From: Sphaerisporangium siamense
Lineage (GTDB): Bacteria; Actinomycetota; Actinomycetes; Streptosporangiales; Streptosporangiaceae
Direction: 5' to 3'
Assembly (NCBI RefSeq): GCF_014205275.1
Contig: NZ_JACHND010000001.1
Location: 1,736,001-1,800,000 of the forward strand
DNA: 64,000 nt
Shown here in pieces: positions 1 through 64,000 of this stretch (position 1 is its first letter; each line of letters begins with the position of its first letter). The translations under genes and the position numbers were made by a program. The notes beneath the pieces are model-generated. The model saw nothing but the letters and a program-made list of their open reading frames with translations. It was not told the origin of the DNA and ran no database searches.

Positions 1-251
1 CGAATATTCCATTCGTAGCGGTATTCGAGTTCTTTTCTTCTGCTGTCGCCGACGAGGTCGTATGTCGCGCGGCCTTGGGCGATGGCGAGCACCTCGCCCA
101 TTTCGTCGACGGGCGCCAGATCGACGACGGCGTTCATGGCGGCGCGATCGGCATCCAGGCCGGCGAGCACCGAGGCTCCGCAGGGGCACTGCCGGGCGCC
201 GGCGGTGCGGAGGTTGCCGCCGCCCTTGGCGAGGAGCCAGGCGGGGATCAC
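1..251 (-). CDS. Partial small phage-type protein with CPCG motif (runs off window)
   Basis: The reading frame begins with GTG at 249-251, overlapping the TGA stop of the primase gene as GTGA, and stays open to the window edge (83 codons visible). The visible N-terminus has a hydrophobic start (IPAWLLAKGG), a CPCG motif near residue 23 that could be half of a zinc site, and then an acidic, alanine-rich helical stretch. No family is recognised. The overlap with the upstream gene shows it belongs to the same leftward operon and is probably translationally coupled. Confidence 0.6.
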   Translation of the reverse strand, partial: MIPAWLLAKGGGNLRTAGARQCPCGASVLAGLDADRAAMNAVVDLAPVDEMGEVLAIAQGRATYDLVGDSRRKELEYRYEWNI

Positions 252-2656
252 GTCGCGCCCTCGGTGTCGAGGAGCTCCCCGGTGCGCGGGTCGACGCGTT
301 CGCCGCCGACCAAGATCCAAGGCGTGGGGGCGATGAGGTCTGAGGGGTCGCGCTCGTCCTCCCCATCGACCGTGTCCGCCCCCCTAAAGGGAGGGGGCGG
401 GACACGGTTCGATTGGGGGTCGGAACCGTGTCCCAACCGTGTCCCGAATCGGGCGGACACGGTTGTATCGGACTTCTGGGCAGGTTTCTCGGCACCGTGT
501 CCACCGTGTCCCGATGGGACGGACACGGGCAATCCGGACATGCCCGCAAGGGCAGCCAAGGGGCTGTACAGCCGGACCACCGTGTGCAGGTACGCCTGGC
601 CGGCCTTCCGGCGGACGACGTACTCGCCGCGGACGAGCTCCTCCAAGGCTTCCTTCACGTCGCTCTGGCGGCCCTCGACGTTGCGGTAGATCTCGTTCTG
701 CGGGGCCTGCGGGTTGCCCTGCAAGTAGCCGCAGATCGCTTCCATGAGCGGCGCCCGACGGTCCTGTTCCCGCTCGGTTCGCGTTCCCATGTCCGGCGGC
801 CGAATCGAAACGGTGACCTTTCCCGTATTCGCATCCGATTCCAGAATGGCCGTACCCGCGAATTTCGCCTCGGCGCTCACCGCGCGCACGTGCCCGGCAC
901 GGTCCTTGTCGACGTGCAGGCGCAGGCGGCCCGTCATTCCCCGCCCGAATGGCTCGGCCACTTCTACGGTTATCGCGCACCCGGTGAGCATCGCCCTTTT
1001 CGCCTGCGCGCCGATTCCGCCCTTTCCGCGGTTCTCCTTGTTCTTCGGCACGTGGTCGATGGCCACCACTGCGGCGCCCGTCGCCGCCAAGGGCTTCAGC
1101 AGCATCTGGGCGAACCTGGTCGCGTCGGTGTTGGACTCCAGGTTCAGCCCGAGGAGCGTCATGGCCGCGTTCCAGCCGTCCAGCACGATGAGCGCCGGCC
1201 GCACCGCGGCCAGGTGCTCGCGCAGGTCTTCGGATGCCGCGGCGTGCAGCACCTCGTCGGGCCCGATGTAGGACAGCCGGGAGACGATGACGTCGTCGGG
1301 GATGCCCAGGGCCCGGGCCCGGCCGACGATGCCCGAGGCGGTGTCCTCGAAGTCGAGGTACACCACCGTGCCGCCCTCGGCGAGCGTCTGCACGACGGCG
1401 AGCAGCGCCACCCAGGTCTTCCCGGACTCGGACTCGCCGAGGAGCGCGTTGACCTTCCTGGCGTAGAACAGGCGCGCGCCGTCGAGGCGTGCGAGGACGG
1501 CCGGGGGCGGCTCCTCCTCGACGCCGGTGACGATGGAGCCCAGGCCGCGCGGCCACCACGAGGTGCGCTCCCGCGCGGCCTCGGCGGCGCCGAGCGGGTC
1601 GTCGACCTGGCTTTTTGCCACCTCCGGCAAGAAGGTGTCACCGCCGAAAGGGGGCGGCTCCGCGGTACGGTCCTGCGGCGCGATGAGCCCCGCCAGGGCG
1701 TCGCCGGGCGCGAGCCGGGTGTCGACGTCGGCGCGCACCGCGGCGAGATCGGCGGCGTGCACCTGGGCGACCGCCCAGGCGAGGATGCCCATGAACTCCC
1801 CGCGCGCCTGCGCCCAGGTGAGCGTCCGCTCGGAGCCGTCGCGGCTGGTGGCCATGGCACGGGTGAACGCCTCCAGGAGTGCCGTGGCGGCCTCCAGCGC
1901 CGGGTACAGGCCTGCGGCGGCCTCGCGCATCGCCCCCGCGGTGGCGCGCAGCGCGATGCCGTGCCGGGACTCGCCGGTGGCCAGCGCGGTGGCGACCTGC
2001 GTCAGCACGCCATGCAGCAGCTCGGGGCGCTCGCGTGCGGTGTGCCGGTCGAGGAACGCGCGCACTTCGCCGTCGGTGGCCGCGTCCGCGGAGTCGCCGG
2101 CGTCGGGCAGCTCGGCCGCGACGGGCTGCGGGAGCAGGGGCAGCGAGCCGGTGCGCACCCAGTGGTACCGGCCGCCCTCGGACTTCTTCTCGTGCGTCGA
2201 GGGCGCGACGACGACGATGCCGTTCTTCCCGCGGACCTCGCCCCAGCCCTTGCCGAGGCCGCCGAGGCGGTTGCCGAGGACGCGGCCGGGCGGGGCGGCG
2301 TAGAAGTAGTGCCCCCTGCGCTCGTCGCCCTCGCGCGTCGACTGGAACGGGCCGGGGACGACGCCGAGCGCGGCCACCATGAGCGAGGGCAGCGCCTCGG
2401 GCCGGTCGACGTCGAAGACGATCGCGCCACTGCGGCCGACGTGCAGGGCGAGCGCGTCGTCGGTCCCCGCGAACCACGCGATGATCTGCTCGGGGTCGCG
2501 CGAGCTCTTGGACGGCCAGCCCTTACCGAGCACGGAGCCTGCGTGCTTGGTGGCCTGGTCGACGGGGAGCACGTACCAGCCGGCGCGCGCGTAGGCGAGC
2601 GCGGCGCCGAGGGTGTCGGAGTCGTCGTCGACCTCGGGGATGTGCAGCTCGGTCAC
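248..2656 (-). CDS. Bifunctional primase-polymerase / RepA-like AAA helicase
   Basis: The protein has 802 residues. Residues ~15-190 look like a prim-pol domain: a GWxVLP opening and the acidic metal motif FDVDRP near 81-86. The centre is a RecA/RepA-type ATPase with Walker A GESESGKT near 407-414 and Walker B ALIVLDGW near 488-495. A short winged-helix-like segment follows (~640-690), and then a Pro/Gly/Thr-rich tail. Such fused proteins prime and unwind DNA at the origin of actinobacterial phages and integrative plasmids. The GTG start at 2654-2656 overlaps the upstream stop. The low-complexity tail (residues ~709-762) is encoded by a repeat array that may be the element's origin; that is inference. 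Confidence 0.88.
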   Translation of the reverse strand: MTELHIPEVDDDSDTLGAALAYARAGWYVLPVDQATKHAGSVLGKGWPSKSSRDPEQIIAWFAGTDDALALHVGRSGAIVFDVDRPEALPSLMVAALGVVPGPFQSTREGDERRGHYFYAAPPGRVLGNRLGGLGKGWGEVRGKNGIVVVAPSTHEKKSEGGRYHWVRTGSLPLLPQPVAAELPDAGDSADAATDGEVRAFLDRHTARERPELLHGVLTQVATALATGESRHGIALRATAGAMREAAAGLYPALEAATALLEAFTRAMATSRDGSERTLTWAQARGEFMGILAWAVAQVHAADLAAVRADVDTRLAPGDALAGLIAPQDRTAEPPPFGGDTFLPEVAKSQVDDPLGAAEAARERTSWWPRGLGSIVTGVEEEPPPAVLARLDGARLFYARKVNALLGESESGKTWVALLAVVQTLAEGGTVVYLDFEDTASGIVGRARALGIPDDVIVSRLSYIGPDEVLHAAASEDLREHLAAVRPALIVLDGWNAAMTLLGLNLESNTDATRFAQMLLKPLAATGAAVVAIDHVPKNKENRGKGGIGAQAKRAMLTGCAITVEVAEPFGRGMTGRLRLHVDKDRAGHVRAVSAEAKFAGTAILESDANTGKVTVSIRPPDMGTRTEREQDRRAPLMEAICGYLQGNPQAPQNEIYRNVEGRQSDVKEALEELVRGEYVVRRKAGQAYLHTVVRLYSPLAALAGMSGLPVSVPSGHGGHGAEKPAQKSDTTVSARFGTRLGHGSDPQSNRVPPPPFRGADTVDGEDERDPSDLIAPTPWILVGGERVDPRTGELLDTEGAT
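369..529. repeat. Iteron-like array of ACCGTGTCC, candidate origin
   Basis: Seven exact copies of the 9-mer ACCGTGTCC or its complement lie at 369-377(+), 400-408(-), 425-433(+), 436-444(+), 455-463(-), 494-502(+) and 503-511(+). A one-mismatch copy is at 521-529(-). They occupy the part of the primase gene coding for its low-complexity tail, where protein constraint is weak. Clustered, mixed-orientation copies in or beside a rep gene are typical of initiator-binding sites. Origin function is inferred and untested. Confidence 0.6.
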
Positions 2657-3306
2657 GCGCCGGACTCGCCATGCTCGAAGCGCGCGGACCGTGCGGCCGT
2701 GTAGGCGGCGATGATGTCGAGGTCATCCCCGTTGTAGCACTTGTCACCGTTGCAGCACGGTGCGGATATGCCGGGGTATGCCTTGCGGTGGCAGCCGCAG
2801 CGAGTGCGAGCCGATCGGGCGTCGAAAGTGATGTCGTAGAGTCCGCACCGCAGGCAGCGCGTCCATGCGTAATGGTGGTCGCCGTAGGTGTGGATCTCGA
2901 AATCGGCGCCGTATGGATGCCCGGCGCTGTCGATGGTGCGGGGATCGGGGATGTTGCCGGCCACGAGGAAGGCACGATGATCGACAAGTAGGGAGAATCG
3001 CACGAAGCGCTTCCAGTCGCGCTCCGACGGCTCGGTCCCCTTGATCTCCAACCACGCCTCCTGCTGGGGAAGCCAGAAGTCGGGAAGATAAGACCCAAGG
3101 TGAACGCGCTCTTCGTCCCCCAGGCCGTAATAGCCAAGCCCGGAAAGCATCGAGATGCGCTCTTCGGAAAGGGGGGCGAGCTCAAACCCCTCAGGCTCGT
3201 ACTCCCAGCGGATGCCGAGGTGGTCGAAGAAGACGGCCCACCGGGCCTCCAGCCGGGAACGGAAGCGGCATCCCGCGTAGCGGGTCTCTATGGCTGCGAT
3301 CTTCAA
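2653..3306 (-). CDS. PD-(D/E)XK nuclease-like protein with C-terminal cysteine clusters
   Basis: I chose the TTG start at 3304-3306, which has GGGAGG just upstream; a longer frame would read through structured noncoding DNA. The 217-residue product has the sequence SRLEARWAVFFD at the N-terminus, then YLPDFWLP and WLEIKG. This gives P75-D76 followed by E87-I-K89, a PD-(D/E)XK metal-dependent nuclease core. The C-terminal third has several Cys pairs (CLRC, CGC, CC), suggesting a zinc ribbon. It overlaps the primase start by 4 nt (GTGA). It is probably a DNA nuclease or Holliday-type enzyme serving replication or recombination; the exact role is unknown. Confidence 0.65.
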   Translation of the reverse strand: MKIAAIETRYAGCRFRSRLEARWAVFFDHLGIRWEYEPEGFELAPLSEERISMLSGLGYYGLGDEERVHLGSYLPDFWLPQQEAWLEIKGTEPSERDWKRFVRFSLLVDHRAFLVAGNIPDPRTIDSAGHPYGADFEIHTYGDHHYAWTRCLRCGLYDITFDARSARTRCGCHRKAYPGISAPCCNGDKCYNGDDLDIIAAYTAARSARFEHGESGA

Positions 3307-3340
3307 AACGCCCTCCCGCTGATGTCGTGCTGGCACGTCT

Positions 3341-3468
3341 GCGCGCCCTCCCCGGGACTCGAACCCGGGCGTCTGCCGTAGGGCGAAGCCCCCGTGCCGC
3401 CACCTCCCAGAGGCGGCACGGGGGCCTGTGGTTCCCGCGCTGGTCGCTTCCCCACGACCGGCGGGAAC
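3341..3468 (-). other. Highly structured intergenic region with tRNA-like T-arm and two large hairpins
   Basis: Read on the minus strand there are three elements. (1) 3431-3468 has an 8-bp outer stem (GTTCCCGC/GCGGGAAC) enclosing GGTCG/CGACC. (2) 3388-3425 is a perfect 14-bp stem with a 10-nt loop. (3) 3344-3385 has a GGTTCGAGTCCC T-loop in a CCGGG/CCCGG stem, closed by CGCCCT/AGGGCG like a tRNA acceptor minihelix. No anticodon or D arm is found and there is no CCA, so it is not a standard tRNA. It lies between the SSB-like gene and the next leftward gene and could act as a terminator/processing element, an origin structure or a tRNA-derived relic. Confidence 0.5.
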
Positions 3469-3620
3469 GAGGACCCGCGCCATGCCTGCCACCGCGAGAC
3501 GGCGGCACGGCGCGGGGGCGGGGGCGTCGGCCTCTACTGAGCACGCGCCCGGCTCTCCGGCCCGTCGGCCGGGGTCGACGCCGGGCGCCGTAACCTCGCG
3601 ACGCCCCCACGATCAGGAGG

Positions 3621-4256
3621 TCAGAGCTTCAGCGCTGCCCGCTGCTCGGGGCTCAGACTGGCCAGCGCGGCCTGGAGTGCCCCCGCGTCGACGCCGGCCG
3701 GGGCCGCCGCCGGAGCGGGCGCGGGCGCCGCCTGCGGGGCGGGAGGCGCGGCCGGGGGCGCGTACTGCTGCGGAGCCTGAGGAGCGGCGGGCGCGGGCTG
3801 ACCGCCGTTCAGGAAGTCGTTCGCCTGCGCGGCCGACGGCGGGGTGTACACGGCGCTGTAGAGCTTCGCCGGGTTCTTGCCCCTGGTCTTGGCCTCGTCG
3901 TCCGCGACGTAGGTGATCGAGAGCACGCCCCCGATCTCCAGCCCCTTCGAGCGAGCCTTGCGCACGGCCTCGCGCACCGCGTCCTGCATCTTGAACTTGA
4001 TGTAGAAGCGGCGCAGGCCATCGTCGTCCTCGATCGCGGGGTCGCGCAGGTCGGTCTGCACCGTCACGACGAGCTGCTGCCGCGGGCGGCCGTCGTCCCA
4101 GAACAGCGGCTTGCCGGTGTCGATGTCGGTCTGCTGATCGACCTTCGGCTGCTCGGTGATGGGCCCCGACACGGTGGTGCCGATGGTCTCGAACTTGGCG
4201 GAGGGGATGCCGCCGCCCATCAGGAAGGCGTTCGGGTCAACGTACTGGGTGGTCAT
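3621..4256 (-). CDS. Probable phage ssDNA-binding protein
   Basis: The ATG at 4254-4256 begins a 211-residue protein (MTTQYVDPNAFLMGGG). The core (~residues 15-135) is beta-rich, with a conserved-looking stretch of aromatic and basic residues (RRFYIKFKMQDAVREAVRK), and is followed by a long Pro/Ala/Gln linker and a short tail LSPEQRAALKL. This layout, an OB-sized core plus disordered tail, and its position next to a RecB-like exonuclease and the primase fit a phage SSB. The usual acidic DDDLPF tip is absent. The assignment rests on context and architecture, not on a diagnostic motif. Confidence 0.5.
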   Translation of the reverse strand: MTTQYVDPNAFLMGGGIPSAKFETIGTTVSGPITEQPKVDQQTDIDTGKPLFWDDGRPRQQLVVTVQTDLRDPAIEDDDGLRRFYIKFKMQDAVREAVRKARSKGLEIGGVLSITYVADDEAKTRGKNPAKLYSAVYTPPSAAQANDFLNGGQPAPAAPQAPQQYAPPAAPPAPQAAPAPAPAAAPAGVDAGALQAALASLSPEQRAALKL

Positions 4257-4291
4257 GGGTTCCTGTGCTCCTTGGTTCCTTGGTTGCGCTG

Positions 4292-5077
4292 TCAGGCGAT
4301 GAGAGAGGTGAGGGACGAATCCGGCGCCGTGGCGTCGGGGTGACCCGGGCAACCCCGGGCCAGGTCGGTGGAGCCCGGGGCGAGCCACGGGCAGGAACGG
4401 CACCAGGCCGGCGCGGTGCGCAGCAGGGGGAGCGCGCGTACGCCCAGGGCGCCGACGAGCTTGGCGATGCCGTCGACCTTGGACACGGTCTCCAGCGCGA
4501 GCGCCTCGTCGAACGGCTCGGACCAGAAGTAGCGCTGCCGCCACTCCTGGTCGCGCGGCAGGAAGTAGACGGCCACGTTCTCGACGGGGAACCCGCGCTG
4601 GGCCCAGCCCCAGCCGTAGAGGTGGGCCTGCTTGCGGTACTGGTCGCCGGGGCCCTCGGCCTTGTACTTGCGCAGCGAGGGGCCGCCCACGATCTTCCAG
4701 TCGACGACGGTGCCGTCGACGTACATGTCGCACGAGCCGTCGATGTCGTCGCCGTTCACCTGACCGACGACGACTTTCTCCTCGACGTGGTAGCGGGGGA
4801 TGCCGTCCTCGGCCCACGTCGGCAGGGCGTAGTTCGCGAAGGAAAAGACCAGCTTGAGCGAGTCGTGCACGGCGGTACCCACGAACGGCTTCCAGGCCAC
4901 GCTGCGCGCTGCGTTGGTCTCGGGGTGGCCGAGCAGCTTGTAGCCGAGGCGCAGGTCGCACGGGATGCCCATCTCGCTCGGCCCGATGCGCGTCTGAAGA
5001 CTGCGCGGGGCATTGGCGATGGCGGACTCGATGACTCCGTCCAGCTCGGCGACCAGGGCGTCGACGGGCGTGCTCAT
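4292..5077 (-). CDS. RecB/Cas4-like PD-(D/E)XK exonuclease with putative Fe-S cluster
   Basis: The 261-residue protein starts at ATG 5075-5077, overlapping the upstream stop (ATGA). The nuclease core shows D117, then D126-W-K128 (VVDWK) and a Q150-x3-Y154 motif, matching motifs II, III and QxxxY of RecB-family nucleases. One cysteine (C40) lies near the N-terminus and three lie near the C-terminus (C226, C229, C243), the arrangement that holds a 4Fe-4S cluster in AddB and Cas4. With the adjacent SSB-like protein it probably processes DNA ends for element recombination. A Cas4 role is not suggested, as no CRISPR genes are nearby. Confidence 0.75.
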   Translation of the reverse strand: MSTPVDALVAELDGVIESAIANAPRSLQTRIGPSEMGIPCDLRLGYKLLGHPETNAARSVAWKPFVGTAVHDSLKLVFSFANYALPTWAEDGIPRYHVEEKVVVGQVNGDDIDGSCDMYVDGTVVDWKIVGGPSLRKYKAEGPGDQYRKQAHLYGWGWAQRGFPVENVAVYFLPRDQEWRQRYFWSEPFDEALALETVSKVDGIAKLVGALGVRALPLLRTAPAWCRSCPWLAPGSTDLARGCPGHPDATAPDSSLTSLIA

Positions 5078-5487
5078 CGGGCGCCCTCGGGGCTGTTCTC
5101 GACGACGGCGAGGAGACCGAGCATGTCGAGCAACTCCTTGCAGTCGGCGACGTCCCGGGCTCGTCCGGCCACGCAGAGCGCTGCCGCGAGCTGCTCGCGA
5201 CGTTCGGCCTCCTGGCCTTCGGCGTCGCGGTAGGGGATGTAGGTGAGGGCGGGCTCGCGGGCGGTGTCGCCGTGCACCAGGCCCCACGGCGCGGGCTCGG
5301 GTGCAACGGCGGCCGCCTGCGGCTTACGGACGCGCGGCGTGGTGCGGACGGCCTTCCGGCGCGCGTAGTCCTCGCGCACCGCCTTGAGGCACGGCTCGCA
5401 GGACTCGACTTTCCGGTATCGGTGCTGCTTGTAGCCCTTCAGGGTGCCGTGCGCGATGCCTTCGCTCTTGCCGATAACCGTGCTCAT
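5074..5487 (-). CDS. Small HGT/CxxC zinc-finger-like phage protein
   Basis: The 137-residue product starts at ATG 5485-5487 (overlapping the upstream stop) and its stop overlaps the nuclease start. Residues ~12-45 contain HGTLKGYKQH followed by CEPCLKAVREDYARR. This HGTxxGYxxH...CxxC pattern recurs in small proteins of actinobacteriophages and is likely a one-zinc nucleic-acid-binding module. The remainder is charged and helical, with no recognised domain. Its function is unknown. Confidence 0.65.
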   Translation of the reverse strand: MSTVIGKSEGIAHGTLKGYKQHRYRKVESCEPCLKAVREDYARRKAVRTTPRVRKPQAAAVAPEPAPWGLVHGDTAREPALTYIPYRDAEGQEAERREQLAAALCVAGRARDVADCKELLDMLGLLAVVENSPEGAR

Positions 5488-5687
5488 CGCGGGAGCCCGG
5501 CGGCCTCGTGCCACGCGTTGTAGGTCACGCTCGCCCTGTCGCCGTCGACCCGGGCGAGGGCGGTCGCGGCGGCGAGGGCGAGCGTCGCGTGCACCTGGGC
5601 GGCGGCGAGGTCGATCGCCGCAAACTCGGGGTCGCCGTACTGTGCCAGCAGCTTCTCGGCCTCGCGGTAGTGCTCGGGTCCCGTCAT
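5484..5687 (-). CDS. Small hypothetical helical protein
   Basis: The frame has 67 residues, with ATG at 5685-5687 and a TGA that overlaps the next start. The sequence is alanine-rich and predicted all-helical, opening with MTGPEHYREAEKLLAQYG, a pattern seen in small operon proteins of Streptomyces phages. It has no catalytic motif. Overlaps of 4 nt on both sides support real, coupled translation. Confidence 0.6.
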   Translation of the reverse strand: MTGPEHYREAEKLLAQYGDPEFAAIDLAAAQVHATLALAAATALARVDGDRASVTYNAWHEAAGLPR

Positions 5688-5878
5688 CGGGCCTTCTCCT
5701 TCCGGTACTCGTCCTCGGTGGCGGCGTCCAGCTCGGGCCCGCCGCGCACCGACACCCGGGCCTGCTCGGCCAGCTCGTCGAACAGAGCGGGGTCGCGGCC
5801 GGCGAGCCGGGACAGGATGCGGATGTGCTCGGCGCGGGACATTGAGCAGATGAGCTCCGTGCGCTCGACGGTGGTCAC
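5684..5878 (-). CDS. Small hypothetical acidic protein
   Basis: The 64-residue frame starts with GTG at 5876-5878, overlapping the stop of the upstream microprotein (GTGA), and ends by overlapping the next ATG. It is rich in Arg, Glu and Ala with helical character (RAEHIRILSRLAGRDPALFDELAEQ). No family is recognised; it is supported only by operon context and overlaps. Confidence 0.55.
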   Translation of the reverse strand: MTTVERTELICSMSRAEHIRILSRLAGRDPALFDELAEQARVSVRGGPELDAATEDEYRKEKAR

Positions 5879-5970
5879 CGCGCCCCCCAGGAGGCCGCCG
5901 TGCGGGCGATCCTGGCGAGCCCGGCCGCCATGTACAGCAGGACGCGGGCGCGCAGCGGGAGGGCGATCAC
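5875..5970 (-). CDS. 31-residue hydrophobic microprotein
   Basis: GTG at 5968-5970 opens a 31-codon frame ending at 5875. It is linked to both neighbours by GTGA overlaps. The product is basic and hydrophobic (VLLYMAAGLARIARTAASWG), possibly an amphipathic or membrane-associated helix. It is below normal gene-calling limits, but the double overlap in a compact operon makes translation plausible. Confidence 0.45.
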   Translation of the reverse strand: MIALPLRARVLLYMAAGLARIARTAASWGAR

Positions 5971-6215
5971 GGGGCGTCCTCGGCGGGCGGCGTCAGCGCG
6001 AGGACCACCCGGTAGGCCCGGCGCTCGCCGGGGTCGCAGATGATCCGGTCGCCCACGAGGTGGCCGTACATGCCGGTGACCTCGCCGCACTGCGAGCAGT
6101 GGTAGTGGGAGTCCGGCCGGTCGCAGCACGGGCTGTCCGCCTCGGTGAGCGGCTGCGGTCGGGGGCGGTCCTGCGGGCGGCCGAGGCCAAGCTCGGCCGG
6201 GTTGATCGAGTTCAC
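5967..6215 (-). CDS. Small cysteine/histidine-rich phage protein
   Basis: I chose the GTG start at 6213-6215, with AGGA upstream, giving 82 residues; longer frames upstream are low-quality. The centre has CCDRPDSHYHCSQCGEVTG, several Cys and His residues that could bind one zinc ion. The C-terminus is a short basic/hydrophobic segment. Its stop overlaps the following microprotein. It is probably a nucleic-acid- or protein-binding accessory of the element; function unknown. Confidence 0.6.
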   Translation of the reverse strand: MNSINPAELGLGRPQDRPRPQPLTEADSPCCDRPDSHYHCSQCGEVTGMYGHLVGDRIICDPGERRAYRVVLALTPPAEDAP

Positions 6216-6283
6216 AGGGTCCTGCTTTCGGGAGGAGAGGGGAAGGAGGGCGACCCGTCCCCACGCGGGCCGCCCCGGGGGGC

Positions 6284-6562
6284 TCAGGCGATCCAGAGCA
6301 GGTGCTTGTCCTGGCCGCCGAAGTGGACGGCCGCCTCGCGGTCCGCGCGGGTGAGGAGCTTCTGGTTGGACTCGGGCAGCAGGCTCACCTCGGGGAGGCG
6401 GTTCATCAGGCGCAGCGCCTCGTCCACCTCGGCGCGGGGCACGTCCTGGAGGAACATGCGCACCTCGGCCAGGCCGACCCAGACGCGGCGCTCGTAGTCG
6501 GCGGCGACGGTGTAGGCGGAGCGGATGCGGTCCTGGAGGGTGATGGTGGCGGTGGCGGTCAT
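6284..6562 (-). CDS. Conserved-looking phage protein, first gene after the left repeat promoter
   Basis: ATG at 6560-6562 gives 92 residues; AGGCAGAG lies just upstream. The product (DRIRSAYTVAADYERRVWVGLAEVRMFL...) looks like a compact helical fold with a possible winged-helix shape. It is the first gene downstream of the three decamer repeats at 6607-6636, so it probably heads the transcript leading to the SSB, nuclease and primase genes. No family name can be given. Confidence 0.6.
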   Translation of the reverse strand: MTATATITLQDRIRSAYTVAADYERRVWVGLAEVRMFLQDVPRAEVDEALRLMNRLPEVSLLPESNQKLLTRADREAAVHFGGQDKHLLWIA

Positions 6563-6606
6563 CTCTGCCTGCTTTCGGGAGGTGGTGTCTCGCGGTGTGT
6601 GTAACA

Positions 6607-6636
6607 CGATACAAGTCGATACAACACGATGCAAGA
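6607..6636. promoter_or_regulatory. Three tandem phased decamers (CGATACAA type), left operator
   Basis: CGATACAAGT, CGATACAACA and CGATGCAAGA follow each other exactly every 10 nt, so they lie on one face of the helix. They sit ~45-75 nt upstream of the start at 6562 and match the repeats beside the repressor gene at 12278-12400. They are probably binding sites for the element's repressor or an excisionase-type protein, controlling transcription leftward. About 125 nt between these repeats and the next small gene hold no ORF I can support. Confidence 0.6.
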
Positions 6637-6761
6637 TGAGACGACGAAATTTCTCGCCGCCGCAGGAGGTGCCTGCTATTTCAGCAGGTCAAGTTGCGAA
6701 ATACCAGATCTGGCACCTGCTGCCCGGCGCCGCGTCCGCGTGCAGAATCTGTGCAACTCGA

Positions 6762-6935
6762 TCAGGTGGGCGGCCGGGCTCGCGCCGCCCGGCGCGCCAG
6801 CATGCGCTCCAGGCGCTGCCGGGCGGACGGCGCCACCCAGAAGTGCCAGCCGACCCCGGCCGTCCACCGCTGGAGGTGCTCGCGTTCGCCCACCCCGCAG
6901 TGCCGGCACCCGGACGGCGGCACCGGCTCACCCAT
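6762..6935 (-). CDS. 57-residue zinc-finger-like microprotein
   Basis: ATG at 6933-6935 gives MGEPVPPSGCRHCGVGEREH and a basic C-terminus; 57 codons to a TGA at 6762-6764. It overlaps the end of the MerR-like gene by 8 nt. The CRHCG plus downstream His/Trp pattern (QRWTAGVGWHFWVAPSAR) suggests a small zinc- or nucleic-acid-binding protein. It is the last gene before the left operator repeats. It is short but has clearly non-random, protein-like composition. Confidence 0.55.
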   Translation of the reverse strand: MGEPVPPSGCRHCGVGEREHLQRWTAGVGWHFWVAPSARQRLERMLARRAARARPPT

Positions 6936-7239
6936 CGACCGCTCCGATCCTCAGCGGCAGCCCCGGGCCGAGCTCCACCTCGCGCAGCTCGAACGCGACC
7001 GCCGAGCGCGCGACCGCGGCCGCCGGCGCCGCGCCCATCCCCGCGGCGACCAGCCGCGCCAGCAGGACGGCGATGGCCACCTCGGCCGCCGACCAGTCCT
7101 GCGGGACGCCGTGCCCGCCCGAGCCCGGGTGCAGGTATCCGGCCTCGATCCAGTACGCGAGCTTGTGCCGGGGCACCCCGATTCGCTTGGCGATCTCGGA
7201 GGTGCCCGTGTCCCGGTTGACGGGCGGCGGCCTACCCAC
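6928..7239 (-). CDS. MerR-like helix-turn-helix protein
   Basis: I chose GTG 7237-7239, overlapping the upstream stop, giving 103 residues. The N-terminal half has TSEIAKRIGVPRHKLAYWIEAGYLHP, a MerR-type winged HTH that recognises DNA, followed by a W..AEV.IA helix. There is no effector domain, so it resembles excisionase/RDF proteins or small phage regulators. It could be a second DNA-bending or copy-control factor in the operon. Confidence 0.65.
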   Translation of the reverse strand: MGRPPPVNRDTGTSEIAKRIGVPRHKLAYWIEAGYLHPGSGGHGVPQDWSAAEVAIAVLLARLVAAGMGAAPAAAVARSAVAFELREVELGPGLPLRIGAVDG

Positions 7240-7438
7240 GGTGCACCTCGGCGCGATGGCCCGGCTCGCCGAGCAGCGTCTCGACGAATCCGGCGACACC
7301 CACGCAGGTGTCCCACGTCGACACCGTCACCCGGTCGCCGTCGCGCCGGGCGACGGTCACAGTGGCCGAGCGGGGCAGGGCAGGGGAGAGCCCCCCGGCG
7401 GCGGGCGTGACGCCGGGAGGCTCGGTCGTGCGGGACAT
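7232..7438 (-). CDS. Small hypothetical beta-rich protein
   Basis: A 68-residue frame from ATG 7436-7438, overlapping the DUF2303 stop by 1 nt (TGATG), to TAG at 7232-7234. The second half (SATVTVARRDGDRVTVSTWDT) reads as a beta hairpin and the C-terminus as a short helix. No family is recognised. Start/stop overlaps on both sides argue that this, rather than an extension of the MerR-like gene, is the translated frame here. Confidence 0.5.
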   Translation of the reverse strand: MSRTTEPPGVTPAAGGLSPALPRSATVTVARRDGDRVTVSTWDTCVGVAGFVETLLGEPGHRAEVHRG

Positions 7439-8265
7439 CATGCCGGAGTGCCCCGCATGATCTGGATGCCGAGCTCCTCGGCGAGGCGGTCGACGACGGT
7501 CTTGACGGCGTCCTTCTGCACGTCCTCGGCGTTGTCGAGCAGGTAGCCCATGTGCAGGGCGCCGCCCTGGATCCGGTAACGGAAGCGGGCCTTCACCGCG
7601 TACGGCTCGGAGTCGTCGAACGGCGCGAGCGCCAGCTCGAACTCGCTCGGCACCTCGATCTGCTGCTTGGCCCCCGCGCCCGCCTCGGTCTCCTCGGTGA
7701 AGATGAGCCGCTTGTCGCCGGAGGCGAGCACGGTGGCCGAGGCGTAGGTGACCTTGGTGTGGGCCTGGAAGTGCTGGGCCATCTCCAGCATGTCGGCGGC
7801 GGCCGGCCGCCGGATGTCGGCCCGGTTGTCCTCCAAGAACTCGGCGAATGTCACCTGCGGGAAGTAGTTGCGGTCGTTCGCCTTCCACGCCTGCCACGCG
7901 GTGGTGGGGGCGAGGTGGAGGATGAGCCGGTGCTCGCCCCAGCGGGCCATCGAGAACTCGCGGTCAACTTCCGCCTCGTGCGCGTCCAGGACGGCCGTGA
8001 TACGGCCGGCCTCGATGTCGACGTACACCTCGGATCCCTCATCGGCGTGCTTCTTGAAGTACAGGGCGAACGACGCCGCGTCCTTGACGACGACTGTGCC
8101 CTTCTTGCGGCGCGGGCGCTCCAGGTTCCGGTCGAGCAGGTCGATCGTGCTGACGCGGTCGCCGTGCTTGAAGGCGTAGAAGCCGCCCGGCTTCAGCTCC
8201 CCGGCGAGCTGGGCGTCGGACAGGGCCTCGATGAGGGCGTCGTTCTCGGTGCGGGTAGTGGTCAC
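7438..8265 (-). CDS. DUF2303 (YfdQ-like) protein
   Basis: The 275-residue protein resembles the DUF2303/YfdQ family, found in many prophages next to recombination and replication genes. The features I recognise are an N-terminal helix region, the FALYFKKHADEGSEVYVDIEAGRI block, WQAWKANDRNYFPQVTFAEFLEDN, and a C-terminal domain ending in a helical segment. Biochemical function is not established. The GTG start at 8263-8265 overlaps the previous stop, and its own stop overlaps the next ATG. The domain call is from family memory, so moderately sure. Confidence 0.7.
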   Translation of the reverse strand: MTTTRTENDALIEALSDAQLAGELKPGGFYAFKHGDRVSTIDLLDRNLERPRRKKGTVVVKDAASFALYFKKHADEGSEVYVDIEAGRITAVLDAHEAEVDREFSMARWGEHRLILHLAPTTAWQAWKANDRNYFPQVTFAEFLEDNRADIRRPAAADMLEMAQHFQAHTKVTYASATVLASGDKRLIFTEETEAGAGAKQQIEVPSEFELALAPFDDSEPYAVKARFRYRIQGGALHMGYLLDNAEDVQKDAVKTVVDRLAEELGIQIMRGTPA

Positions 8266-8630
8266 AGGGAAAGGTCCTTCACGTTGTCGCGGTCGGTACC
8301 GGGGGCGATGCGCAGGCCCGGGATCGCGGCCTGCCGGGGGTCGTCGCGCTGGAGGTTACCGTTGCGGTCGGGGAAGAACACGGCCTCGTTGGTCACCACG
8401 GGCGCCGTCGTCTTGACGTCGGCGTTGACGAGCAGCGCGTCGGGGTTGCCCTTCATCGGGCCCACCTCGACGGTGAGGACGAGCTTGCCCTTCTTGCCGG
8501 TGTCAACGACCTTGGCGACCAGCGCCTGGAGGTCCACGGACGCCTGGTCGAGCACGGCGCCGTGGCGCAGCTCGCCGAGCACGGCGGCGAACGGCCGCAC
8601 CTGGCCCGGCTCGGTGGTTTCAGTGGTCAC
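8262..8630 (-). CDS. Conserved phage protein preceding DUF2303
   Basis: The protein has 122 residues, with a GTG start (8628-8630) overlapping the upstream stop and its stop overlapping the DUF2303 start. It contains a repeated-looking beta pattern (GKLVLTVEVGPMKGNPDALLVNADVK). Proteins of this kind often sit directly upstream of DUF2303 genes in actinomycete elements, suggesting the two act together. No motif reveals the activity. Confidence 0.6.
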   Translation of the reverse strand: MTTETTEPGQVRPFAAVLGELRHGAVLDQASVDLQALVAKVVDTGKKGKLVLTVEVGPMKGNPDALLVNADVKTTAPVVTNEAVFFPDRNGNLQRDDPRQAAIPGLRIAPGTDRDNVKDLSL

Positions 8631-8992
8631 GCTAGTTGCCTTTCTTCAGGAGAGGTGTCGAATACGCGGACGCGGCCGTCGGCGCCGAGCAGCCACCCCG
8701 GCTGCCGCTCGACCAGCCGCCGGATCACATGCGCCGGCAGACCGGTGATCCGCTCGGCCTCGACCACGGTCTTGCGTGCCTTCAAGCAGGCGAGCGCGAA
8801 CTCCGCGGGGGAGCCGTACGCGGCCGGGTTGAGGTCGAGCCGAGGCGGCGCGGGCTTCTGCTTCTTCGTCCGCGGGAACTGGCTGAGGGTGCCCTTGATC
8901 CGGTGCCGGGCGTAGCAGGCGTGGACGAGGCCGCGGGCGCGGATCTCGCCCTTGAAGCCGCAGCACGCGCACGCGCCCAGGCGGCGGCCCAT
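8627..8992 (-). CDS. Small cysteine-rich N-terminus protein with possible HTH
   Basis: ATG 8990-8992 opens 121 residues. The N-terminus has ACACCGFKGE and a downstream C/H (HACYARH), consistent with a zinc knuckle. The second half (LACLKARKTVVEAERITGLPAHVIRRLVERQPG) resembles a helix-turn-helix. It may bind DNA or RNA. It is coupled by overlaps to RusA upstream (TGATG) and the next gene downstream (GTGA). Confidence 0.55.
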   Translation of the reverse strand: MGRRLGACACCGFKGEIRARGLVHACYARHRIKGTLSQFPRTKKQKPAPPRLDLNPAAYGSPAEFALACLKARKTVVEAERITGLPAHVIRRLVERQPGWLLGADGRVRVFDTSPEERQLA

Positions 8993-9393
8993 CACGGCCT
9001 CCCCGGAGCGGCAAGCTCGGTGACGACCAGCTCCAGGCGCCCGCACGCGACCACCGGACCGAGGCGCATGTCCGGGCCGATCAGGTGCTCGTCGTCGTCG
9101 TCCGGCAGCACTCCGGCGTCGACCAGGCCGTCGATCGCGGCCTTGAACGACGGGTAAAGGTTGCCGACGTCGCGCCTGCGCCGGTCCGGCGGGCAGTACC
9201 GGCCGATGATGTGCGCCCGCTCGATGGCCGGCACCTCGGCGGCCAGCGCGGCCTGCCGACCGGCGAGGCGCAGGGCCGCGGTCAGCCTGGCCTTCACGTG
9301 GTGGTGGAGCCGGTCGTTGGCGTTGAGCAGCCCCAGCCCAGCGGGCAGGACGACGGTCCACGTGCGCCCCTGCGAGGGCTCGGGGACGTTCAC
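8992..9393 (-). CDS. rusA: RusA-type Holliday junction resolvase
   Basis: GTG 9391-9393 gives 133 residues. The C-terminal half has RRRDVGNLYPSFKAAIDGLVDAGVLPDDDDEHL compressed around the RusA signature: RDxxN, then the AIDGL helix and an acidic DDDDE cluster that would hold Mg2+. The start GLLNANDRLHHHVKA also fits the family. RusA enzymes cut Holliday junctions during phage recombination. Length and spacing are normal. It overlaps neighbours on both sides. Confidence 0.8.
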   Translation of the reverse strand: MNVPEPSQGRTWTVVLPAGLGLLNANDRLHHHVKARLTAALRLAGRQAALAAEVPAIERAHIIGRYCPPDRRRRDVGNLYPSFKAAIDGLVDAGVLPDDDDEHLIGPDMRLGPVVACGRLELVVTELAAPGRP

Positions 9394-9566
9394 GACAGCG
9401 CCACCATCCTCGGGCCGACCAGCATGCGCGCCGCGGCGTAGGTCGCCAGGGCGGTGGTGATGCCGCAGGCGAGGGTGAGGGTCCAGTGCCGCCGGCGGGC
9501 GGCCGCCACCGCGATGAGGGAGGCGGCCGTCGCGGCGGTGACCGCGAGGAGGATGCCGGGGGTCAC
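9390..9566 (-). CDS. Small two-helix membrane protein
   Basis: GTG 9564-9566 starts 58 residues containing two hydrophobic stretches (ILLAVTAATAASLIAVAAA and LTLACGITTALATYAAARML) separated by a basic RRRHW turn. This predicts two transmembrane helices with the loop inside the cell. It sits between RusA and a hypothetical gene with GTGA overlaps. It could be a holin-like or superinfection-related protein; there is no direct evidence. Confidence 0.55.
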   Translation of the reverse strand: MTPGILLAVTAATAASLIAVAAARRRHWTLTLACGITTALATYAAARMLVGPRMVALS

Positions 9567-9952
9567 GGCGTGGTCCCGTTGATGACGCGGGCGACGGCGA
9601 GGGCGTGACGCCAATCGTCGAGGTGCGGGCCGTGCTCGGAGACGTTGACGTCATCCCACGACTCCAGCCATGCGGCGAGCGGCTCGGCGAGGCCCGGGTG
9701 GACGAGCGCCATCCACCGGGCGTCGCCCTCGGTCGTGCCGAGTTCCCGGTTGCCGTAGTTCTCCTCGTCGCGCTCGTAATCCTCCAGCACGCGGGCGATT
9801 TGCGCGTCGTAGGTGAACGAGCCGCGGCCGGTCTGCTCGATGCCGAGCCCGATCACATCGTCGTTGCCAACACTCCACGGGCCTGGCGTTGCCTGCTCGG
9901 CCCTCTCGCGGAGCCTTGCGGCGGCGGCGCGCAGCTCCTCGGCCGGGGTCAC
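9563..9952 (-). CDS. Hypothetical actinophage-type protein
   Basis: The protein has 129 residues, GTG start 9950-9952 overlapping the upstream stop. Opening EELRAAAARLRERAEQATPGPW and the later DARWMALVHPGLAEPLAAWLESW match a family of unknown function I associate with Streptomyces and mycobacterial phages. The fold appears mixed alpha/beta. No catalytic residues stand out. Confidence 0.6.
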   Translation of the reverse strand: MTPAEELRAAAARLRERAEQATPGPWSVGNDDVIGLGIEQTGRGSFTYDAQIARVLEDYERDEENYGNRELGTTEGDARWMALVHPGLAEPLAAWLESWDDVNVSEHGPHLDDWRHALAVARVINGTTP

Positions 9953-10557
9953 GATCCACCGTCCCTGGCGTACGGGTCGCGGCCGACCGGCTCGCCGTCG
10001 GCCCGGCCCGGCGTGACGCCCTGCTCGGCGGCGTGCTCACGGTGCGCCGCCTCGAACGCCTGGAAAGCGCCCTCCTGGCCAGGCGTCCACCCCGGGGGCA
10101 GGACCTGCGTCGCGGCCGGCGGAATCGGCGGCAGCTGCCCGGCCGGGCTCGGCACCTGCGGCGGCTCGCAGCCCTTGAGGTCGTGCACCACGCCCGGCAC
10201 GCCGGGCAGGCCGCACGCGCACGGCTGCTGAGGAGCGGGCGGCAGCAGGCTCACCGCGCCACCGCCCACGGGCGACTCCTGCCGGGGCGGCACGTCCAGC
10301 CGGGCGCCGGTGGCGTACCGGTCCATGCTGTCGGCGAGCTGCGCGGGCAGCGACAGGTGCGCCTCGGCGTGCGCGAGCAGGTCGCGCCAGCCCTCGGTCT
10401 CCAGCACGCTCGCCTCGTGCTGGGCGCGCAGCTCGTCGACGACGCTCTCCGGGTGGCGGGACACGGCGTGGTCGACCAGCTCGGCCCACCCCGTGGACGC
10501 GGTCTCGGAGGTGCGCGCCATGATGCGCAGGTAGGAGGTGTGGACGTCGGTGAACAT
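9949..10557 (-). CDS. Hypothetical protein with proline-rich C-terminal half
   Basis: ATG 10555-10557 (TGATG overlap with the previous stop) begins 202 residues. The first ~85 are helical and charged (TSETASTGWAELVDHAVSRHPESVVDELRAQ); the rest is a Pro/Gly/Gln-rich linker with a CACGLPG segment and an acidic end. The disordered half suggests a scaffold or interaction role. No family is recognised. Confidence 0.55.
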   Translation of the reverse strand: MFTDVHTSYLRIMARTSETASTGWAELVDHAVSRHPESVVDELRAQHEASVLETEGWRDLLAHAEAHLSLPAQLADSMDRYATGARLDVPPRQESPVGGGAVSLLPPAPQQPCACGLPGVPGVVHDLKGCEPPQVPSPAGQLPPIPPAATQVLPPGWTPGQEGAFQAFEAAHREHAAEQGVTPGRADGEPVGRDPYARDGGS

Positions 10558-10964
10558 CACGCGGCCTCCTGCTCGTCGAGGGCGTCGGCGGTGTCGTTCA
10601 GGGCGTCGATGACCTGCTGATCGGTGGTGTGCTCGTCGTCGTTCCAGTGGCCGATGATGCTGATCACCGTCTCGGCGGACAGCAGCTCGGGGGAGAAGTT
10701 CAGGCCGAGGTGGCCGATGAGGGCGCGCCCCGCCTCGACGACCAGGGGGCCGGTCTCCTCCAGGAACGGCATGCAGGTGGTGATGTCCGCTCCGGCGGCG
10801 AAGCCGAGGGCGCCCGCCGTGCACATGCGGCAGCGGTCGACGGGCACGCCGTCGTCCTCGTTCTGGGCGTGGTCGTAGTAGGTCTCCCGGTTGCGCCCGT
10901 TGGCCTGGATGAGTTCGGCGGCGCGGCGCAGGACGGACTGCCGGGTGATCGTCGGGGTGCTCAC
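10557..10964 (-). CDS. DUF6197-like small protein
   Basis: GTG 10962-10964 gives 135 residues. The layout (VLRRAAELIQANG..RETYYD, then CRMCTAGALGFAAGAD, then a C-terminal helix ending WNDDEHTTDQQVIDALND) resembles DUF6197 proteins of actinomycetes and their phages, whose function is unknown. The CxxC could be structural. The family assignment is from memory of the pattern, so moderate. Confidence 0.55.
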   Translation of the reverse strand: MSTPTITRQSVLRRAAELIQANGRNRETYYDHAQNEDDGVPVDRCRMCTAGALGFAAGADITTCMPFLEETGPLVVEAGRALIGHLGLNFSPELLSAETVISIIGHWNDDEHTTDQQVIDALNDTADALDEQEAA

Positions 10965-11650
10965 GGCTGCGGCTCCTCGACGATCGTGACCGGGAAGTCC
11001 TCGGCGACGCAGACCCGCCCGGCTCCGCCTCCGTACTCCACGCTCTTCCAGCAGACCTTCACCTGGCTCGCCCCGAGGTCCTCGACGTCCTCGATGCGGA
11101 CCGCGGCCCCGTCCGCCCACTCCGGCGAGGTGACGACCGTGCCGGGGGCCACGCCCGCGATCGGAACGGGCTCCGGCTCGTCGACGGGCCACCGCTCGTC
11201 CTCGGCGGTGCGGGCGGCGGCCCTGCGCAGCAGCTCGCCGATCTTGGGGGAGTCGCCGCCGGCCTCGCGCAGCCGCCGGCGGATCTCGGCGGCCTCCTCG
11301 TCGGCGGGCATCGGCTCCTCGGGGTCGCGGTACAGCGGCGCCATCGGGCCGTAGCCGAGCACCTCCTCGACGGCGTACGTGCGCCGTCCGTCGGCGAGCG
11401 CGACGCCGGAACGGTACTCGACGACGAACATCCGGCCGAGGGCCGTCTCCCACAGCTCGCCGGGCTTCGGCATGCCCTCAGCGGGGGCGATGCGCGTGAT
11501 GGTGACCCCGGGCTGGTCGACGGGGATCGGCAGGCATCGGCGGTATGCCTGGTCGTTGTCGTGGGCGACGTGCAGCACGCCGTCGGCGACGTGGTAGACG
11601 GTCGCCTCCAGCGTGATGCGGAGGCGCTCGCCGGGCTTGTAATCTTGCAT
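10961..11650 (-). CDS. Hypothetical protein with two small beta-barrel-like regions
   Basis: I chose ATG 11648-11650 with GGAG nine bases upstream; an in-frame ATG at 11663-11665 is an alternative. The product has 229 residues. The N-terminal MQDYKPGERLRITLEATVYHVADGVLHV and the C-terminal VAPGTVVTSPEWADGAAVRIEDVEDLG both read as small beta barrels, joined by a charged helical linker. Similar proteins occur in actinophage early operons. No function is known. Confidence 0.55.
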   Translation of the reverse strand: MQDYKPGERLRITLEATVYHVADGVLHVAHDNDQAYRRCLPIPVDQPGVTITRIAPAEGMPKPGELWETALGRMFVVEYRSGVALADGRRTYAVEEVLGYGPMAPLYRDPEEPMPADEEAAEIRRRLREAGGDSPKIGELLRRAAARTAEDERWPVDEPEPVPIAGVAPGTVVTSPEWADGAAVRIEDVEDLGASQVKVCWKSVEYGGGAGRVCVAEDFPVTIVEEPQP

Positions 11651-11736
11651 GTGGGACTGCTCCATTTCTTGACCGGTCAGTCGGTGTGGGGTGGTGCCTG
11701 CGGGCCTCGGGTCGTGGCGACGACCAGGGGCCCGAT

Positions 11737-12036
11737 CTACGCCGAGCGGCGGATACGCCGGGCGCGGGGCGTGATGTCGTTCTTCTTCGCCTTGCGCGAG
11801 GCCGCGGCGTTCTTGGCGAGCTGCGACATGTACGCGCTGCGGCGGCTGGCGGCGGCGAGCGGGATCTCCTCCTCGCAGACGATGCCCTCCTCGCGGATCA
11901 CGCGCTCCCAGTAGGCGAGTTGGCCGCGGTTGGCCTCGGTGGCGGGGCGTGTGCGCTCGGCGCGGACCGGGGTGCGGGACCAGGAGATGTTGACGGCGAT
12001 GCGCGCGGCGGTGCTGCGCTGCTGCGGGGTGGACAT
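11737..12036 (-). CDS. Basic hypothetical protein following the excisionase
   Basis: ATG 12034-12036 overlaps the excisionase stop by 1 nt. The 99-residue product is strongly basic at its C-terminus (KNAAASRKAKKNDITPRARRIRRS), so it may bind DNA or RNA. Between its end and the next gene there are ~86 nt, the widest gap in the upper part of the operon, with no obvious terminator. Confidence 0.55.
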   Translation of the reverse strand: MSTPQQRSTAARIAVNISWSRTPVRAERTRPATEANRGQLAYWERVIREEGIVCEEEIPLAAASRRSAYMSQLAKNAAASRKAKKNDITPRARRIRRSA

Positions 12037-12239
12037 CAGGAGGCCGCCTTGATGGCGCGGTCCCGCTCGTACTGCTCGTAGGCGGCGACGGGGATGCGGA
12101 CACGGCCCGGCTTGGCGGGGTGGCTCTTGATGGCCTTCAGGCGGCCGTCGCGGATCGCGCGGGTGATCGTGAGGCGGGACAGCTTGAGCTTTGTGCAGAC
12201 CTCGTTGATCGTGTAGTACTCGTCCTCGCTTGCTTCCAT
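12036..12239 (-). CDS. xis: Excisionase-family helix-turn-helix protein
   Basis: A 67-residue protein of the MerR-like HTH_17/excisionase type: YYTINEVCTKLKLSRLTITRAIRDGRLKAIK, followed by a beta wing RVRIPVAAYEQYERD. Such proteins bend DNA at att sites and steer integrase to excision, and often act as early regulators. It is the first gene of the leftward operon, directly downstream of five phased decamers, so repressor control is likely. ATG at 12237-12239 has GAGG upstream. Confidence 0.8.
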   Translation of the reverse strand: MEASEDEYYTINEVCTKLKLSRLTITRAIRDGRLKAIKSHPAKPGRVRIPVAAYEQYERDRAIKAAS

Positions 12240-12277
12240 GAGGGAGCCTCACCTTGTACTCTGGTGGATCTGTCTAA

Positions 12278-12327
12278 CGATCTAAGACGGTACATCTCGA
12301 TTATCTACGATGCAAGACGATCCAGGA
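12278..12327. promoter_or_regulatory. Five tandem phased decamers, excisionase-side operator
   Basis: CGATCTAAGA, CGGTACATCT, CGATTATCTA, CGATGCAAGA and CGATCCAGGA start at 12278, 12288, 12298, 12308 and 12318, exactly one helical turn apart. The array lies in the divergent region between the excisionase-like gene (leftward) and the repressor (rightward). The fourth copy is identical to one at 6627-6636. Probable cooperative operator; function inferred. Confidence 0.6.
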
Positions 12328-12370
12328 GATGTCCGATATTGGCCCGATAGGCAATGTAGGCGTGCCTAAG

Positions 12371-12400
12371 TTGCTGCAACGTGATACAACTTGATACATG
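12371..12400. promoter_or_regulatory. Three tandem phased decamers overlapping the repressor start
   Basis: TTGCTGCAAC, GTGATACAAC and TTGATACATG follow at 10-nt intervals and the last contains the repressor's ATG (12398-12400). They share the GATACAA core with the other arrays. No Shine-Dalgarno sequence precedes the ATG, so the repressor mRNA may be leaderless and autoregulated by these sites. Confidence 0.55.
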
Positions 12401-12925
12401 AGCGAGGGTATTGAAGCCCCCGCGCGGCCGTTCTGGCAGCGCATGGAGCGCGAACGCAACCAGCGGGGCTGGTCGAAGCTTGAGCTGTACGAGAAGGTGC
12501 GCGAACAGCTTGGTGGATCCTTCTCGCGCATGACCCTGGACCGGCTCCGCACCCAGAAGCGCCAGCCGGCCGCCACCACCATCAACGCCATCGCCGAGCT
12601 GCTCGACATCCCCTTGCCTGAAGCCCACGTGCTCGCCGGCCTCATTGAGGCGAACGACGTCCCCACCGAGCCGCACGGGGTCTCCGTCGAGTCGTCCGGT
12701 TTCGCTGGTCCGGTGCCGGACGTCGTCTACGACCCCGAGATCGCCCGCCTGTACGAAGCGCTGCCGCCAGAGCGTCGTGAGCTTCTGGAACGCGTGCGCG
12801 AGAAGACCCGCACGCGCCTGGAACGTCAGTGGCTCCGCGCACATCAGGATCTAGAGGAGGCTCGCCAGGACTTCGCTGAGCTGGTGCGGGCCGAGGTTGA
12901 GCGGTCTCAAACCGACGAAAAATGA
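12398..12925 (+). CDS. XRE-type repressor of the element
   Basis: The protein has 175 residues. Residues ~12-75 form a Cro/C1-type HTH (WQRMERERNQRGWSKLELYEKV, then SFSRMTLDRLRTQKRQPAATTINAIAELL). The rest is a helical, coiled-coil-like region (LLERVREKTRTRLERQWLRAHQDLEEARQD) that would dimerise. It is divergent from the excisionase gene, the position of a phage immunity repressor. The decamer repeats on both sides of its promoter and upstream of the 6562 gene are its probable operators. Confidence 0.75.
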   Translation: MSEGIEAPARPFWQRMERERNQRGWSKLELYEKVREQLGGSFSRMTLDRLRTQKRQPAATTINAIAELLDIPLPEAHVLAGLIEANDVPTEPHGVSVESSGFAGPVPDVVYDPEIARLYEALPPERRELLERVREKTRTRLERQWLRAHQDLEEARQDFAELVRAEVERSQTDEK

Positions 12926-13075
12926 CGAAATCGGTCCGCCGATTCGTTGATTCTTCAATAAAACACCGTTCCAAACGAGAGTATCCTCCCGTGTGCTTGT
13001 GCGGATTCAGCGCGTGATTCGCCGTTTGGGGGCGGCAAACTCATTTGCGCACAAACGAAAACGGGAGGTCAGAAA

Positions 13076-13321
13076 GTGCGCGCCATCATCGCGGGCGCGA
13101 TCCTCGCCTGGATCATCACCATCGGATACATCCCCCTGACGATCATTCTCTGTCTGCACGAATGGGCATCCCTCCAGCGTGCAGCCCTCGCCATCGCAAG
13201 CGTGCTCACCGTCATCGCGTTCCACCGCGGCGGCGGTGAGTACAAGATGGGCTACAGCCGAGGCTGGCTTGACCGCGACAGCGGAATCAGACGGCACCGG
13301 TGGTTCCGCCGTCGTCGATGA
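13076..13321 (+). CDS. Small membrane protein between repressor and integrase
   Basis: GTG 13076 follows GGGAGG at good spacing and gives 81 residues. Two hydrophobic helices (AIIAGAILAWIITIGYIPLT and AALAIASVLTVIAF) precede a basic cytosolic tail ending RRHRWFRRRR. Cargo genes in this slot are often superinfection-exclusion or defence proteins; that is only positional inference. Confidence 0.6.
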   Translation: MRAIIAGAILAWIITIGYIPLTIILCLHEWASLQRAALAIASVLTVIAFHRGGGEYKMGYSRGWLDRDSGIRRHRWFRRRR

Positions 13322-13420
13322 ACACAACTCTCCGGCATCCGCCACCGCGAGCCTGACCGCGCGGATGCGGGCCGGCCACGCTCGCATATCGCGGTGCGAG
13401 CGCGGCCACAGGCCCACCCC

Positions 13421-14413
13421 TCAGAGCCGATCCCCCGGCGACAGCCGCCGATGTGCCTCGCGGGCCCGCTCATCGCTCAGCTCCTCGCTGTAGCGGCCCA
13501 CCATCCCCGGGGTCTTCCAGCCCAGGATCCGCTGCACGTCCCCCTCGCTTGCCCCCGCCTTCAGCAGGTTGTGCGTGGCCGTCCCCCGGAAGCGGTGCGG
13601 ATGCACCACCCCATCGATGCCGGCCTCCTCTCCGCGCCGCCGCAGCATCCGGTACAGGCCCGCGTGGCCGAAGTGCTCGGTGCCCCGGCCCTGGACGCCC
13701 AGCCACAGCCACGGCGAGACGCGCGCCTTGGCGTGCGCCGAGCGCGCGCGGATGTAGCGGTCGAGCGCGGAGGCCGCCTTGGCGCCGATCGGCGCCCAGT
13801 GCTCATCGCCACCCTTCAGCGTGATCCGCAGCCGCCGCCCGCGCAGGTCGACGTCCTCCACCCGGAGGTTGGCCAGGCCGCTCTTGCGGGCTCCGTTGTC
13901 GTACAGGATCCAGATGATCGCGGTGTCACGGCGCGCCTCGAACCCGGTGCCGGCGCACGTCTTCAGCAGTGCCCGGACCTCCTCCTCGGAGAGGTACTTG
14001 CGGATCTTGCGGGACACCTTGGGGCGGTCGGACTTGTGCACCGGCGAGGGCTGGGTGCGCTCGGCCTGCTCCGGCGCGCACATCCAGTTCCACCACACGC
14101 CCAGGTTGCGGAAGCGAACGTCGGCGCTCGCCGGGCTGGTGCGCTCGATCTCGGCGCGCAGGAAGGCGCGCACATGCTCGGCCTGCACGCCCTCGGCGTC
14201 GGTCGGGTAGCTGTTGCCGGCCAGGAAGGCGATGAACGCCTTGGCGGTGTCGGTGTAGGAGCGGATGGTCCGCGGCGACTTGTTGGCGGCCTCCAGGGCG
14301 AGCGTCCAGGAGTCGAGCAGGGTCTCCAGGTCCGCGCCGCGCGGCACGGCGGGCGCGCGGCGCCCGGGTCGCCGGCGGGCGCGCGAGGGGTCGAACGAGA
14401 TCACTTCGGCCAT
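13421..14413 (-). CDS. int: Tyrosine recombinase (integrase)
   Basis: The 330-residue protein has an N-terminal SAM-like core-binding domain (~30-125) and a C-terminal catalytic domain. Catalytic residues visible: R176 (GARKSGL), K200, H271-x-x-R274 (HPHRFRGT), W299 (GWKTP) and nucleophile Y308 (VGRYSEE). Arm I reads ARKSG instead of the usual ARxSE. ATG 14411-14413 has GGAGG upstream. It would catalyse integration and excision of the element. It points away from the tRNA-Arg ~140 bp to its right. Confidence 0.88.
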
Positions 14414-14552
14414 GCCAGAGCCTCCAGAGGGGAAGCGCCACGGCCTATCGATTTGCCGTGCGCTGCCTGGAAGTAATACGCTCTAGCAGCGACGTACGAC
14501 GGGGCGGCGACCTCCACGGAGGAGGAAACCGCAGGTCAACGGGGCAAAACGA

Positions 14553-14625
14553 GCGGCCGTAGCTCAATGGATAGAGCATCTGACTACGGATCAGAAGGTT
14601 AGGGGTTCGAGTCCTCTCGGCCGCG
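14553..14625 (+). tRNA. tRNA-Arg (anticodon ACG)
   Basis: 73 nt fold as a full cloverleaf: acceptor GCGGCCG/CGGCCGC (14553-14559 with 14618-14624), anticodon stem TCTGA/TCAGA around loop CTACGGA giving anticodon ACG, and a T arm AGGGG-TTCGAGT-CCTCT. CCA is not encoded. It is followed by a strong terminator. The integrase lies on its 5' side, which is unusual for an integration target. Confidence 0.95.
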
Positions 14626-14634
14626 CAGCAGGTC

Positions 14635-14667
14635 AGAGGCCCTCCGGGATCATCCCGGAGGGCCTCT
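14635..14667 (+). terminator. tRNA-Arg terminator
   Basis: A perfect 15-bp stem (AGAGGCCCTCCGGGA at 14635-14649 with its complement at 14653-14667) and a TCA loop, followed by TT, starts 9 nt after the tRNA. Confidence 0.9.
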
Positions 14668-14792
14668 TTCATGTCCGTACAGCAGCGAAATACAGCTACG
14701 GGATCTACCGTCTCCGTTGCTGGCCCTGACGGTGTGCCAAAGAGGGTTCCTGAGCCCGCTGACGAGCCCCTGTTCTGTCTCACCCGTCTGCG

Positions 14793-14978
14793 AAGATCCT
14801 GAACTCCGCGTACGCCCTGACCGCCTGCCCCATCAGTGGCGAGCCGACCCCGAGCGACGAGTCCCGCGAAGTCCGCTGGGTCCCCCGCGATCAGATCGCC
14901 TCACTGACTATGGACCGGTCGATGCGCCTGCGGCTCGGTCACTTCCTCGACGACACCGCCAGGCCGCACATCGGGTAA
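14793..14978 (+). pseudogene. C-terminal remnant of a NUDIX hydrolase
   Basis: A frame without a start encodes KILNSAYALTACPISGEP, then SDESREVRWVPRDQIASL and a C-terminal helix to TAA at 14976-14978. The SxExxEVRWVxxxxL pattern is characteristic of the C-terminal half of NUDIX hydrolases. The catalytic Nudix box and N-terminus are missing, so it is a truncated remnant downstream of the tRNA. Confidence 0.6.
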
Positions 14979-15065
14979 GTACGCTCACGCCGTCGAGTGT
15001 CACGACGAACCGAGATGTCTGCGCCCATATACCCTGAACGTTCCCTCGTTTTGGAAGGCGGTCTC

Positions 15066-15452
15066 ATGGCCGAGCGCACCCTCACCGATGAGCTGTACGA
15101 GGCAGAACGCCGCCTGCAGGCAGCCATGCTCGCCGGAGACGTCGAGGAACTCGATCGGCTACTCGACGAGCGGCTTGTCTTCACCGGCCCGCCGGACGGC
15201 GCGTGCCACCCGCAGGCCAAGCAACTCGACCTGGACAACCACCGCTCACGCCGACAGGCCATGACCAAGCTCGTCGAGGAAGACCTAACCGTGGTCGTCG
15301 CGGACACCACCGGCGCCACCTGCTTCCTTGGCACGCTGGAGGGCACGTTCGCGGGAGAGCCGTTCGCCATGCGGCTGCGCTACACCCGCACCTGGGTCCA
15401 CACCGACGAACACGGCTGGCGCATCCTGGCCGCCCACGCCAGCCCGGCGTAA
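15066..15452 (+). CDS. SnoaL/DUF4440-like NTF2-fold protein
   Basis: ATG 15066 has GGAAGG upstream and gives 128 residues. The pattern of N-terminal helices (ELYEAERRLQAAMLAGDVEELDRLLDERLVFTGP), mid beta strands, and the ending RYTRTWVHTDEHGWRILAAHAS is typical of DUF4440/SnoaL-like proteins, cone-shaped folds that bind small molecules or act as minor enzymes. It is isolated between two decayed genes. Confidence 0.75.
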   Translation: MAERTLTDELYEAERRLQAAMLAGDVEELDRLLDERLVFTGPPDGACHPQAKQLDLDNHRSRRQAMTKLVEEDLTVVVADTTGATCFLGTLEGTFAGEPFAMRLRYTRTWVHTDEHGWRILAAHASPA

Positions 15453-15454
15453 CG

Positions 15455-15691
15455 TCAGGCCCGCGTATCTAGGGCAGCCTGTATGACGTGCACAGCCGCA
15501 GTGATGCACGGGGTCGACTTGGCGATCAACCGGTAGGCCGTCCGGACTGGTGGTCATGTCGCAGTAGGTCAGCGCCTCCACCAGCTCGGGCCGCTCCTTG
15601 GCGACTCCTCGCTCAGCGCATCGAACAGGTCCCGCTCGACCGCCTCGTACTCGGCACAGGTGTGATGGGCCGCTAGGCGGACAAGCCGCAT
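15455..15691 (-). pseudogene. Frameshifted HD-domain phosphohydrolase remnant
   Basis: Three successive frames on the minus strand together give an HD-domain C-terminal half. The first runs RLAAHHTCAEYEAVERDLF, the second ERPELVEALTYCDMTTSPDG, and the third ITAAVHVIQAALDT up to TGA at 15455-15457. The EALTYCDMTTSPDG block is diagnostic for this actinomycete HD family. At least two frameshifts and loss of the N-terminal HD motif show it is broken. Confidence 0.6.
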
Positions 15692-16020
15692 GGGCTCAGC
15701 CCGCAAGCCGACTGTCCGGAAAACCGGGGTGCCCCAGGTGGGCATCTACGGAAGACGATCATGCATGAGGCGTCCCTGGGTAGGTCTTTCTGACATCTGT
15801 GGATGCCAGTGGACGATCTCGAACGGGCTATGGAATGATCTCGGGGACTGCCATGCGCTGGAGAGTAGCCACAGGGTACGACAACACCCTGCCACTGCCT
15901 CGCCCTTGTGGTTGCCTCTGTCTTCTGGGCTTTCTCGTGTCGCCGCCGGCTCTGGTCGGGAAGCGTCGGGCTTCGTCGTCGTAGATGATCTAGGCTTGAC
16001 GACTCCATCCCTGTTGAGCG
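15692..16020. other. Intergenic stretch with no supportable gene
   Basis: About 330 nt with less biased third-position GC than neighbouring genes. Short frames exist on both strands but show no RBS, domain or protein-like composition. It is probably a decayed extension of the debris downstream of the tRNA. Confidence 0.6.
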
Positions 16021-16578
16021 GTGGCACTCTTGCCTTTATTGCCGATGATCCCCTCTCGCTGGGGGACGCCGCTGTTGACCTTAGGAGCTCTGGTGGCTCC
16101 CGCGTGGCGTACCTTCTGGTTGTACTTCCCAGAAGGGCCGGTCTACGAGACCAGGGGTTTTGTGTGCCCCCTTGCTGCTGAGCCCTATACCTTTCACGAA
16201 TTCGAGTGGCTGGTAGAAATCAACTGGCGCACCATTTCCGCGGAATTGAATGGCTGGCCTTCCGCTGTGATGGCGGTCGGTCTCAGTGCGGTCCTGGCGT
16301 TGCCAAGACGGTGGGGCACGATCGCCGGCTGGGTGACGGCGGCGCTGTTCGGGGTGATCGCCGTGGTGTTCACGAGTCCCTACGCCGTCAGGGTCGTCAG
16401 CGACCGTTGCGTGGACACGCTGCACTTCGGAGGGTGGGACATCATCGAGGCTGGGCCGATCATGCACTATTTGTCCGGCGCGGTGCTGGTCGTGTTCTTG
16501 TCGCTGTTCCGGCGTGGTGAGACCGAGCACTGTGCGGCGGTGAACGGGGCGGTGCGTCCGGCAGGATGGGGCGCTTGA
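16021..16578 (+). CDS. Multi-pass membrane protein of unknown function
   Basis: GTG 16021 (an in-frame stop lies two codons upstream) or ATG 16045 starts a product of up to 185 residues. Hydrophobic segments include LLTLGALVAPAWRTFWLYF, AVMAVGLSAVLAL, TAALFGVIAVVF and YLSGAVLVVFLSLF, predicting about four membrane helices, with a soluble loop containing FECEF-like aromatic residues after the first. It overlaps the next gene by 13 nt, so the two are probably co-expressed. No family is recognised. Confidence 0.6.
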   Translation: MALLPLLPMIPSRWGTPLLTLGALVAPAWRTFWLYFPEGPVYETRGFVCPLAAEPYTFHEFEWLVEINWRTISAELNGWPSAVMAVGLSAVLALPRRWGTIAGWVTAALFGVIAVVFTSPYAVRVVSDRCVDTLHFGGWDIIEAGPIMHYLSGAVLVVFLSLFRRGETEHCAAVNGAVRPAGWGA

Positions 16579-17069
16579 CTGAATACTCCATCGTCTTCTC
16601 GGCCGCGGGTGCGTACATCCGCGGCTTCGACCACGAGGCGGTGATGAGCCCGTACGCGGAGGATGGGCCATGGCCGGGGGTGCTCGATTCAGTGCCTGAC
16701 GTTTTCCGGCACCTGGTGGAGGAATCCGGGTTCTGTGACGAGGAGGGCATGCCGGTCGTGACCGTATGCCTGTGGCGCGAGGCCCATGATGAACGGTGGC
16801 GGCTGGGGGAGATCGAGTACGCGGACGGGGAGAACGACCGTGACGGGGCCGGCCACCTGTTCGGGCTGCTCGTCGATCCGTCACCGGAGGCGTTCCAGCG
16901 GTTCGCTGAGGAGTATTACGAGGTGCCCGTGGACCTCGACGCGGTGCGGCATGTGTATGGTCTTCGCCCGCTGACGTCGGCGGTCGTCGCCGCGCTGAAC
17001 GCCGATGTCAGCCTGGAGGACCTCGCCGACGACCTCGCGGCAGCGCGGTATCCGTCTGGCGTCGGCTGA
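16566..17069 (+). CDS. Hypothetical soluble acidic protein
   Basis: A 167-residue protein rich in Asp, Glu and aromatic residues (FDHEAVMSPYAEDGPWPGV; FQRFAEEYYEVPVDLDAVRHVYG). It has no signal peptide or membrane segment. The composition resembles SMI1/SUKH-type or immunity-like proteins, but I see no diagnostic motif. It overlaps the membrane-protein gene upstream. Confidence 0.55.
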   Translation: MGRLTEYSIVFSAAGAYIRGFDHEAVMSPYAEDGPWPGVLDSVPDVFRHLVEESGFCDEEGMPVVTVCLWREAHDERWRLGEIEYADGENDRDGAGHLFGLLVDPSPEAFQRFAEEYYEVPVDLDAVRHVYGLRPLTSAVVAALNADVSLEDLADDLAAARYPSGVG

Positions 17070-17253
17070 GTAGCGGGCAAGCGGCGTCTGATCCTCTTGA
17101 GGGCCGGAGGAGATCACTGCGGTGCCGGCGTGCCTTGAGCTGGGTGCCGTACAGCAACGTTGGGTGGTGGGTGTCTGTCTGGGGCTCTCGGCTTCGTCAT
17201 CACTGTGCCGGGCGTTGGCGCGGTCTGGGTTAGTACGAGGTGAGGAGTTCGGG

Positions 17254-17832
17254 GTGGGCGTGGTCAGTGTTTTTGTGAGTGTTTCTGCTGATGGGGTTAT
17301 GCAGGGGCCGGGGCGGGTGGATGAGGACTCCAGGGGTGGGTTTCGGCACGGGGGGTGGGGGGTTGGGTACGGGGATGAGGTGGTCGGGAGGTTCGTCGGG
17401 GGGATGGGCCGGGCGGCGGCGATGCTGTTCGGGCGCCGGTCGTATGACGACCTGCTGGGGTACTGGACGTCGGTGACCGAACCCAATCCGTTCACCGAGG
17501 TGCTGGTGAACTCGCCCAAGTACGTCGCCTCACGTCAGGGGGGCGCTCGACTCGACCATCCGAACTCCACCCTGCTGGCGGGGGAGGCGGCCGGCACCGT
17601 CGCGCGGCTGAAGGGCGAGGTCGACGGGGTGATCAGGGTGCTCGGGAGCGGTGAGCTGGTGCGCTCGCTGCACGCGGCGGGGCTGGTCGAGGAGTACATC
17701 CTGCTGGTCCACCCGATCGTGCTCGGCTCGGGGACGCGGCTGTTCGGCGAGGGGGAACGTGCCGACCTGGCGCTGCGAGAGGCGATCACCACCACGACCG
17801 GTGTGCTGATCGCGCGCTACCGGGTCAAGTGA
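17254..17832 (+). CDS. RibD-C/dihydrofolate-reductase-like protein
   Basis: GTG 17254 follows GAGGAG by 6 nt and gives 192 residues. The opening VFVSVSADGVMQGPGR, the central MLFGRRSYDDLLGYW and the VLGSGELVRSLHAAGLVEEYILLVHPIVLGSG region are hallmarks of the DHFR/RibD C-terminal superfamily, NADPH-dependent reductases of mostly unknown substrate. It precedes the YCII and sigma genes by 17 nt; this trio is a common actinomycete arrangement. Confidence 0.8.
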   Translation: MGVVSVFVSVSADGVMQGPGRVDEDSRGGFRHGGWGVGYGDEVVGRFVGGMGRAAAMLFGRRSYDDLLGYWTSVTEPNPFTEVLVNSPKYVASRQGGARLDHPNSTLLAGEAAGTVARLKGEVDGVIRVLGSGELVRSLHAAGLVEEYILLVHPIVLGSGTRLFGEGERADLALREAITTTTGVLIARYRVK

Positions 17833-17849
17833 CGAGGGAGGATCGGGAC

Positions 17850-18227
17850 ATGCGGTACATGTTGGTGTTCCATTACGGCGAGGCGAGCGATGAGTCGATC
17901 GGGGCCGAGGCGATATCCGCTGGGATGCGGGCCATGGCCAGTTACGCCGCGACGCTGGAGCAGGCCGGGATTCTGGTGAGCGGCCAGGTGCTGCAACCGT
18001 CGACCAGTTCGACCACGCTCACGCTGGTCGACGGGGAACCACGGATCCAGGACGGTCCGTTCGCCGACACCAAGGAGCAGCTCGGCGGGGTGATCGTGAT
18101 CGACGTGCCGGATCTGGACGCCGCCCTGGAGTGGGCGCGGCAGGCGCCGCCGCTGTCGTGGGGCACCGTCGAGATCCGGCCTGGGGCCGTGCACATCGAG
18201 GGCGGGACGTGGGTCGCGTCGGCGTGA
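17850..18227 (+). CDS. YCII-related (DGPF) protein
   Basis: A 125-residue protein with MRYMLVFHYGE at the start, LVDGEPRIQDGPFADTKEQLGG in the middle (DGPF motif) and GTVEIRPG near the end. It is a ferredoxin-like YCII fold. Genes of this kind accompany ECF42 sigma factors, and this one overlaps the sigma start (GTGA). It may act as a sensor or partner of the sigma factor; the mechanism is not established. Confidence 0.85.
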   Translation: MRYMLVFHYGEASDESIGAEAISAGMRAMASYAATLEQAGILVSGQVLQPSTSSTTLTLVDGEPRIQDGPFADTKEQLGGVIVIDVPDLDAALEWARQAPPLSWGTVEIRPGAVHIEGGTWVASA

Positions 18228-19450
18228 CCGGGGAGACGGTCGCGCGCGTCGCCGAGCGCACCGCGCGGGCGTCCTACGGTCGGCTGGTCGCCCTGCTGGC
18301 CGCGCCGGCCGGTGACCTCCAACTCGCGGAGGACACGCTGGCGCACGCCTTCGAGCAGGCTCTGACCACGTGGCCGCGCGACGGCGTACCGGACAACCCC
18401 GAAAGCTGGCTGCTGACGGTCGCACGCAACCGGCAGCGGGATCTGTGGAAGTCCGCCGCGCACCGCCGCAACCGGTCGCTGGAGGCGGCCACCGACCTCG
18501 GCGCCGACGTCGTCGAGTCGCTGCACGATCTCGACCCGGACCGGATCCCCGACCGGCGGCTGGCCCTGCTGTTCGTCTGCGCTCACCCGGCCATCGCCGC
18601 CGGCGTCCGCACCCCGCTGATGTTGCAGGCCGTGCTCGGGTTCGACGCCGCCCAGATCGCGCGGGCCTTCGCCGTGCCGGCCGGGGCGATGTCGCAGCGG
18701 CTGGTGCGGGCCAAGCGGCGGATCAGGGACGCCAAGATTCCCTTCGTCGTTCCCGGGCGGCAGGCGATGCCCGAGCGGCTGCCGTCGGTGCTAGAGGCGG
18801 TGTACGGCTGCTACGCGCTGGCCTTCTCGGAGCGGGGGGAGGGGGCGTCGGTCGCGGGTGAGGCCCGGTACCTGGCCGTCACGATCGCGAGGCTGCTCGG
18901 TGACGAGCCCGAGGCGTGGGCGCTGGCGGCACTGCTCACCCTGGCCTCGGCGCGTGCCACGACCTCAGGCGACGGGTATCTGCCGTTGGAGGACCAGGAT
19001 CCGGACGAGTGGGACCGCCGGCTCATCGCCGAGGGCGAGTCCTATCTCCGCCGGGCCGAGCGGCCCGGCCGCGCGCCCGGAAGGTTCCAGTTGGAGGCGG
19101 CGATCCAGGCGGTGCACTGCGATCGGGCCCGTAGCGGGGCCACCGACTGGGACACACTGTGCACCCTCTACACCGCTCTGGTGGCGATCGCGCCGAGCCT
19201 GGGCAGCCGGGTGGCCCGCGCCGCGGTGGTGGGCCGTACCCGCTCGCCCGAGACGGGACTGTCGCTGCTGGACGCGTTGCCCGTCGAACGGGAGCGGTTC
19301 CAGCCCTATCACGCGGCACGCGGGGACCTGCTCGCCCGGCTCGGCCGGCATCAGGACGCGGTCGCGGCCTATGCCCGGGCGTCCACCCTCAGTACGGACC
19401 CGGCCGTCCGCACCTTCCTCGAACGACGCGCCGAGGAACTGTCTCGCTGA
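18224..19450 (+). CDS. ECF42-type RNA polymerase sigma factor with TPR-like C-terminal extension
   Basis: GTG 18224 overlaps the YCII stop, giving 408 residues. Region 2 (~15-85) includes LAEDTLAHAFEQALTTWP and WLLTVARNRQRDLWK; region 4 (~105-175) includes LMLQAVLGFDAAQIARAFAVPAGAMSQRLVRAKRRI. A long C-terminal domain (~190-400) with repeats such as LGRHQDAVAAYARA resembles the DUF6596/TPR extension of ECF42 sigmas. Control is thought to involve that extension rather than a membrane anti-sigma factor. No anti-sigma gene is present here. Confidence 0.88.
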   Translation: MTGETVARVAERTARASYGRLVALLAAPAGDLQLAEDTLAHAFEQALTTWPRDGVPDNPESWLLTVARNRQRDLWKSAAHRRNRSLEAATDLGADVVESLHDLDPDRIPDRRLALLFVCAHPAIAAGVRTPLMLQAVLGFDAAQIARAFAVPAGAMSQRLVRAKRRIRDAKIPFVVPGRQAMPERLPSVLEAVYGCYALAFSERGEGASVAGEARYLAVTIARLLGDEPEAWALAALLTLASARATTSGDGYLPLEDQDPDEWDRRLIAEGESYLRRAERPGRAPGRFQLEAAIQAVHCDRARSGATDWDTLCTLYTALVAIAPSLGSRVARAAVVGRTRSPETGLSLLDALPVERERFQPYHAARGDLLARLGRHQDAVAAYARASTLSTDPAVRTFLERRAEELSR

Positions 19451-19464
19451 CGCCGGCACCAGGA

Positions 19465-19488
19465 GCCGGACTCCGTCGGGAGTCCGGC
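19465..19488. terminator. Bidirectional hairpin between sigma and GH20 genes
   Basis: A 10-bp perfect stem GCCGGACTCC/GGAGTCCGGC with GTCG tetraloop lies between two convergent genes; no T-tract is evident. Confidence 0.7.
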
Positions 19489-19528
19489 CCTGTGCTTCTC
19501 GATGATCAGTCGGTCTCGTTCCGATCGG

Positions 19529-21970
19529 TCAGGCGGTGACGGTGACCGTCAGGCGTCCTTCGACCGGAGCCTGGCCGGGCAGGCGGACCGTGAGTGTTCC
19601 CGTGTACGTCCCCGGCTGGGCGAAGGTCCGGTTGGACCTGGTGGTGAAGGCGTCGTTGACGCGCATGTCGGGGATGCTCGCCTCCCGGGTGGTCGTCGGC
19701 GTGAGGTTCTCCTGCACGCCGTCGCTCCAGACGACGGTAGCCACGAGGTCCGCGGGCGCGGCTCCCGGGGCGGTCACGGTCCAGGTCGCCCCGGCCTGCT
19801 GACCGGTCCTGACGGTCACCGGGGTGCCGAGCGCCTCCGTCCGCCACGCCACGTCCGCGGTGGGGAAGAAGTTCGTCCCCTGGACGGTCAGGCGGCCTCC
19901 GGCCTTGGACAGGCGCGTCTTGAAGTCGGCGTAGTCGCGCTGTGCCTGCGGGGTCCATCCGGCCTCGGCGGTGGCGATGAGGCGGGGGAAGCTGTAGTAC
20001 TGCGCCTGGCCGAGGCGCCGGATGAACTCGCCCCACAGGGCCGACTCGACACCGAGCACGTTGGACTCGGCGACGCCGGGGACGTACGCGCCGGGGTTCC
20101 AGTTGTAGTGGCGGTCGAGCCCGCAGACCCCGCCGCAGGCCCACGTGCCGCCCTGGGGCTGGCGGGAGTCCTGCTTCTGCGGCACGTAGGTGTTGGCCGC
20201 CGGGGAGAGGATCACCTTGGCGCCGCGGTTGTTGACCGCGTTGGCGACGGCCGTCAGGTTCCCGGTCCAGAACTGCACGACGGCCTTGTTCTGCGGCAGC
20301 GCGGTCCCGGCGTACTCGTTCCAGCCGACGACGGTCTTGCCGAGGGACGAGACCTTCTGTGTGAAGGCGTTGACCATCTTCGTGTAGTCGGCGTGGCTCG
20401 TGACGTGCGCCTCGTCTCCGCCGATGTGCAGGTACGGTCCGGGGGTCATCGCGGCGATCTGGGTGAGGACGCGTTCGGCGAACTCGTACGTCACGTCGCT
20501 GTTCGCGTCCAGCGACGAGTAGCCGACCGCCCCGGTGCCGTTGGCGGGCACGGTCGACTGTCCCGGCTGCGGCTGGGGCCGGGCGCCCGCGGTGTTGAGC
20601 TGCGGGATGGCGTGCAGCGCGGCGTTGGTGTGGCCGGGCATGTCGATCTCGGGGATCACCGTCATGCCGTTCTCACCGGCGTAACGGACGATCTCGGCGT
20701 AGTCGGCCTTGGTGTAGTAGCCGGTGATGCCGGGCTCGGTGCCCCGGTTCGTCATCGCGGTGCCGCCGCTCACCTCGGTGAGCAGCCCGTAGTCGATGCC
20801 GGACGGGTTGCTCTGCGGGTCGTCCAGCGCGATGCGCCACCCCTGGTCGTCGGTCAGGTGCAGGTGGAGGCGATTGATCTTGAACTGCGCCGCCGAGTCG
20901 ATGTACGCCTTGACCTCGTTCACCGGGTAGAAGCTGCGGGCGACGTCGAGCATCATCCCGCGGTGCGCGAAACGGGGATAGTCGGTGATCGTCACCGTGG
21001 GCGCCGTCCACGCGGCGGTGACGACGGTGTCGGACTCCACCCACTGCGGGAACAGCTGGCGCAGTGTCTGCACGCCGTTGAGCGCACCGTTGGGCGTGTC
21101 CGCGCCGATGAGGACGCGACCGGCGCCGACGGTGAGTTCGTACCCCTCGGCCCCCTGGCCCGTCGGTCCCTTGCCCGGTCCGACGTCGATGACGATCGGC
21201 GCGGGTCCTGCTTCCGTCCCGACGACGGGCAGGGGGTATCCGGTCGACGGACGGAGCAGCTTGGCGAGGTAGGCCGCGGGCGCCTGGGCTCCGGTGCCGA
21301 GCGCGACGACGCGCGTGTCCCGGTTCAGGGTGTACGGCGTGCCGCCGTTCTCCTGGACCGAGACCGGCTTCGGCAGCAGGCCGAGCGTCGGCGCGGGCGG
21401 CGCGGGCGGCAGGTCCCAGATCTGGAACTCGGAGATGGAGTACCCGTAGGCCGCCCAGCGTTTGCGGCCCAGCATCCGGACGTAGGAGATGGGAGTCGTG
21501 GACCGTACCTCGATGACGTCGGTCCTCGGGCAGGTGTCACGCTTCAGCGTGGCGACGTCGGTCCAGGTGGTGCCGTTGACGGAGGTCTGCAGGACGAAGT
21601 CGCGGGCGCAGGCGTTGGGCCAGGCGAGGGTGACGTGGTCGACGACGGACGCCTGGGCCAGCTTGACCTGCACCCAGTTGTCGTCCTGGTACTTCGACGA
21701 CCACCGGGTGGCCGTGTCGCCGTCGTTGACGTGCGCCGCGACGAAGGTGGCGCGGTCGAGTTCGACGCTGGAGGCGGTGGCCGTGCCGGTGAGGGCCAGG
21801 TTGGCCGGGGCCGACGCGGTGGCGCCGGCCGACGCGGCGGAGGACGCGGCGGCCTGTGCCGTGCCGGCGGCCTGCGGGATCAGGAGTGTCGCGGCCAGTA
21901 CGGCCGACAGGACGGCGGGGGTTGGGCGGCGTCTCGGCCGTGAGGGCGCACGGAACCGGGTTTCCGACAT
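19529..21970 (-). CDS. Secreted GH20 beta-N-acetylhexosaminidase with F5/8-type carbohydrate module
   Basis: ATG 21968-21970 with AAAGGAG gives 813 residues. A signal peptide with an Arg-rich n-region (SRPRRRPTPAVLSAVLAATLLIPQ) is followed by an F5/8 C/CBM32-like domain (~40-180), a GH20b domain (~190-320), and the GH20 barrel. The catalytic Asp-Glu pair is in HIGGDEAH near residues 517-518. RGMMLDVARSFYP and HLHLTDDQGWR are also typical. A C-terminal beta domain ends the protein. It would release GlcNAc or GalNAc ends from extracellular glycans. The divergent sulfatase gene and shared upstream motif suggest sulfated amino-sugar substrates. Confidence 0.9.
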   Translation of the reverse strand: MSETRFRAPSRPRRRPTPAVLSAVLAATLLIPQAAGTAQAAASSAASAGATASAPANLALTGTATASSVELDRATFVAAHVNDGDTATRWSSKYQDDNWVQVKLAQASVVDHVTLAWPNACARDFVLQTSVNGTTWTDVATLKRDTCPRTDVIEVRSTTPISYVRMLGRKRWAAYGYSISEFQIWDLPPAPPAPTLGLLPKPVSVQENGGTPYTLNRDTRVVALGTGAQAPAAYLAKLLRPSTGYPLPVVGTEAGPAPIVIDVGPGKGPTGQGAEGYELTVGAGRVLIGADTPNGALNGVQTLRQLFPQWVESDTVVTAAWTAPTVTITDYPRFAHRGMMLDVARSFYPVNEVKAYIDSAAQFKINRLHLHLTDDQGWRIALDDPQSNPSGIDYGLLTEVSGGTAMTNRGTEPGITGYYTKADYAEIVRYAGENGMTVIPEIDMPGHTNAALHAIPQLNTAGARPQPQPGQSTVPANGTGAVGYSSLDANSDVTYEFAERVLTQIAAMTPGPYLHIGGDEAHVTSHADYTKMVNAFTQKVSSLGKTVVGWNEYAGTALPQNKAVVQFWTGNLTAVANAVNNRGAKVILSPAANTYVPQKQDSRQPQGGTWACGGVCGLDRHYNWNPGAYVPGVAESNVLGVESALWGEFIRRLGQAQYYSFPRLIATAEAGWTPQAQRDYADFKTRLSKAGGRLTVQGTNFFPTADVAWRTEALGTPVTVRTGQQAGATWTVTAPGAAPADLVATVVWSDGVQENLTPTTTREASIPDMRVNDAFTTRSNRTFAQPGTYTGTLTVRLPGQAPVEGRLTVTVTA

Positions 21971-22069
21971 GGGGCTCCTTTGTGATGTCCGCCCGGCGCC
22001 GCCGGACGTGTCTCGGACAGAGCTCTCGATAACGGAGAGTGTGGGTCCCATGCCCCATTAGGTCAATAC

Positions 22070-22084
22070 AGTTGACATAAATGG
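22070..22084 (+). promoter_or_regulatory. AGTTGAC-type putative ROK operator (GH20 side)
   Basis: AGTTGACATAAATGG sits ~100 nt upstream of the GH20 start and matches, at 13 of 15 bases, the element 184 nt away on the opposite strand. A GTCAA/TTGAC inverted pair (22062-22076) overlaps it, and TTGACC on the minus strand could be the -35 of the GH20 promoter. Confidence 0.5.
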
Positions 22085-22253
22085 ATGATCGTGATCATTC
22101 GGCGATCCGGCACGGCGCCGGCGCGGACGCGGAACGGTCGTGGGGCAGGAGGGCGGGGCCGGGTGTGGGACCGGCCGCGCCCGTGCCGGATGACATCTCG
22201 CGGCCGGGACGGCGGCTGAGCAGGAACTCCCCTCTTGCCACCCCTCCGGACGC

Positions 22254-22268
22254 CCATTAACGTCAACT
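22254..22268 (-). promoter_or_regulatory. AGTTGAC-type putative ROK operator (sulfatase side)
   Basis: On the minus strand the sequence reads AGTTGACGTTAATGG, 29 nt upstream of the sulfatase start. It faces the copy at 22070-22084 as an inverted pair bordering the divergent promoter region. Confidence 0.5.
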
Positions 22269-22296
22269 CTTAGGAATAAAGCTGATCGGAGACCGA

Positions 22297-23784
22297 GTGA
22301 CCACCCCACGCAATGTCCTCTTCTTGATGACCGACCAGCACCGGGTCGACACGCTGGGCTGCTACGGCAACCCGGTGGTGCGCACCCCGGCGCTGGACGA
22401 CCTGGCCGCGCAGGGCGCCCGCTTCGACCGCTTCTACACGCCCACCGCGATCTGCACGCCCGCGCGGGCGTCGCTGTTCACCGGCCTGCACCCGTTCCGG
22501 CACGGCCTGCTCGTCAACCCCGAGCGCAATGGCGGCGCCCGCGACGAGGTCGCCGAGGACCAGCCGGTCCTGCCCGCGCCGATGCTCGCGGCCGGGTACA
22601 ACCTCGGACACGTCGGGAAATGGCACATCGGCCGCGAGCGCGGGCCCGAGTTCTATTCCATGGACGGTGAGCACCTGCCCGGTGCGCTCAACCCCTTCCA
22701 CCATCCCTCCTACGAGCGCTGGCTCAAGGAGAACGGCCACCCGCCCTTCGCGGTGCGCGACCCGGTCTTCGGCAAGGCCCCCAACGACTCCGGGCGCGGC
22801 CACCTGATCGCCGGGCGGCTCCTGCAACCGGCCGAGGCGACCGTCGAGGCGTTCCTGACCGACCGCACGCTGGACCTGCTGGAGCGCTACGCCCGCGACT
22901 TCCGCGACGGCGGCAGGCCCTTCATGCTCTCCTGCCACTTCTACGGCCCGCACCTGCCGTACCTGATCCCCGACGAGTACTACGACATGTACGACCCCGA
23001 GCAGGTGCCGCTGCCGGAGTCGATGGCCGAGACCTTCGCCGGCAAGCCCGACGTGCAGCGCCGCTACGCCGAGTACTGGTCGGCCGACCACTTCGACGCC
23101 GACGCCTGGCGCAAGCTGATCGCGGTCTACTGGGGCTACGTCACGCTGATCGACGACCAGGTCGGCCGGATCGTCGGCGCGCTGCGCGAGCACGGGCTCT
23201 GGGACGACACCGCCGTGATCTTCACCGCCGACCACGGTGAGTTCACCGGGGCCCACCGGCTCAACGACAAGGGCCCGGCGATGTACGAGGACATCTATCG
23301 CATTCCCGGCATCGTCCGCGTCCCCGGAGCCCAGCCCTCGGTCGTCGACGAGTTCGCCACGCTGGTCGACCTCAACCCGACGATCCTGGGGCTGGCCGGG
23401 CTGCCGCCGCAGGAGCCCTGCGACGGCGAGAGCCTGCTTCCGCTGGTCAACGGGGAACCGGCGGACGGGCGGACCGAGGTGGTCGCCGAATTCCACGGCC
23501 ACCACTTCCCTTACTCTCAGCGCATGCTCCGGGACCACCGCCACAAGCTGGTGTTCAACCCCGAGAGCGTGCACGAGCTGTACGACCTGGAGAGCGACCC
23601 GCACGAACTGCACAACGTCTACACCGCTCCCGCCTACGCCGCCGTACGGCGCGACCTCACCGTGCGGCTCTACCGCGAGCTGCTGCGCCGCGGTGATCCG
23701 GCCTACACCTGGATGAGTTACATGTCCGACATCGGCGAGAACCGCGCTCCCGACGTCGACGGCGTCGCCGACGAGGTCGTCTGA
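22297..23784 (+). CDS. Cytosolic FGly-type sulfatase
   Basis: GTG 22297, with GGAG upstream, begins 495 residues. The sulfatase signature C-T-P-A-R is at C53-R57 (ICTPARASLFTG); C53 would be oxidised to formylglycine. Metal and substrate motifs include LMTDQHR near the N-terminus, GHVGKWHIG and TADHGEFTG. There is no signal peptide, so the ester is cleaved after import. The SsuABC-like transporter and an FGE gene are encoded just downstream. The substrate is not identifiable from sequence; amino-sugar sulfate is suggested by the GH20 neighbour. Confidence 0.9.
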   Translation: MTTPRNVLFLMTDQHRVDTLGCYGNPVVRTPALDDLAAQGARFDRFYTPTAICTPARASLFTGLHPFRHGLLVNPERNGGARDEVAEDQPVLPAPMLAAGYNLGHVGKWHIGRERGPEFYSMDGEHLPGALNPFHHPSYERWLKENGHPPFAVRDPVFGKAPNDSGRGHLIAGRLLQPAEATVEAFLTDRTLDLLERYARDFRDGGRPFMLSCHFYGPHLPYLIPDEYYDMYDPEQVPLPESMAETFAGKPDVQRRYAEYWSADHFDADAWRKLIAVYWGYVTLIDDQVGRIVGALREHGLWDDTAVIFTADHGEFTGAHRLNDKGPAMYEDIYRIPGIVRVPGAQPSVVDEFATLVDLNPTILGLAGLPPQEPCDGESLLPLVNGEPADGRTEVVAEFHGHHFPYSQRMLRDHRHKLVFNPESVHELYDLESDPHELHNVYTAPAYAAVRRDLTVRLYRELLRRGDPAYTWMSYMSDIGENRAPDVDGVADEVV

Positions 23785-23835
23785 GGCGACCGGCGCTCCG
23801 TTCACCACCAACCCACCCCCCTCGAAAGGACCTCC

Positions 23836-24843
23836 ATGAGGCGTCCTCGCAGGCTGGCCGCGGTCTTCACCGCGGCGCTGGCCCTTCTCCTCTCCGCCGC
23901 CTGCGGCTCCTCCGGCAACGAGACGGGCGCCGCGGAACCGAAGACGGTGAGGTTCGGCTACATCGCCGACTTCGCCGGCGCCGCCGTACTCGCCACGGCC
24001 GACAAGCAGGGCCTGTGGGCCAAGCACGGCCTGAAGCCCGACCTGAAGGTGTTCACCAACGGGCCGCTGCAGATCCAGGCGCTCGGCTCCGGCGACATCG
24101 ACTTCGGCTACATCGGCTCCGGCGCGACCTGGCTGCCGGCCAGCGGCAAGGCGAAGATCATCGCACCGAACATGCTCGGCCAGGCCGACCGGATCATCAC
24201 CCACGCCGACTCCGGGATCACGTCCGTCGCCGCCCTCAAGGGCAAGAAGATCGGCGTGCCCGAGGGCACCTCGGGCGACATGATCCTGCAGCTCGCGCTC
24301 AAGGAGGCCGGCCTGACCGCCAAGGACGTGCAGAAGGTCAACATGGACCCGAGCACCGTGGTCACCGCCTTCTCCTCCAAGCAGATCGACGCCGCGGCCA
24401 TCTGGTACCCGCTGATCGACACGATCAAGAAGAACGCGCCCGACCTGGTCGAGCTGACCAAGAGCGAGGATTACTACCCGCGGCTCAGCTTCCCCAGTTC
24501 CTTCGTGGCCCGCAACGAGCTGGTCGCCGACGACACCGCGACGGTGACCAAGGTGCTCAAGGTCATCCAGGAGGCCGATGACTGGATCGCGGCCAACACC
24601 GCCGAGGCCGAGACGCTGACCGCCACGTTCCTGAAGGTCCCGGCCGGGCAGTTCAAGGGCTCCTCCGCGGTCACGAAGATCCTGCCCACCGCCGAGCTGG
24701 TCAAGTTGACCGAGGACGGGTCGGTCGCCGGCTGGTACAAGGGCCTGGCCGACATCTTCGTCGCCATGGGCAAGCTGCCCCAGTCTCCGGACCCCGCCAC
24801 GTACTTCACCGCCGACCTGTACAAGTCGGCGTCCTCCGGCTGA
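23836..24843 (+). CDS. Substrate-binding lipoprotein of an SsuA/TauA-like ABC importer
   Basis: The 335-residue protein has a lipobox LSAAC with the modified cysteine at C23. The mature part matches NMT1/SsuA-type binding proteins: VRFGYIADFAGAAVLATADKQGLWAKHGL, LGSGDIDFGYIGSGATW, and KKIGVPEGTSGDMILQLAL. Such proteins carry sulfonates, sulfate esters, nitrate or pyrimidine precursors. It lies 51 nt after the sulfatase, likely in the same transcript, and is convergent with its cognate ATPase/permease genes. Confidence 0.88.
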   Translation: MRRPRRLAAVFTAALALLLSAACGSSGNETGAAEPKTVRFGYIADFAGAAVLATADKQGLWAKHGLKPDLKVFTNGPLQIQALGSGDIDFGYIGSGATWLPASGKAKIIAPNMLGQADRIITHADSGITSVAALKGKKIGVPEGTSGDMILQLALKEAGLTAKDVQKVNMDPSTVVTAFSSKQIDAAAIWYPLIDTIKKNAPDLVELTKSEDYYPRLSFPSSFVARNELVADDTATVTKVLKVIQEADDWIAANTAEAETLTATFLKVPAGQFKGSSAVTKILPTAELVKLTEDGSVAGWYKGLADIFVAMGKLPQSPDPATYFTADLYKSASSG

Positions 24844-24897
24844 CCCGGGGTGACCGCGAGCCCCATCCGGCGAAGCGGTCCACGAGGTCTGACACGG

Positions 24898-24944
24898 CGA
24901 AGGGCCGGATGACCAGGGACACGCCCTGGTCATCCGGCCCTTCG
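24898..24944. terminator. Bidirectional terminator, 21-bp perfect stem
   Basis: CGAAGGGCCGGATGACCAGG (plus one more G) at 24898-24918 pairs perfectly with 24924-24944 around an ACACG loop, separating the converging binding-protein and ATPase transcripts. Confidence 0.9.
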
Positions 24945-24992
24945 TCCCGTCCGGGGGGCGGGCGGCCGGGGTGACCGGCCGCCCGCCGGCGG

Positions 24993-25775
24993 TCAGGCGG
25001 CCGGGGCGGCCGGCGCCTGGTGATAGACCGAGTGCCAGACCTCGTTGCGGATGCGCCCGAACTCCGGCGACAGCCGGATCTCCTCGGTCCGCGGGTAGGG
25101 CAGGTCGACGTCGATGACCTTGTAGATCCGGCCGGGCCGCGCCGCCATGACGACCACCCGGTTGGCCAGGTAGACCGCCTCGTCGACGTCGTGGGTGATG
25201 AACATGACGGTACGGCGCTCCTGGCTCCAGGTGCGCAGGAGCTGATCCTGTAGCTGCACGCGGGTCAGCGCGTCCAGTGCCCCGAAGGGCTCGTCCATGA
25301 GCAGGACCTGCGGGTTCACCGCGTAGGCCCGGGCGATGGCGCAGCGTTGTTTCATGCCGCCGGACAGGGTCTTCGGCAGCGCGTCGGCGAAGTCGGCCAG
25401 GCCGACGAGTTCGATCGCCCGCTGGGCCCGCTCACGCCGCTCCTCGGGAGAGATGGGGGAGAGCTTGAGGCCGAACTCGACGTTCTTGCGCACGGTCAGC
25501 CAGGGAAACAGGGCGTACTGCTGGAAGATCACGCCCCGGTCCGGCCCGGGCCCGGCGACCGGGCGTCCGTCGATGAGGATCTGGCCGGTACCGGGGTCGA
25601 TCAGGCCGGCGGCCATGCCCATCAACGTGCTCTTGCCGCAGCCGGACGGCCCGACGACGGTCACGAACTCACGGTCGGCGATGTCCAGGGAGACGTCGCT
25701 GAGTGCGACGAACTCCGTGTCCTTGAGCGCGAAGCTCTTCGAGACGCTCTGAAAGGAGATCTTCTTGCCGTTCAT
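24993..25775 (-). CDS. SsuB/TauB-like ABC ATPase
   Basis: ATG 25773-25775 overlaps the permease stop (ATGA). The protein has 260 residues, with Walker [11 protein letters not shown]-loop FQQYALFPW, signature LSGGMKQR, Walker [13 protein letters not shown] and H-loop FITHDVDEA. It energises import of the compound delivered by the binding protein at 23.8 kb. The closest families are SsuB/TauB (sulfonates) and AtsC (aryl sulfate esters). Confidence 0.92.
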
Positions 25776-26578
25776 CGGCGTTCCTGCCATCCGGTGAGGC
25801 GGCGCTCGGCCAGGAGCAGCAGGCGGTCCATGGCCAGACCGAGCACGCCGATGCTGATCAGCCCGACGAAGATCGTCGGAAGGTCGTAGTAGAGCTGGGC
25901 CTGCTGCATCCGGTAACCCAGCCCCTCCTGGGCGGCGATCAGTTCGGCGGCGACCAGGGTGCCCCACGCCGCGCCGAGACCGATGCGCATGCCGACGATG
26001 ATGAACGGGGTGGAGGCCGGGACCACGACCTTCAGGAAGATGACCCGGTCGGAGGCGCCCAGCACCCGGGCGGCGTTGATCAGGGTCTTGTCCACGTCCA
26101 TCACCCCCTGGAAGGTCGCCACCACACTGGACAGGAAGGCGGCCAGGAAGATGACGAAGATCTTGGGGGTCTCTCCGATGCCCATCAGCAGGATCGCCAG
26201 CGGGATGATCGCCAGCGGGGGGATGGTGCGGAAGAACTGGACGTAAGGCTCGATGAGGCCGCGGGCGGTGCCGTACCAGCCCATGAGGAAGCCGACCGGG
26301 ACGGCGAGCGCGGTTCCGAGCGCGAAGCCGGTGAAGACCCGGCGCAGGCTGGCGAGAACGTCGGCCGGGAGGGTGCCGTCCGCGATCAGCTCGGCGCCTC
26401 GGACGGCCACGTCGACGGGACCTGACAGTCCCTGAATGCCGGATCTGGACAGCACGGTCCAGATGCCGAGGCCCAGCACCACGGCGATCACGTTGAGGCC
26501 GATGCCGCGCACCGGTCCGCGCGCCCGGCGGCGTCTGGGGGTGGGGGTGGGGGTGTCGGGAACGGTCACGGCGGTCAT
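25772..26578 (-). CDS. SsuC/TauC-like ABC permease
   Basis: ATG 26576-26578 (a GTG six bases upstream is possible) begins 268 residues with about six membrane helices. The EAA-type loop reads [38 protein letters not shown] basic N-terminus precedes the first helix. It forms an operon with the ATPase. The 269 nt to the right hold the divergent promoter region shared with the FGE gene; no ORF there is convincing. Confidence 0.9.
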
Positions 26579-26847
26579 GGCCACTGGTCAATCGTCACTG
26601 GGATTCATCCTCACAACTCATCGGGCTCTCCGCTGGTCACGAAGCATCATGAGATCGGCGACCGTAGGCGGGCGACCTGTGGCCGCCACCCTCGGGTACG
26701 GCGGAGCGTCGGACCCCGGCGCCCCGCAGCCGATGACGTCTTCCATTTTTTCCGAAGCTCGGTCAAAATTACCTCACTGTCGGCGGGACGTGAACCCCCA
26801 CTCTCCCCACCAGGACCACGCCGCAGACGATCGATGAAAGGGACGGG

Positions 26848-27834
26848 ATGACCGGCTGTTGCTCCCCCGGAAGGGAACCCGCGCGGACACCTGTGACGGT
26901 CCCGGCGCCCACGTGCCCGGCCGGCGCCGTCGAGACGGCCCCGTCTCCGGCCCGGCACGACGTGGCGGCGTCCCTGGCGGGCATGGTGGCCATCCCGGGC
27001 GGGACGTTCCTCATGGGCGGCGAGGATCCGGACGGCTGGGCGGCCGACGGGGAAGGGCCCATCCGGGAGGTGACGCTGCGTCCGTTCCTGATCGACGCGA
27101 TGTGCGTGACCAACGCGGAGTTCGCCGGGTTCGCCGAGGACACCGGCTACCGGACGGAGGCCGAACGGTTCGGCTGGTCCTACGTCTTCCATCGCTTCGC
27201 CGACCGCCGCCACGCCATCGACGGCCATGTGCCCGGCGCCCCGTGGTGGCTGGCGGTCGCCGGCGCGACCTGGCGTTCTCCCGAGGGCCCCGGCTCCACC
27301 GTCGCCTCCCGGCAGGACCACCCCGTGGTCCACGTCTCCTGGAACGACGCCGCCGCCTACGCCGCCTGGGCCGGCAAGCGCCTGCCCACCGAGGCCGAGT
27401 GGGAGATGGCCGCCCGGGGCGGGCTGGCCGGGGCCCGCTACCCCTGGGGGAACGAGCTGACGCCGGACGGTGAGCACCGGTGCAACATCTGGCAGGGCCG
27501 TTTCCCGCACGCCGACACCGCCGAGGACGGCTACGCCGGAACCGCTCCGGTCGACGCCTTCGCCCCCAACGGTTACGGCCTGCACAACACCTCGGGCAAC
27601 GTCTGGGAGTGGTGTGCCGATTGGTGGAGCACCGGCTGGCACGCGGCCGAGTCCTCGCCGACCCGGATCGACCCGCAGGGCCCTCCGGCGGGGACGGCCC
27701 GGGTGGTGCGCGGCGGCTCGTACCTGTGCCACGACTCCTACTGCAACCGCTACCGTGTGGCCGCCCGTACGGGGAACACCCCCGACTCGTCCACCGGCCA
27801 CACCGGCTTCCGCTGCGCCGCCACCTCGCGATGA
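26848..27834 (+). CDS. Formylglycine-generating enzyme (FGE/SUMF1 family)
   Basis: A 328-residue protein with GMVAIPGGTFLMGG at ~45-58, then VHVSWNDAAAYAAWAGKRLPTEAEWEMAARGG, YPWGNE, NTSGNVWEWCADWW and the C-terminal VVRGGSYLCHDSYCNRYRVAAR. C294 and C299 form the C-x4-C copper site of true aerobic FGEs, so this is an authentic FGE rather than a non-catalytic FGE-sulfatase-domain protein. It would convert C53 of the sulfatase in this cluster to formylglycine. It is transcribed away from the transporter genes. Confidence 0.93.
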   Translation: MTGCCSPGREPARTPVTVPAPTCPAGAVETAPSPARHDVAASLAGMVAIPGGTFLMGGEDPDGWAADGEGPIREVTLRPFLIDAMCVTNAEFAGFAEDTGYRTEAERFGWSYVFHRFADRRHAIDGHVPGAPWWLAVAGATWRSPEGPGSTVASRQDHPVVHVSWNDAAAYAAWAGKRLPTEAEWEMAARGGLAGARYPWGNELTPDGEHRCNIWQGRFPHADTAEDGYAGTAPVDAFAPNGYGLHNTSGNVWEWCADWWSTGWHAAESSPTRIDPQGPPAGTARVVRGGSYLCHDSYCNRYRVAARTGNTPDSSTGHTGFRCAATSR

Positions 27835-27858
27835 ACCTCCGCGTGAGCCGGTCGGCGG

Positions 27859-29046
27859 TCAGAAGGCGGCGGGCTGCAGATGCAGGGGAACCGGGGGCTC
27901 CTCGTGCAGGAGCAGAGCGATCGCGCCCATGGCCGAGGCGTTCGCGCCGAGGTCGGCCGGCACCACCTTGATCTGCCGGGGCGACCTCGGCAGCGCCTGT
28001 CTGGTTATCTCCGCCTCGATCGGGCCGAGAACCAGACTGCCCAGCGCGGCGAGTTCGCCGCCGATGACGACCTGTTCGGGATCGAGCTGCGTGACGGTGC
28101 CCGCGAGCACCCGGCCCAGGTCCGCCGCGGCGGCCGAGACGACCTCGCACACCTCCGCCACCCTGTCCTGGGCCGCGGCGACCAGCGCGTCGACGCCGGC
28201 CAGCACGACGCCCCTGGCGGCGCAAGCCTCCAGCAGCGCCTGGCCTCCGACCCGGCCTTCCAGGCAACCGCGGCCGCCGCAGTGGCACTGCGGCCCGCGG
28301 GGATCGAGGGAGACGTGCCCGAGTTCCCCGGCCGCGCCCTGCGCTCCGCGCAGCAGCCTGCCTCCGCAGAGGAAACCGCCGCCCACCCCCACCGACCAGC
28401 GCACGTAGACCATGTCACGGACCAGCCTGGCCACACCCCAGGTGGCCTCGGCCAGCGCCGCCAGCCTCGCGTTGTTGTCGACCATGACGCGCACGCCGAA
28501 CTCCTCGGCGATCCGCCGGGTCATCGGCAGGTATCGGGTGGACACCGTCTCGGCGGGCAGGGTGGGCTCCCCGACGACGCCCACCAGGCCGACCCCCACC
28601 GACTTGAGCGCGTCCAGCCGTAGCTCGCGTTCCTGCGCCACCCGCCGGACCAGGCGTATCGCGGCCTCGGTCAGCTCCTCGACTCCGGCCCCCGCGGGGA
28701 CGTCCTCCGTCTCGGTCGCGACGACCTGGTGCGCCATGTTCGCGATGGCCATGCGGACGCGCCTTCTGCCCATGTCGAGTCCCAGCAGGAGGCCGGCGGC
28801 GGGGTTGAGGGCGACCAGCGACGCCGGACGCCCGCGTCCGCGCGGCCCGGTCGGCACCGCCTCGGTCTCGACCACGGCGCCACGCTCGATCAGGTCCGAG
28901 ATGATGGCGAACAGAGTCGTACGAGACAGTCCCGTGCGCTGGGTGAGCTGTGCCCGGCTCAGCGCCCCCGCTGAACGCAGTGCGGCGAGGACGGCGTCCT
29001 CGTGCATCTGGCGGAGCCGCTGAAGTGCGTCGACAGGGCTGGACAT
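27859..29046 (-). CDS. ROK-family transcriptional regulator
   Basis: I chose ATG 29044-29046 (an in-frame ATG is at 29062-29064), giving 395 residues. An N-terminal winged HTH (DAVLAALRSAGALSRAQLTQRTGLSRTTLFAIISDLIERG) is followed by a sugar-kinase-like domain: LLGLDMGRRRVRMAIAN, the GELGHVSLDPRGPQCHCGGR zinc site (CxCGxxGC) and GGELAALG. ROK repressors respond to sugars or amino-sugar derivatives, fitting control of the GH20/sulfatase genes. An AGTTGAC motif lies just upstream of its own start. Confidence 0.9.
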   Translation of the reverse strand: MSSPVDALQRLRQMHEDAVLAALRSAGALSRAQLTQRTGLSRTTLFAIISDLIERGAVVETEAVPTGPRGRGRPASLVALNPAAGLLLGLDMGRRRVRMAIANMAHQVVATETEDVPAGAGVEELTEAAIRLVRRVAQERELRLDALKSVGVGLVGVVGEPTLPAETVSTRYLPMTRRIAEEFGVRVMVDNNARLAALAEATWGVARLVRDMVYVRWSVGVGGGFLCGGRLLRGAQGAAGELGHVSLDPRGPQCHCGGRGCLEGRVGGQALLEACAARGVVLAGVDALVAAAQDRVAEVCEVVSAAAADLGRVLAGTVTQLDPEQVVIGGELAALGSLVLGPIEAEITRQALPRSPRQIKVVPADLGANASAMGAIALLLHEEPPVPLHLQPAAF

Positions 29047-29067
29047 GGCACCATGATGATCCATCGG

Positions 29068-29082
29068 GGAAATTTGTCAACT
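29068..29082 (-). promoter_or_regulatory. AGTTGAC-type site upstream of the ROK gene
   Basis: Minus strand AGTTGACAAATTTCC, ~22 nt upstream of the chosen ROK start. It shares the AGTTGAC core and a following AT-rich AAT with the two sites at 22.07 and 22.26 kb. It may be an autoregulatory operator or simply a TTGACA -35 box. Confidence 0.45.
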
Positions 29083-29304
29083 TTCCGAGTTAAATACTAA
29101 CACCCCCGAAAGGGCCTGGCCGGGAGCCGGGCGCGTGCCCTTACGCCGTCGGCCGTCGGATCGTCTGTCAGGCGGCGCGTACGCCTGTACGAGGGCAGGT
29201 CGGACAGGCTGACAACACGATCTTCTGGCGGACACCGCGAGCGGTCCGAAACCGTGGACCTCGCCGCAGGAAACCCCCCCCAGCGTCCGCAATCAGGAGA
29301 AACG

Positions 29305-30150
29305 ATGAAGCTGCCTTCATATGCCGCTGCCCCCGTGGCGGTCGCCCTGCTCGCTTGCGTGACCGGAGCGTCCGGGATGTCGGTGGCACAGGCAGCCGAC
29401 GGCAAGGGCCTTCCGAGCGTGAACATGGAGGCCACGGTCAAGGCGGCGCAGATCGATCCGCGGCGGTCCGACGACGAGCTGACCCCGGGGGCCAAGGTCG
29501 GCGTGCTGCTCGTGGAGCGGGCACTACGGGACCGGCGTCTGCTCGACGCGAAGTGGGTGGACGGGTACTTCGGCTCCACGACGGTGGCCGCCTTCGCGAA
29601 GTTCCAGAGGTCGCTCGGCCTCACCGGGCTCGCCGCCAACGGGCTGCCGGGGAAGGCGTCCCTCACCAGGCTCGGAGCCGGCCGCTTCAAGGTCACCCAC
29701 GTCATCGGCCCGGGAGGCCGGGTGTCCTCGGGCGGCGTCGTCATCGACACCCGTACGCGGAGCATGCTGGCCGAGGCGAAGCGGCTGCTCGGCCGCGACC
29801 TCGTGCTGTTGCAGGGGTCGTACAACCCCGGCGGCGACCCCACGTCCGCGGGCACCCACGACGGCGGCGGCGTCGTCGACATCTCGGTCAAGGGGATGAG
29901 TTCCGCCACCCGCACGGCGGCCGTCCGCGCGTTGCGGCGTGTCGGCTTCGCGGCATGGCTGCGCAACCCCGATCAGGACGACTGGCCGTGGCACATCCAC
30001 GCCGCCGCCATCAACGACACCGACCTCTCCAGCCAGGCCCAGCACCAGGTCGGTGACTACTACCTCGGCCGGAACGGGCTCTCCCGCCGCGGCCCCGACG
30101 ACGGCCCGAAGGTGACCATCCGCACCTGGGAGGAGTACCGGCGTCGCTGA
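29305..30150 (+). CDS. Secreted PG-binding / M15-like (VanY-type) D,D-carboxypeptidase
   Basis: ATG 29305 after AGGAG gives 281 residues. A signal peptide (PVAVALLACVTGASGMSVAQA) is followed by a peptidoglycan-binding-1-like region (~75-130: WVDGYFGSTTVAAFAKFQRSLGL). The C-terminal domain shows GTHDGGGVVDIS (H-x6-D) and WPWHIHAAA, the zinc ligands of M15 peptidases. It would cut peptide stems of the cell wall. It heads a run of three secreted wall hydrolases separated by 34-39 nt. Confidence 0.8.
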   Translation: MKLPSYAAAPVAVALLACVTGASGMSVAQAADGKGLPSVNMEATVKAAQIDPRRSDDELTPGAKVGVLLVERALRDRRLLDAKWVDGYFGSTTVAAFAKFQRSLGLTGLAANGLPGKASLTRLGAGRFKVTHVIGPGGRVSSGGVVIDTRTRSMLAEAKRLLGRDLVLLQGSYNPGGDPTSAGTHDGGGVVDISVKGMSSATRTAAVRALRRVGFAAWLRNPDQDDWPWHIHAAAINDTDLSSQAQHQVGDYYLGRNGLSRRGPDDGPKVTIRTWEEYRRR

Positions 30151-30189
30151 CCACCCGAATCCCCAGGTCACAGACACAAGGAGAACACC

Positions 30190-31086
30190 ATGAACACGAT
30201 TACCAAGATCCTCACCACGGCGTCCGCCGCGATCGTGCTCGGCGGGACGGTGCTGGCCGCCGCTTCGCCCGCCTCGGCGGCGAGCCGTAACGGCGTCTGC
30301 GAGAGCGGCGAGTTCTGTTACTACTTCAACAGCGGCAACAAGGGGTCGGTGTCGGACTTCGCCGGATCGGTCGGTGACTACGGCACCAAGCAGCCGTCCT
30401 GCTTCGACTTCAAGGGGCCCGGCGCCGGCAAGGGCAAGTGCGTCAAGAACGCCGCGGCCTCGGTGTGGAACCGCAGCGGCAAGACCGTTCGGGTCTACTT
30501 CAACAGCAACTACGGCGGCAGCGTCACCCAGGACTTCAAGCCCGGCGCCAAGGGCAACCTCAAGCCCGCCCTCAAGAACCAGAACGCCTCGCACCAGTTC
30601 GGCCCGTCGTCATCGGCGCGCGTCAACATGTCGTACGCGCTGTACAAGACCGGTGGCGGCCACGTCAGCTGCGCCTTCGACGGTTACACCAACACCCGTG
30701 GCCGGCACGAGGGCATCGACATCGCCCGCAGGATCGGCTCGGACGTCCACGCCCTGGTGGGCGGTCAGCTCATCTACCTCGCGCGCGGGCGCAACGGCGG
30801 CTCCGGGCTCTCCACGATCGCCATCTACAACGCCTCGCTGAACAAGACGATCATCTACCTGCACTCCGCTCCGCTGTCCTCCCTGCGCGTGGGCCAGCAG
30901 ATCTCGCGCGGCCAGATCATCGCCGACGAGGCGTGGCACGGCGTGTCGTCCAGTTCGGCCGCGCACACCCACGTCGAGATGCGCCCCGGACGGCAGAAGC
31001 TCGCCGCCAAGAGCGTCGGCGACCCGACCCTGAGCAACCCGAACCCGAACGCGTTCTGGGCCTCCCAGGGCTACAACGTCCGCTAG
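30190..31086 (+). CDS. Secreted I36-type domain fused to M23 (LytM) endopeptidase
   Basis: A 298-residue protein: signal peptide ending ASPASA, then an I36-inhibitor/crystallin-like domain (~32-138: GVCESGEFCYYFNSGNKGS; SVWNRSGKTVRVYFNSNYGG), then an M23 domain. The M23 motifs are RHEGIDIA (H-x3-D) and HTHVEMR (HxH), all zinc and catalytic residues present. It would cleave cross-bridges in peptidoglycan. Its N-terminal domain is nearly identical to that of the next gene, including at DNA level. Confidence 0.85.
   Translation: MNTITKILTTASAAIVLGGTVLAAASPASAASRNGVCESGEFCYYFNSGNKGSVSDFAGSVGDYGTKQPSCFDFKGPGAGKGKCVKNAAASVWNRSGKTVRVYFNSNYGGSVTQDFKPGAKGNLKPALKNQNASHQFGPSSSARVNMSYALYKTGGGHVSCAFDGYTNTRGRHEGIDIARRIGSDVHALVGGQLIYLARGRNGGSGLSTIAIYNASLNKTIIYLHSAPLSSLRVGQQISRGQIIADEAWHGVSSSSAAHTHVEMRPGRQKLAAKSVGDPTLSNPNPNAFWASQGYNVR
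30222..30595 (+). repeat. 374-bp direct repeat, copy 1 (I36 domain coding)
   Basis: 30222-30595 aligns without gaps to 31165-31538 at a constant offset of 943 bp. It spans the end of the signal peptide and the whole I36-type domain. The few differences are nearly all in third codon positions or in the signal peptide. Confidence 0.9.
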
Positions 31087-31120
31087 CGCACCTCGGCCTC
31101 TGACGAAGAAGAAGGCAACT

Positions 31121-32071
31121 GTGTCTGTACGAATCACACGTCTCATCTCGCGGTTAGCCGCGGTGTCCGCCGCGATGGTGGTCGGCGGGACGGTGCTGGC
31201 CGGGGCTTCGCCCGCCTCGGCGGCGAGCCGTAACGGCGTCTGCGAGAGCGGCGAGTTCTGTTACTACTTCAACAGCGGCAACAAGGGGTCGGTGTCGGAT
31301 TTCGCCGGGTCGGTCGGTGACTACGGCACCAAGCAGCCGTCCTGCTTCGACTTCAAGGGACCGGGTGCCGGCAAGGGCAAGTGCGTCAAGAACGCCGCGG
31401 CCTCGGTGTGGAACCGCAGCGGCAAGACCGTGCGGGTCTACTTCAACAGCAACTACGGCGGCAGCGTCACCCAGGACTTCAAGCCCGGCGCCAAGGGCAA
31501 CCTCAAGCCCGCCCTCAAGAACCAGAACGCCTCGCACCGGCTCGTGAGCTCCGCGCCGCAGACCGGGTGCAAGACCGACGGCACGCACAGCAGGCTGCCC
31601 ACGACGATCCTCGTCTACCGCAAATCCCTCAACCGCGTGGACCGGGTGGATTTCAAGACCTACATCAAGAACGTCCTGCCCAACGAGTGGCGGTCGCACT
31701 GGCCGCAGCAGTCGCTCAGGGCCGGGGCGATCGCCGTCAAGAACTTCGGCTGGTACTGGGCGCTGCGTTCGGCGAGCAAGACGCCGAGCGGCCAGTGCTA
31801 CGACGTCACCGACCACACCTCCAGCCAGGTGTACAGGCCCGGCTCCGCGACGGCGGCGACGAACGCCGCGGTGGACGCGACGTGGGGCGTCCGGATGACG
31901 CGCGATGGGAAGATCTTCAGGGCCCAGTACTGCTCCACGACGACGGCGTGCGGCAACTGGGTCACCGGCGACTGGATGTCGCAGACCGGCTCGCGCGACA
32001 AGGCCAACGCGGGCTGGAGCTACTCCAGGATCCTCAGGTCCTACTACAAGGGGATCGTCCTCCACTCCTGA
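31121..32071 (+). CDS. Secreted I36-type domain fused to SpoIID/LytB domain
   Basis: GTG 31121 begins 316 residues. After a signal peptide the same I36-type domain as in the preceding protein is found, followed by a SpoIID/LytB-like domain (VDFKTYIKNVLPNEW; SLRAGAIAVKNFGWYWA; CYDVTDHTSSQVY; AVDATWGVRMT). SpoIID enzymes are lytic transglycosylases acting on denuded glycan strands. Outside sporulating Firmicutes the partner peptide-removing enzyme would be needed; neighbouring M15/M23 enzymes could supply it (inference). Confidence 0.82.
   Translation: MSVRITRLISRLAAVSAAMVVGGTVLAGASPASAASRNGVCESGEFCYYFNSGNKGSVSDFAGSVGDYGTKQPSCFDFKGPGAGKGKCVKNAAASVWNRSGKTVRVYFNSNYGGSVTQDFKPGAKGNLKPALKNQNASHRLVSSAPQTGCKTDGTHSRLPTTILVYRKSLNRVDRVDFKTYIKNVLPNEWRSHWPQQSLRAGAIAVKNFGWYWALRSASKTPSGQCYDVTDHTSSQVYRPGSATAATNAAVDATWGVRMTRDGKIFRAQYCSTTTACGNWVTGDWMSQTGSRDKANAGWSYSRILRSYYKGIVLHS
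31165..31538 (+). repeat. 374-bp direct repeat, copy 2 (I36 domain coding)
   Basis: Partner of 30222-30595; similarity stops abruptly where the M23 and SpoIID catalytic domains begin, as expected from recent duplication or gene conversion of one exchangeable domain. Confidence 0.9.
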
Positions 32072-32094
32072 ACCCAGGAGATCCTCCGCTGCCG

Positions 32095-32126
32095 GTTCCC
32101 CGCCGTGTGCGCACACGGCGGGGAAC
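32095..32126. terminator. Bidirectional terminator hairpin
   Basis: A 14-bp perfect stem GTTCCCCGCCGTGT/ACACGGCGGGGAAC with GCGC loop lies between the convergent SpoIID-domain and HTH genes. Confidence 0.85.
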
Positions 32127-32131
32127 GGGCG

Positions 32132-33058
32132 TCAGTCGACGATGATCTGGAAGTTGAGCGGCCGGCCTCCGGGGAACGCGACCCGTCCCGCTCCGTCCAT
32201 CATCTTGAACCGCACGTAGCACAAGCCTGGGTTCCTCGGCGTGGTGATGTCGGTCCGGACGTCGACGATCTCTCCGGGGCGCGTGTCGCCGATAGGGACG
32301 TCGGAGATGGTCTGGCACTGATCAGGTCGCTGCGGGAGGTCGAGACGGTGCAACGAATAGCCCTTCCAGTGCACGGTCCCGGCGTTCTTGAGCCGCCACA
32401 CCTTGGTCTTGGTCTGGCCGGGACCGACGCGCGTGCAGTCGGGGAGCGTGATGTCCCCGATGAACGTCGCCGAATCACCCTCGTGCGCGGGCGGCGCCCA
32501 CGGCGGGTTGGTCGGGCGCACCGGGCAGTCGGCCGCCGACAGCGTGGTCTCCGATGAACTGCCGGACGGTTCCGGGCCGCGCCCGTCGGTCGCGGAGCCG
32601 CGGTTGACGAGCACCGCGACGACGACCGCGGCCCCTATGCCGACGGCCGCCGTCGCGAACACGGCCACGGCCGCGCGGGTCGGCCGCGCTCGCCTCCGGC
32701 CCCCCGGCGCGGGGGGAACCGGCTGGTCGTCGCCCGCGATCTCGTCGGGCGGGGACGGCGCCACCAGGGGCTCCGCGCGCAGTGAAGAGTCTCCGGCCGA
32801 TCTGACCGCCAGGTTCGCCCTCTCCCAGCGTTCGCGGTACGCGGCCGGGTCCCCGTCGCACGCCTTGACGAACTCGACGGTGGTCTCCCAGCTCGGGAGC
32901 CGGTTCCCTTTCGTGGCTTCGTGCAATGTGGTGTGCGAGATCGCCCCCGACCGGCCGGACATCTCCCGGAAAGGTGGGTTACCGACTGATTTGCGGAGTT
33001 CTCGCAGCGCCGCCGCGAAGTCCTCGATGGCCTCCGCCCGTGCAGGCATGTCGTCCAC
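32132..33058 (-). CDS. Membrane-anchored HTH protein with extracellular NBR1-type Ig domain
   Basis: A 308-residue protein from GTG 33056-33058 (ATG 33047-33049 possible). Residues ~10-85 form an XRE-like HTH (EMSGRSGAISHTTLHEATKGNRLPSWETTVEFVKACDG). A Pro-rich linker precedes a single membrane helix (~128-152, AVAVFATAAVGIGAAVVVAV). The outer part (~185-308) has WRLKNAGTVHWKGYSLHRL and PGEIVDVRTDITTPRNPG, matching NBR1-Ig-like domains seen in bacteria. It may relay a surface signal to transcription, but no target is evident. Confidence 0.75.
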   Translation of the reverse strand: MDDMPARAEAIEDFAAALRELRKSVGNPPFREMSGRSGAISHTTLHEATKGNRLPSWETTVEFVKACDGDPAAYRERWERANLAVRSAGDSSLRAEPLVAPSPPDEIAGDDQPVPPAPGGRRRARPTRAAVAVFATAAVGIGAAVVVAVLVNRGSATDGRGPEPSGSSSETTLSAADCPVRPTNPPWAPPAHEGDSATFIGDITLPDCTRVGPGQTKTKVWRLKNAGTVHWKGYSLHRLDLPQRPDQCQTISDVPIGDTRPGEIVDVRTDITTPRNPGLCYVRFKMMDGAGRVAFPGGRPLNFQIIVD

Positions 33059-33141
33059 CGGGCGAAGCTAACAGCGCCCACGGTGTTCACTCAAGTCGGT
33101 GTCGTCAGGGACGCGCCCGGCTCGTTCGCGATGAAAGTGCT

Positions 33142-33912
33142 TCACGCGTCCCATCGCCGATATGTGAGCATGGCCAGGGCGATCAGGACAATGGTCCAGG
33201 CGGTGAGCACCAGTGCGCCGTGCGCCGGAGTCACCGCGCCCGTGCCGCCGGACACGGGGAACCCCATGGCGAGGCCGGCCGTGTCGGGGAGATATCTCGC
33301 CGCCTGCGTCCGGTCGCGCAGGAGCGGGCCGACGATGAAGTAGTAAGCCTGGAGCATGACGACCGCCGCCAGGGTCCGGCGTACCAAGGCGCCGACGGCC
33401 GCGCTGAGCAAGGTCGTGAGCGTGAGGTACGCGGTCACGCCGATGAGCGCGCGGGCGAGGTGACCCGGGGACACGGGCGCGGCCGTGCCGCCGAGCACGC
33501 CGGCCGTGACGACTCCGGACGTGACCGTGGCCGCGGCCGCGGGGAGCACGACGATCGCCAGTGCCAGGTGCTTGGCGGTGAGCTGGAGGGTGCGGCGGGG
33601 CATCGCGGTCAGCGTCGTGCGGATCTGGCCGCCGGTGTACTCGGAACAGGCGGCCAGAACGCCGAGGACGACGAAGCCGGCCTGGGCGTAGCCGACCGAG
33701 GCCAGGCCGACGTCGAGGGCGCCGCGCGCGCCGGTCGAGCCGCCGCGCCCGGCGGTGGCGAGCGCGGCCGACAGGAGCAGGTTCACGACCAGAGTGCCCG
33801 CGAGCGTGTGCCAGGCCGCCGGAAGGGACATGAGCTTCGACAGCTCCGCGGCCAGTGCCTGTGCCGCTTCCCGGCCACGGGTACGCGTCGCCGGCGTGGG
33901 GACGGCGGTCAC
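33142..33912 (-). CDS. ABC-2 type permease
   Basis: A 256-residue protein with about six hydrophobic segments and the ABC-2 pattern AACSEYTGGQIRTTLTAMPRRT after the second helix. The GTG start overlaps the stop of the upstream permease (GTGA). With the next two genes it makes an exporter of the type controlled by two-component systems, often for antibiotics or peptides. It resembles its neighbour permease, so the two probably form a heterodimer. Confidence 0.85.
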   Translation of the reverse strand: MTAVPTPATRTRGREAAQALAAELSKLMSLPAAWHTLAGTLVVNLLLSAALATAGRGGSTGARGALDVGLASVGYAQAGFVVLGVLAACSEYTGGQIRTTLTAMPRRTLQLTAKHLALAIVVLPAAAATVTSGVVTAGVLGGTAAPVSPGHLARALIGVTAYLTLTTLLSAAVGALVRRTLAAVVMLQAYYFIVGPLLRDRTQAARYLPDTAGLAMGFPVSGGTGAVTPAHGALVLTAWTIVLIALAMLTYRRWDA

Positions 33913-34661
33913 GCGTCCCTCCGGATGAACACGAGCGCGGCGATCCCGAGCAGGCCGGCCACCCAGGCGGCCATGACCAGGCCGCCGGTGAGCGGGCTGA
34001 TCTCCACCGTGTCCCGCGCGAGTTTCCTGACGAACATACGGCTCCCCGCCAGGTCGGGCAGGTAGTTCGCCAGCGGCGTGACCTTGGTGAGGAGGTAGGT
34101 GACGGAGACGACCGAGGTGTTCGCGATGAGGACGGCCAGCGGAACGACCCCGTGGCGGGCGAGCACGGTGATCCCGGAGGAGAGGAGCGCCGTGCCCACC
34201 CAGTAGAAGACCACACCGGCCAGCCGCGGGACATCCTCCACGCCCAGGGCGGGGGCGTGCTCACCGAGCACGAACCGGACGGCGCCCATGGTGGCGACCA
34301 CCGCGACGACCGCGAGCAGCGCGCCGGCGATCGCGACCGCGGACATCTTCGCGAGCAGCAACCTGAGCCGGGAGGGCACCACGGTCAGGCTGGTCGTGAT
34401 CTGGCGTCCGCCGCCGAGTTCCGCGCTCTCGGTGACGTACTCGCTGCTGACGGCGACGACGCCGAGGACGATCACCCCCACCACGCCGAACGCCAGCTCG
34501 TAGTAGCCGGTGTTGGTCCCGGCCGGTTCGACGGTCGCGCCGCGGGCCGCGGCGGAGTTCATCACGGCGATCAGGCTCGGCAGGAGCACCCCCACCGCCG
34601 CCGCGATCCACACCGCCGGCAACGAGGCGAGCTTCGACGCCTCCGCCGCGAGCGCCCTCAT
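33909..34661 (-). CDS. ABC-2 type permease (paralogue of the next gene)
   Basis: A 250-residue protein with about six membrane helices and SSEYVTESAELGGGRQITTSLTVVPSR, the same loop motif as in the gene at 33.1 kb. ATG overlaps the ATPase stop (ATGA). It is the central gene of a three-gene ATPase-permease-permease operon. Confidence 0.85.
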   Translation of the reverse strand: MRALAAEASKLASLPAVWIAAAVGVLLPSLIAVMNSAAARGATVEPAGTNTGYYELAFGVVGVIVLGVVAVSSEYVTESAELGGGRQITTSLTVVPSRLRLLLAKMSAVAIAGALLAVVAVVATMGAVRFVLGEHAPALGVEDVPRLAGVVFYWVGTALLSSGITVLARHGVVPLAVLIANTSVVSVTYLLTKVTPLANYLPDLAGSRMFVRKLARDTVEISPLTGGLVMAAWVAGLLGIAALVFIRRDA

Positions 34662-35368
34662 CGTGGTCCTCCGTCACCGGTGGTGAGGGCGAAGAACGCG
34701 TCCTCAAGGGTGCGGTACGCGCCGGTGACCTCGGCGAGGGTGCCGTCCGCGACGATCACCCCCTTGTCGATGACCACGACGTCGTCCACGGTCTCCGCCA
34801 GCTCGCCCATCAGGTGGCTGGACAGCAGCACGGTGCGGCCGGACGCGGCGCGTTCGCGAAGGAAGGTTCTGATCCACCGGATGCCCTCGGGGTCCAGCCC
34901 GTTCACCGGCTCGTCCAGGACCAGGATCCGCGGGTCGCCGAGCAGGGCCGTCGCCAGCGCGAGGCGACGCCCCATGCCCAGCGAGTAACCCCCGGTCCGC
35001 TTCGACGCGGCGTGCGTCAGCCCGACGGTTTCGAGCACTTCGCCGACGCGCGCACGCGGCAGTCCGGCCGAACGGGCCACCCACCGCAGGTGCGCCCGGC
35101 CGGTGCGCGCCCGGTGCGCGCCGGAGCCGTCCAGCACGGCCCCGACCGTGGTGAGCGGGTCACGCAGCCGCGCGAACGGGACACCGTCGATGAGCGCCGT
35201 CCCGGACGTCGCCCGGTCCAGGCCCAGCAGAACGCGCAGCGTGGAGCTCTTGCCCGCACCGTTCGGGCCGAGGAATCCGGTCACTCTCCCGGGGCGGGCC
35301 CGGAAACTGATGCCGGCCAGGATCTCTTGGGAGCCTCGCCGCTTGACGAGGTTCTCGATCGTCAGCAT
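34658..35368 (-). CDS. ABC exporter ATPase
   Basis: ATG 35366-35368 gives 236 residues. Walker A GPNGAGKSS, signature-like YSLGMGRRLALA (LSGGQ replaced by YSLGM, common in this exporter class), Walker B ILVLDEPVNGLD and H-loop LLSSHLMGEL are visible. It is divergent from the histidine kinase/response regulator pair (131 nt between them), a classic arrangement in which the pair induces the exporter. Confidence 0.9.
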   Translation of the reverse strand: MLTIENLVKRRGSQEILAGISFRARPGRVTGFLGPNGAGKSSTLRVLLGLDRATSGTALIDGVPFARLRDPLTTVGAVLDGSGAHRARTGRAHLRWVARSAGLPRARVGEVLETVGLTHAASKRTGGYSLGMGRRLALATALLGDPRILVLDEPVNGLDPEGIRWIRTFLRERAASGRTVLLSSHLMGELAETVDDVVVIDKGVIVADGTLAEVTGAYRTLEDAFFALTTGDGGPR

Positions 35369-35499
35369 GCGCACAAGCGAACCCGGTCCTGACCTCCGGT
35401 TCATCGGGCCGGAGACCGGACCGGGGCGCGCGGCTCGGACCGGGGTCTCTCAGACCCTGGACCGATGCGCCGCCCGCAGGCACGTCCTAGGATCCCAGC

Positions 35500-36354
35500 G
35501 TGGAGGTCGACGAGGTACTTCCAAGGCGCGCGCGGCGGGTCTGGCCGCCGGCCATCGCCCTCAACGTCGTGCTCCTGCTCGTCCTCCTCTCGGTCGGCGG
35601 CGGGGGCGGCGCCGCGTTCGTCGTCCCGGTCGTCATCGCGGCTCTGGCGCTGACGGCCACCGTGTGGGCGATGGTGCGCGCCCGCCGGCAGCGGATCGCC
35701 TACGAGGCGCGGCTGACGGCCTGGGCCGGCGAACGCGCCGCACAGGCCGAGCGCCTCCGGATCGCGCGTGAGCTGCACGACATCGTCTCCCATGGCCTGG
35801 GCCTGATCACCGTCCGGGCGAGTACGGCGCGCCACCTCGGCACGGCGGACGACGGCGCCGCGGCGCTGTCGGACGTCGAGCGCATCGGACGGGAGACCAC
35901 GACGGAGTTGCGCCGCATGCTCAACGTGCTGCGCGACCCGACCGGTGCGACGGCACCCCTGCAGCCCGCGGAAACCCTCCAAGACCTGCCGGCCATCGTC
36001 AGGGACGCCGAGCAGGCGGGCCCGTCCGTCACCGTCAGGCTGGACGAGGTCGACGACCTCAGCCCCGGGGCGCAGCTCGCGGTCTGCTCCGTCGTGCGGG
36101 AAGCCCTCACGAACACCGCCCGGCACGCCGGGCCCACCGGCGCGAGCGTGCACGTCCGCCGGGACGGCGACTGGATCGTCACGAGCGTCCACGACGAGGG
36201 TCCCGTGGACGGGTGGACGCCTCACCCCGGAGCCGGGCGCGGGATCGAAGGGCTCAGGGAACGCGTCACCGCGATCGGCGGAACCCTCCGCGCCGAGCAC
36301 GTCGAGAACGGCTTCCGCGTCACCGCCCGCATTCCCGAGGCCCGGCCGTCGTGA
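35500..36354 (+). CDS. NarL-type sensor histidine kinase
   Basis: GTG 35500 after AGGA gives 284 residues. Two membrane helices (~18-33 and 42-62) with almost no external loop indicate an intramembrane sensor. H93 in RELHDIVSHGL is the phosphoacceptor (HisKA_3); the N-box is REALTNTARHAG and the G-region GAGRGIEGLRERV. Its partner regulator overlaps by 4 nt. It probably senses membrane stress or a ligand handled by the divergent exporter. Confidence 0.9.
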   Translation: MEVDEVLPRRARRVWPPAIALNVVLLLVLLSVGGGGGAAFVVPVVIAALALTATVWAMVRARRQRIAYEARLTAWAGERAAQAERLRIARELHDIVSHGLGLITVRASTARHLGTADDGAAALSDVERIGRETTTELRRMLNVLRDPTGATAPLQPAETLQDLPAIVRDAEQAGPSVTVRLDEVDDLSPGAQLAVCSVVREALTNTARHAGPTGASVHVRRDGDWIVTSVHDEGPVDGWTPHPGAGRGIEGLRERVTAIGGTLRAEHVENGFRVTARIPEARPS

Positions 36355-37025
36355 ACGATCCCGCGTCCCCCATCCGCGTCGTCATCGCCGACGACCAGCC
36401 GCTGCTGCGCCACAGCCTCGCCGCCGTCATCGACGCCACGGACGGTATGACGGTGGTCGGCGAGGCCGGGACCGGCGCCGAGGCGGTCAGGCTCAGCGCC
36501 GAGACACGTCCCGACGTCGTGCTCATGGACGTGCGCATGCCCGGCACCGACGGAATCGCGGCCACCCGCGGTATCACGTCCGGCGCGGGCGGGGCATGGG
36601 TGAAGGTCGTCGTGCTGACGATGTTCGAGCTCGACGAGTACGTCCGCGCGGCCCTCCAGGCCGGCGCCAGTGGTTTCCTCCTCAAGGATTCCCACCCCGA
36701 CCAGCTCCTCGACGCGATCCGCCGTGTTCATCGCGGCGAATCGCTGTTCGCGCCGCGCGTCCTCACCCGCCTCATCGCGGCTTACATGGCCGGGCCCACG
36801 GGCGGCAGACCGGTCGGCCTGGAGGTCCTGACCGAGCGGGAGACCGAGGTCCTGGCCCTGGTCGGTCGTGGCCTGTCCAATGGTGAGATCGCGGCGAGGC
36901 TCACCATCTCGATCAAGACCGTGAAGACACATGTCGGCAACCTGCTGAGCAAACTCCAGGCACGAGATCGCGCGCACCTCGTCATCGCGGCCTACGAGAG
37001 CGACCTCGTCCGGTCGTCCCGCTAG
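36351..37025 (+). CDS. NarL/LuxR-type response regulator
   Basis: GTG 36351 overlaps the kinase stop (GTGA). The 224-residue protein has a receiver domain with D60 (VVLMDVRMPG) as the phosphorylation site and a C-terminal LuxR HTH (LTERETEVLALVGRGLSNGEIAARLTISIKTVKTHV). Likely target: the exporter operon immediately upstream in the opposite direction. Confidence 0.93.
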   Translation: MNDPASPIRVVIADDQPLLRHSLAAVIDATDGMTVVGEAGTGAEAVRLSAETRPDVVLMDVRMPGTDGIAATRGITSGAGGAWVKVVVLTMFELDEYVRAALQAGASGFLLKDSHPDQLLDAIRRVHRGESLFAPRVLTRLIAAYMAGPTGGRPVGLEVLTERETEVLALVGRGLSNGEIAARLTISIKTVKTHVGNLLSKLQARDRAHLVIAAYESDLVRSSR

Positions 37026-37056
37026 ACGAGCGGAAAGGGGCGTCCTCTCCGGATTC

Positions 37057-37419
37057 CTAGGCCGCGTAGACCGGGGCCAGGTCGACGAATATGCGATAGT
37101 CCGAGATCAGGCCGTCGTCGCGGGTGTGCCAGATCGATATGGCCGGGACGCTGACGTCCTTGCCGTCGAGCCGGCGGTAGGTCACCTCGGTCTCGGCGAT
37201 GGTGTCGGCGTCCACCTGCCAGTTCCTGACGACGCGATGCCGCAGGCCGCCGATGGTGGAGAAGAACGTCCGCAAGCCGGCGGTGATGGCCGCACGTCCC
37301 GCCAGCGGTTCGGCGTTGCCGAACACCAACGTGGCGTCGTCCGCCAGTAATCGCGTGAACTCCTCGGGGTCGAACGTGTCGACCGCCCGAAAAACGCGCC
37401 GCGCCACATCGTCGCTCAT
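37057..37419 (-). CDS. SnoaL-like NTF2-fold protein
   Basis: ATG 37417-37419 gives 120 residues with the SnoaL-like order: FRAVDTFDPEEFTRLLADDATLVFGN, a central strand-helix segment, and TEVTYRRLDGKDVSVPAISIWHTRDDGLISDYRIFVDLAPV. The ligand is unknown. It is transcribed toward the response regulator and appears monocistronic. Confidence 0.8.
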   Translation of the reverse strand: MSDDVARRVFRAVDTFDPEEFTRLLADDATLVFGNAEPLAGRAAITAGLRTFFSTIGGLRHRVVRNWQVDADTIAETEVTYRRLDGKDVSVPAISIWHTRDDGLISDYRIFVDLAPVYAA

Positions 37420-37588
37420 GGCCGCCCTTCCCGCCCAGCAGAGATCACTGGACGGGACGATACGGGCCGGATCGTGGCGTACAACTATCGCGAGGGTAGG
37501 AACGTCGTGGCCGGACCCCGCATCCTCACCTTCGGAGCCTGGCAAGGGCGTGTGCTATCAGGTCGTCGATTGGGGGTTCGGGGCTGGG

Positions 37589-38353
37589 TCAGAACGTGTG
37601 GGTGAGCTCGCGGACTATTAAGGTGCCGAGTTCGAGCAGGCGGGGGTGGGGCATGCGGGAGGTCGGGCCGGAGAGGGCGATGGAGCCGATGCATCTGCCG
37701 TTGTCGGTCAGAGGGGCGGCGACGCAGGAGGCGCCGACGAGGGTTTCGTCGAGGTCGAGGGCGAAGCCGGCGTCGCGGGCCTCCTCGACCCGTTGGCGCA
37801 GTTCCAGTGGCCCCTTGGGGGCGCGTTCCGTGCCGCCGGAGTAGTTCAGCGTGCCGAGGACCTCGTCGAGGGTGGCGCCGTCGAGCGTCGACAGGTAGGC
37901 CCTGCCGACCGCGGAGCAGTGGATGGGCCGTACGGTGCCGAGCCGCTCGCGGAGGGTGAGCACCTCCGATGAGGGCTGGTACTGGACGTAGACCATGTTG
38001 CCGCTGGCGGGGGCGGCGAAGAGCGAGGCTTCGCCGGACTCGGCGGTCAACCGCTTGAGCAGAGGCCCGACCCTCTCGATCAGCTGCTCGTGGGCGGGGT
38101 GGTTGACGATCAGCCCGTAGAACCGCTCCGGGCGGATGGTGAACTCCTTGGTGGCGTCGTCGCGGGTGACGTAACCGGCGTCCACGAGGTCGCCGAGAAT
38201 CCGCAGAGCGCTGCTGCGGTTCACGTTGACCAGCCGGCCCACCTCGGCCGCCGTCGCCGGCTTGGTGGCCAGTTGTTCGAGAACCATGAGGCCGCGCCTG
38301 ATGTGCGACATGTTCCCGAGGTCGCCGTTGTCCCGCGATCGCTTCTCTGGCAT
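37589..38353 (-). CDS. IclR-family transcriptional regulator
   Basis: A 254-residue protein: winged HTH (RRGLMVLEQLATKPATAAEVGRLVNVNRSSALRILGDLVDAGYV) and an IclR effector domain (LFAAPASGNMVYVQYQPSS; HCSAVGRAYLSTL; GASCVAAPLTDNGRCIGSIALSGP). IclR proteins sense catabolic intermediates. It is divergent from the ABC/amidohydrolase/BKACE operon, which it most likely controls through palindromes in the 277-nt intergenic region. Confidence 0.92.
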   Translation of the reverse strand: MPEKRSRDNGDLGNMSHIRRGLMVLEQLATKPATAAEVGRLVNVNRSSALRILGDLVDAGYVTRDDATKEFTIRPERFYGLIVNHPAHEQLIERVGPLLKRLTAESGEASLFAAPASGNMVYVQYQPSSEVLTLRERLGTVRPIHCSAVGRAYLSTLDGATLDEVLGTLNYSGGTERAPKGPLELRQRVEEARDAGFALDLDETLVGASCVAAPLTDNGRCIGSIALSGPTSRMPHPRLLELGTLIVRELTHTF

Positions 38354-38443
38354 AGAGATGATTCTCTCCTCACCAAGATCCTGGGCTGACCGTGTTCACG
38401 GAATCTTCGCAACGTGCCGTGGGATGTGCTCCGGCCTGACAGG

Positions 38444-38462
38444 TGTTGCGCTGCCGACAACA
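38444..38462. promoter_or_regulatory. Inverted repeat TGTTG-N9-CAACA near the IclR promoter
   Basis: TGTTG at 38444-38448 pairs with CAACA at 38458-38462. It lies ~90 nt upstream of the iclR-type gene, half-sites resembling the GTTGCA/TGCAAC operator beside the divergent operon. Possible autoregulatory site. Confidence 0.4.
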
Positions 38463-38555
38463 TAGCACGCGCCTATCGGGCCGGAAAGCGCTCCGGCCCA
38501 GCGGGATCGCACGCCCATAACCAGGACAAGTGTCGCTTTGTCGCCCAAGAACCCC

Positions 38556-38584
38556 TTGACATGCCATCCGAGGCTACCTAAGTT
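38556..38584 (+). promoter_or_regulatory. Sigma-70-type promoter of the catabolic operon
   Basis: TTGACA (38556-38561), 17-nt spacer, TAAGTT (38579-38584). The palindrome starting 12 nt downstream would cover the transcription start. Confidence 0.65.
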
Positions 38585-38595
38585 CAGCCATACGC

Positions 38596-38612
38596 GTTGC
38601 ATTGATTGCAAC
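38596..38612. promoter_or_regulatory. IclR-type operator palindrome GTTGCA-N5-TGCAAC
   Basis: A perfect 6+6 inverted repeat with TTGAT spacer, located between the -10 box and the first gene of the operon (start 38631). Position and symmetry fit a repressor site for the divergent IclR protein. Confidence 0.65.
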
Positions 38613-38630
38613 TTCCCCGAGGAGCTGAGT

Positions 38631-39785
38631 GTGTCCGAGGTGTCGGAGGGCGTCCGGGTCGTCGACCAGGTCGCGACGGGCGGTGAAGTTGAGTTGGACG
38701 GCCTGTCGAAGAGGTATGGAACGGTCGAGGCCGTGCGCGGTGTCTCGCTGAACATCCGTCGCGGCGAGTTCCTGGCGATCCTGGGGCCTTCCGGTGCGGG
38801 GAAGACGACGCTGCTCAACATGCTCACCGGCTTCGAGAAGCCCACGAGCGGCGCGATCCGGATCAACGGCAGGGACGTCGCGCGGCTGGCCCCGCACAAG
38901 CGCGGGATCGGCGTCGTGTTCCAGCACTACGCGCTGTTCAAGCACATGACCGTCGCCCAGAACGTGGGGTTCCCGCTGCGGATGCGGCGGATGCCGATGC
39001 GGGAACAGCGCGGCCACATCCAGCACGCCCTTGAGATGGTCAAGCTGGAGGGGTACGCGACCCGGTTCCCCGACCAGCTCTCCGGCGGCCAGCAGCAGCG
39101 GGTCGCGCTCGCCCGCGCCATCGTGTTCCGGCCGGCGCTGCTCCTCATGGACGAGCCGCTCGGCGCGCTCGACAAGCGGCTGCGCGAGCACATGCGCGTC
39201 GAGATCAAACGCCTCCAGCGCAACCTCGGCGCGACCGTCATCTACGTGACCCACGACCAGGGCGAGGCGCTCACGATGGCCGACCGGGTCGCGGTGATGA
39301 ACGACGGCGCCGTCGAGCAACTCGGGACGCCCACCGACCTGTACGAGAAGCCGGTCAGCGCCTTCGTCGCCGACTTCGTCGGCGAGACCAACTTCTTTCG
39401 CGGACGCACGGTTCTCGACGCCGACGGCCGGGTCCGCGTCGTTCTCGACGGCGACCGGCCGGGTCACCGCCGGGACGTGGAGAACGTGGCGTCACTCGAA
39501 CCCGATCGCGGTGTCGAGGTCGGCGTACGCCCGGAGCAGGTCTCGCTGCTGCCCATGGAGAGCGCCGACGCGGCCGTGCCGGGCACGGTGAGCGAGGTGC
39601 TGTACGAGGGCGCGACGGCCTTGCACGTCGTCGAGACGGCGATCGGGAACCTGAACGCGCGCCTCTCGCTCAAGAACCTCCACGAGACCCGATGGGCTGT
39701 GGGCGACAAGGTCGCCGTCCATTGGGACGCCCGGGCGGCACGGGGCTACCACGTCGCGGGCCAGGGTGCGTCCTCGTCCTCGTGA
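38631..39785 (+). CDS. PotA-like ABC ATPase
   Basis: GTG 38631 after GGAG gives 384 residues. Walker A GPSGAGKTT, Q-loop FQHYALFKH, signature LSGGQQQR, Walker B LLLMDEPLGALD, H-loop YVTHDQGEA, and a C-terminal TOBE domain (~290-375, VGVRPEQVSLLP). This is the spermidine/putrescine/iron type of importer ATPase. First gene of the IclR-controlled operon. Confidence 0.92.
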   Translation: MSEVSEGVRVVDQVATGGEVELDGLSKRYGTVEAVRGVSLNIRRGEFLAILGPSGAGKTTLLNMLTGFEKPTSGAIRINGRDVARLAPHKRGIGVVFQHYALFKHMTVAQNVGFPLRMRRMPMREQRGHIQHALEMVKLEGYATRFPDQLSGGQQQRVALARAIVFRPALLLMDEPLGALDKRLREHMRVEIKRLQRNLGATVIYVTHDQGEALTMADRVAVMNDGAVEQLGTPTDLYEKPVSAFVADFVGETNFFRGRTVLDADGRVRVVLDGDRPGHRRDVENVASLEPDRGVEVGVRPEQVSLLPMESADAAVPGTVSEVLYEGATALHVVETAIGNLNARLSLKNLHETRWAVGDKVAVHWDARAARGYHVAGQGASSSS

Positions 39786-39861
39786 CGTGACACCTCGGCT
39801 CAGGCTGCCGGCCAGGACTCCGGTCCGCGGCAGAGATCTGCAGGACAGAAAGGTACGGCTG

Positions 39862-40977
39862 ATGATGTTCTCCCGGAAGACCGTGCTGGGGGCGGTGGTG
39901 GCGGTCGGTACGCTGCTCACGACCGTCGCCTGCGGCAGCGGCAGCGGTGGCGGCTCAGGAGCGGGCTCCGCCGCCGGTACGGTCGTCGTCCCCGATCCCG
40001 GCGGCGACCTCGGCAAGGCGATGAAGAAGGCCTTCTTCGACCCGTTCGAGAAGAAGACGGGCATCGACGTCGTGCTCAGCCCCGGCGAGTTCGACGCCGC
40101 CGTCGTGCTCACGGGCGTCAAGGCCGGCGCCCCGGCCTTCGACCTGGTGAACATCAACGGCGCGGTGCTCCAGCGGTTCCGCGACGGCTCGGCGCTCGAA
40201 CCGGTCGACTACAAGCTCTGGCAGGCCGGCGTCCGCGACAAGATCGCCCCGGTGAAGGCGGCCGACGACTCGGTACCGGCCTACTACATCTCCGTCGTGC
40301 CGGCCTGGAGCACCGGCAAGCTCGGCGACAAGGCGCTGAACTCGTGGGCGGACTTCTGGGACGTCGCCAAGTTCCCCGGTAAGCGCACGCTCGCGCCGGG
40401 CTCCTGGGGCGCCGGCGGCGCGACGTTCGAGATCGCGGCGCTGGCCGACGGCGTGGCGCCGAAGGACCTCTACCCGATCGACTACGACCGGGCGTTCGCG
40501 AGCCTCGACCGGCTCAAGCCGAATCTGGTGAAGTACTGGGAGACCGGCGCCGAGCCCATCCAACTGCTCACCGGCGGTCAGGTGACGGTCGCCAGCGCGT
40601 GGAACGGCCGCGTCGCCGGCGCCAAGGACAAGGGCGCGCCGGTGGCCGGCACGTGGAACCAGTCGATCCTCCAGTACGACAACTGGGCGATCCTCAAGGG
40701 CGCCAAGAACGCGGCGAACGCGCAGAAGCTGCTGGCCTTCATGATGGAGTCCCAGCCCCAGGCGGAGTTCGCGAAGGCGATCACCTACTCGCCGGCGAAC
40801 TCGGCGGCCTTCGACCTTCTCCCCGCCGACCGTTCGGCCCTGCTGCCGACGTCCCCGGAGAACGTCGCGTCCGCCGTGACCCAGAACTACGACTGGTGGA
40901 CCGCCACCGCGCCGGGGACGGACAAGTCCAACGAGGAAGTCGCCATCGAGCGCTGGCAGGCGTGGGCCTCGAAGTAG
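39862..40977 (+). CDS. PotD-like substrate-binding lipoprotein
   Basis: ATG 39862 (or 39865) gives 371 residues. Lipobox LTTVAC, C24 modified, then a Gly/Ser linker. The mature domain has VPDPGGDLGKAMKKAFFDPFEKKTGI, SWADFWDVAKFPGKRTL, and VASAWNGRVA, typical of polyamine/opine-type binding proteins. It captures the organic cation or related substrate for the fused permease encoded next. Confidence 0.9.
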   Translation: MMFSRKTVLGAVVAVGTLLTTVACGSGSGGGSGAGSAAGTVVVPDPGGDLGKAMKKAFFDPFEKKTGIDVVLSPGEFDAAVVLTGVKAGAPAFDLVNINGAVLQRFRDGSALEPVDYKLWQAGVRDKIAPVKAADDSVPAYYISVVPAWSTGKLGDKALNSWADFWDVAKFPGKRTLAPGSWGAGGATFEIAALADGVAPKDLYPIDYDRAFASLDRLKPNLVKYWETGAEPIQLLTGGQVTVASAWNGRVAGAKDKGAPVAGTWNQSILQYDNWAILKGAKNAANAQKLLAFMMESQPQAEFAKAITYSPANSAAFDLLPADRSALLPTSPENVASAVTQNYDWWTATAPGTDKSNEEVAIERWQAWASK

Positions 40978-41022
40978 CCCACGACCCGCCTGCGATCAAG
41001 ACGACCTCGATCTAGGAGATCC

Positions 41023-42837
41023 ATGTCGGTCGACAGCCTTCCGGGGCAGCTCATCGGTGGTCCGGTCGCCCGCCCACGGCACCGGCCGGACCGCCGATGG
41101 CTCACCCTCGTGCCGCTTCTGGCGGTCCTGATCCTGCTGTTCGTCGTCCCGCTGTGCTCGCTGCTGGTCGACAGCTTCCGCGGCGGTCATGGATTCACGC
41201 TGGAGAACTACCGCGAGCAGGTGACCTCGCCGGTCTTCTGGCGCGCGATACGCCGCACCCTGGTCATCGCCGCGCTCTCGACCGCGATCTGCGTCGTGCT
41301 CGGGTACTGCATGGCCTACGCGCTCACCCGTGTGCCGAAGCGTCTGCGGGGCGTGCTGATGGTCGTGGTCCTCGTGCCGTACTTCACGAGCATCCTGATC
41401 CGCTCCTACGCGTGGATCGCGATCCTCGCGCCGAGCGGGCTCGTCGCGGGGACGCTGGCCCTGTTCGGCGTCGACACCGCCCCCGAGCTGGTGTTCAACC
41501 AGACCGGCATGCTGATCGGCACCGTGCAGATCCTGCTGCCGCTGGCGCTGCTGCCGATCTACAGCGTGATGAGCGGCATCGACCGCGCCCCGGTGCGCGC
41601 CGCGCAGAGCCTGGGGGCGTCGCCCGCCGTCGCGCACTGGCACGTGTACCGGCCCGCCACGTCGTCGGCGGTCACGGCGGCGGCTGCGCTGGTCTTCATC
41701 AGCACGCTCGGCTTCTACGTGACGCCCGCGCTGCTCGGCGGCCCCGGTGACACGCTCATCGCGCAGTCGATCCTCGTGCAGTTCTCGAACCTCGTCGATC
41801 CCGCCGGGGCGGCGGCGCAGGCCGTGCTGCTCCTGCTCATCGTGCTGGTGCTGTTCGCCGTCCTGTTCCGCTACCTGGCGCCGTCACTGTCCGTCGGGGG
41901 CGCCGAGACCGCCACGGCGCGGCGTGGCCGGCGTCCCGGCCGCGGCGCCGGGGACTCCACCGGACGGCACGAGGAGCTGCGGGCCCTGCGCGCGCGGATC
42001 CTCGACACCGGTCTCGACCTCGTCGGACGGCTACGCCTGCCCATCTTGGCAGGGAGCTGGCTCGTGGGCGCGGCGCTGCTCGTCACGCCGCTGGTGGTCG
42101 TGGCCATCTGGTCCTTCAGCGACGCGACGTACCTGACGTTCCCGCCGGAGGAGTACTCCACCCGGTGGTTCGCCGACTACTTCGCCGACCAGGCGTGGAT
42201 CGACTCCACGTTCCTCAGCCTGGGCATCGCCTGCGCCTCCGCCGCGATCAGCGTCGTCATCGGCGGCTTCGGGGCGTTCGGTCTCGTCCGCGGCCCGCGG
42301 CGCCTGCGGCTGCCGACCGCGATCCTGGTCGCGATGCCGATGATCGTCCCTCCGATGATCTACAGCCTCGGGTTCTTCATGCTCGTGGCGCCGCACGACC
42401 TCGTCGGCACGAACCTGGGCCTGATCCTGCCCTACCTGGTCCTCGGACTGCCCTTCTCGGTGTCGATCACGGCGGCGGCGCTGCGCAACCTCGACCTGCG
42501 GCTGGAGAACGCCGCGCGCAGCCTGGGCGCGGGGCCGGTCTCCGTGGTCCGGCACGTCCTGCTCCCCGCCCTGCGTCCGGCGCTGGTCAGCGGCTTCGTG
42601 TTCTCCTTCCTCGCCGCGTTCGACGACGTCGTCGTCGCCACCTTCATGTCCGGGCCGACGGCGGTGACGCTGCCGCTCCGGATGTTCCAGGACATCAAAC
42701 TCGAAGTGAGCCCGAGGACAGCCGTGGTGGCCGTCGTCCTGCTGGCAGCAGGGGCGGCCGCGGTGCTCCTCCGGTTCGTCATGGCTTGGCTCGTGCGCAC
42801 CGTACGGGTGGCGCTGAGCCGACTGGGGGCCTCATGA
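41023..42837 (+). CDS. Fused PotB-PotC-like ABC permease
   Basis: A 604-residue protein with two complete binding-protein-dependent permease domains in tandem: ~20-290 and ~345-600, joined by a charged linker (AETATARRGRRPGRGAGDSTG). Each half has about six helices and an EAA loop (AAQSLGASPAVAHWHVYRP and AARSLGAGPVSVVRHVLLP). In most Pot systems these are two genes. RBS AGGAG is close to ATG 41023. Confidence 0.9.
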   Translation: MSVDSLPGQLIGGPVARPRHRPDRRWLTLVPLLAVLILLFVVPLCSLLVDSFRGGHGFTLENYREQVTSPVFWRAIRRTLVIAALSTAICVVLGYCMAYALTRVPKRLRGVLMVVVLVPYFTSILIRSYAWIAILAPSGLVAGTLALFGVDTAPELVFNQTGMLIGTVQILLPLALLPIYSVMSGIDRAPVRAAQSLGASPAVAHWHVYRPATSSAVTAAAALVFISTLGFYVTPALLGGPGDTLIAQSILVQFSNLVDPAGAAAQAVLLLLIVLVLFAVLFRYLAPSLSVGGAETATARRGRRPGRGAGDSTGRHEELRALRARILDTGLDLVGRLRLPILAGSWLVGAALLVTPLVVVAIWSFSDATYLTFPPEEYSTRWFADYFADQAWIDSTFLSLGIACASAAISVVIGGFGAFGLVRGPRRLRLPTAILVAMPMIVPPMIYSLGFFMLVAPHDLVGTNLGLILPYLVLGLPFSVSITAAALRNLDLRLENAARSLGAGPVSVVRHVLLPALRPALVSGFVFSFLAAFDDVVVATFMSGPTAVTLPLRMFQDIKLEVSPRTAVVAVVLLAAGAAAVLLRFVMAWLVRTVRVALSRLGAS

Positions 42838-43877
42838 ACACCACAGCGCACACCGACCCGTCCATGGTCGTCGCGGAGATGACCGACCCTTACGTCGAGA
42901 ACCAGGAATTCCCCGGCATCATCTACCCGACCTCGGTGACGGCCACGCTGGCGGCCTTCCGGCGGTCGTTCCCGGACGCGGCGCGGCTCGTGCCGGAGGA
43001 GGACGACGGGGCGGCGGCGCTGAGCGTGCACAGCCGCGACTACGTCGACTTCGTCAAGGAGGGCGCGAAGCGGCCGGAGGGCGCCACGAAGTTCCCCCTG
43101 AACGTCATCGCGCTCCCCGAGCTGAGGGTCTCCGAGCCGCGCACCTTCGAGGGCCGGCACGCGGGGTACTTCTTCGACGAGGTCACGCATGCCACGCCCG
43201 CGGTGTGCGCGGGAGCGCTGCGCAGCGCGGCGGCCTCCCGGCAAGGGGCCCGCCGGCTCGCCGGCATGGCCGCCGCGCGGCCCGCTTCGCCGCCGCTGAT
43301 GCTGGTGCCGTCCCGCCCGCCGGGTCACCACGCCCTGCCGGCCGTGGGCGGCGGCCTCTGCCTGTTCGCCAACGCCGCCATCGCGGCACGCGAGCTCTCC
43401 CGCGGCGGCCGGGTCGCCGTGCTCGACATCGACCAGGACCACGGCAACGGCACCCAGGCCGTGTTCTACGACGACCCGTCGGTGCTGACGGTCTCGATCC
43501 ACGCCGAGGGCTGGCCGCACGTCGCCGGGTTCGCGGAGGAGACCGGAGGCCCCGGCGCGCCGCACGGCAACCTGAACCTCCCTCTGCCCACCGGCTCGGG
43601 GTTCGCCGCCTACGAGCCGGCGCTGGAGACCGCGCTGGAGGCGATCCGCCGCTTCGACCCCGCCTACCTCGTCCTCGCCCTGGGCTACGACGCCCAATGG
43701 GAGCAGGGGTTCGGCGCGCTCCGCCTGGAGTCGGAGGACTTCGCCGTCCTCGGCCGCCGTATCGCCGGGCTGCGCCTGCCGACGCTCGTCACCACCGAGG
43801 GCTGCTACGGGTACTACGAGTCGACCGCCGTGGCGGCGACCCACTTCTTCGACGCGTGGGCCGAGCAGTGGCGGTGA
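42834..43877 (+). CDS. Acetylpolyamine amidohydrolase / HDAC-family deacetylase
   Basis: ATG 42834 overlaps the permease stop. The 347-residue protein has the HDAC-fold motifs RPPGHHA (H165, H166), VLDIDQDHGNGTQ (metal site), LALGYDAQWEQG (third ligand Asp) and TEGCYGYYES with the catalytic Tyr region. The usual second metal ligand His in D-x-H-H-G appears as Asp (D200-Q-D202-H203), an unusual substitution. By context it should deacetylate or deformylate the imported amide. Confidence 0.85.
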   Translation: MNTTAHTDPSMVVAEMTDPYVENQEFPGIIYPTSVTATLAAFRRSFPDAARLVPEEDDGAAALSVHSRDYVDFVKEGAKRPEGATKFPLNVIALPELRVSEPRTFEGRHAGYFFDEVTHATPAVCAGALRSAAASRQGARRLAGMAAARPASPPLMLVPSRPPGHHALPAVGGGLCLFANAAIAARELSRGGRVAVLDIDQDHGNGTQAVFYDDPSVLTVSIHAEGWPHVAGFAEETGGPGAPHGNLNLPLPTGSGFAAYEPALETALEAIRRFDPAYLVLALGYDAQWEQGFGALRLESEDFAVLGRRIAGLRLPTLVTTEGCYGYYESTAVAATHFFDAWAEQWR

Positions 43878-44941
43878 AAGACACCATGCGGGCCGCGCTC
43901 CTCACCGGGATCGGCCGGCCGCTGGAGATCCGCGAGGTGCCCGTCCCCCGGATCGGACCCGACGAGGTTCTGATCCGGACGCTGTCCAGCGGGGTATGCC
44001 GAACGGACCTGCACATCCAGGACGGCCTGGCCTATGTGCCGGAACTGCCGCACATCATGGGCCACGAACCCGCGGGCGTCGTGGTCGAACGCGGCGCGGC
44101 GGTGTCGGAGGTCGACGTCGGCGAGGTGGTCGTGCCGCACCTGTTCGTCGCGGACGGGGACTGCCGCTTCACCCGGGCCGGCGCCGACGCGCAGGCGCTG
44201 CGCCTGCGGGGAATCATCGGCGTGACGCTGCCCGGCGGCTTCGCCGAGTACTTCACCGCGCCCGCCCGGAACCTTCTGAAGGTTCCTGCGGGGCTCGATC
44301 CCCGCATCGCCGGGCTGTCGAGCTGCGCGGTCGTCACGGCCGTGCACGCCTACCGGCGCGGCACGGTGGCACCGGCGCGGACCGCGGCCGTGATCGGCGC
44401 GGGCGGTATCGGGCAGCTTCTCGTCCAGCTCCTGGCCGGCGCCGGCGTGGCGACCGCGGCCGTGGACGTGCGGGAGGACAACCTGGCACTCGCGATCCGC
44501 AACGGGGCCGGCCACACCGCCTCGGCGTCCGCGGCGGACCGCGTGCCGGCCCTTCGCGCCTGGGCCGCGTCCCGGGACGACGACGGCGCCGACGGCGTGG
44601 ACCTGGTGATCGACCTGGTGGGAACGTCGGCGTCGATGGCCGACGCCGCCCAGTATGTGCGCCGCCGGGGCCGGATCGTCGTCGTCGGCGAGGAGCCCGA
44701 CTTTCCCGGCATCAGCTCGACGACCCTCGCCCAGCGCGAGCTGGAGATCGTCGGTTCGCGCAACGGCGACCGGACGGACCAGCGTGACGCGCTGCGGCTG
44801 CTCGCCGAGGGCGTCATCACTCCGCCGCTGGACGAGGAGTACCCGCTGGAGCGTGCCAACGAGGCGCTCGCCCGCCTGCGAAGCGGCCGGGCGAACGGCC
44901 GGGTCCTGATCACGCACGAGGCGTTGCGCCAGGGCGACTAG
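43874..44941 (+). CDS. Zinc-type alcohol dehydrogenase (MDR)
   Basis: I chose GTG 43874, overlapping the deacetylase stop as GTGA; ATG 43886 is also possible. The 355-residue product has catalytic-zinc ligands in SSGVCRTDLHI and GHEPAGVVVE and a third in SSCAVVTAVHA, plus Rossmann motif VIGAGGIGQLLVQLL. The four-cysteine structural-zinc lobe normally near residue 100 is absent (VADGDCRFTRAGAD has a single Cys). It would oxidise an alcohol intermediate with NAD(P)+. Confidence 0.85.
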   Translation: MKDTMRAALLTGIGRPLEIREVPVPRIGPDEVLIRTLSSGVCRTDLHIQDGLAYVPELPHIMGHEPAGVVVERGAAVSEVDVGEVVVPHLFVADGDCRFTRAGADAQALRLRGIIGVTLPGGFAEYFTAPARNLLKVPAGLDPRIAGLSSCAVVTAVHAYRRGTVAPARTAAVIGAGGIGQLLVQLLAGAGVATAAVDVREDNLALAIRNGAGHTASASAADRVPALRAWAASRDDDGADGVDLVIDLVGTSASMADAAQYVRRRGRIVVVGEEPDFPGISSTTLAQRELEIVGSRNGDRTDQRDALRLLAEGVITPPLDEEYPLERANEALARLRSGRANGRVLITHEALRQGD

Positions 44942-45029
44942 GACGACGCCCGTTCGCGGGGCCGGCGGGGCCACGGCGGCCCGCGACCAACGAGCTTTCC
45001 GACAAGCACAACGATCAGTGAGGAGCGAG

Positions 45030-45908
45030 ATGAAGATCGCGACCGATACGTGGATGCTGCGTCCACAGCCAATCGACACCGTGTTCTCGACCGTACGGGA
45101 GGCGGGTTTCGAGTACCTGGAGCTCTCGCCGCGGCCCGACGTGATGCCGAGCTACGGGGGCAGGCGGGCGTCGAAGACCAAGATCGCCGAGATCGCGGAG
45201 GCGTCCAAGACCCACGGCGTCGAGATCGCGTCCATCTTCATCGAGCAGGCGTGGGGAAGCTCGGAGGAGAACATCCGGCAGGCGGCGGTCGGCTACTGGA
45301 AGCAGACCATCCAGCTCGCCGTCGACCTGGGCTGTGACCGGATCAACTCCGAGTTCACCGGGCACCCGGCCGCCCCGCAGGCCGGCGAGGCCGCGATGCG
45401 CCGCTCCCTGGAGGAGGTGCTGCCGCTGGCGGAGTCCGAGGGCATCACGCTGGCGCTCGAACCGCACCCGGGCGACTGGGTGGAGTCGGGCATCGAGGCC
45501 GTCAACTTCATCCGGGGCCTGCAGAGCGATCACGTCACCTACCTGCACTGCGTGCCGCACACCTACTACCTCACCGGCGTGGAGGACGAACGCGGCCACC
45601 TGGAAGGCGTCAACCGCGACATCATCACCTACGCGGGCCACACCATGGAACACGTCCACCTGGCCGACACGCTGCTGCCCGGACGTACCTTCCTCAACCC
45701 CTCCAGCCCCGGGGTGCGCAACCACCAGCACCTGGACATCGGCCAGGGCGACATCGACTGGGACGAGGTCTTCGCCGCGCTGCGCGAGGTCGGGTTCGAC
45801 GGGATCGTGTCGGTGGCCGTCTTCCGGCACGAGTCGCGGGTGAAGGACTCGCTCACCCACAACCGGCGCATCATCCGCGAACGCCTCGAAGGGGGCGGTG
45901 ACCAGTGA
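45030..45908 (+). CDS. Sugar-phosphate isomerase/epimerase-like TIM-barrel protein
   Basis: ATG 45030 after GAGGAGCG gives 292 residues. The AP-endonuclease-2-like barrel motifs are FEYLELSPRPDV, GCDRINSEFTG, ITLALEPHPGDW (metal-binding Glu), HCVPHTYYL and HVHLADTLLPG...HQHLDIGQGDIDW. Such enzymes epimerise or isomerise sugar-like acids using a divalent metal. It is coupled to the following oxidoreductase by a 4-nt overlap. Confidence 0.88.
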   Translation: MKIATDTWMLRPQPIDTVFSTVREAGFEYLELSPRPDVMPSYGGRRASKTKIAEIAEASKTHGVEIASIFIEQAWGSSEENIRQAAVGYWKQTIQLAVDLGCDRINSEFTGHPAAPQAGEAAMRRSLEEVLPLAESEGITLALEPHPGDWVESGIEAVNFIRGLQSDHVTYLHCVPHTYYLTGVEDERGHLEGVNRDIITYAGHTMEHVHLADTLLPGRTFLNPSSPGVRNHQHLDIGQGDIDWDEVFAALREVGFDGIVSVAVFRHESRVKDSLTHNRRIIRERLEGGGDQ

Positions 45909-46927
45909 CCGGATCGGTACGCTTCGGCGTCGTCGGTCTCGGCGAGATCTACCAGCTCGCCCACCACCTCGCCTACCAGCGGGCGGACGGCCTGGAGGCC
46001 GTGGTCGTCTGCGACCTCGACGAGGACGTCGCCGCGCGGACGGCCGAGTCGCTCGGCGCGGAGGCGTGCACCGACTACCGCCGGCTGCTGGAGGACGAGC
46101 GGGTCCAGGCCGTCGACCTCGTGCTTCCGCACAACATGCACTACGAGGTCGCGCGCGAGTTCCTGGAGGCGGGCAAGCACGTCCTGATCGAGAAGCCCAT
46201 GACCGTGGACGCCGCGCATGCCCGCGAACTCGTGGACCTCGCGGCCGGCAAGGGCCTCAAGTTCACCGTCAACGAGAACACGCGGTTCATCCCCGCCTAC
46301 CAGGCCGCCCTCGACGCCATCAACCGCGGCGAGATCGGGGACGTGACGCTCGTCCGCACCCTGATCAGCGGCAACGAGTTCGAGCGGCTCGGCGACCCGA
46401 AGCTGTGGAAGGGACGCCAGGACGGCTCGGGCGGCGGCACCATCATCGACGCCGGCGCGCACTCCTTCTACCTGCTGAAGTGGATGTTCGGCGAGGTCGC
46501 CTCGTTGCGTGCCCTGTCGGACCGCCTCGTCGACGTCAGCCAGGTCGAGGACTGGTCGATCGTGTGCGGCCGGATGCGCTCGGGCGCGCTCTTCTCCGTG
46601 GAGTCCAGCTTCACCTCCGGCGGTCCGTGGAACGAGCGCCTGGAAGTGCACGGCACCGACGGGCTCATCGTCGTCGACCAGCACCAGAACCCTCCCGCCA
46701 TGCTGTTCCGCGGCAAGCGCGACCACGAAGGATCGCCGCTGCCGGGCACGGCCTACGAGCCGCGCACCTGGAAGTACAACTCGATCGCGGCCGGGATCGA
46801 GAGCTTCGCGCGTTCGATCGCGAACGACGAGCCGGCCGACGTCGCGCCCGAGGACGGCGCGTACGCGGTGCGCGTCATCGAGCTCGCCTACGAGTCGGTG
46901 GCCACGGGCTCGCCCGTCACGCTCTGA
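45905..46927 (+). CDS. Gfo/Idh/MocA-family oxidoreductase
   Basis: GTG 45905 (GTGA overlap) begins 340 residues. Rossmann fold FGVVGLGEIYQLAHH, the EKPMT motif (HVLIEKPMTVDAAHA) with the conserved Lys, and the C-terminal domain with GGTIIDAGAHSFYLLKWMFG (catalytic D/H). It oxidises a hydroxyl group of a polyol or sugar acid with NAD(P). Pairing with the isomerase suggests a sugar- or cyclitol-like substrate. Confidence 0.92.
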   Translation: MTGSVRFGVVGLGEIYQLAHHLAYQRADGLEAVVVCDLDEDVAARTAESLGAEACTDYRRLLEDERVQAVDLVLPHNMHYEVAREFLEAGKHVLIEKPMTVDAAHARELVDLAAGKGLKFTVNENTRFIPAYQAALDAINRGEIGDVTLVRTLISGNEFERLGDPKLWKGRQDGSGGGTIIDAGAHSFYLLKWMFGEVASLRALSDRLVDVSQVEDWSIVCGRMRSGALFSVESSFTSGGPWNERLEVHGTDGLIVVDQHQNPPAMLFRGKRDHEGSPLPGTAYEPRTWKYNSIAAGIESFARSIANDEPADVAPEDGAYAVRVIELAYESVATGSPVTL

Positions 46928-46984
46928 GCACCCATCACCCCTGAGCAACACCTCACCATGCACATGAAGCGACTAGGAGACCTT

Positions 46985-47863
46985 ATGGATCCGCTCATCA
47001 TCACCGTCACGGCCGACAGCACGATGTCCTATCCCGGCTACAAGGGCATGCCGCCCATTGAGGACACCGACAAGGTCGGCCAGGAGTACATCGACGCGGT
47101 GAACGCGGGTGCGACCCTGTGCCACCACCACGGTGTGCACTACTTGGAGGACGCCATCCAGGCCGACGGCAAGAAGTTGTCCAAGATCGACTTTGACGGC
47201 TGGAAGGATCTGACCGACAAGATCCGGACCGTCGGCACCGATCCGATCATGCAGTTCGGTATCGCCAGCGCTCGGCTTCCCGAAAAGGTCGAGTTGATGT
47301 CGCTCAAGCCGGACATGATGTCGTACGCCTTCAACGTGCACGACGAGTACTTCCAGCCCGACCCGGCCTACCCCGCCAACGAGATGTACTCCCTGCACCC
47401 GCGCGACGAGCTCGTCGAGTTCGTCACCGCCGCGGAGGCGCACGGTGTGAAGCCGGAGATCGAGTGCTTCTACACCGGAGCGTTCTGGAACCTTGAGTTC
47501 GTGCGGCGGCAGGGCCTGCTGAAGGAGAAGGCGTGGGCCACCCTGTTCTTCGGCTGGCAGGGCGGCGCGTGGACGCCTCCGACCCCGGACGCGCTCATGT
47601 ACATGGTGAAGCACCTCCCTCCGAACACGAACTGGAACATGAGCGTGATGGACCCGGTCGAGCAGTGGAAGCTGATTCCGCTGGCCATCGCGCTGGGCGG
47701 CCACGTCCGCGTCGGCTGGGAGGACAACCCCTACCTGCCCGGCGGTGAGCCCTCGCGCAGCAACGCCGAGCTGGTGGAGGTCGTGGTGAAGATGGCCGAG
47801 CAGATCGGTCGTCCGATCGCCACCGTCGAGGAGGCGCGGCGCATCGCCGGGGTGAGCCGATGA
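46985..47863 (+). CDS. BKACE (DUF849) beta-keto acid cleavage enzyme
   Basis: ATG 46985 after AGGAG gives 292 residues. Zn ligands H47 and H49 lie in TLCHHHGVH; other family marks are PDMMSYAFN, EIECFYTGAFWN and VRVGWEDNPYL with its conserved Glu. BKACEs condense a beta-keto acid with acetyl-CoA to give acetoacetate and a new CoA ester, as in lysine fermentation and carnitine breakdown. It marks this operon as a catabolic route that produces a beta-keto acid. Confidence 0.88.
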   Translation: MDPLIITVTADSTMSYPGYKGMPPIEDTDKVGQEYIDAVNAGATLCHHHGVHYLEDAIQADGKKLSKIDFDGWKDLTDKIRTVGTDPIMQFGIASARLPEKVELMSLKPDMMSYAFNVHDEYFQPDPAYPANEMYSLHPRDELVEFVTAAEAHGVKPEIECFYTGAFWNLEFVRRQGLLKEKAWATLFFGWQGGAWTPPTPDALMYMVKHLPPNTNWNMSVMDPVEQWKLIPLAIALGGHVRVGWEDNPYLPGGEPSRSNAELVEVVVKMAEQIGRPIATVEEARRIAGVSR

Positions 47864-48753
47864 TGGCGTCCTCGCCCTCGGGCGTCTCGGCCCCGCCCAC
47901 GGTGCGGGGCCTGGCGCGTGCCCGTCTCGACGGCCGCGTGGTGCTCGTCCGGATCTCGCGGGGACAGGCGACGGTGCTCGCGACCGAATCCGAGCATCCC
48001 GCCGCCGACGTCCTGCGGGAGGCGCTGCACACCGGCGCGTGGCGCGCGGACGGCGACGACGCCGGTGGCGTGACGGTTCCGGTCGGTGACCTGGAACTTC
48101 TCGCTCCGGTCGCGAACCCCTCGAAGATCCTGTGCGTCGGCCTCAACTACCTCGACCACGCCGACGAGTCGGGAGTGCAGGCCCCCGCCAAGCCGCTCCT
48201 GTTCGCGAAGTTCCCCAACGCGCTGCGCGCGGACGGGGCCGTGGTCGAGGTGCCGAAGGATCTCTCCGCGGAGCTGGACTACGAGGGCGAGCTGGCCGTC
48301 GTGATCGGGCGCCGGGCGAGCGATGTCAGCCGGGACGAGGCCCTGGACCATGTCCTCGGTTACGTCGCGGCCAACGACCTGTCGGCGCGGGACGCCCAGT
48401 TCTCCGACGGTCAGTGGCTGCGCGGCAAGTCCGCCGACGGCTTCTGCCCGGTCGGGCCGGTCGTGGTGCTCGCCGAGGACGTCGAGGACCCTCAGGCGCT
48501 GCGCATCACCACCCGGCTCAACGACCAGGTGGTGCAGGACGGCACGACGGCCGACATGATCTTCTCCGTGGCGGAGATCATCTCCTTCGCCTCGCGCTAC
48601 CTGACGCTGGAACCGGGGGACCTCATCCTCACGGGCACCCCGCCGGGTGTGGGCTTCGTCCGCAAGCCTCCGCTGCTGATCCGGGACGGCGACGTCGTCA
48701 CGGTGACCGTGGAGGGCGTCGGCGGCGTCGCCAACCAGGTGCGCGTCGTCTGA
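47860..48753 (+). CDS. Fumarylacetoacetate-hydrolase-family enzyme
   Basis: ATG 47860 overlaps the BKACE stop. The 297-residue protein has KILCVGLNYLDHADE, PLLFAKFPNAL, ELDYEGELAVVIGR (metal-binding Glu pair), GYVAANDLSARD and LTGTPPGVGFVRKP, the core of FAH-type hydrolases/decarboxylases. It would cut a C-C bond in, or tautomerise, an acylpyruvate-like intermediate. It is the last tightly coupled gene of the operon. Confidence 0.9.
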   Translation: MMASSPSGVSAPPTVRGLARARLDGRVVLVRISRGQATVLATESEHPAADVLREALHTGAWRADGDDAGGVTVPVGDLELLAPVANPSKILCVGLNYLDHADESGVQAPAKPLLFAKFPNALRADGAVVEVPKDLSAELDYEGELAVVIGRRASDVSRDEALDHVLGYVAANDLSARDAQFSDGQWLRGKSADGFCPVGPVVVLAEDVEDPQALRITTRLNDQVVQDGTTADMIFSVAEIISFASRYLTLEPGDLILTGTPPGVGFVRKPPLLIRDGDVVTVTVEGVGGVANQVRVV

Positions 48754-48987
48754 GACGGGGCCGGCCCGCGACGATCGTGGCATCGGAGGAGTCGCGACTT
48801 CGGTGTGTTTGACCGGCCGGCCGTTCGTCAATGCCTGAAGGCGAGGCGACGGGACTCCGATGGATCCTCGTGCGACCGAGCAGGAGGATCGGCAGGAGTC
48901 CCGTCGCGGAGCATGTCCGTCATCACCCGCGCGGGCCGGCCGTCCCGGAGAACACCCTCGGGGGCGCGATCAGGGGAGAGGTATGAC

Positions 48988-50199
48988 ATGACCGGGACCA
49001 CGGCAGGGCACGTCGTCGTCGCGCCGGACAAGTTCCGCGGGTCGCTGACCTCGCCCGAGGTGGCCGCCCACGTGGCCGCCGGGCTGCGGTCCGCCCGGCG
49101 GGAGCACGTCGTCCTGCTCCCGATCGCCGACGGCGGCGACGGCACGGTCGACGCGGTGGTCGCGAGCGGGTTCACCCGGCTCGAGACACACGTGACCGGG
49201 CCGGTCGGCGAGCGGGTCCTCGCGGCCTACGCCGTACGGGACGAGCCGGACGGCCGAGTCGCGGTGATCGAGCTGGCCGAGGCGTCGGGCCTGCGGCGGC
49301 TGTCGGAAGCGGCCGCCTCCGCCCCGCTGACGGCCACGAGCCGCGGCACCGGCGAGCTCGTCGCGCACGCCGTACGGCACGGTGCGACCCGGATCGTGCT
49401 CGGCCTCGGCGGCAGCGCCTGCACCGACGGAGGCGCCGGCATGGCCCAGGCGCTCGGCGTGCGGCTGCTCGACGCGGCCGGGAACGACCTGCCGCCGGGC
49501 GGGGCAGCGCTGCGCGACCTGCACGCGATCGACGTCTCCGGCCGGCTGCGCGGCTTCGAGGTCGTCGTGGCGAGCGACGTGGACAACCCGCTGCTCGGGC
49601 CGTACGGCGCCGCGGCGGTGTACGGCCCGCAGAAGGGCGCGACCCCTGAGGACGTGGCCGTGCTGGAGGCCGGCCTGGCCCGGCTGGCGGCCGTCGCCGC
49701 GCACGCCTCAGGTCTGCCAGGCGCGGTCGAGCACAGCCACGGCCTTCCGGGCGTGGCCGAGGAGGGCCGCGCCGGGCGCGCGATGGGCGTGGCCGGGCGG
49801 CCGGGCGCGGGAGCCGCCGGCGGGGTGGGGTTCGGCGCGCTGGCCTTCCTACACGCGGAGATCCGGCCGGGCATCGGCTACCTGCTGGACCTCCTCGACT
49901 TCGACCGGCACGTGGCGGGCGCCCGGCTGGTGATCACGGGCGAGGGCTCGATCGACGCGCAGACCCTGCGCGGCAAGGCCCCCGTGGGCGTCGCGGCGGC
50001 CGCTGCCGCGCATGGTGTGCCGGTGGTGGCGGTCTGCGGTCGGCGCTCGGTGGGCGACGAGGAGCTGCGGGCGGCCGGCATCGAGGCCGCGTACGCGCTG
50101 ACCGACGTCGAGTCCGACGTGCGGCGGTGCATGGCCGAGGCCGGGCCGCTGCTCGAACGGCTCGCCGGGCGGATCGCCGCCGCGTTCCTGTCACCGTGA
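48988..50199 (+). CDS. Glycerate kinase (GlxK/GarK type)
   Basis: ATG 48988 with AGGGGAGAGG upstream starts 403 residues. APDKFRGSLT at the N-terminus and IVLGLGGSACTDGGAGMAQALG are signatures of type-1 glycerate 2-kinase; ITGEGSIDAQTLRGK near the C-terminus also fits. It phosphorylates D-glycerate with ATP. It lies 234 nt after the FAH gene, so it may be separately transcribed; it could channel a glycerate product of this cluster into glycolysis. Confidence 0.9.
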   Translation: MTGTTAGHVVVAPDKFRGSLTSPEVAAHVAAGLRSARREHVVLLPIADGGDGTVDAVVASGFTRLETHVTGPVGERVLAAYAVRDEPDGRVAVIELAEASGLRRLSEAAASAPLTATSRGTGELVAHAVRHGATRIVLGLGGSACTDGGAGMAQALGVRLLDAAGNDLPPGGAALRDLHAIDVSGRLRGFEVVVASDVDNPLLGPYGAAAVYGPQKGATPEDVAVLEAGLARLAAVAAHASGLPGAVEHSHGLPGVAEEGRAGRAMGVAGRPGAGAAGGVGFGALAFLHAEIRPGIGYLLDLLDFDRHVAGARLVITGEGSIDAQTLRGKAPVGVAAAAAAHGVPVVAVCGRRSVGDEELRAAGIEAAYALTDVESDVRRCMAEAGPLLERLAGRIAAAFLSP

Positions 50200-50322
50200 A
50201 AAAGGGCGTGCCGGGGGTTCCTCACGCCGTGACGCCGGGCGTGCCGGGGGACGAACCACATCGCTACCGCTGATGAGTAGTTGACCATTGGCAGTTGCCT
50301 TTGTGAAATCTACCGTTAATAC

Positions 50323-50970
50323 ATGATGCGACGGATATCTCTCCTGTTGATCATTAGCTTTCTCCTCCTGAGTCCTGGAGTCGCGTCCGCCGGAACAGCC
50401 GGGCTCCAGGGCACCCCCATCCGCGTCGGAGACTCCTTCGGGGTCAACGGTCGCTGCCCCGTCGGAGCCACCGTCGACGGCGGTTTCGTCACCTCCGGAG
50501 CCTGCGGTCCCGTGGGCGAGATCCTGCGCGGGGCGAACGGGACGATCGTGGGAACCATCCGCGGCTCGACCTACCCCGACCCTTCCAGCGCCTGGGTCGC
50601 CGTGACCCCCGCCTGGGAACCGCGCGGCGTCGTCCGAAGCCTCGGCGGCGACATCCCGGTTCACGGCAGCACCCCGGCCCCGACCGGCTCCTCGGTCTGC
50701 GGCTCCACCGGCACGACCGGGTGGCAGTGCGGCACCGTGATGAACAGGAACGCCACGGTGACCTATCCGCAGGGAACCGTGTCCGGCCTGATCATGACCA
50801 GCGTCTGCGTCGAACCGGGCAGCAGGCCGGGATCCTTCCTCATCTCCGGCGGTCACCTCCAGGGAATCCTCCTCAGCGGCACCGGCAACTGCTCCACGGG
50901 AGGCCGCTCCTACTACGTCCCCCTCAACAAGATCCTGCAGAGCTACGGCCTGACCCTGCTCACCTCCTGA
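50323..50970 (+). CDS. Secreted streptogrisin-like pseudoprotease lacking the catalytic triad
   Basis: The 215-residue protein has a signal peptide (ISLLLIISFLLLSPGVASA) and directly the mature chymotrypsin/streptogrisin fold, without a propeptide. GFVTSGACG replaces GFVTAGHCG (His57 is A60); DPSSAWVAV replaces xDYAWV (Asp102 is S88); EPGSRPGSF replaces EPGDSGGS (Ser195 is R168). All six disulfide cysteines (C45, C61, C126, C136, C162 and the one in GNCSTGG) and PRGVV, TTGWQCGTV, TYPQGTVSG motifs remain. It is therefore a folded, secreted binder, not an active protease. Confidence 0.85.
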   Translation: MMRRISLLLIISFLLLSPGVASAGTAGLQGTPIRVGDSFGVNGRCPVGATVDGGFVTSGACGPVGEILRGANGTIVGTIRGSTYPDPSSAWVAVTPAWEPRGVVRSLGGDIPVHGSTPAPTGSSVCGSTGTTGWQCGTVMNRNATVTYPQGTVSGLIMTSVCVEPGSRPGSFLISGGHLQGILLSGTGNCSTGGRSYYVPLNKILQSYGLTLLTS

Positions 50971-51060
50971 CCCGGCGGGCCGGCGGCCTGATCGCGACGA
51001 CCTCGACGCCGGCGCACGCGGTCACGCCTTTCGACGGCGACTCGTCCGTAAGCTGAGGGT

Positions 51061-54000
51061 GTGTCCCCCGTACTGGTCCTGCTCGACGGCGTTCGCTGGC
51101 AAGGCGCGCGCGTGGTCGGCGATCGCGCGCAGAGCCTGCTGGCCGCGCTCGCCATGCACGGGCGCGCCGGAGTCGGAGACGAGCGCCTGATCGAGGAGCT
51201 GTGGCCGGACGAGACGCCGGCCAACCCGACCAAGGCACTGCAGGTGGTCGTCTCGCGGACCAGGGCGGCGACCGGCGCCGACGTCGTGCTGCGGATCCCG
51301 CGTGGCTACCGGCTCGGGCTGGCCGCCGACCAGGTGGACGCGCTGCTGCTCGGCGCGCTGGTGGAGCAGGCGCGGGCCGCGCTCGGCGAGGACGACACCG
51401 CGCTCGCGCGCCGCCGCGCCGAAGAGGCCATGGTTCTGGTGGACGGCGCCACGGGGCCGCTCGACGAGATGACCGCGGGCCCGCTCGCCGAGCTGAGGGG
51501 CGTCGCGGCGGGGTGGGCGGCCGAGGCGCGGCGGGTGGCGGCGATCGCGCGAAGCCGCAGCGGCGCGCACGAGGGCGCGCTGCCGCTGCTGGAGGAGGCC
51601 GCGGCCGAGCGGCCGCACGACGAGGAACTGCTCGCCTGCCTGCTGCGCAGCGAGGCCGCCGTACGAGGCGCCGCCGCCGCTCTGGAGCGCTACGAGCGGT
51701 ACCGCGCCGGCGTGGTCGCGCGGCTCGGCGCGGAACCGGGGCCCGAGCTCGCCCGCGTGTACGCCGAACTCCTCGCCGCCGACCGGCCGGTGCGGAAGGG
51801 CATCCTGTTCGACGGCTCCTCGCTGCTCGGCCGCGACGGCGACATCCGCGCGGTGCACGCGCTGGTGCAGACCAACCGGGTGGTCTCCATCATCGGCCCC
51901 GGCGGGCTGGGCAAGACCCGGCTGGCCCATGTCATCGGCAGGAACGCCGCGCAGCCCGTCGCTCACTTCGTCGAGCTCGTCGGCGTCTCCTCGCCGGACG
52001 GCGTGGTGGGCGAGGTGGGCTCGGCGCTCGGGGTTCGCGACTCGGTCAGCGGGCGCCATGCCCTGACCGCCGCGCAGCGGTCCGACGTCCGCGCCCGGAT
52101 CGCCCAGCACCTCGACCAGGCTCCCGCGCTGCTGATCCTGGACAACTGCGAGCACGTGATCGAGGCCGTCGCCGACCTGGTGGCGTTCCTCACCGTGACC
52201 ACCCGCGACCTGCGGGTGCTCATCACCTCGCGCGCCCCCTTGTCGATCCCCGCCGAACGCGTCTACCCGCTCGGCGAGCTGCCCAAGGGCGACGCGGCCG
52301 AGTTGTTCCGCCAGCGCGCCACGGCCGCCAGGCCCGGGGTGCGGATCGACGGGGAAGTGGTCGAGGAGGTCGTCGCCCGCCTCGACGGGCTGCCGCTGGC
52401 CATCGAGCTGGCCGCGGCCAAGGTGCGGGTGATGTCGGTCGAAGAGATCGCGCGGCGCCTGGCGGACCGGTTCGCCCTGCTGCGCGGCGGGAACCGTACG
52501 GCCCCCGACCGGCACCAGACGCTGCTGGCGGTCATCGACTGGTCGTGGAACCTGCTGGACGAGCCGGAACGGCGGGCGTTGCGGGGGTTGTCGCTGTTCG
52601 GCGACGGTTTCACGCTGGCCGCCGCCGAGCACGTCCTCGGCCCGCACGCTCTGCACGCCGTGGACGCGCTGGCCGAGCAGTCGATGCTGAACGTCCGCGA
52701 GACGGCGTACGGCCTCCGCTACCGGATGCTGGAAACCGTCAGGGAGTTCGGGCGGATGCGGCTGAAGGAGGCCGGCGAGGAGGCGCCCGCCCGCGCGGCG
52801 CAGCGGGCCTGGGCGACGGCCTACGCCCTGGAACACGCCTTCCAGCTGTTCAGCCTGGCGCAGTTCGCGGCGGTCGACGCGTTGCGCGCCGAGGAGGGCA
52901 ACCTCGCCGACCTGCTGCGGCAGGCTCTCGCCGAATCCGATCAGGTCACGACGGTCCAGTTGCTGGCCGGCGTCGGCGCGCTGTGGTCGATCCGCGGCGA
53001 CCACCCCCGCATCCTCGTCCACCTGGACGCGATCAGCCAGGTGATCGTCGGCTGGACGCCGCCGCCGCACCTCGCCGAGGTGACCAGGGCCGCCCTGCTG
53101 ATCACGCTGACGAACATCGTCGTTATCATCGACCGCCGTAACGAGCCCCTGCGCGACCTCCTCCGTTCGCTGCCCACGAGCGACGCGACGGATCCCCGGG
53201 TGGCGGCGATGGCCACGGTGCTGCTCGCGTGCGACGCGGCCGACGGCGCCGAGGTGCGCCGCCGGCTGGAGGAGCTGAGCCGGAGCACCGACCACGAGGT
53301 GGCCTTGGCGGCGACGCAGACGAGGGTCCACGTCCTGGAGAACGCGGGCGACGTGACCGGAGCGATCGAGGCCGCCGAGCGGACCCTGGCGATGCTCCAC
53401 GAGGGCGAGGGGCCGTGGTTCGCCGCGGTCATGCACGCCGTGCTGGCCCACCTGCTCATGCAGCGCGGCGACCGGCGGCGGGCCGTCGGGCACGCGCGGA
53501 TCGCCATCCCGGTGCTGAGCCGGATCGGCGCCACCGACGACGAGACCCAGCTCCGCGCGGTGCTGCTGGTCGCCGCGCTCGCCGACGGCGACCTCGACGC
53601 CGCCGAGGCCGAGCTCGCCGAGATCACCCGGATCAACGACAACGAGGCGGTGCTCGGCGGTGTGGCGATCGTCTCGTTGTGCGCGGCCGAGATCGCCCTG
53701 GCCCGCGGCGAGACGGCCGCCGCGCTCGCCGAGTACCGCCTGGCCGTGCGGCGGGCGCGCGACCTGCGCCTGCCGGGGCTCGCGCACGCGGAGTTCACGC
53801 CGTGGACGATCGTCGCGGTGTCGGTCACCCTGACGGCGTACGCCTACCATGCCCCGCCGCAGGACGTCCCGTACGGCGAGGAGTTGTTCTCCGCCGTCCT
53901 GCGCTACGACCTGCTGGCCGTGGAGAGCCCCGTCCTGGACTACCCGCTGTGCGGTTCGATGCTCTTCGGGCTCGGCGCGTGGGGGCTGCTGCGGGGAGCC

Positions 54001-54366
54001 ATGGCGCCCCGCGACGCGATCGAGCTGCTCGTGCTGGCCGAGCGGTTCGCGTACCAGAACAGCATGCCCAGCATGACCTTCGCGCGGATCGAACCGCACG
54101 CGGAGCGGGCCGCGCCCGGGCTGATCGCCGCCATGCGGGCCGCGTACGGCGATCGGCGCGGCGACGACCTGCTCGGGGAGGCCCGGACTCTCCTCGACCG
54201 GGTCTCCGGCCGGGGTGGGCGGAGCTCACATGTGCCGCTTGTAGCTGCGCACCGACAGGGGCGCGAAGATCACGATGACGATCAGGCAGGCCAGGAGCGT
54301 CCAGGCCACCTCTCCGCTGACGAGGGCGCTGTTGGCGAGGTCGCGGGTCGCCGTGACCAGGTGTGA
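51061..54366 (+). CDS. Large SARP/AfsR-like regulator: BTAD, NB-ARC ATPase, TPR
   Basis: GTG 51061 starts 1101 residues. An OmpR-like winged HTH (~1-85: LLAALAMHGRAGVGDERLIEELWPDE) and a BTAD (~90-240) are followed by an NB-ARC-type ATPase with P-loop GPGGLGKT near 280 and ILDNCEHVIEAV as Walker B. Then come helical, TPR-like repeats to ~1050. SARPs activate secondary-metabolite or transport genes. Its last ~47 codons run antisense into the end of the exporter permease gene; the final low-complexity residues (HDDDQAGQERPG) look like read-through. Confidence 0.85.
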   Translation: MSPVLVLLDGVRWQGARVVGDRAQSLLAALAMHGRAGVGDERLIEELWPDETPANPTKALQVVVSRTRAATGADVVLRIPRGYRLGLAADQVDALLLGALVEQARAALGEDDTALARRRAEEAMVLVDGATGPLDEMTAGPLAELRGVAAGWAAEARRVAAIARSRSGAHEGALPLLEEAAAERPHDEELLACLLRSEAAVRGAAAALERYERYRAGVVARLGAEPGPELARVYAELLAADRPVRKGILFDGSSLLGRDGDIRAVHALVQTNRVVSIIGPGGLGKTRLAHVIGRNAAQPVAHFVELVGVSSPDGVVGEVGSALGVRDSVSGRHALTAAQRSDVRARIAQHLDQAPALLILDNCEHVIEAVADLVAFLTVTTRDLRVLITSRAPLSIPAERVYPLGELPKGDAAELFRQRATAARPGVRIDGEVVEEVVARLDGLPLAIELAAAKVRVMSVEEIARRLADRFALLRGGNRTAPDRHQTLLAVIDWSWNLLDEPERRALRGLSLFGDGFTLAAAEHVLGPHALHAVDALAEQSMLNVRETAYGLRYRMLETVREFGRMRLKEAGEEAPARAAQRAWATAYALEHAFQLFSLAQFAAVDALRAEEGNLADLLRQALAESDQVTTVQLLAGVGALWSIRGDHPRILVHLDAISQVIVGWTPPPHLAEVTRAALLITLTNIVVIIDRRNEPLRDLLRSLPTSDATDPRVAAMATVLLACDAADGAEVRRRLEELSRSTDHEVALAATQTRVHVLENAGDVTGAIEAAERTLAMLHEGEGPWFAAVMHAVLAHLLMQRGDRRRAVGHARIAIPVLSRIGATDDETQLRAVLLVAALADGDLDAAEAELAEITRINDNEAVLGGVAIVSLCAAEIALARGETAAALAEYRLAVRRARDLRLPGLAHAEFTPWTIVAVSVTLTAYAYHAPPQDVPYGEELFSAVLRYDLLAVESPVLDYPLCGSMLFGLGAWGLLRGAMAPRDAIELLVLAERFAYQNSMPSMTFARIEPHAERAAPGLIAAMRAAYGDRRGDDLLGEARTLLDRVSGRGGRSSHVPLVAAHRQGREDHDDDQAGQERPGHLSADEGAVGEVAGRRDQV

Positions 54367-55062
54367 GACCGGGTTGACCCGGACGAACGCGGCCAGCCAG
54401 TCGGGCAGCGTCTCCACGCGGACGAACGCGTTCGACACGAACGTCAACGGGAACAAGATCATCATGGAGATGCCCTGCACGGCCTGGGCGCTCCGGGCGA
54501 TCGTGCCGACCCAGGTGAACACCCACGCCAGCGACCAGCCCATGAAGATCGCCAGCAGGATCGCGGCGAGCACGCCGCCCGCTCCGCCGTCCGGGCGGTA
54601 CCCCATCACCAGGCCCATGCCGAAGGTCAGCGTCGCCGCGATCGTGTAGCGCAGCAGGTCGGCCACCATCGGGCCGGCGAGCGGCGCGATCCTGGCGATC
54701 GGCAACGACTTGAACCGGTCGAAGACGCCCTTCTCCATGTCCTCACGGAGCTGCGTGCCCGTGGCCATGCACGTCGTCAGCACGGTCTGGGCGAGGATGC
54801 CGGGGATCATCAGGGGAAGGTAGCTCTGCACGTCGCCGGCGATGGCGCCGCCGAAGACGAAGGCGAACATCGCGGTGAACAGGATCGGCTGCAGCGCCAC
54901 GTCGAAGAACTGCTCCGGGTTGCGGCGCATCTTCTTCAGGGCTCGCCACGCCATCATCAGCGTCTGGCCGAGCGTCTCTCCCATGGAGACGCGCCGCCGT
55001 GCGGACGCCACGCGGTCGGCGGCCCGGACCGCCTCGCGGGCGGGTGCGATCATGGTGGTCAT
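54226..55062 (-). CDS. DrrB-like ABC-2 permease
   Basis: ATG 55060-55062 overlaps the ATPase stop. The 278-residue protein has about six membrane helices, the N-terminal RRNPEQFFDVALQPILFTAMFAFVFG element and the TGTQLREDMEKGVFDRFKSLPIAR loop of daunorubicin-type exporters. With its ATPase it would export a hydrophobic small molecule. Its 3' end overlaps the SARP gene by 141 nt tail to tail. Confidence 0.9.
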   Translation of the reverse strand: MTTMIAPAREAVRAADRVASARRRVSMGETLGQTLMMAWRALKKMRRNPEQFFDVALQPILFTAMFAFVFGGAIAGDVQSYLPLMIPGILAQTVLTTCMATGTQLREDMEKGVFDRFKSLPIARIAPLAGPMVADLLRYTIAATLTFGMGLVMGYRPDGGAGGVLAAILLAIFMGWSLAWVFTWVGTIARSAQAVQGISMMILFPLTFVSNAFVRVETLPDWLAAFVRVNPVSHLVTATRDLANSALVSGEVAWTLLACLIVIVIFAPLSVRSYKRHM

Positions 55063-56084
55063 CGGGTCTCCTCCGTGCGGGTCTGGTGGTCTCCGTCCGT
55101 CTCGTGGCCGGTGAGGGCGAGGAACACCTCGTCCAGGCTCGGCTTGGCCACGCTCACCGAGGTGATCGACACCCCGGCGGTGCGCAGCGCGATCAGCACC
55201 TCCCCGGCCAGGTCGGCCTGGTCGAGGGCGACGTTGAGGCGGCCCTGCTCCGGGCTGAGGATCGGGTCGGAGCCGAGGACGCGCCGCACGACCTCCACGG
55301 CGGACGGCAGCTCGCCCGGCTCGGCCAGCACCAACTGGAGGGCCGAGTTCCCGACCGCGGTCTTCAGCTCGTCGGGAGTGCCCTCGGCGACCTTGCGGCC
55401 GCGGTCGATGACGGCGACGCGGTCGGCGAGCTGGTCGGCCTCGTCCAGGTACTGCGTGGTCAGCAGCACCGTGCAGCCGTCGGCTACCAGGCCGCGGATG
55501 GTGTCCCACATCTGGCCGCGGGTGCGCGGGTCCAGACCGGTGGTCGGCTCGTCGAGGAAGATCAGCGGCGGCCTGGTGATCAGGCTGGCCGCCAGGTCGA
55601 GGCGCCGGCGCATGCCGCCGGAGAACTGCGAGATCGGCTTGTCGGCGGCGTCCTCCAGGCCGAACTGCCCCAGCAGCTCGGTGGCGATGCGCCGGGCGCG
55701 CGACGCGGCGACGCCCTGCAGGCGGCTGAAGAGCCAGAGGTTCTCACGGCCGGTCAGGTTCTCGTCGACCGACGCGTACTGGCCGGTGACGCCGACGAGC
55801 TGCCGGATCACGTGCGGGTTGCCGGCCACGTCCACCCCGAAGATCTCGGCACGCCCCGCGTCGATCTTCAACAGGGTGGCCAGCATCCGGAGCATGGTGG
55901 TCTTACCGGCCCCGTTCGGCCCGAGAACGCCGAAGATCTCCCCCGGCCGGACCTCCAGATCGATCCCGTCGACGGCCCGCTGCTCGCCGAACGCCTTCAC
56001 AAGCCCTTCCGCACGCACGGCGAGCCCGGCGCCCCCATCGGAAGCAGACCCGCCCCCGGTACGTCCGAGTTCTGTGATACTCAT
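55059..56084 (-). CDS. DrrA-like ABC exporter ATPase
   Basis: ATG 56082-56084 after GGGGG gives 341 residues. Walker A GPNGAGKTT, signature FSGGMRRR, Walker B LIFLDEPTTGLD, LTTQYLDEADQLAD H-loop and a C-terminal domain including SLDEVFLALTGHET, all standard for the DrrA/CcmA drug-export subfamily. First gene of the exporter operon. Confidence 0.92.
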   Translation of the reverse strand: MSITELGRTGGGSASDGGAGLAVRAEGLVKAFGEQRAVDGIDLEVRPGEIFGVLGPNGAGKTTMLRMLATLLKIDAGRAEIFGVDVAGNPHVIRQLVGVTGQYASVDENLTGRENLWLFSRLQGVAASRARRIATELLGQFGLEDAADKPISQFSGGMRRRLDLAASLITRPPLIFLDEPTTGLDPRTRGQMWDTIRGLVADGCTVLLTTQYLDEADQLADRVAVIDRGRKVAEGTPDELKTAVGNSALQLVLAEPGELPSAVEVVRRVLGSDPILSPEQGRLNVALDQADLAGEVLIALRTAGVSITSVSVAKPSLDEVFLALTGHETDGDHQTRTEETR

Positions 56085-56217
56085 GCCCCCACTGTGGGAG
56101 CCCCCGGTTTCACGCCACCCTCGCCCGGGTTTCACCCGCTTGCGGCAGAGGCATCCATTCGTGCGGATCGGCGCATGACCGTGTCGCCGAAGCGGCTTCC
56201 TCCGGCGGCGGGCGGGG

Positions 56218-56550
56218 TCAGCCTCGCGGGGCGTACATGATGATCAGGACGCCGAGGAGGCAGATCGTGGCGCCGATGACGTCCCAGCGGTCGGGGTGGA
56301 ACTTGTCGACCACCATGCCCCAGACCAGGGAACCGGCGACGAACACGCCACCGTAGGCGGCGAGGATGCGGCCGAAGTGGGCGTCCGGCTGGAAGGTCGC
56401 CACGAGGCCGTACAGGCCCAGGGCGATGAAGCCGGCGCCGGCCCACAGCAGGCCGCGGTGTTCTCTGACGCCCTGCCACACCAGCCAGGCCCCGCCGATC
56501 TCGGCAAGGGCGGCGACGACGAACAGCAGGAGAGAACGCACAACGGTCAC
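56218..56550 (-). CDS. UPF0060 (YnfA-like) membrane protein
   Basis: GTG 56548-56550 begins 110 residues with four membrane helices and the family motifs [49 protein letters not shown] and [17 protein letters not shown]. The family belongs to the small-multidrug-resistance fold; an efflux role is suspected but substrate unknown. Confidence 0.92.
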
Positions 56551-56617
56551 GGCTGTGACTGTAAGGGACGCTCCCTACCTGCCCGTGACAGCCGCCGCCC
56601 TGGTGCGCGGGTATCGC

Positions 56618-57652
56618 TCATCGCGCGATCTGCGCGGCGGCCCTGGCCGCCAGTGCGTCGAGGACCTCGACCTGGGCCGCGGGCACTTCGACGTCCAGCG
56701 TCAGGTCTTCCGCGCCGGGGGTGAGGGTGAAGGCGAAGAACGAGCAGCATTCGCTCTCTTTGGCCGTCAGATCCCGTGCCGTGCTCTCCACCTGTGCGCC
56801 CGCCGCCAGGGTGAGCCGCAGGCGCGTCGGCCGCACCCGTTCCAGTCCCAGCAGGGCCGAGGCGAACAGGTCGTCGAACTCCGCGACCCGCGACGGCCGT
56901 TCCTCTGTCGGAAGCGCGCACGCGGCCGGCGCCCACTCGGCGTGATCCTGCCGCGCCTGGTCGGGCGTGCAGCAGGAGCACCCGGGTTCGCAGCCGCAGG
57001 CGTCGTCACCGTCGGCCGAGGGCGGCGGCGGGGCGCAGCAGGCGTCGCCCCGCCAGGCGTCCCGGCCCTCTTTGACGGCTACGGCGGCGATGACCAGGGC
57101 GGCGACGGGGTCCGCCCATGACCAGCCGAACAGGGTGTTGAGGAGGAGCCCGGCGAGGAGCACGCCCGACAGGTAGGTGCACAGCAGGGTCTGCTTGGAG
57201 TCGGCGACCGCGCTCGCCGAACCGAGCTCACGGCCGGCCCGACGCTGCGCGGCCGACAGGAACGGCATGACCAGGAGGCTGAGGGCGGCGAGCGCGATTC
57301 CCGGCGTGGAATGGCCGGCCGCGCCGGCTCCGGTGAGGGTCAGCGCCGAATCGACCGCGACGTAGGCGGCGAGGGCGAAGAACGACAGGGCGATGATCCG
57401 CAGGGTGATCCGCTCACGCGCCTGCGGATCCGCGCTGGAGAACTGCCAGGCGACGGCGGCGGCCGAGGCGACCTCGATCACGGAGTCGAGGCCGAACGCG
57501 ACGAGCGCGCCCGAGGAGGCGACCGTGCCCGCGGTGATGGCGACGGCCGCCTCGATCAGGTTGTACGTGATCGTCGCCGCGACGAGCAGCCTGATCCGGC
57601 GGTGCAGCGCCGCCCGGCGTAAGGGGCTCGGGCCGAGACCGACGGTGGTCAC
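56618..57652 (-). CDS. Cation-efflux (CDF-like) transporter fused to a Cys-rich linker and extra C-terminal domain
   Basis: GTG 57650-57652 overlaps the regulator stop. The 344-residue protein begins with a CDF-type membrane domain of about six helices (~15-205), with FGLDSVIEVASAAAVAWQ and VADSKQTLLCTYLSG metal-site regions. A Cys-rich linker (~205-235: CCAPPPP, CGCEPGCSCC) follows. The last ~95 residues (PTRLRLTLAAGAQ; TAKESECCSFFAFTLTP) look like a domain that is a separate small protein in related operons. The fusion would tie metal binding to efflux. Cd/Pb/Zn are likely substrates given the CmtR-like regulator. Confidence 0.8.
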   Translation of the reverse strand: MTTVGLGPSPLRRAALHRRIRLLVAATITYNLIEAAVAITAGTVASSGALVAFGLDSVIEVASAAAVAWQFSSADPQARERITLRIIALSFFALAAYVAVDSALTLTGAGAAGHSTPGIALAALSLLVMPFLSAAQRRAGRELGSASAVADSKQTLLCTYLSGVLLAGLLLNTLFGWSWADPVAALVIAAVAVKEGRDAWRGDACCAPPPPSADGDDACGCEPGCSCCTPDQARQDHAEWAPAACALPTEERPSRVAEFDDLFASALLGLERVRPTRLRLTLAAGAQVESTARDLTAKESECCSFFAFTLTPGAEDLTLDVEVPAAQVEVLDALAARAAAQIAR

Positions 57653-57987
57653 GCGCAGCCCTGTTCGTCGTTCAGGCAGCGCTCGCCGGTGTCCACCGCC
57701 AGCACCACCCCGAGCAGATCGTCTATCGCGTGCGCCAGCCGCGGGTCGGCGATCTCGTACCGGGTCTGGCGCCCTTCCTCGGCCCCGACCACCAGGCCGC
57801 ACCCGCGCAGGCAGGTCAGATGGTTGGACACGTTGGACCGGGTGAGGCCGAGACGCTCGGCCAGCCGCGCCGGATACTCCGGCCCTTCGAGCAGCGCGAT
57901 CAAGATGCGGCACCGGGTCGGATCGGCCAGCGCCTTACCGAGACGGGCCATGGCGTCCATGCGTGTGGCAGCGGTGAGCATGTCCAC
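57649..57987 (-). CDS. cmtR: CmtR-like ArsR-family metal sensor
   Basis: GTG 57985-57987 (or ATG 57979-57981) starts 112 residues. A winged HTH (LAERLGLTRSNVSNHLTCLRGCGLV) carries C59 and C63, and C104 lies near the C-terminus. These sit exactly two residues after the Cd/Pb ligands C57, C61 and C102 of mycobacterial CmtR, so metal ligands are conserved. It should repress the coupled efflux gene until Cd(II) or Pb(II) binds. Confidence 0.88.
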   Translation of the reverse strand: MDMLTAATRMDAMARLGKALADPTRCRILIALLEGPEYPARLAERLGLTRSNVSNHLTCLRGCGLVVGAEEGRQTRYEIADPRLAHAIDDLLGVVLAVDTGERCLNDEQGCA

Positions 57988-57991
57988 AACG

Positions 57992-58009
57992 GTACAGCGC
58001 CCGCTGTAC
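57992..58009. promoter_or_regulatory. CmtR-type operator palindrome GTACAGC-N4-GCTGTAC
   Basis: Perfect 7+7 inverted repeat beginning 5 nt upstream of the regulator start codon; ideal position for autoregulation. A partial second half-site (CTACAG) follows at 58009-58014. Confidence 0.75.
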
Positions 58010-58208
58010 TACAGTCCAGGCTGAATTCACTTCCCACTGACCAATGGCGCCGGCGTGCGAAGCCGTTCGAAGGGGGTTGCCGGGTCCCTGTCTCCGGGTG
58101 TGCTCGTCAGTTCCCCCGGACGCCGGTGGTGAGGCCGAGGGCCAGCAGAAGCAGGCGGGTCGTCGCGGCCACGGTCACCGCCGTCCGCGGCCGGGCGGCC
58201 CGGGGGCC

Positions 58209-58430
58209 GAACAGGACGACACGGCCGTGCTGCCCGCGCACCGCCGCCGTGGCCTGGCCCGGTGGATCAAGGCCAATCAGACCCTGCTGGTCCGCGAGCG
58301 CTTCCCCGCCGTACGGTCGGTCACGGTGACGGTGAACGGAAGCAACGCCCCCATGCTGGCGGTCAACCGGGCGGTCGGCTACCGCTTCCTGCGCGAACGC
58401 CTGCTCGTGGAGGCGCGCCGCGGAGCGGGT
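58209..58430 (+). pseudogene. C-terminal remnant of a GNAT acetyltransferase
   Basis: The frame reads EQDDTAVLPAHRRRGLARWI, then LLVRERFPAV and SVTVTVNGSNAPMLAVNRAV, GYRF. This is the Q-D-T-x-V-x-x-x-H-R-x-x-G acetyl-CoA loop and the N-x-x-M-x-x-x-N-x-x-x-G-F/Y region of a GNAT protein. No start or N-terminal half is present and no stop follows at a sensible place, so it is a fragment. Confidence 0.6.
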
Positions 58431-58964
58431 TCGGCCGGACCCGCCGGGGAGGCGCCAGGTGACCGGGTGGGGCCACCCGGCGACGTGCCGTCGGAAAGCC
58501 CTCGTCGATCTAGGACTTGGACGGCCCCGGCTCGCGCGGCGGGGCGCGGGGTTCAGGCTCCGGCCACCGGGCCCGGTCCGTATGGCGGCCGCCGCCGCCC
58601 GCCCGGGGTGACGTCGCCGGGGACGCCCTTGGGGGCCGGTGGGCGACCGCTGATGTTCCCCTTGCGATCGGTCTCACCGGGGTGGGGCGTGTAAGCCCGG
58701 GAATCTATCTCGGTGGGCTGTGAATTACCTTTCGGCGGGATCGATCTTCGATTTGTATTCCGGCGTGCTTTCTCCTCTTGCGACAAACTTTGGCGGAGGA
58801 TGGCTGATACGTCGGGCCGGTTCGGCGGGCCGGAATGTGCTGTGCGGCCGGGGATATCGGCGCATGGCGTCGCGGTCGTGGGCCGTGTTTATGGATCGCG
58901 GGCTTGGGGATGGTTGTCGCGTAATCGCCCATTTCGGGCGAAACCCCGAATCCGGGAGGCTCTC
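58431..58964. other. Intergenic, AT-richer from ~58690: probable promoter region of the peptide gene
   Basis: 58431-58680 is extremely GC-rich without a convincing gene. From ~58690 to 58800 composition drops in GC (GAATTACCTTTCGGCGG; TCGATTTGTATTCC), as in promoter regions. I could not identify a clear -35/-10 pair. Overlapping frames here lack RBS and domain signal. Confidence 0.5.
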
Positions 58965-59060
58965 ATGAACGGATTCCTGCCGTATCGCGACTCCAGTCCT
59001 GCTGCCCGCGTCGGTGGCGTCCGCGGCTGGCAGGCGGACATTCTCCGCGGCGAGTCGTAA
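58965..59060 (+). CDS. 31-residue peptide, candidate modified-peptide precursor
   Basis: ATG 58965 is preceded by GGGAGG at ideal spacing, and the frame ends in TAA at 59058-59060. The product starts MNGFLPYRDSSPAARVGG, has a central VRGWQADIL and ends GES. It contains two prolines, one Trp, one Tyr and no Cys. A 13-bp hairpin follows and then a prolyl oligopeptidase with its own GGAGGG. Small genes before S9 peptidases can encode substrates that the protease trims or cyclises. That role is inference; no other RiPP enzyme is seen nearby. Confidence 0.5.
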   Translation: MNGFLPYRDSSPAARVGGVRGWQADILRGES

Positions 59061-59070
59061 CCCAGTAAGC

Positions 59071-59106
59071 CGAGGTACTGCGGTGCGTAAAGGCCGCAGT
59101 ACCTCG
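59071..59106 (+). terminator. Hairpin between peptide gene and peptidase (terminator or attenuator)
   Basis: CGAGGTACTGCGG (59071-59083) pairs perfectly with 59094-59106 around a 10-nt loop; no T-run follows. Placed 10 nt after the peptide stop and 37 nt before the peptidase start, it could set a high peptide-to-enzyme ratio by partial termination or mRNA stabilisation. Confidence 0.7.
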
Positions 59107-59143
59107 ACCCGTCGCAGGGGTGGCGATATATCCGGAGGGCTTT

Positions 59144-61288
59144 GTGGCGCGATTGTCGTATCCCGCCGCCTGGCGCGGCGATACGGTGGACGATCTGTTC
59201 GGTTTTCCGGTCGCCGATCCCTACCGGTGGATGGAAGACGCCGAGGACGCGCGCGTGCGGGACTGGGCCGCGGCGCAGGATCGTCTCTTCCAGGTGTATC
59301 GCGCCGGATGGCCGGAGCGCCGGCTGTGGGCGTCCCTGCTGGACGAGGTCTCCTCCTTCGGCGTGTCGGAGCCCCCGACGGTCCGCGGCTCCGTCATGTT
59401 CCTCGTCGAGCGGGCACGGGGCGACGAGCAAGGCCGCCTGCTGGTCGTCGGCCCCGAGGGCGACACGCGGACGCTGGTGGACCCGGCCGAGATCGACCCG
59501 TCCGGTCACACCGGGCTGTACGCCTGGTGGCCGTCGCGCGAGGGCGAACGGGTGGCCGTCCAGATGGAGGTCGCCGAGCAGCCCGGCAGCGACATCATGG
59601 TCCTCGACGCGCGCACCGGCGAGGCGGTGGACGGGCCGTTGCCGCGCGCCCGCAACACCTCGCTCGCCTGGCTGCCGGGCGGCGAGGCGTTCTACTACGT
59701 CAGCCGTGTCGCCGAGGAGGAACTGGCCCCCGGCGACATGCGCCTCCAGCGGCGGGTGCGGTTGCATCGGATCGGTTCGCCCTGGCAGGACGACACGGTG
59801 GTGTTCGGCGGCGAGGACGCCCCGGACCACTATTACGGGCTCACGGTCAGCCCCGACGGCCGTCATCTGGCGATCACCGCGACGGCCGGGCCCGCCTCGC
59901 ACAACGACGTGTACGTGGCCGAGCCGGCCGATCCGAGGTCCCCGCGCTTCAGCAAGATCGTGGACGGGCGTGCGACCGGGGCCCGCGTCCTGCCGCGCTT
60001 CCTGCCCGGCGACGACCTGCTGCTGGTCACCGACCACCAGGCCCCGTGCGGCCGCATCTGCGTGGCGCGCCGGGACGGCGCCGGCCCGGCCGCGTGGCGG
60101 ACGCTGGTCGCCGAAGATCCCCAGGCCCCCTTGGACGAGTGCGTGGTGCTGGACGACCCGGCACTTCCACGGCCCCTGCTGCTGGTGGCGCGCACCCGGC
60201 ACGGCGCCTCCACCCTGACCCTGCACGACCTGGCCACGGGCCGGGCTCTCACCGCCCTGCCCCTTCCCGGCGCGGGCGTGGTGTCATCCCTGCGCGCCGG
60301 CACGCCCCACGGCCGCCAGGCCTGGTTCGGCTACTGCGACGCGACGACACCTCCCACGATCTATCGCTACGACGCCCTCAGCGGGGAGATGGAACGACAC
60401 GCCGGCGCCTCCATAGCCGGGCACCGTCCGCGAATCCGCGGCGGCGGCGTCCGCTGTCGCGCCGGAGACGGCACCGAGATCACGCTGTTCCTGTTCACCC
60501 CGGACGAAGAAGACCAGGGCCCCCGTCCGACCCTGCTCTACGGCTACGGCAGCTTCGGCATGCCGATGCGGCCATGGTTCTTCCCCATGGCCGCCGCCTG
60601 GGTCGGCGCCGGGGGCACCTACGCGCTCGCCTGTGTCCGCGGCGGCGGCGAAGAAGGCCAGAGCTGGCACGACGCCGGCCGCGGGCCGCGCAAACACCGC
60701 GCGGTCAGCGACTTCAACGACGCCGCCGCCTGGCTCATCGATACGGGCCGGACCACGTGCGACCAACTGGCCGCCTTCGGCCAGTCCGCCGGCGGCCTCC
60801 TGGTCACCGCCGCCGCCGTGCAACGACCGGAACTGTACGCGGCGGTCGTCGCCGAAGGCCCGCTGTGTGACATGGTGCGCTACGAGAACTTCGGCCTGGG
60901 ATGCACGTGGACCGACGAGTTCGGCACCGCCGCCGAACCCGAACAGCTCCAGTGGCTGCTCCGCTACTCGCCGTACCACGCCGTCAAACCCGGAGTCCCC
61001 TATCCCGCGTTCCTGTTCACCGGCGCGGTCACCGATCTGCAGACCGGGGAGGCCCACGTCACCAAGATGTGCGCGGCCCTGCAACACGCCACCAGCGGTG
61101 ACCGGCCGATCCTCATGCGCCGGGACCCCGACACCGCCCACGCCGCCTTCTCCGCGAGCAAGGAACACGCCCTGGCCGCCGACATCCTCACCTTCGCCGC
61201 GGAACACACCGGCCTGTCGCCGACGCCGGGCGTCGCCGTCCGGGGACCATGCCTTCGGGTTACGGCAGGACCAGTTCCTGGACCTTGA
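59144..61288 (+). CDS. Prolyl oligopeptidase (S9A family)
   Basis: I chose GTG 59144 with GGAGGG directly upstream (an earlier in-frame GTG at 59120 lacks an RBS), giving 714 residues. N-terminal YPAAWRGDTVDDLFGFPVADPYRWMED and the beta-propeller (~75-420) are followed by an alpha/beta-hydrolase domain. Catalytic residues: S548 in GQSAGG, D631 in VTDLQTG, H666 in DTAHAAF. There is no signal peptide, so it acts in the cytosol, cleaving after proline in short peptides. The 31-residue peptide just upstream is a plausible substrate. It overlaps the convergent gene by 29 nt. Confidence 0.9.
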   Translation: MARLSYPAAWRGDTVDDLFGFPVADPYRWMEDAEDARVRDWAAAQDRLFQVYRAGWPERRLWASLLDEVSSFGVSEPPTVRGSVMFLVERARGDEQGRLLVVGPEGDTRTLVDPAEIDPSGHTGLYAWWPSREGERVAVQMEVAEQPGSDIMVLDARTGEAVDGPLPRARNTSLAWLPGGEAFYYVSRVAEEELAPGDMRLQRRVRLHRIGSPWQDDTVVFGGEDAPDHYYGLTVSPDGRHLAITATAGPASHNDVYVAEPADPRSPRFSKIVDGRATGARVLPRFLPGDDLLLVTDHQAPCGRICVARRDGAGPAAWRTLVAEDPQAPLDECVVLDDPALPRPLLLVARTRHGASTLTLHDLATGRALTALPLPGAGVVSSLRAGTPHGRQAWFGYCDATTPPTIYRYDALSGEMERHAGASIAGHRPRIRGGGVRCRAGDGTEITLFLFTPDEEDQGPRPTLLYGYGSFGMPMRPWFFPMAAAWVGAGGTYALACVRGGGEEGQSWHDAGRGPRKHRAVSDFNDAAAWLIDTGRTTCDQLAAFGQSAGGLLVTAAAVQRPELYAAVVAEGPLCDMVRYENFGLGCTWTDEFGTAAEPEQLQWLLRYSPYHAVKPGVPYPAFLFTGAVTDLQTGEAHVTKMCAALQHATSGDRPILMRRDPDTAHAAFSASKEHALAADILTFAAEHTGLSPTPGVAVRGPCLRVTAGPVPGP

Positions 61289-61745
61289 TCGCCACGGGGC
61301 GGCCGGACGGCGAAGTGTTGTATTCGACGCGGACCGGTAGTGCGCCCTGCTTCAGGCGTGTCAGCAGGTGGCTGGGGAGGCACTTCTTGGCGCCTAAAGC
61401 CTTCTTGTCGGAGGTGTCGTACGGGTAGCCGGCCGGCGGCTTGCCGCACTTCTTGTTGACCTGGCGGAAGTCCAGGCCGCCGGTGTAGCGGATCTTGAGC
61501 TTGGCGCCGGTCTTCCTGCCCAGCTCCCACGCGAGCTGGCCGCTCTCTCCGAGCTCCGTCCGGCGGGCCTTGCGCGGGGTTATCGACAGGGCCGAGTCGC
61601 CGGAACGCAGGGCCCAGCCGTACACGACCTTGGCCTTGCCCGCCGACGCGGCGGCGGGCTGTGCGGCGGCTTGCGCGGCGGGGGACGCGGCGGCGGTGAA
61701 CACAAGCGCGAGGCCGGCAGCGGCGCCGGCGAACGTCGATCTCAT
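61260..61745 (-). CDS. Secreted protein of unknown function
   Basis: ATG 61743-61745 after GGAGAG gives 161 residues. A signal peptide (STFAGAAAGLALVFTAAASPAAQA) precedes a mature domain with two Cys (KKCGKPP and KKCLPSH) likely forming a disulfide, and basic beta-rich sequence (LKIRYTGGLDFRQVNKKCG; LPVRVEYNTSPSGRPVAIKV). No family is recognised. It may be a small inhibitor or wall-associated protein. Confidence 0.7.
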   Translation of the reverse strand: MRSTFAGAAAGLALVFTAAASPAAQAAAQPAAASAGKAKVVYGWALRSGDSALSITPRKARRTELGESGQLAWELGRKTGAKLKIRYTGGLDFRQVNKKCGKPPAGYPYDTSDKKALGAKKCLPSHLLTRLKQGALPVRVEYNTSPSGRPVAIKVQELVLP

Positions 61746-61868
61746 CACTGTCTCTCCTCGTCGAGAGGCCGATGGGCTACAGGGGCGACTATGGCCGCCC
61801 CGGATTGCAGGACGAGTGCAACGGCGTCGCAACGGCCGTCACCCGTCGGAATTGGTGTCGTGGCGGCG

Positions 61869-62708
61869 CTACGGGCGGCTGGCGGCGGGGACGGCGACCT
61901 CGGCGGAGAGCACCTGGCCGGTGCCCGGCGGGACCATCTCCGGAAGGCGCCACCGGGCCGCCAGGATGAACAGCGTCCTGCCGTCGGGGCCGCCCAGCGC
62001 GCAGGCGAAGCAGCCGCGGTCGACCTCGATCGTCTGGAGGACCTCGCCGCCCTCGCGGACGCGGACGCAGCGCTCGTTGCCGACGTCGGCGTACCAGACG
62101 GCCCCCTCGGCGTCGAGGCAGATGCCGTCCGGGTGGTCGTCGCCGGTCTCGGCCCAGACGCGGCGGCCGGACAGGGAGCCGTCGGGCTCGATGGCGAAGG
62201 CGGTGAGCCTGTTGCCGTAGGAGTCGGCGACGATCAACGTGGCGCCGTCCGGTGTGACCGCCATGCCGTTGGGGAAGGCGATGTCGCCGGCGACCTGGCG
62301 CGCCGAGCCGTCCGGGGCGACGTGCACGACGGTGCCGGGGGCGAACGCCTCGCCGGTGCCCATGGCGAAGCCGATGCGGTTGACGTAGACGTGGCCGCCC
62401 GGGGCGACGGCGATGTCGTTCCAGTGGCGGCCGAGCCCGCTCAGGTCGGCGCGCGTGACCAGCGAGCCGTCCGGTTCCTGACGCAGCAGCAGCCCCCGCG
62501 CGGAGTCGACGATCAGCAGCAGCCCATCGGTGTCCCGGGCCGTGCAGAGCGGGAGGGACTCGACGCGGGCCACCACCTCGCGCGCGCCGTCGAGGCCGAG
62601 CGCGATCACCTCGTGCGCCGTCCAGTCCGAGAAGTACAGGCGCCCGTCGTGCCAGTGCGGCGACTCGACCAGGCCAAGGCCGGTGAGCCGTGTACGGGGT
62701 GGGGACAT
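61869..62708 (-). CDS. SMP-30/gluconolactonase-like protein
   Basis: ATG 62706-62708 after AGGAG gives 279 residues. LGLVESPHWHDGRLYFSDW (metal-binding Glu), HWNDIAVAPGGHVYVN (Asn/Asp), DIAFPNGMAVTPDGATLIVADSYGNRL and DDHPDGICLDAEGAVWYAD are canonical for the six-bladed SMP-30 lactonase propeller. It would hydrolyse a sugar lactone or related ester in the cytosol. Confidence 0.92.
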   Translation of the reverse strand: MSPPRTRLTGLGLVESPHWHDGRLYFSDWTAHEVIALGLDGAREVVARVESLPLCTARDTDGLLLIVDSARGLLLRQEPDGSLVTRADLSGLGRHWNDIAVAPGGHVYVNRIGFAMGTGEAFAPGTVVHVAPDGSARQVAGDIAFPNGMAVTPDGATLIVADSYGNRLTAFAIEPDGSLSGRRVWAETGDDHPDGICLDAEGAVWYADVGNERCVRVREGGEVLQTIEVDRGCFACALGGPDGRTLFILAARWRLPEMVPPGTGQVLSAEVAVPAASRP

Positions 62709-62969
62709 CGGAGGGCTCCTTCGGCGACGGGGTGATCGGCTGTACAGGCCGACGCGGGCTCCGGCCGTGCAGCACGGTACGCGACCGGTGCGACAGTTCC
62801 GGGGCGTCGCCGCCCGGGCGGGAGGGCCGGTCGCGTTCGGTGACGCGGGCATATGGCGGTGTCCCTTCGATCGGGTACACCTGTTGGTTTGCCGATGAGC
62901 GGATTTTGTTCGCGGCCACCCGCATCCGTCTTCCACGGCGGCGCGCTTCGGACGGCGGGCGCGGCTCGG

Positions 62970-63167
62970 TCGTCCGGTCGCAGGGCGATCGCGGTGTCCC
63001 CCGCCCTGGACGCGCTGCTCCCCGTCAGCGCGGGCCGCAACCTGCTGCTCGACCCGGCCGGCGACGACCTCACGGCGGGCCCGTGGCACCCTGCGGCCGT
63101 GCTCGTCGCCTGGCCGCTGATCGCCACGCTGGCGGCCGGTGTCCTCCTCGCCCGCCGCGACGCCTGA
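62970..63167 (+). pseudogene. C-terminal fragment of an ABC-2 permease
   Basis: The segment reads ALDALLPVSAGRNLLLDPAG, then LTAGPWHPAAVLVAWPLIAT and LAAGVLLARRDA to TGA at 63165-63167. The ending with a final membrane helix followed by RRDA is typical of ABC-2 permeases of the type at 33-34 kb. Upstream sequence in this frame is not membrane-like, so only the last ~60 codons survive. Confidence 0.5.
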
Positions 63168-63233
63168 CGCGCCACCGTTCGGACGCCGTCGCCCGTCCAT
63201 GGGGAGGTGGAGAGCAAGAGAGGCCGTCGATAA

Positions 63234-63245
63234 ATCATATATGAT
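63234..63245. promoter_or_regulatory. 12-bp perfect palindrome ATCATATATGAT before the phosphotriesterase-like gene
   Basis: A striking AT-only-core palindrome in very GC-rich DNA, 21 nt upstream of GTG 63267; probably a regulator operator and/or the -10 region of this gene. Confidence 0.55.
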
Positions 63246-63266
63246 CTTGTATGTTAAGTTGCCGGG

Positions 63267-64000
63267 GTGTCCAGTATCGACTCCAGTGCAGAGGCCGTGC
63301 GGACGGATGTGCCGCAGGGAGTGGTCGTCACCGTCACCGGTGAGGTGGCGCCGGGTTCGCTCGGCGTCGTGCTTCCCCATGAGCATCTTCTGAGTGATTT
63401 CGGCACGCCCGGTGATTCCGCCGAGGCGTGGGAGGCCGTGGGGCGGGTCCGGCCCACCGCCGCCGGTCGGCTTCGGCTGTACGAGGCGCCGCTGACCATG
63501 GACCTGCTCGGTGAGATCGGCCTCGGCGCGCCCAACAGGGACGACTGGCTGCTCGGGGACCAGGACCTCGCCGCCCGCGAGCTCGCCGCGTTCAAGGCGG
63601 CAGGCGGCGGCACGCTCGTGGACGTCACGAGCGCCGGCCTCGGACGGGACCCGGCCGGGCTGCGCCGCGTCTCCGAGGCGAGCGGCGTGGCCGTCGTCAT
63701 GGGCACGGGGTGGTACCACCCGGCATGGGTACGAGGACGCCTGCTCGCCCGCGAAGCCGGTCAGGCGGACGGCCCCGCTGCGTCCGGCGACCACGTGCCG
63801 GACGTCGAGCGCCTCACCGAAGAGATCGTCCGGGACCTCACCGAGGGCGTGGACGGGGTGCGGGCGGGGATCATCGGGGAGATCGCGGCCCTCGACCCGG
63901 ACGAGCCCGCCGAGCGCGCGGTGCTGGTCGCGGCGGCGCGGGCGTCGGCGGCCACCGGCGCGGCGATCTCGATCGACCGTTCCGAGGCCGCCGCCACGCA
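63267..64000 (+). CDS. Phosphotriesterase-like amidohydrolase (partial, runs off window)
   Basis: GTG 63267 opens a frame without stop to the window end (244 codons). VTGEVAPGSLGVVLPHEHLLSDFG holds the HxH motif that begins the binuclear metal site of the phosphotriesterase family. GGGTLVDVTSAGLGRDPAGLRRVSEASGVAVVMGTGWY is the next family block, and the region GVDGVRAGIIGEIA also fits. Such enzymes are mostly lactonases or esterases. The nearby SMP-30 lactonase suggests related chemistry. The carboxylated-Lys, later His and Asp ligands are not all within the window. Confidence 0.85.
   Translation, partial: MSSIDSSAEAVRTDVPQGVVVTVTGEVAPGSLGVVLPHEHLLSDFGTPGDSAEAWEAVGRVRPTAAGRLRLYEAPLTMDLLGEIGLGAPNRDDWLLGDQDLAARELAAFKAAGGGTLVDVTSAGLGRDPAGLRRVSEASGVAVVMGTGWYHPAWVRGRLLAREAGQADGPAASGDHVPDVERLTEEIVRDLTEGVDGVRAGIIGEIAALDPDEPAERAVLVAAARASAATGAAISIDRSEAAAT

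What the first reader, a model, noticed from the sequence alone, without database searches (positions are those of the whole stretch)
58965..61288. 31-residue peptide gene followed by a hairpin and a prolyl oligopeptidase
A strong SD, clean start and stop, a perfect 13-bp hairpin and an S9A peptidase with its own SD make a compact two-gene unit. Prolyl oligopeptidases mature or cyclise peptides in several RiPP systems (for example the FlaP protease of class III lanthipeptides). Here no lanthionine, cyclodehydratase or radical-SAM gene is seen. This could be a minimal undescribed peptide system, with the hairpin tuning stoichiometry.
Basis: inference. Interest (0 to 1): 0.75.

Follow-up and report, generated by a model that had tools for sequence, protein, structure and literature searches.

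The report
Bacterial peptide–prolyl-oligopeptidase pair, likely cyclic hexapeptide
A tiny two-gene unit in soil actinomycetes pairs a 31-residue peptide with its own proline-cutting enzyme, and the peptide is built like the precursors from which fungi and plants make small ring-shaped peptides, so it may be a bacterial version of that chemistry.

Summary
In detail: the 31-codon ORF, its ribosome-binding site, the 13-bp hairpin and an S9A prolyl oligopeptidase (POP) lie at the stated places. The pair is conserved. Of 345 genomes of its order, 48 carry this POP clade and 47 of those also the peptide; the 48th POP is cut at a contig end. Forty-two other POPs lack such a peptide.

The peptide has leader–core–follower anatomy. 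Pro6 and Pro12, present in all 40 distinct peptides, bracket six residues. Positions 8–11 vary most (pN/pS 1.14; leader 0.30, follower 0.28) and 15 cores occur. No other gene of 90 aa or more is widely shared nearby. The hairpin covaries as RNA.

Best reading: the POP cuts after Pro6 and Pro12 and frees the hexapeptide, probably as a head-to-tail ring, as fungal POPB and plant PCY1 do. Excision is inferred; ring versus line cannot be decided from sequence. Triad and Pro pocket are kept, but a conserved Arg is replaced by Gln. Bacterial RiPP POPs named in the passages I read only remove leaders.

The parts
58887..58910 (+). conserved promoter-like motif GTTTAT..GATC...GGC..GGGGA, 78 to 55 bases before the peptide start
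   Evidence: Conserved upstream of orthologues (a loose form found in 32 of 39 stretches); single match in the 8.5-Mb genome at up to 2 mismatches. No sigma-70 type match. A resemblance to stress/sporulation sigma (sigma-B type) promoters is recalled, not tested.
58925..58941 (+). 6-bp hairpin TCGCCC/GGGCGA in the 5' leader of the peptide gene
   Evidence: 96.8% of cells pair, 4 cells in 2 pairs changed on both sides, 36 sequences; not unusually stable in the window by itself (z 0.27).
58954..58959 (+). Shine-Dalgarno of the peptide gene (GGGAGG)
   Evidence: strongly conserved
58965..59060 (+). precursor peptide gene, MNGFLPYRDSSPAARVGGVRGWQADILRGES
58965..58982 (+). leader, residues 1-6, ends in Pro6
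   Evidence: pN/pS 0.30 for residues 2-6; boundaries are inferred
58983..59000 (+). core, residues 7-12 (YRDSSP in the window), ends in Pro12
   Evidence: residues 8-11 are the most variable four-residue stretch, pN/pS 1.14; 15 different cores, all six residues long; boundaries are inferred
59001..59057 (+). follower / recognition sequence, residues 13-31
   Evidence: pN/pS 0.28; R15, G17, R20, L27 without variation in 40 distinct peptides
59071..59106 (+). intergenic RNA hairpin, 13 bp, 10-base loop
   Evidence: 98.9% of cells paired, 8 cells in 3 pairs changed on both sides, many G-U variants, 34 distinct sequences; no TTTT within 20 bases after the matched stem in 39 of 39; single copy in the genome
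59134..59139 (+). Shine-Dalgarno of the POP gene (GGAGGG)
59144..61288 (+). S9A prolyl oligopeptidase, 714 aa; triad S548, D631, H666; Pro-pocket W589, F471; Q633 in place of the conserved POP arginine
   Evidence: Pfam; alignment to solved POPs; clade against paralogues. Which residues form triad and pocket is taken from known POPs (porcine numbering recalled; pocket residues as described in PMC12235650 passages).

Best explanation
The short gene encodes a ribosomal precursor peptide of leader (1-6, ending in Pro), six-residue core (7-12, ending in Pro) and follower (13-31). The neighbouring POP binds the conserved follower, cuts after Pro6 to remove the leader and then cuts after Pro12. At the second step the new N-terminus of the core (Tyr7) most likely attacks the acyl-enzyme, giving a head-to-tail cyclic hexapeptide, cyclo(YRDSSP) here and other rings in relatives. 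The intergenic RNA hairpin probably lets the small upstream ORF be expressed more strongly than the enzyme. Shown: the conserved gene pair, the Pro-core-Pro anatomy, the variable core between conserved flanks, kept triad and Pro-pocket residues, and the RNA hairpin. Inferred: that the enzyme cuts at both prolines, that the product is the core, that it is cyclic, and the role of the hairpin. Unknown: export and biological role.
For: Linkage: of 345 genomes of the order, 48 have the POP clade (E<=1e-195) and 47 of them the peptide; the odd one is cut at a contig end. Specificity: no such peptide upstream of 22 canonical POPs or 20 other extra POPs. Anatomy: P6 and P12 always present and six residues apart in 40 distinct peptides, including three divergent ones of Nonomuraea type with different cores (the filters used are told in the full report). 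Rates: pN/pS 1.14 at positions 8-11 against 0.30 (leader) and 0.28 (follower) over 43 ORFs; 16 of 20,000 random choices of four positions are as variable. Core turnover: at least 19 changes on a tree of 33 POPs. Autonomy: the next most shared neighbour family occurs in 9 of 36 loci. Enzyme: triad and Pro-pocket residues kept; 64 positions carry clade-wide replacements, 35 of them in residues 80-425. Precedent: fungal MSDIN precursors have a hypervariable core flanked by invariant prolines cut by POPB, and presegetalin A1 (32 aa) yields a six-residue ring through PCY1 (PMC6514808, passages); known POP substrates are short unmodified peptides under 37 aa (PMC12235650, passages).
Against: No feature found here distinguishes a macrocyclase from a protease, so ring closure is by analogy only. 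Q633 replaces the conserved POP arginine; in GmPOPB the equivalent R663Q lowered both hydrolysis and cyclisation (PMC5648786, passages), so the enzyme need not behave like POPB. By sequence the closest solved chains are ordinary prolyl endopeptidases (2bkl, 3iuj); PCY1, OphP and GmPOPB are further off. The variable stretch could be a relaxed linker. No neighbour is shared widely enough to be a dedicated exporter or immunity gene, and the peptide shows no hydrophobic signal by eye (no predictor was run). The predicted structure was too poor to use (mean pLDDT 56.5).
Confidence: 0.47

Rival explanations
1. Same anatomy, but the POP only hydrolyses: it releases a linear hexapeptide (Y-x4-P in most) that serves as an intracellular or imported signal, lineage-specific in sequence.
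For: POPs are proteases by default. The bacterial POPs in RiPP maturation known to the authors of PMC12951456 (passages; FlaP, MpcP) remove leaders. Same anatomical evidence as the best explanation. The active site is altered (Q633).
Against: A plain protease would not obviously need a 19-residue conserved follower; in GmPOPB and PCY1 that element guides cyclisation, although OphP does without it (passages).
Confidence: 0.22
2. The active product is the conserved C-terminal part (13-31), a linear peptide freed by cutting after Pro12; positions 7-12 are only a spacer.
For: The follower is the most constrained part (pN/pS 0.28); pN/pS near 1 at 8-11 also fits a relaxed linker.
Against: The spacer has one length in 40 distinct peptides, Tyr7 is kept in 37 of 40, and Pro6 would be kept for no purpose. 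In the one genome where the POP is decayed the follower has lost its Trp22, as expected if the follower serves the enzyme; one case only.
Confidence: 0.13
3. The peptide is a regulator of the enzyme (a dedicated inhibitor or pseudo-substrate held in the propeller) and not a precursor.
For: Strict pairing and no other widely shared gene.
Against: A stretch varying at pN/pS about 1 between two potentially cleavable prolines is not expected of an inhibitor.
Confidence: 0.1
4. The ORF is a regulatory leader (upstream) ORF whose translation opens or closes the intergenic structure in front of the POP gene.
For: The hairpin starts after a 10-base gap behind the stop codon and covaries as RNA. In the window's own minimum-energy fold five further pairs join the bases just before the stem to the last two bases of the POP's SD and the three after them.
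Against: Leader and follower are conserved with protein-type substitution patterns. The five extra pairs are not in the consensus fold of 35 sequences, and no U-tract follows the stem in 39 of 39.
Confidence: 0.08

Closest known systems
Fungal MSDIN family / POPB (GmPOPB) cyclic peptide pathway
   Same: Short unmodified precursor, core flanked by constant prolines, conserved leader and follower, one dedicated S9A POP beside an ordinary POP paralogue in the same genome
   Different: Bacterial; leader of 6 and core of 6 against 10 and 8 in the studied Galerina precursor; homology of the precursors not tested; POP has Gln where GmPOPB has the conserved Arg; enzyme closer to ordinary POPs by sequence
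Plant Caryophyllaceae-type orbitides / PCY1 (segetalin A)
   Same: 32-aa precursor, six-residue core, follower-guided S9A enzyme
   Different: PCY1 does not remove the leader; here one POP would do both cuts; the core ends in Pro in every member seen
Bacterial RiPP POPs FlaP and MpcP
   Same: Bacterial POP acting on a ribosomal peptide
   Different: They trim leaders of modified peptides (class III lanthipeptide, clavusporins); no modification gene is shared across these loci
Biarylitide minimal RiPP clusters
   Same: Very small RiPP clusters, some next to a POP (PMC12951456, passages)
   Different: Very short precursor cross-linked by a P450 (pentapeptide recalled); no second gene family, so no P450, is shared by more than 9 of 36 loci here

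Membership tests
S9A prolyl oligopeptidase | N-terminal beta-propeller plus S9 hydrolase domains with Ser-Asp-His triad | tested here: met
   Pfam PF02897 and PF00326; triad residues aligned to solved POPs and invariant in 33 rows
S9A prolyl oligopeptidase | Pro-binding pocket Trp and Phe, and conserved Arg two residues after the catalytic Asp | tested here: inconclusive
   W589 and F471 kept; the Arg found in 22 of 22 paralogues is Gln in 32 of 33 clade members and Leu in the Nonomuraea member
MSDIN/POPB-type RiPP | Variable core flanked by constant prolines within conserved leader and follower | tested here: met
   definition from PMC6514808 passages
MSDIN/POPB-type RiPP | Precursor homologous to MSDIN peptides | not tested
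   Toxin precursor letters were not typed into or fetched for a comparison
MSDIN/POPB-type RiPP | POP hydrolyses the leader and macrocyclises the core | not testable with these tools
   needs an enzyme assay
PCY1-type orbitide | Core with C-terminal follower cyclised by an S9A enzyme after separate leader removal | not testable with these tools
   anatomy alike, chemistry untested
FlaP-type class III lanthipeptide maturation | Lanthipeptide synthetase in the cluster and Cys/Ser-Thr rings in the core | tested here: not met
   no second gene family shared by more than 9 of 36 loci within about 6 kb; 0 of 40 distinct peptides holds Cys. Not every gene of the window was scanned by Pfam (five neighbours were).

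The most novel reading that the evidence does not exclude
A two-gene bacterial RiPP class in which one prolyl oligopeptidase both frees and cyclises a hexapeptide from a 31-residue unmodified precursor: the first bacterial counterpart of the fungal POPB and plant PCY1 pathways, probably evolved independently from an ordinary actinobacterial POP.
Probability: 0.4. Interest if true: 0.82.

Novelty: new variant of a known kind. Interest (0 to 1): 0.66.

Why it matters
If true, it adds bacteria to the organisms that make cyclic peptides with prolyl oligopeptidases, using a very small pathway (one peptide, one enzyme, natural amino acids only). RiPP searches that look for modifying enzymes would miss it. 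It would offer a new peptide-cyclising tool from soil bacteria, and would explain why several actinomycete genera keep a second, strongly altered POP. The prediction is concrete: one enzyme, one synthetic peptide, one mass.

Tried and rejected
Considered and rejected: (1) Chance ORF: rejected and by linkage. (2) DNA operator instead of RNA hairpin: frequent one-sided G-U variants favour RNA; the palindrome occurs once in the genome. (3) Intrinsic terminator: none found, no U-tract. (4) Known Rfam element: only two sub-threshold matches. (5) Wider spread: of 394 class genomes, 28 match the profile at E<=0.01; six have E<=1e-11 and lie in the window's own family, the other 22 are weak partial matches (best E per genome >=3.1e-4). 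Only one of those was opened (G362: no POP seen beside it); the rest were taken as chance unopened. (6) Similar peptides at other POPs: none among 22 canonical ones (several short ORFs there do match one another across loci, in overlapping frames of one conserved stretch) nor at 20 extra ones (the shared ORFs look like tails of larger neighbouring genes, my reading; one chance hit to a six-letter leader pattern, none to the Pro-core-Pro-R-R-W pattern, which finds 39 of 39 true ones). (7) Structure prediction too poor, so no fold search was run. (8) Pfam and NCBIfam for the peptide: nothing. (9) Literature: nine searches; in the titles and abstract starts listed I saw no bacterial POP macrocyclase. 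Only open PMC papers are covered.

Full report
OBSERVATION. The POP belongs to S9A. The window's genome has a second POP 46% identical to it. Four of the genomes that share the window's genus code (G003, G005, G006, G010) have the same sequence here as Sphaerisporangium records, so the window is from Sphaerisporangium in that classification. The order is called Streptosporangiales here on the strength of the genus names.

CONSERVATION OF THE PAIR. In 100 relatives the nine genomes (own included) with a POP at least 79% identical are the same nine with a peptide match at E<=1.6e-9. In all 345 genomes of the order, 48 hold the POP clade at E<=1e-195 and 49 match the peptide profile at E<=0.001; 47 have both. 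G115 has only the last half of the POP, at a contig end by comparison with record L099. G111 has the peptide beside remnants of a POP, recognised by eye among the listed ORFs. G362 is a weak partial match (24 bits, residues 3-22) that I take for chance. In G109 peptide and POP lie on two contigs. A scan of one genome for each of 84,980 species, which needs exact matches to short POP stretches and so finds close relatives only, gave 39 loci, in Planotetraspora, Sphaerisporangium, Acrocarpospora, Actinomadura, Rhizohabitans, Microtetraspora, Microbispora, Actinoallomurus, Sinosporangium, Streptosporangium, Nonomuraea and one unplaced Streptosporangiaceae MAG. Of 48 loci of the clade from both sources, 46 carry the peptide upstream of the POP (45 by pattern, plus L103); the other two (L095, L099) start inside the POP. 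Seven of the 46 are duplicates between collections.

SPECIFICITY. The same look upstream of 22 canonical POPs found 99 short ORFs and none like the peptide. Twenty further POPs outside the clade gave none either. Across 36 loci with flanks of up to about 6 kb the POP was called in 35 and the next most shared gene family occurs in 9. That call saw only ORFs of 90 aa or more with codon bias, so another very short gene could be missed. On this evidence the unit is two genes.

ANATOMY. Forty distinct peptides (46 distinct ORFs) are all 31 residues, with Pro6 and Pro12 in all. Caution on filters: the patterns that pulled peptides out required Pro6, that a second Pro as well, and one search kept only rows with both. 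What they left out was looked at: L103 (has both), two chance ORFs and the G111 peptide (has both; not among the 40). No locus with upstream sequence lacked a fitting peptide except the weak G362, so constancy is not made by the filter. Between the prolines lie always six residues, with 15 different sequences: YRDSTP, YSSTGP, YRDSGP, YRETGP, YRDSSP, YRETTP, YRDGAP, YRETSP, YAQTSP, YSGSTP, YTANQP, YTSTGP, YAANAP and, in the Nonomuraea type, DAAYRP and VEAYRP. (L103 is Nonomuraea by name; the others of that type share its genus code g4.) Positions 8-11 are the most variable window of four. pN/pS there is 1.14 against 0.30 for the leader and 0.28 for the follower (43 ORFs; the three Nonomuraea-type ORFs were left out of this count). 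On a quick tree of 33 POPs the core changes at least 19 times; that tree has 11 open branches of 30.

ENZYME. By alignment with solved POPs the triad is S548, D631, H666, all invariant in 33 rows; the proline-stacking Trp (W589) and the Phe (F471) are kept. Against 22 paralogues 64 positions carry clade-wide replacements (at least 94% against at least 86%), 35 of them in residues 80-425, roughly the propeller. Near the active site they include Ser-Asn to Ser-Ala, Asp-Thr-Arg-Val to Asp-Leu-Gln-Thr and Gly-His-Gly to Ala-His-Ala. The Arg replaced by Gln (Q633) is the one that PMC5648786 (passages) calls highly conserved in POPs and hydrogen-bonded to substrate; its Gln mutant in GmPOPB had lowered activity. 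So this is a remodelled POP with its catalytic residues in place. Sequence alone does not say macrocyclase: the nearest solved chains are ordinary prolyl endopeptidases (bacterial by recall), and PCY1, OphP and GmPOPB rank lower. The AlphaFold model from the 33-row alignment was poor (mean pLDDT 56.5) and is not used.

RNA ELEMENTS. The intergenic stem pairs in 98.9% of cells over 34 distinct sequences; three pairs change on both sides (8 cells; 0 of 500 shuffles reach that number of cells, 45 of 500 reach three pairs), and G-U variants are common. Five of 13 pairs never vary. No TTTT follows in 39 of 39. In the window's own fold five more pairs bring in the last two bases of the POP's SD, but the consensus fold of 35 sequences does not have them. 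A second small hairpin in the 5' leader also covaries but is not unusually stable in the window. The upstream motif GTTTAT..GATC is conserved and has one match in the genome. I read the intergenic hairpin as an mRNA-stability or attenuation element that favours the peptide; this is inference.

HOW IT MOST LIKELY WORKS. The POP recognises the follower, cuts after Pro6, then after Pro12, and the hexapeptide leaves as a ring or as a line. Precedents from passages read: MSDIN cores are flanked by invariant prolines cut by POPB, which hydrolyses first and transpeptidates second; presegetalin A1 (32 aa) gives a six-residue ring through PCY1 (PMC6514808; PMC11253845). Follower recognition matters in GmPOPB and PCY1 but not OphP (PMC12235650). 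I put about 0.7 on excision of the core by this POP and, given excision, about two in three on ring closure. The G111 case fits: where the POP is decayed, the nearby peptide still reads but has lost Trp22, which is present in 38 of 38 peptides counted (in the Nonomuraea type the Trp stands at 21). It is one case only.

NOVELTY. [quoted passage not shown] The passages seen of PMC10885120 name FlaP only. Nine literature searches (listed under Tried and rejected) showed, in titles and abstract starts, no bacterial POP macrocyclase and no peptide of this kind. I therefore rate it a new variant of a known kind: RiPP logic and enzyme family are known; the two-gene bacterial form with Pro-core-Pro was not in what I could search.

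After the first handing-in I ran and mended: the count of dN/dS pairs, the wording on Nonomuraea cores, the fold around the POP's SD (a result in favour of the leader-ORF rival that had been left out), the limits, and the list of steps.

Noticed in passing
L169:3068-3163 and surroundings (G111): A genome of the same genus code (g86) as the Actinoallomurus loci keeps the peptide ORF, but the POP beside it is broken up with pieces missing (by eye), and the peptide has Arg instead of Trp22.
   Followed up: partly
window 58887-58910: Conserved promoter-like motif (GTTTAT...GGGGA) with a single match in the whole genome; may mark control by an alternative sigma factor.
   Followed up: partly
window 56218-57987 (-): ArsR-type regulator, cation efflux protein and YnfA/UPF0060 protein in a row, an ordinary metal-response set.
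   Followed up: no
window 58044-58694 (+): ORF whose middle part reads like the C-terminal end of a GNAT acetyltransferase by eye; Pfam finds nothing. Possibly a gene remnant.
   Followed up: no
L170 (G362) near 2052-2111: Weak peptide-profile match about 1.2 kb upstream of an ORF that reads, by eye, like a protein-isoaspartate methyltransferase; could be chance or an unrelated short precursor.
   Followed up: no
cores: The core YSSTGP recurs in four genera whose POPs do not form one group in a weakly supported tree, suggesting repeated origin or exchange of cores.
   Followed up: partly
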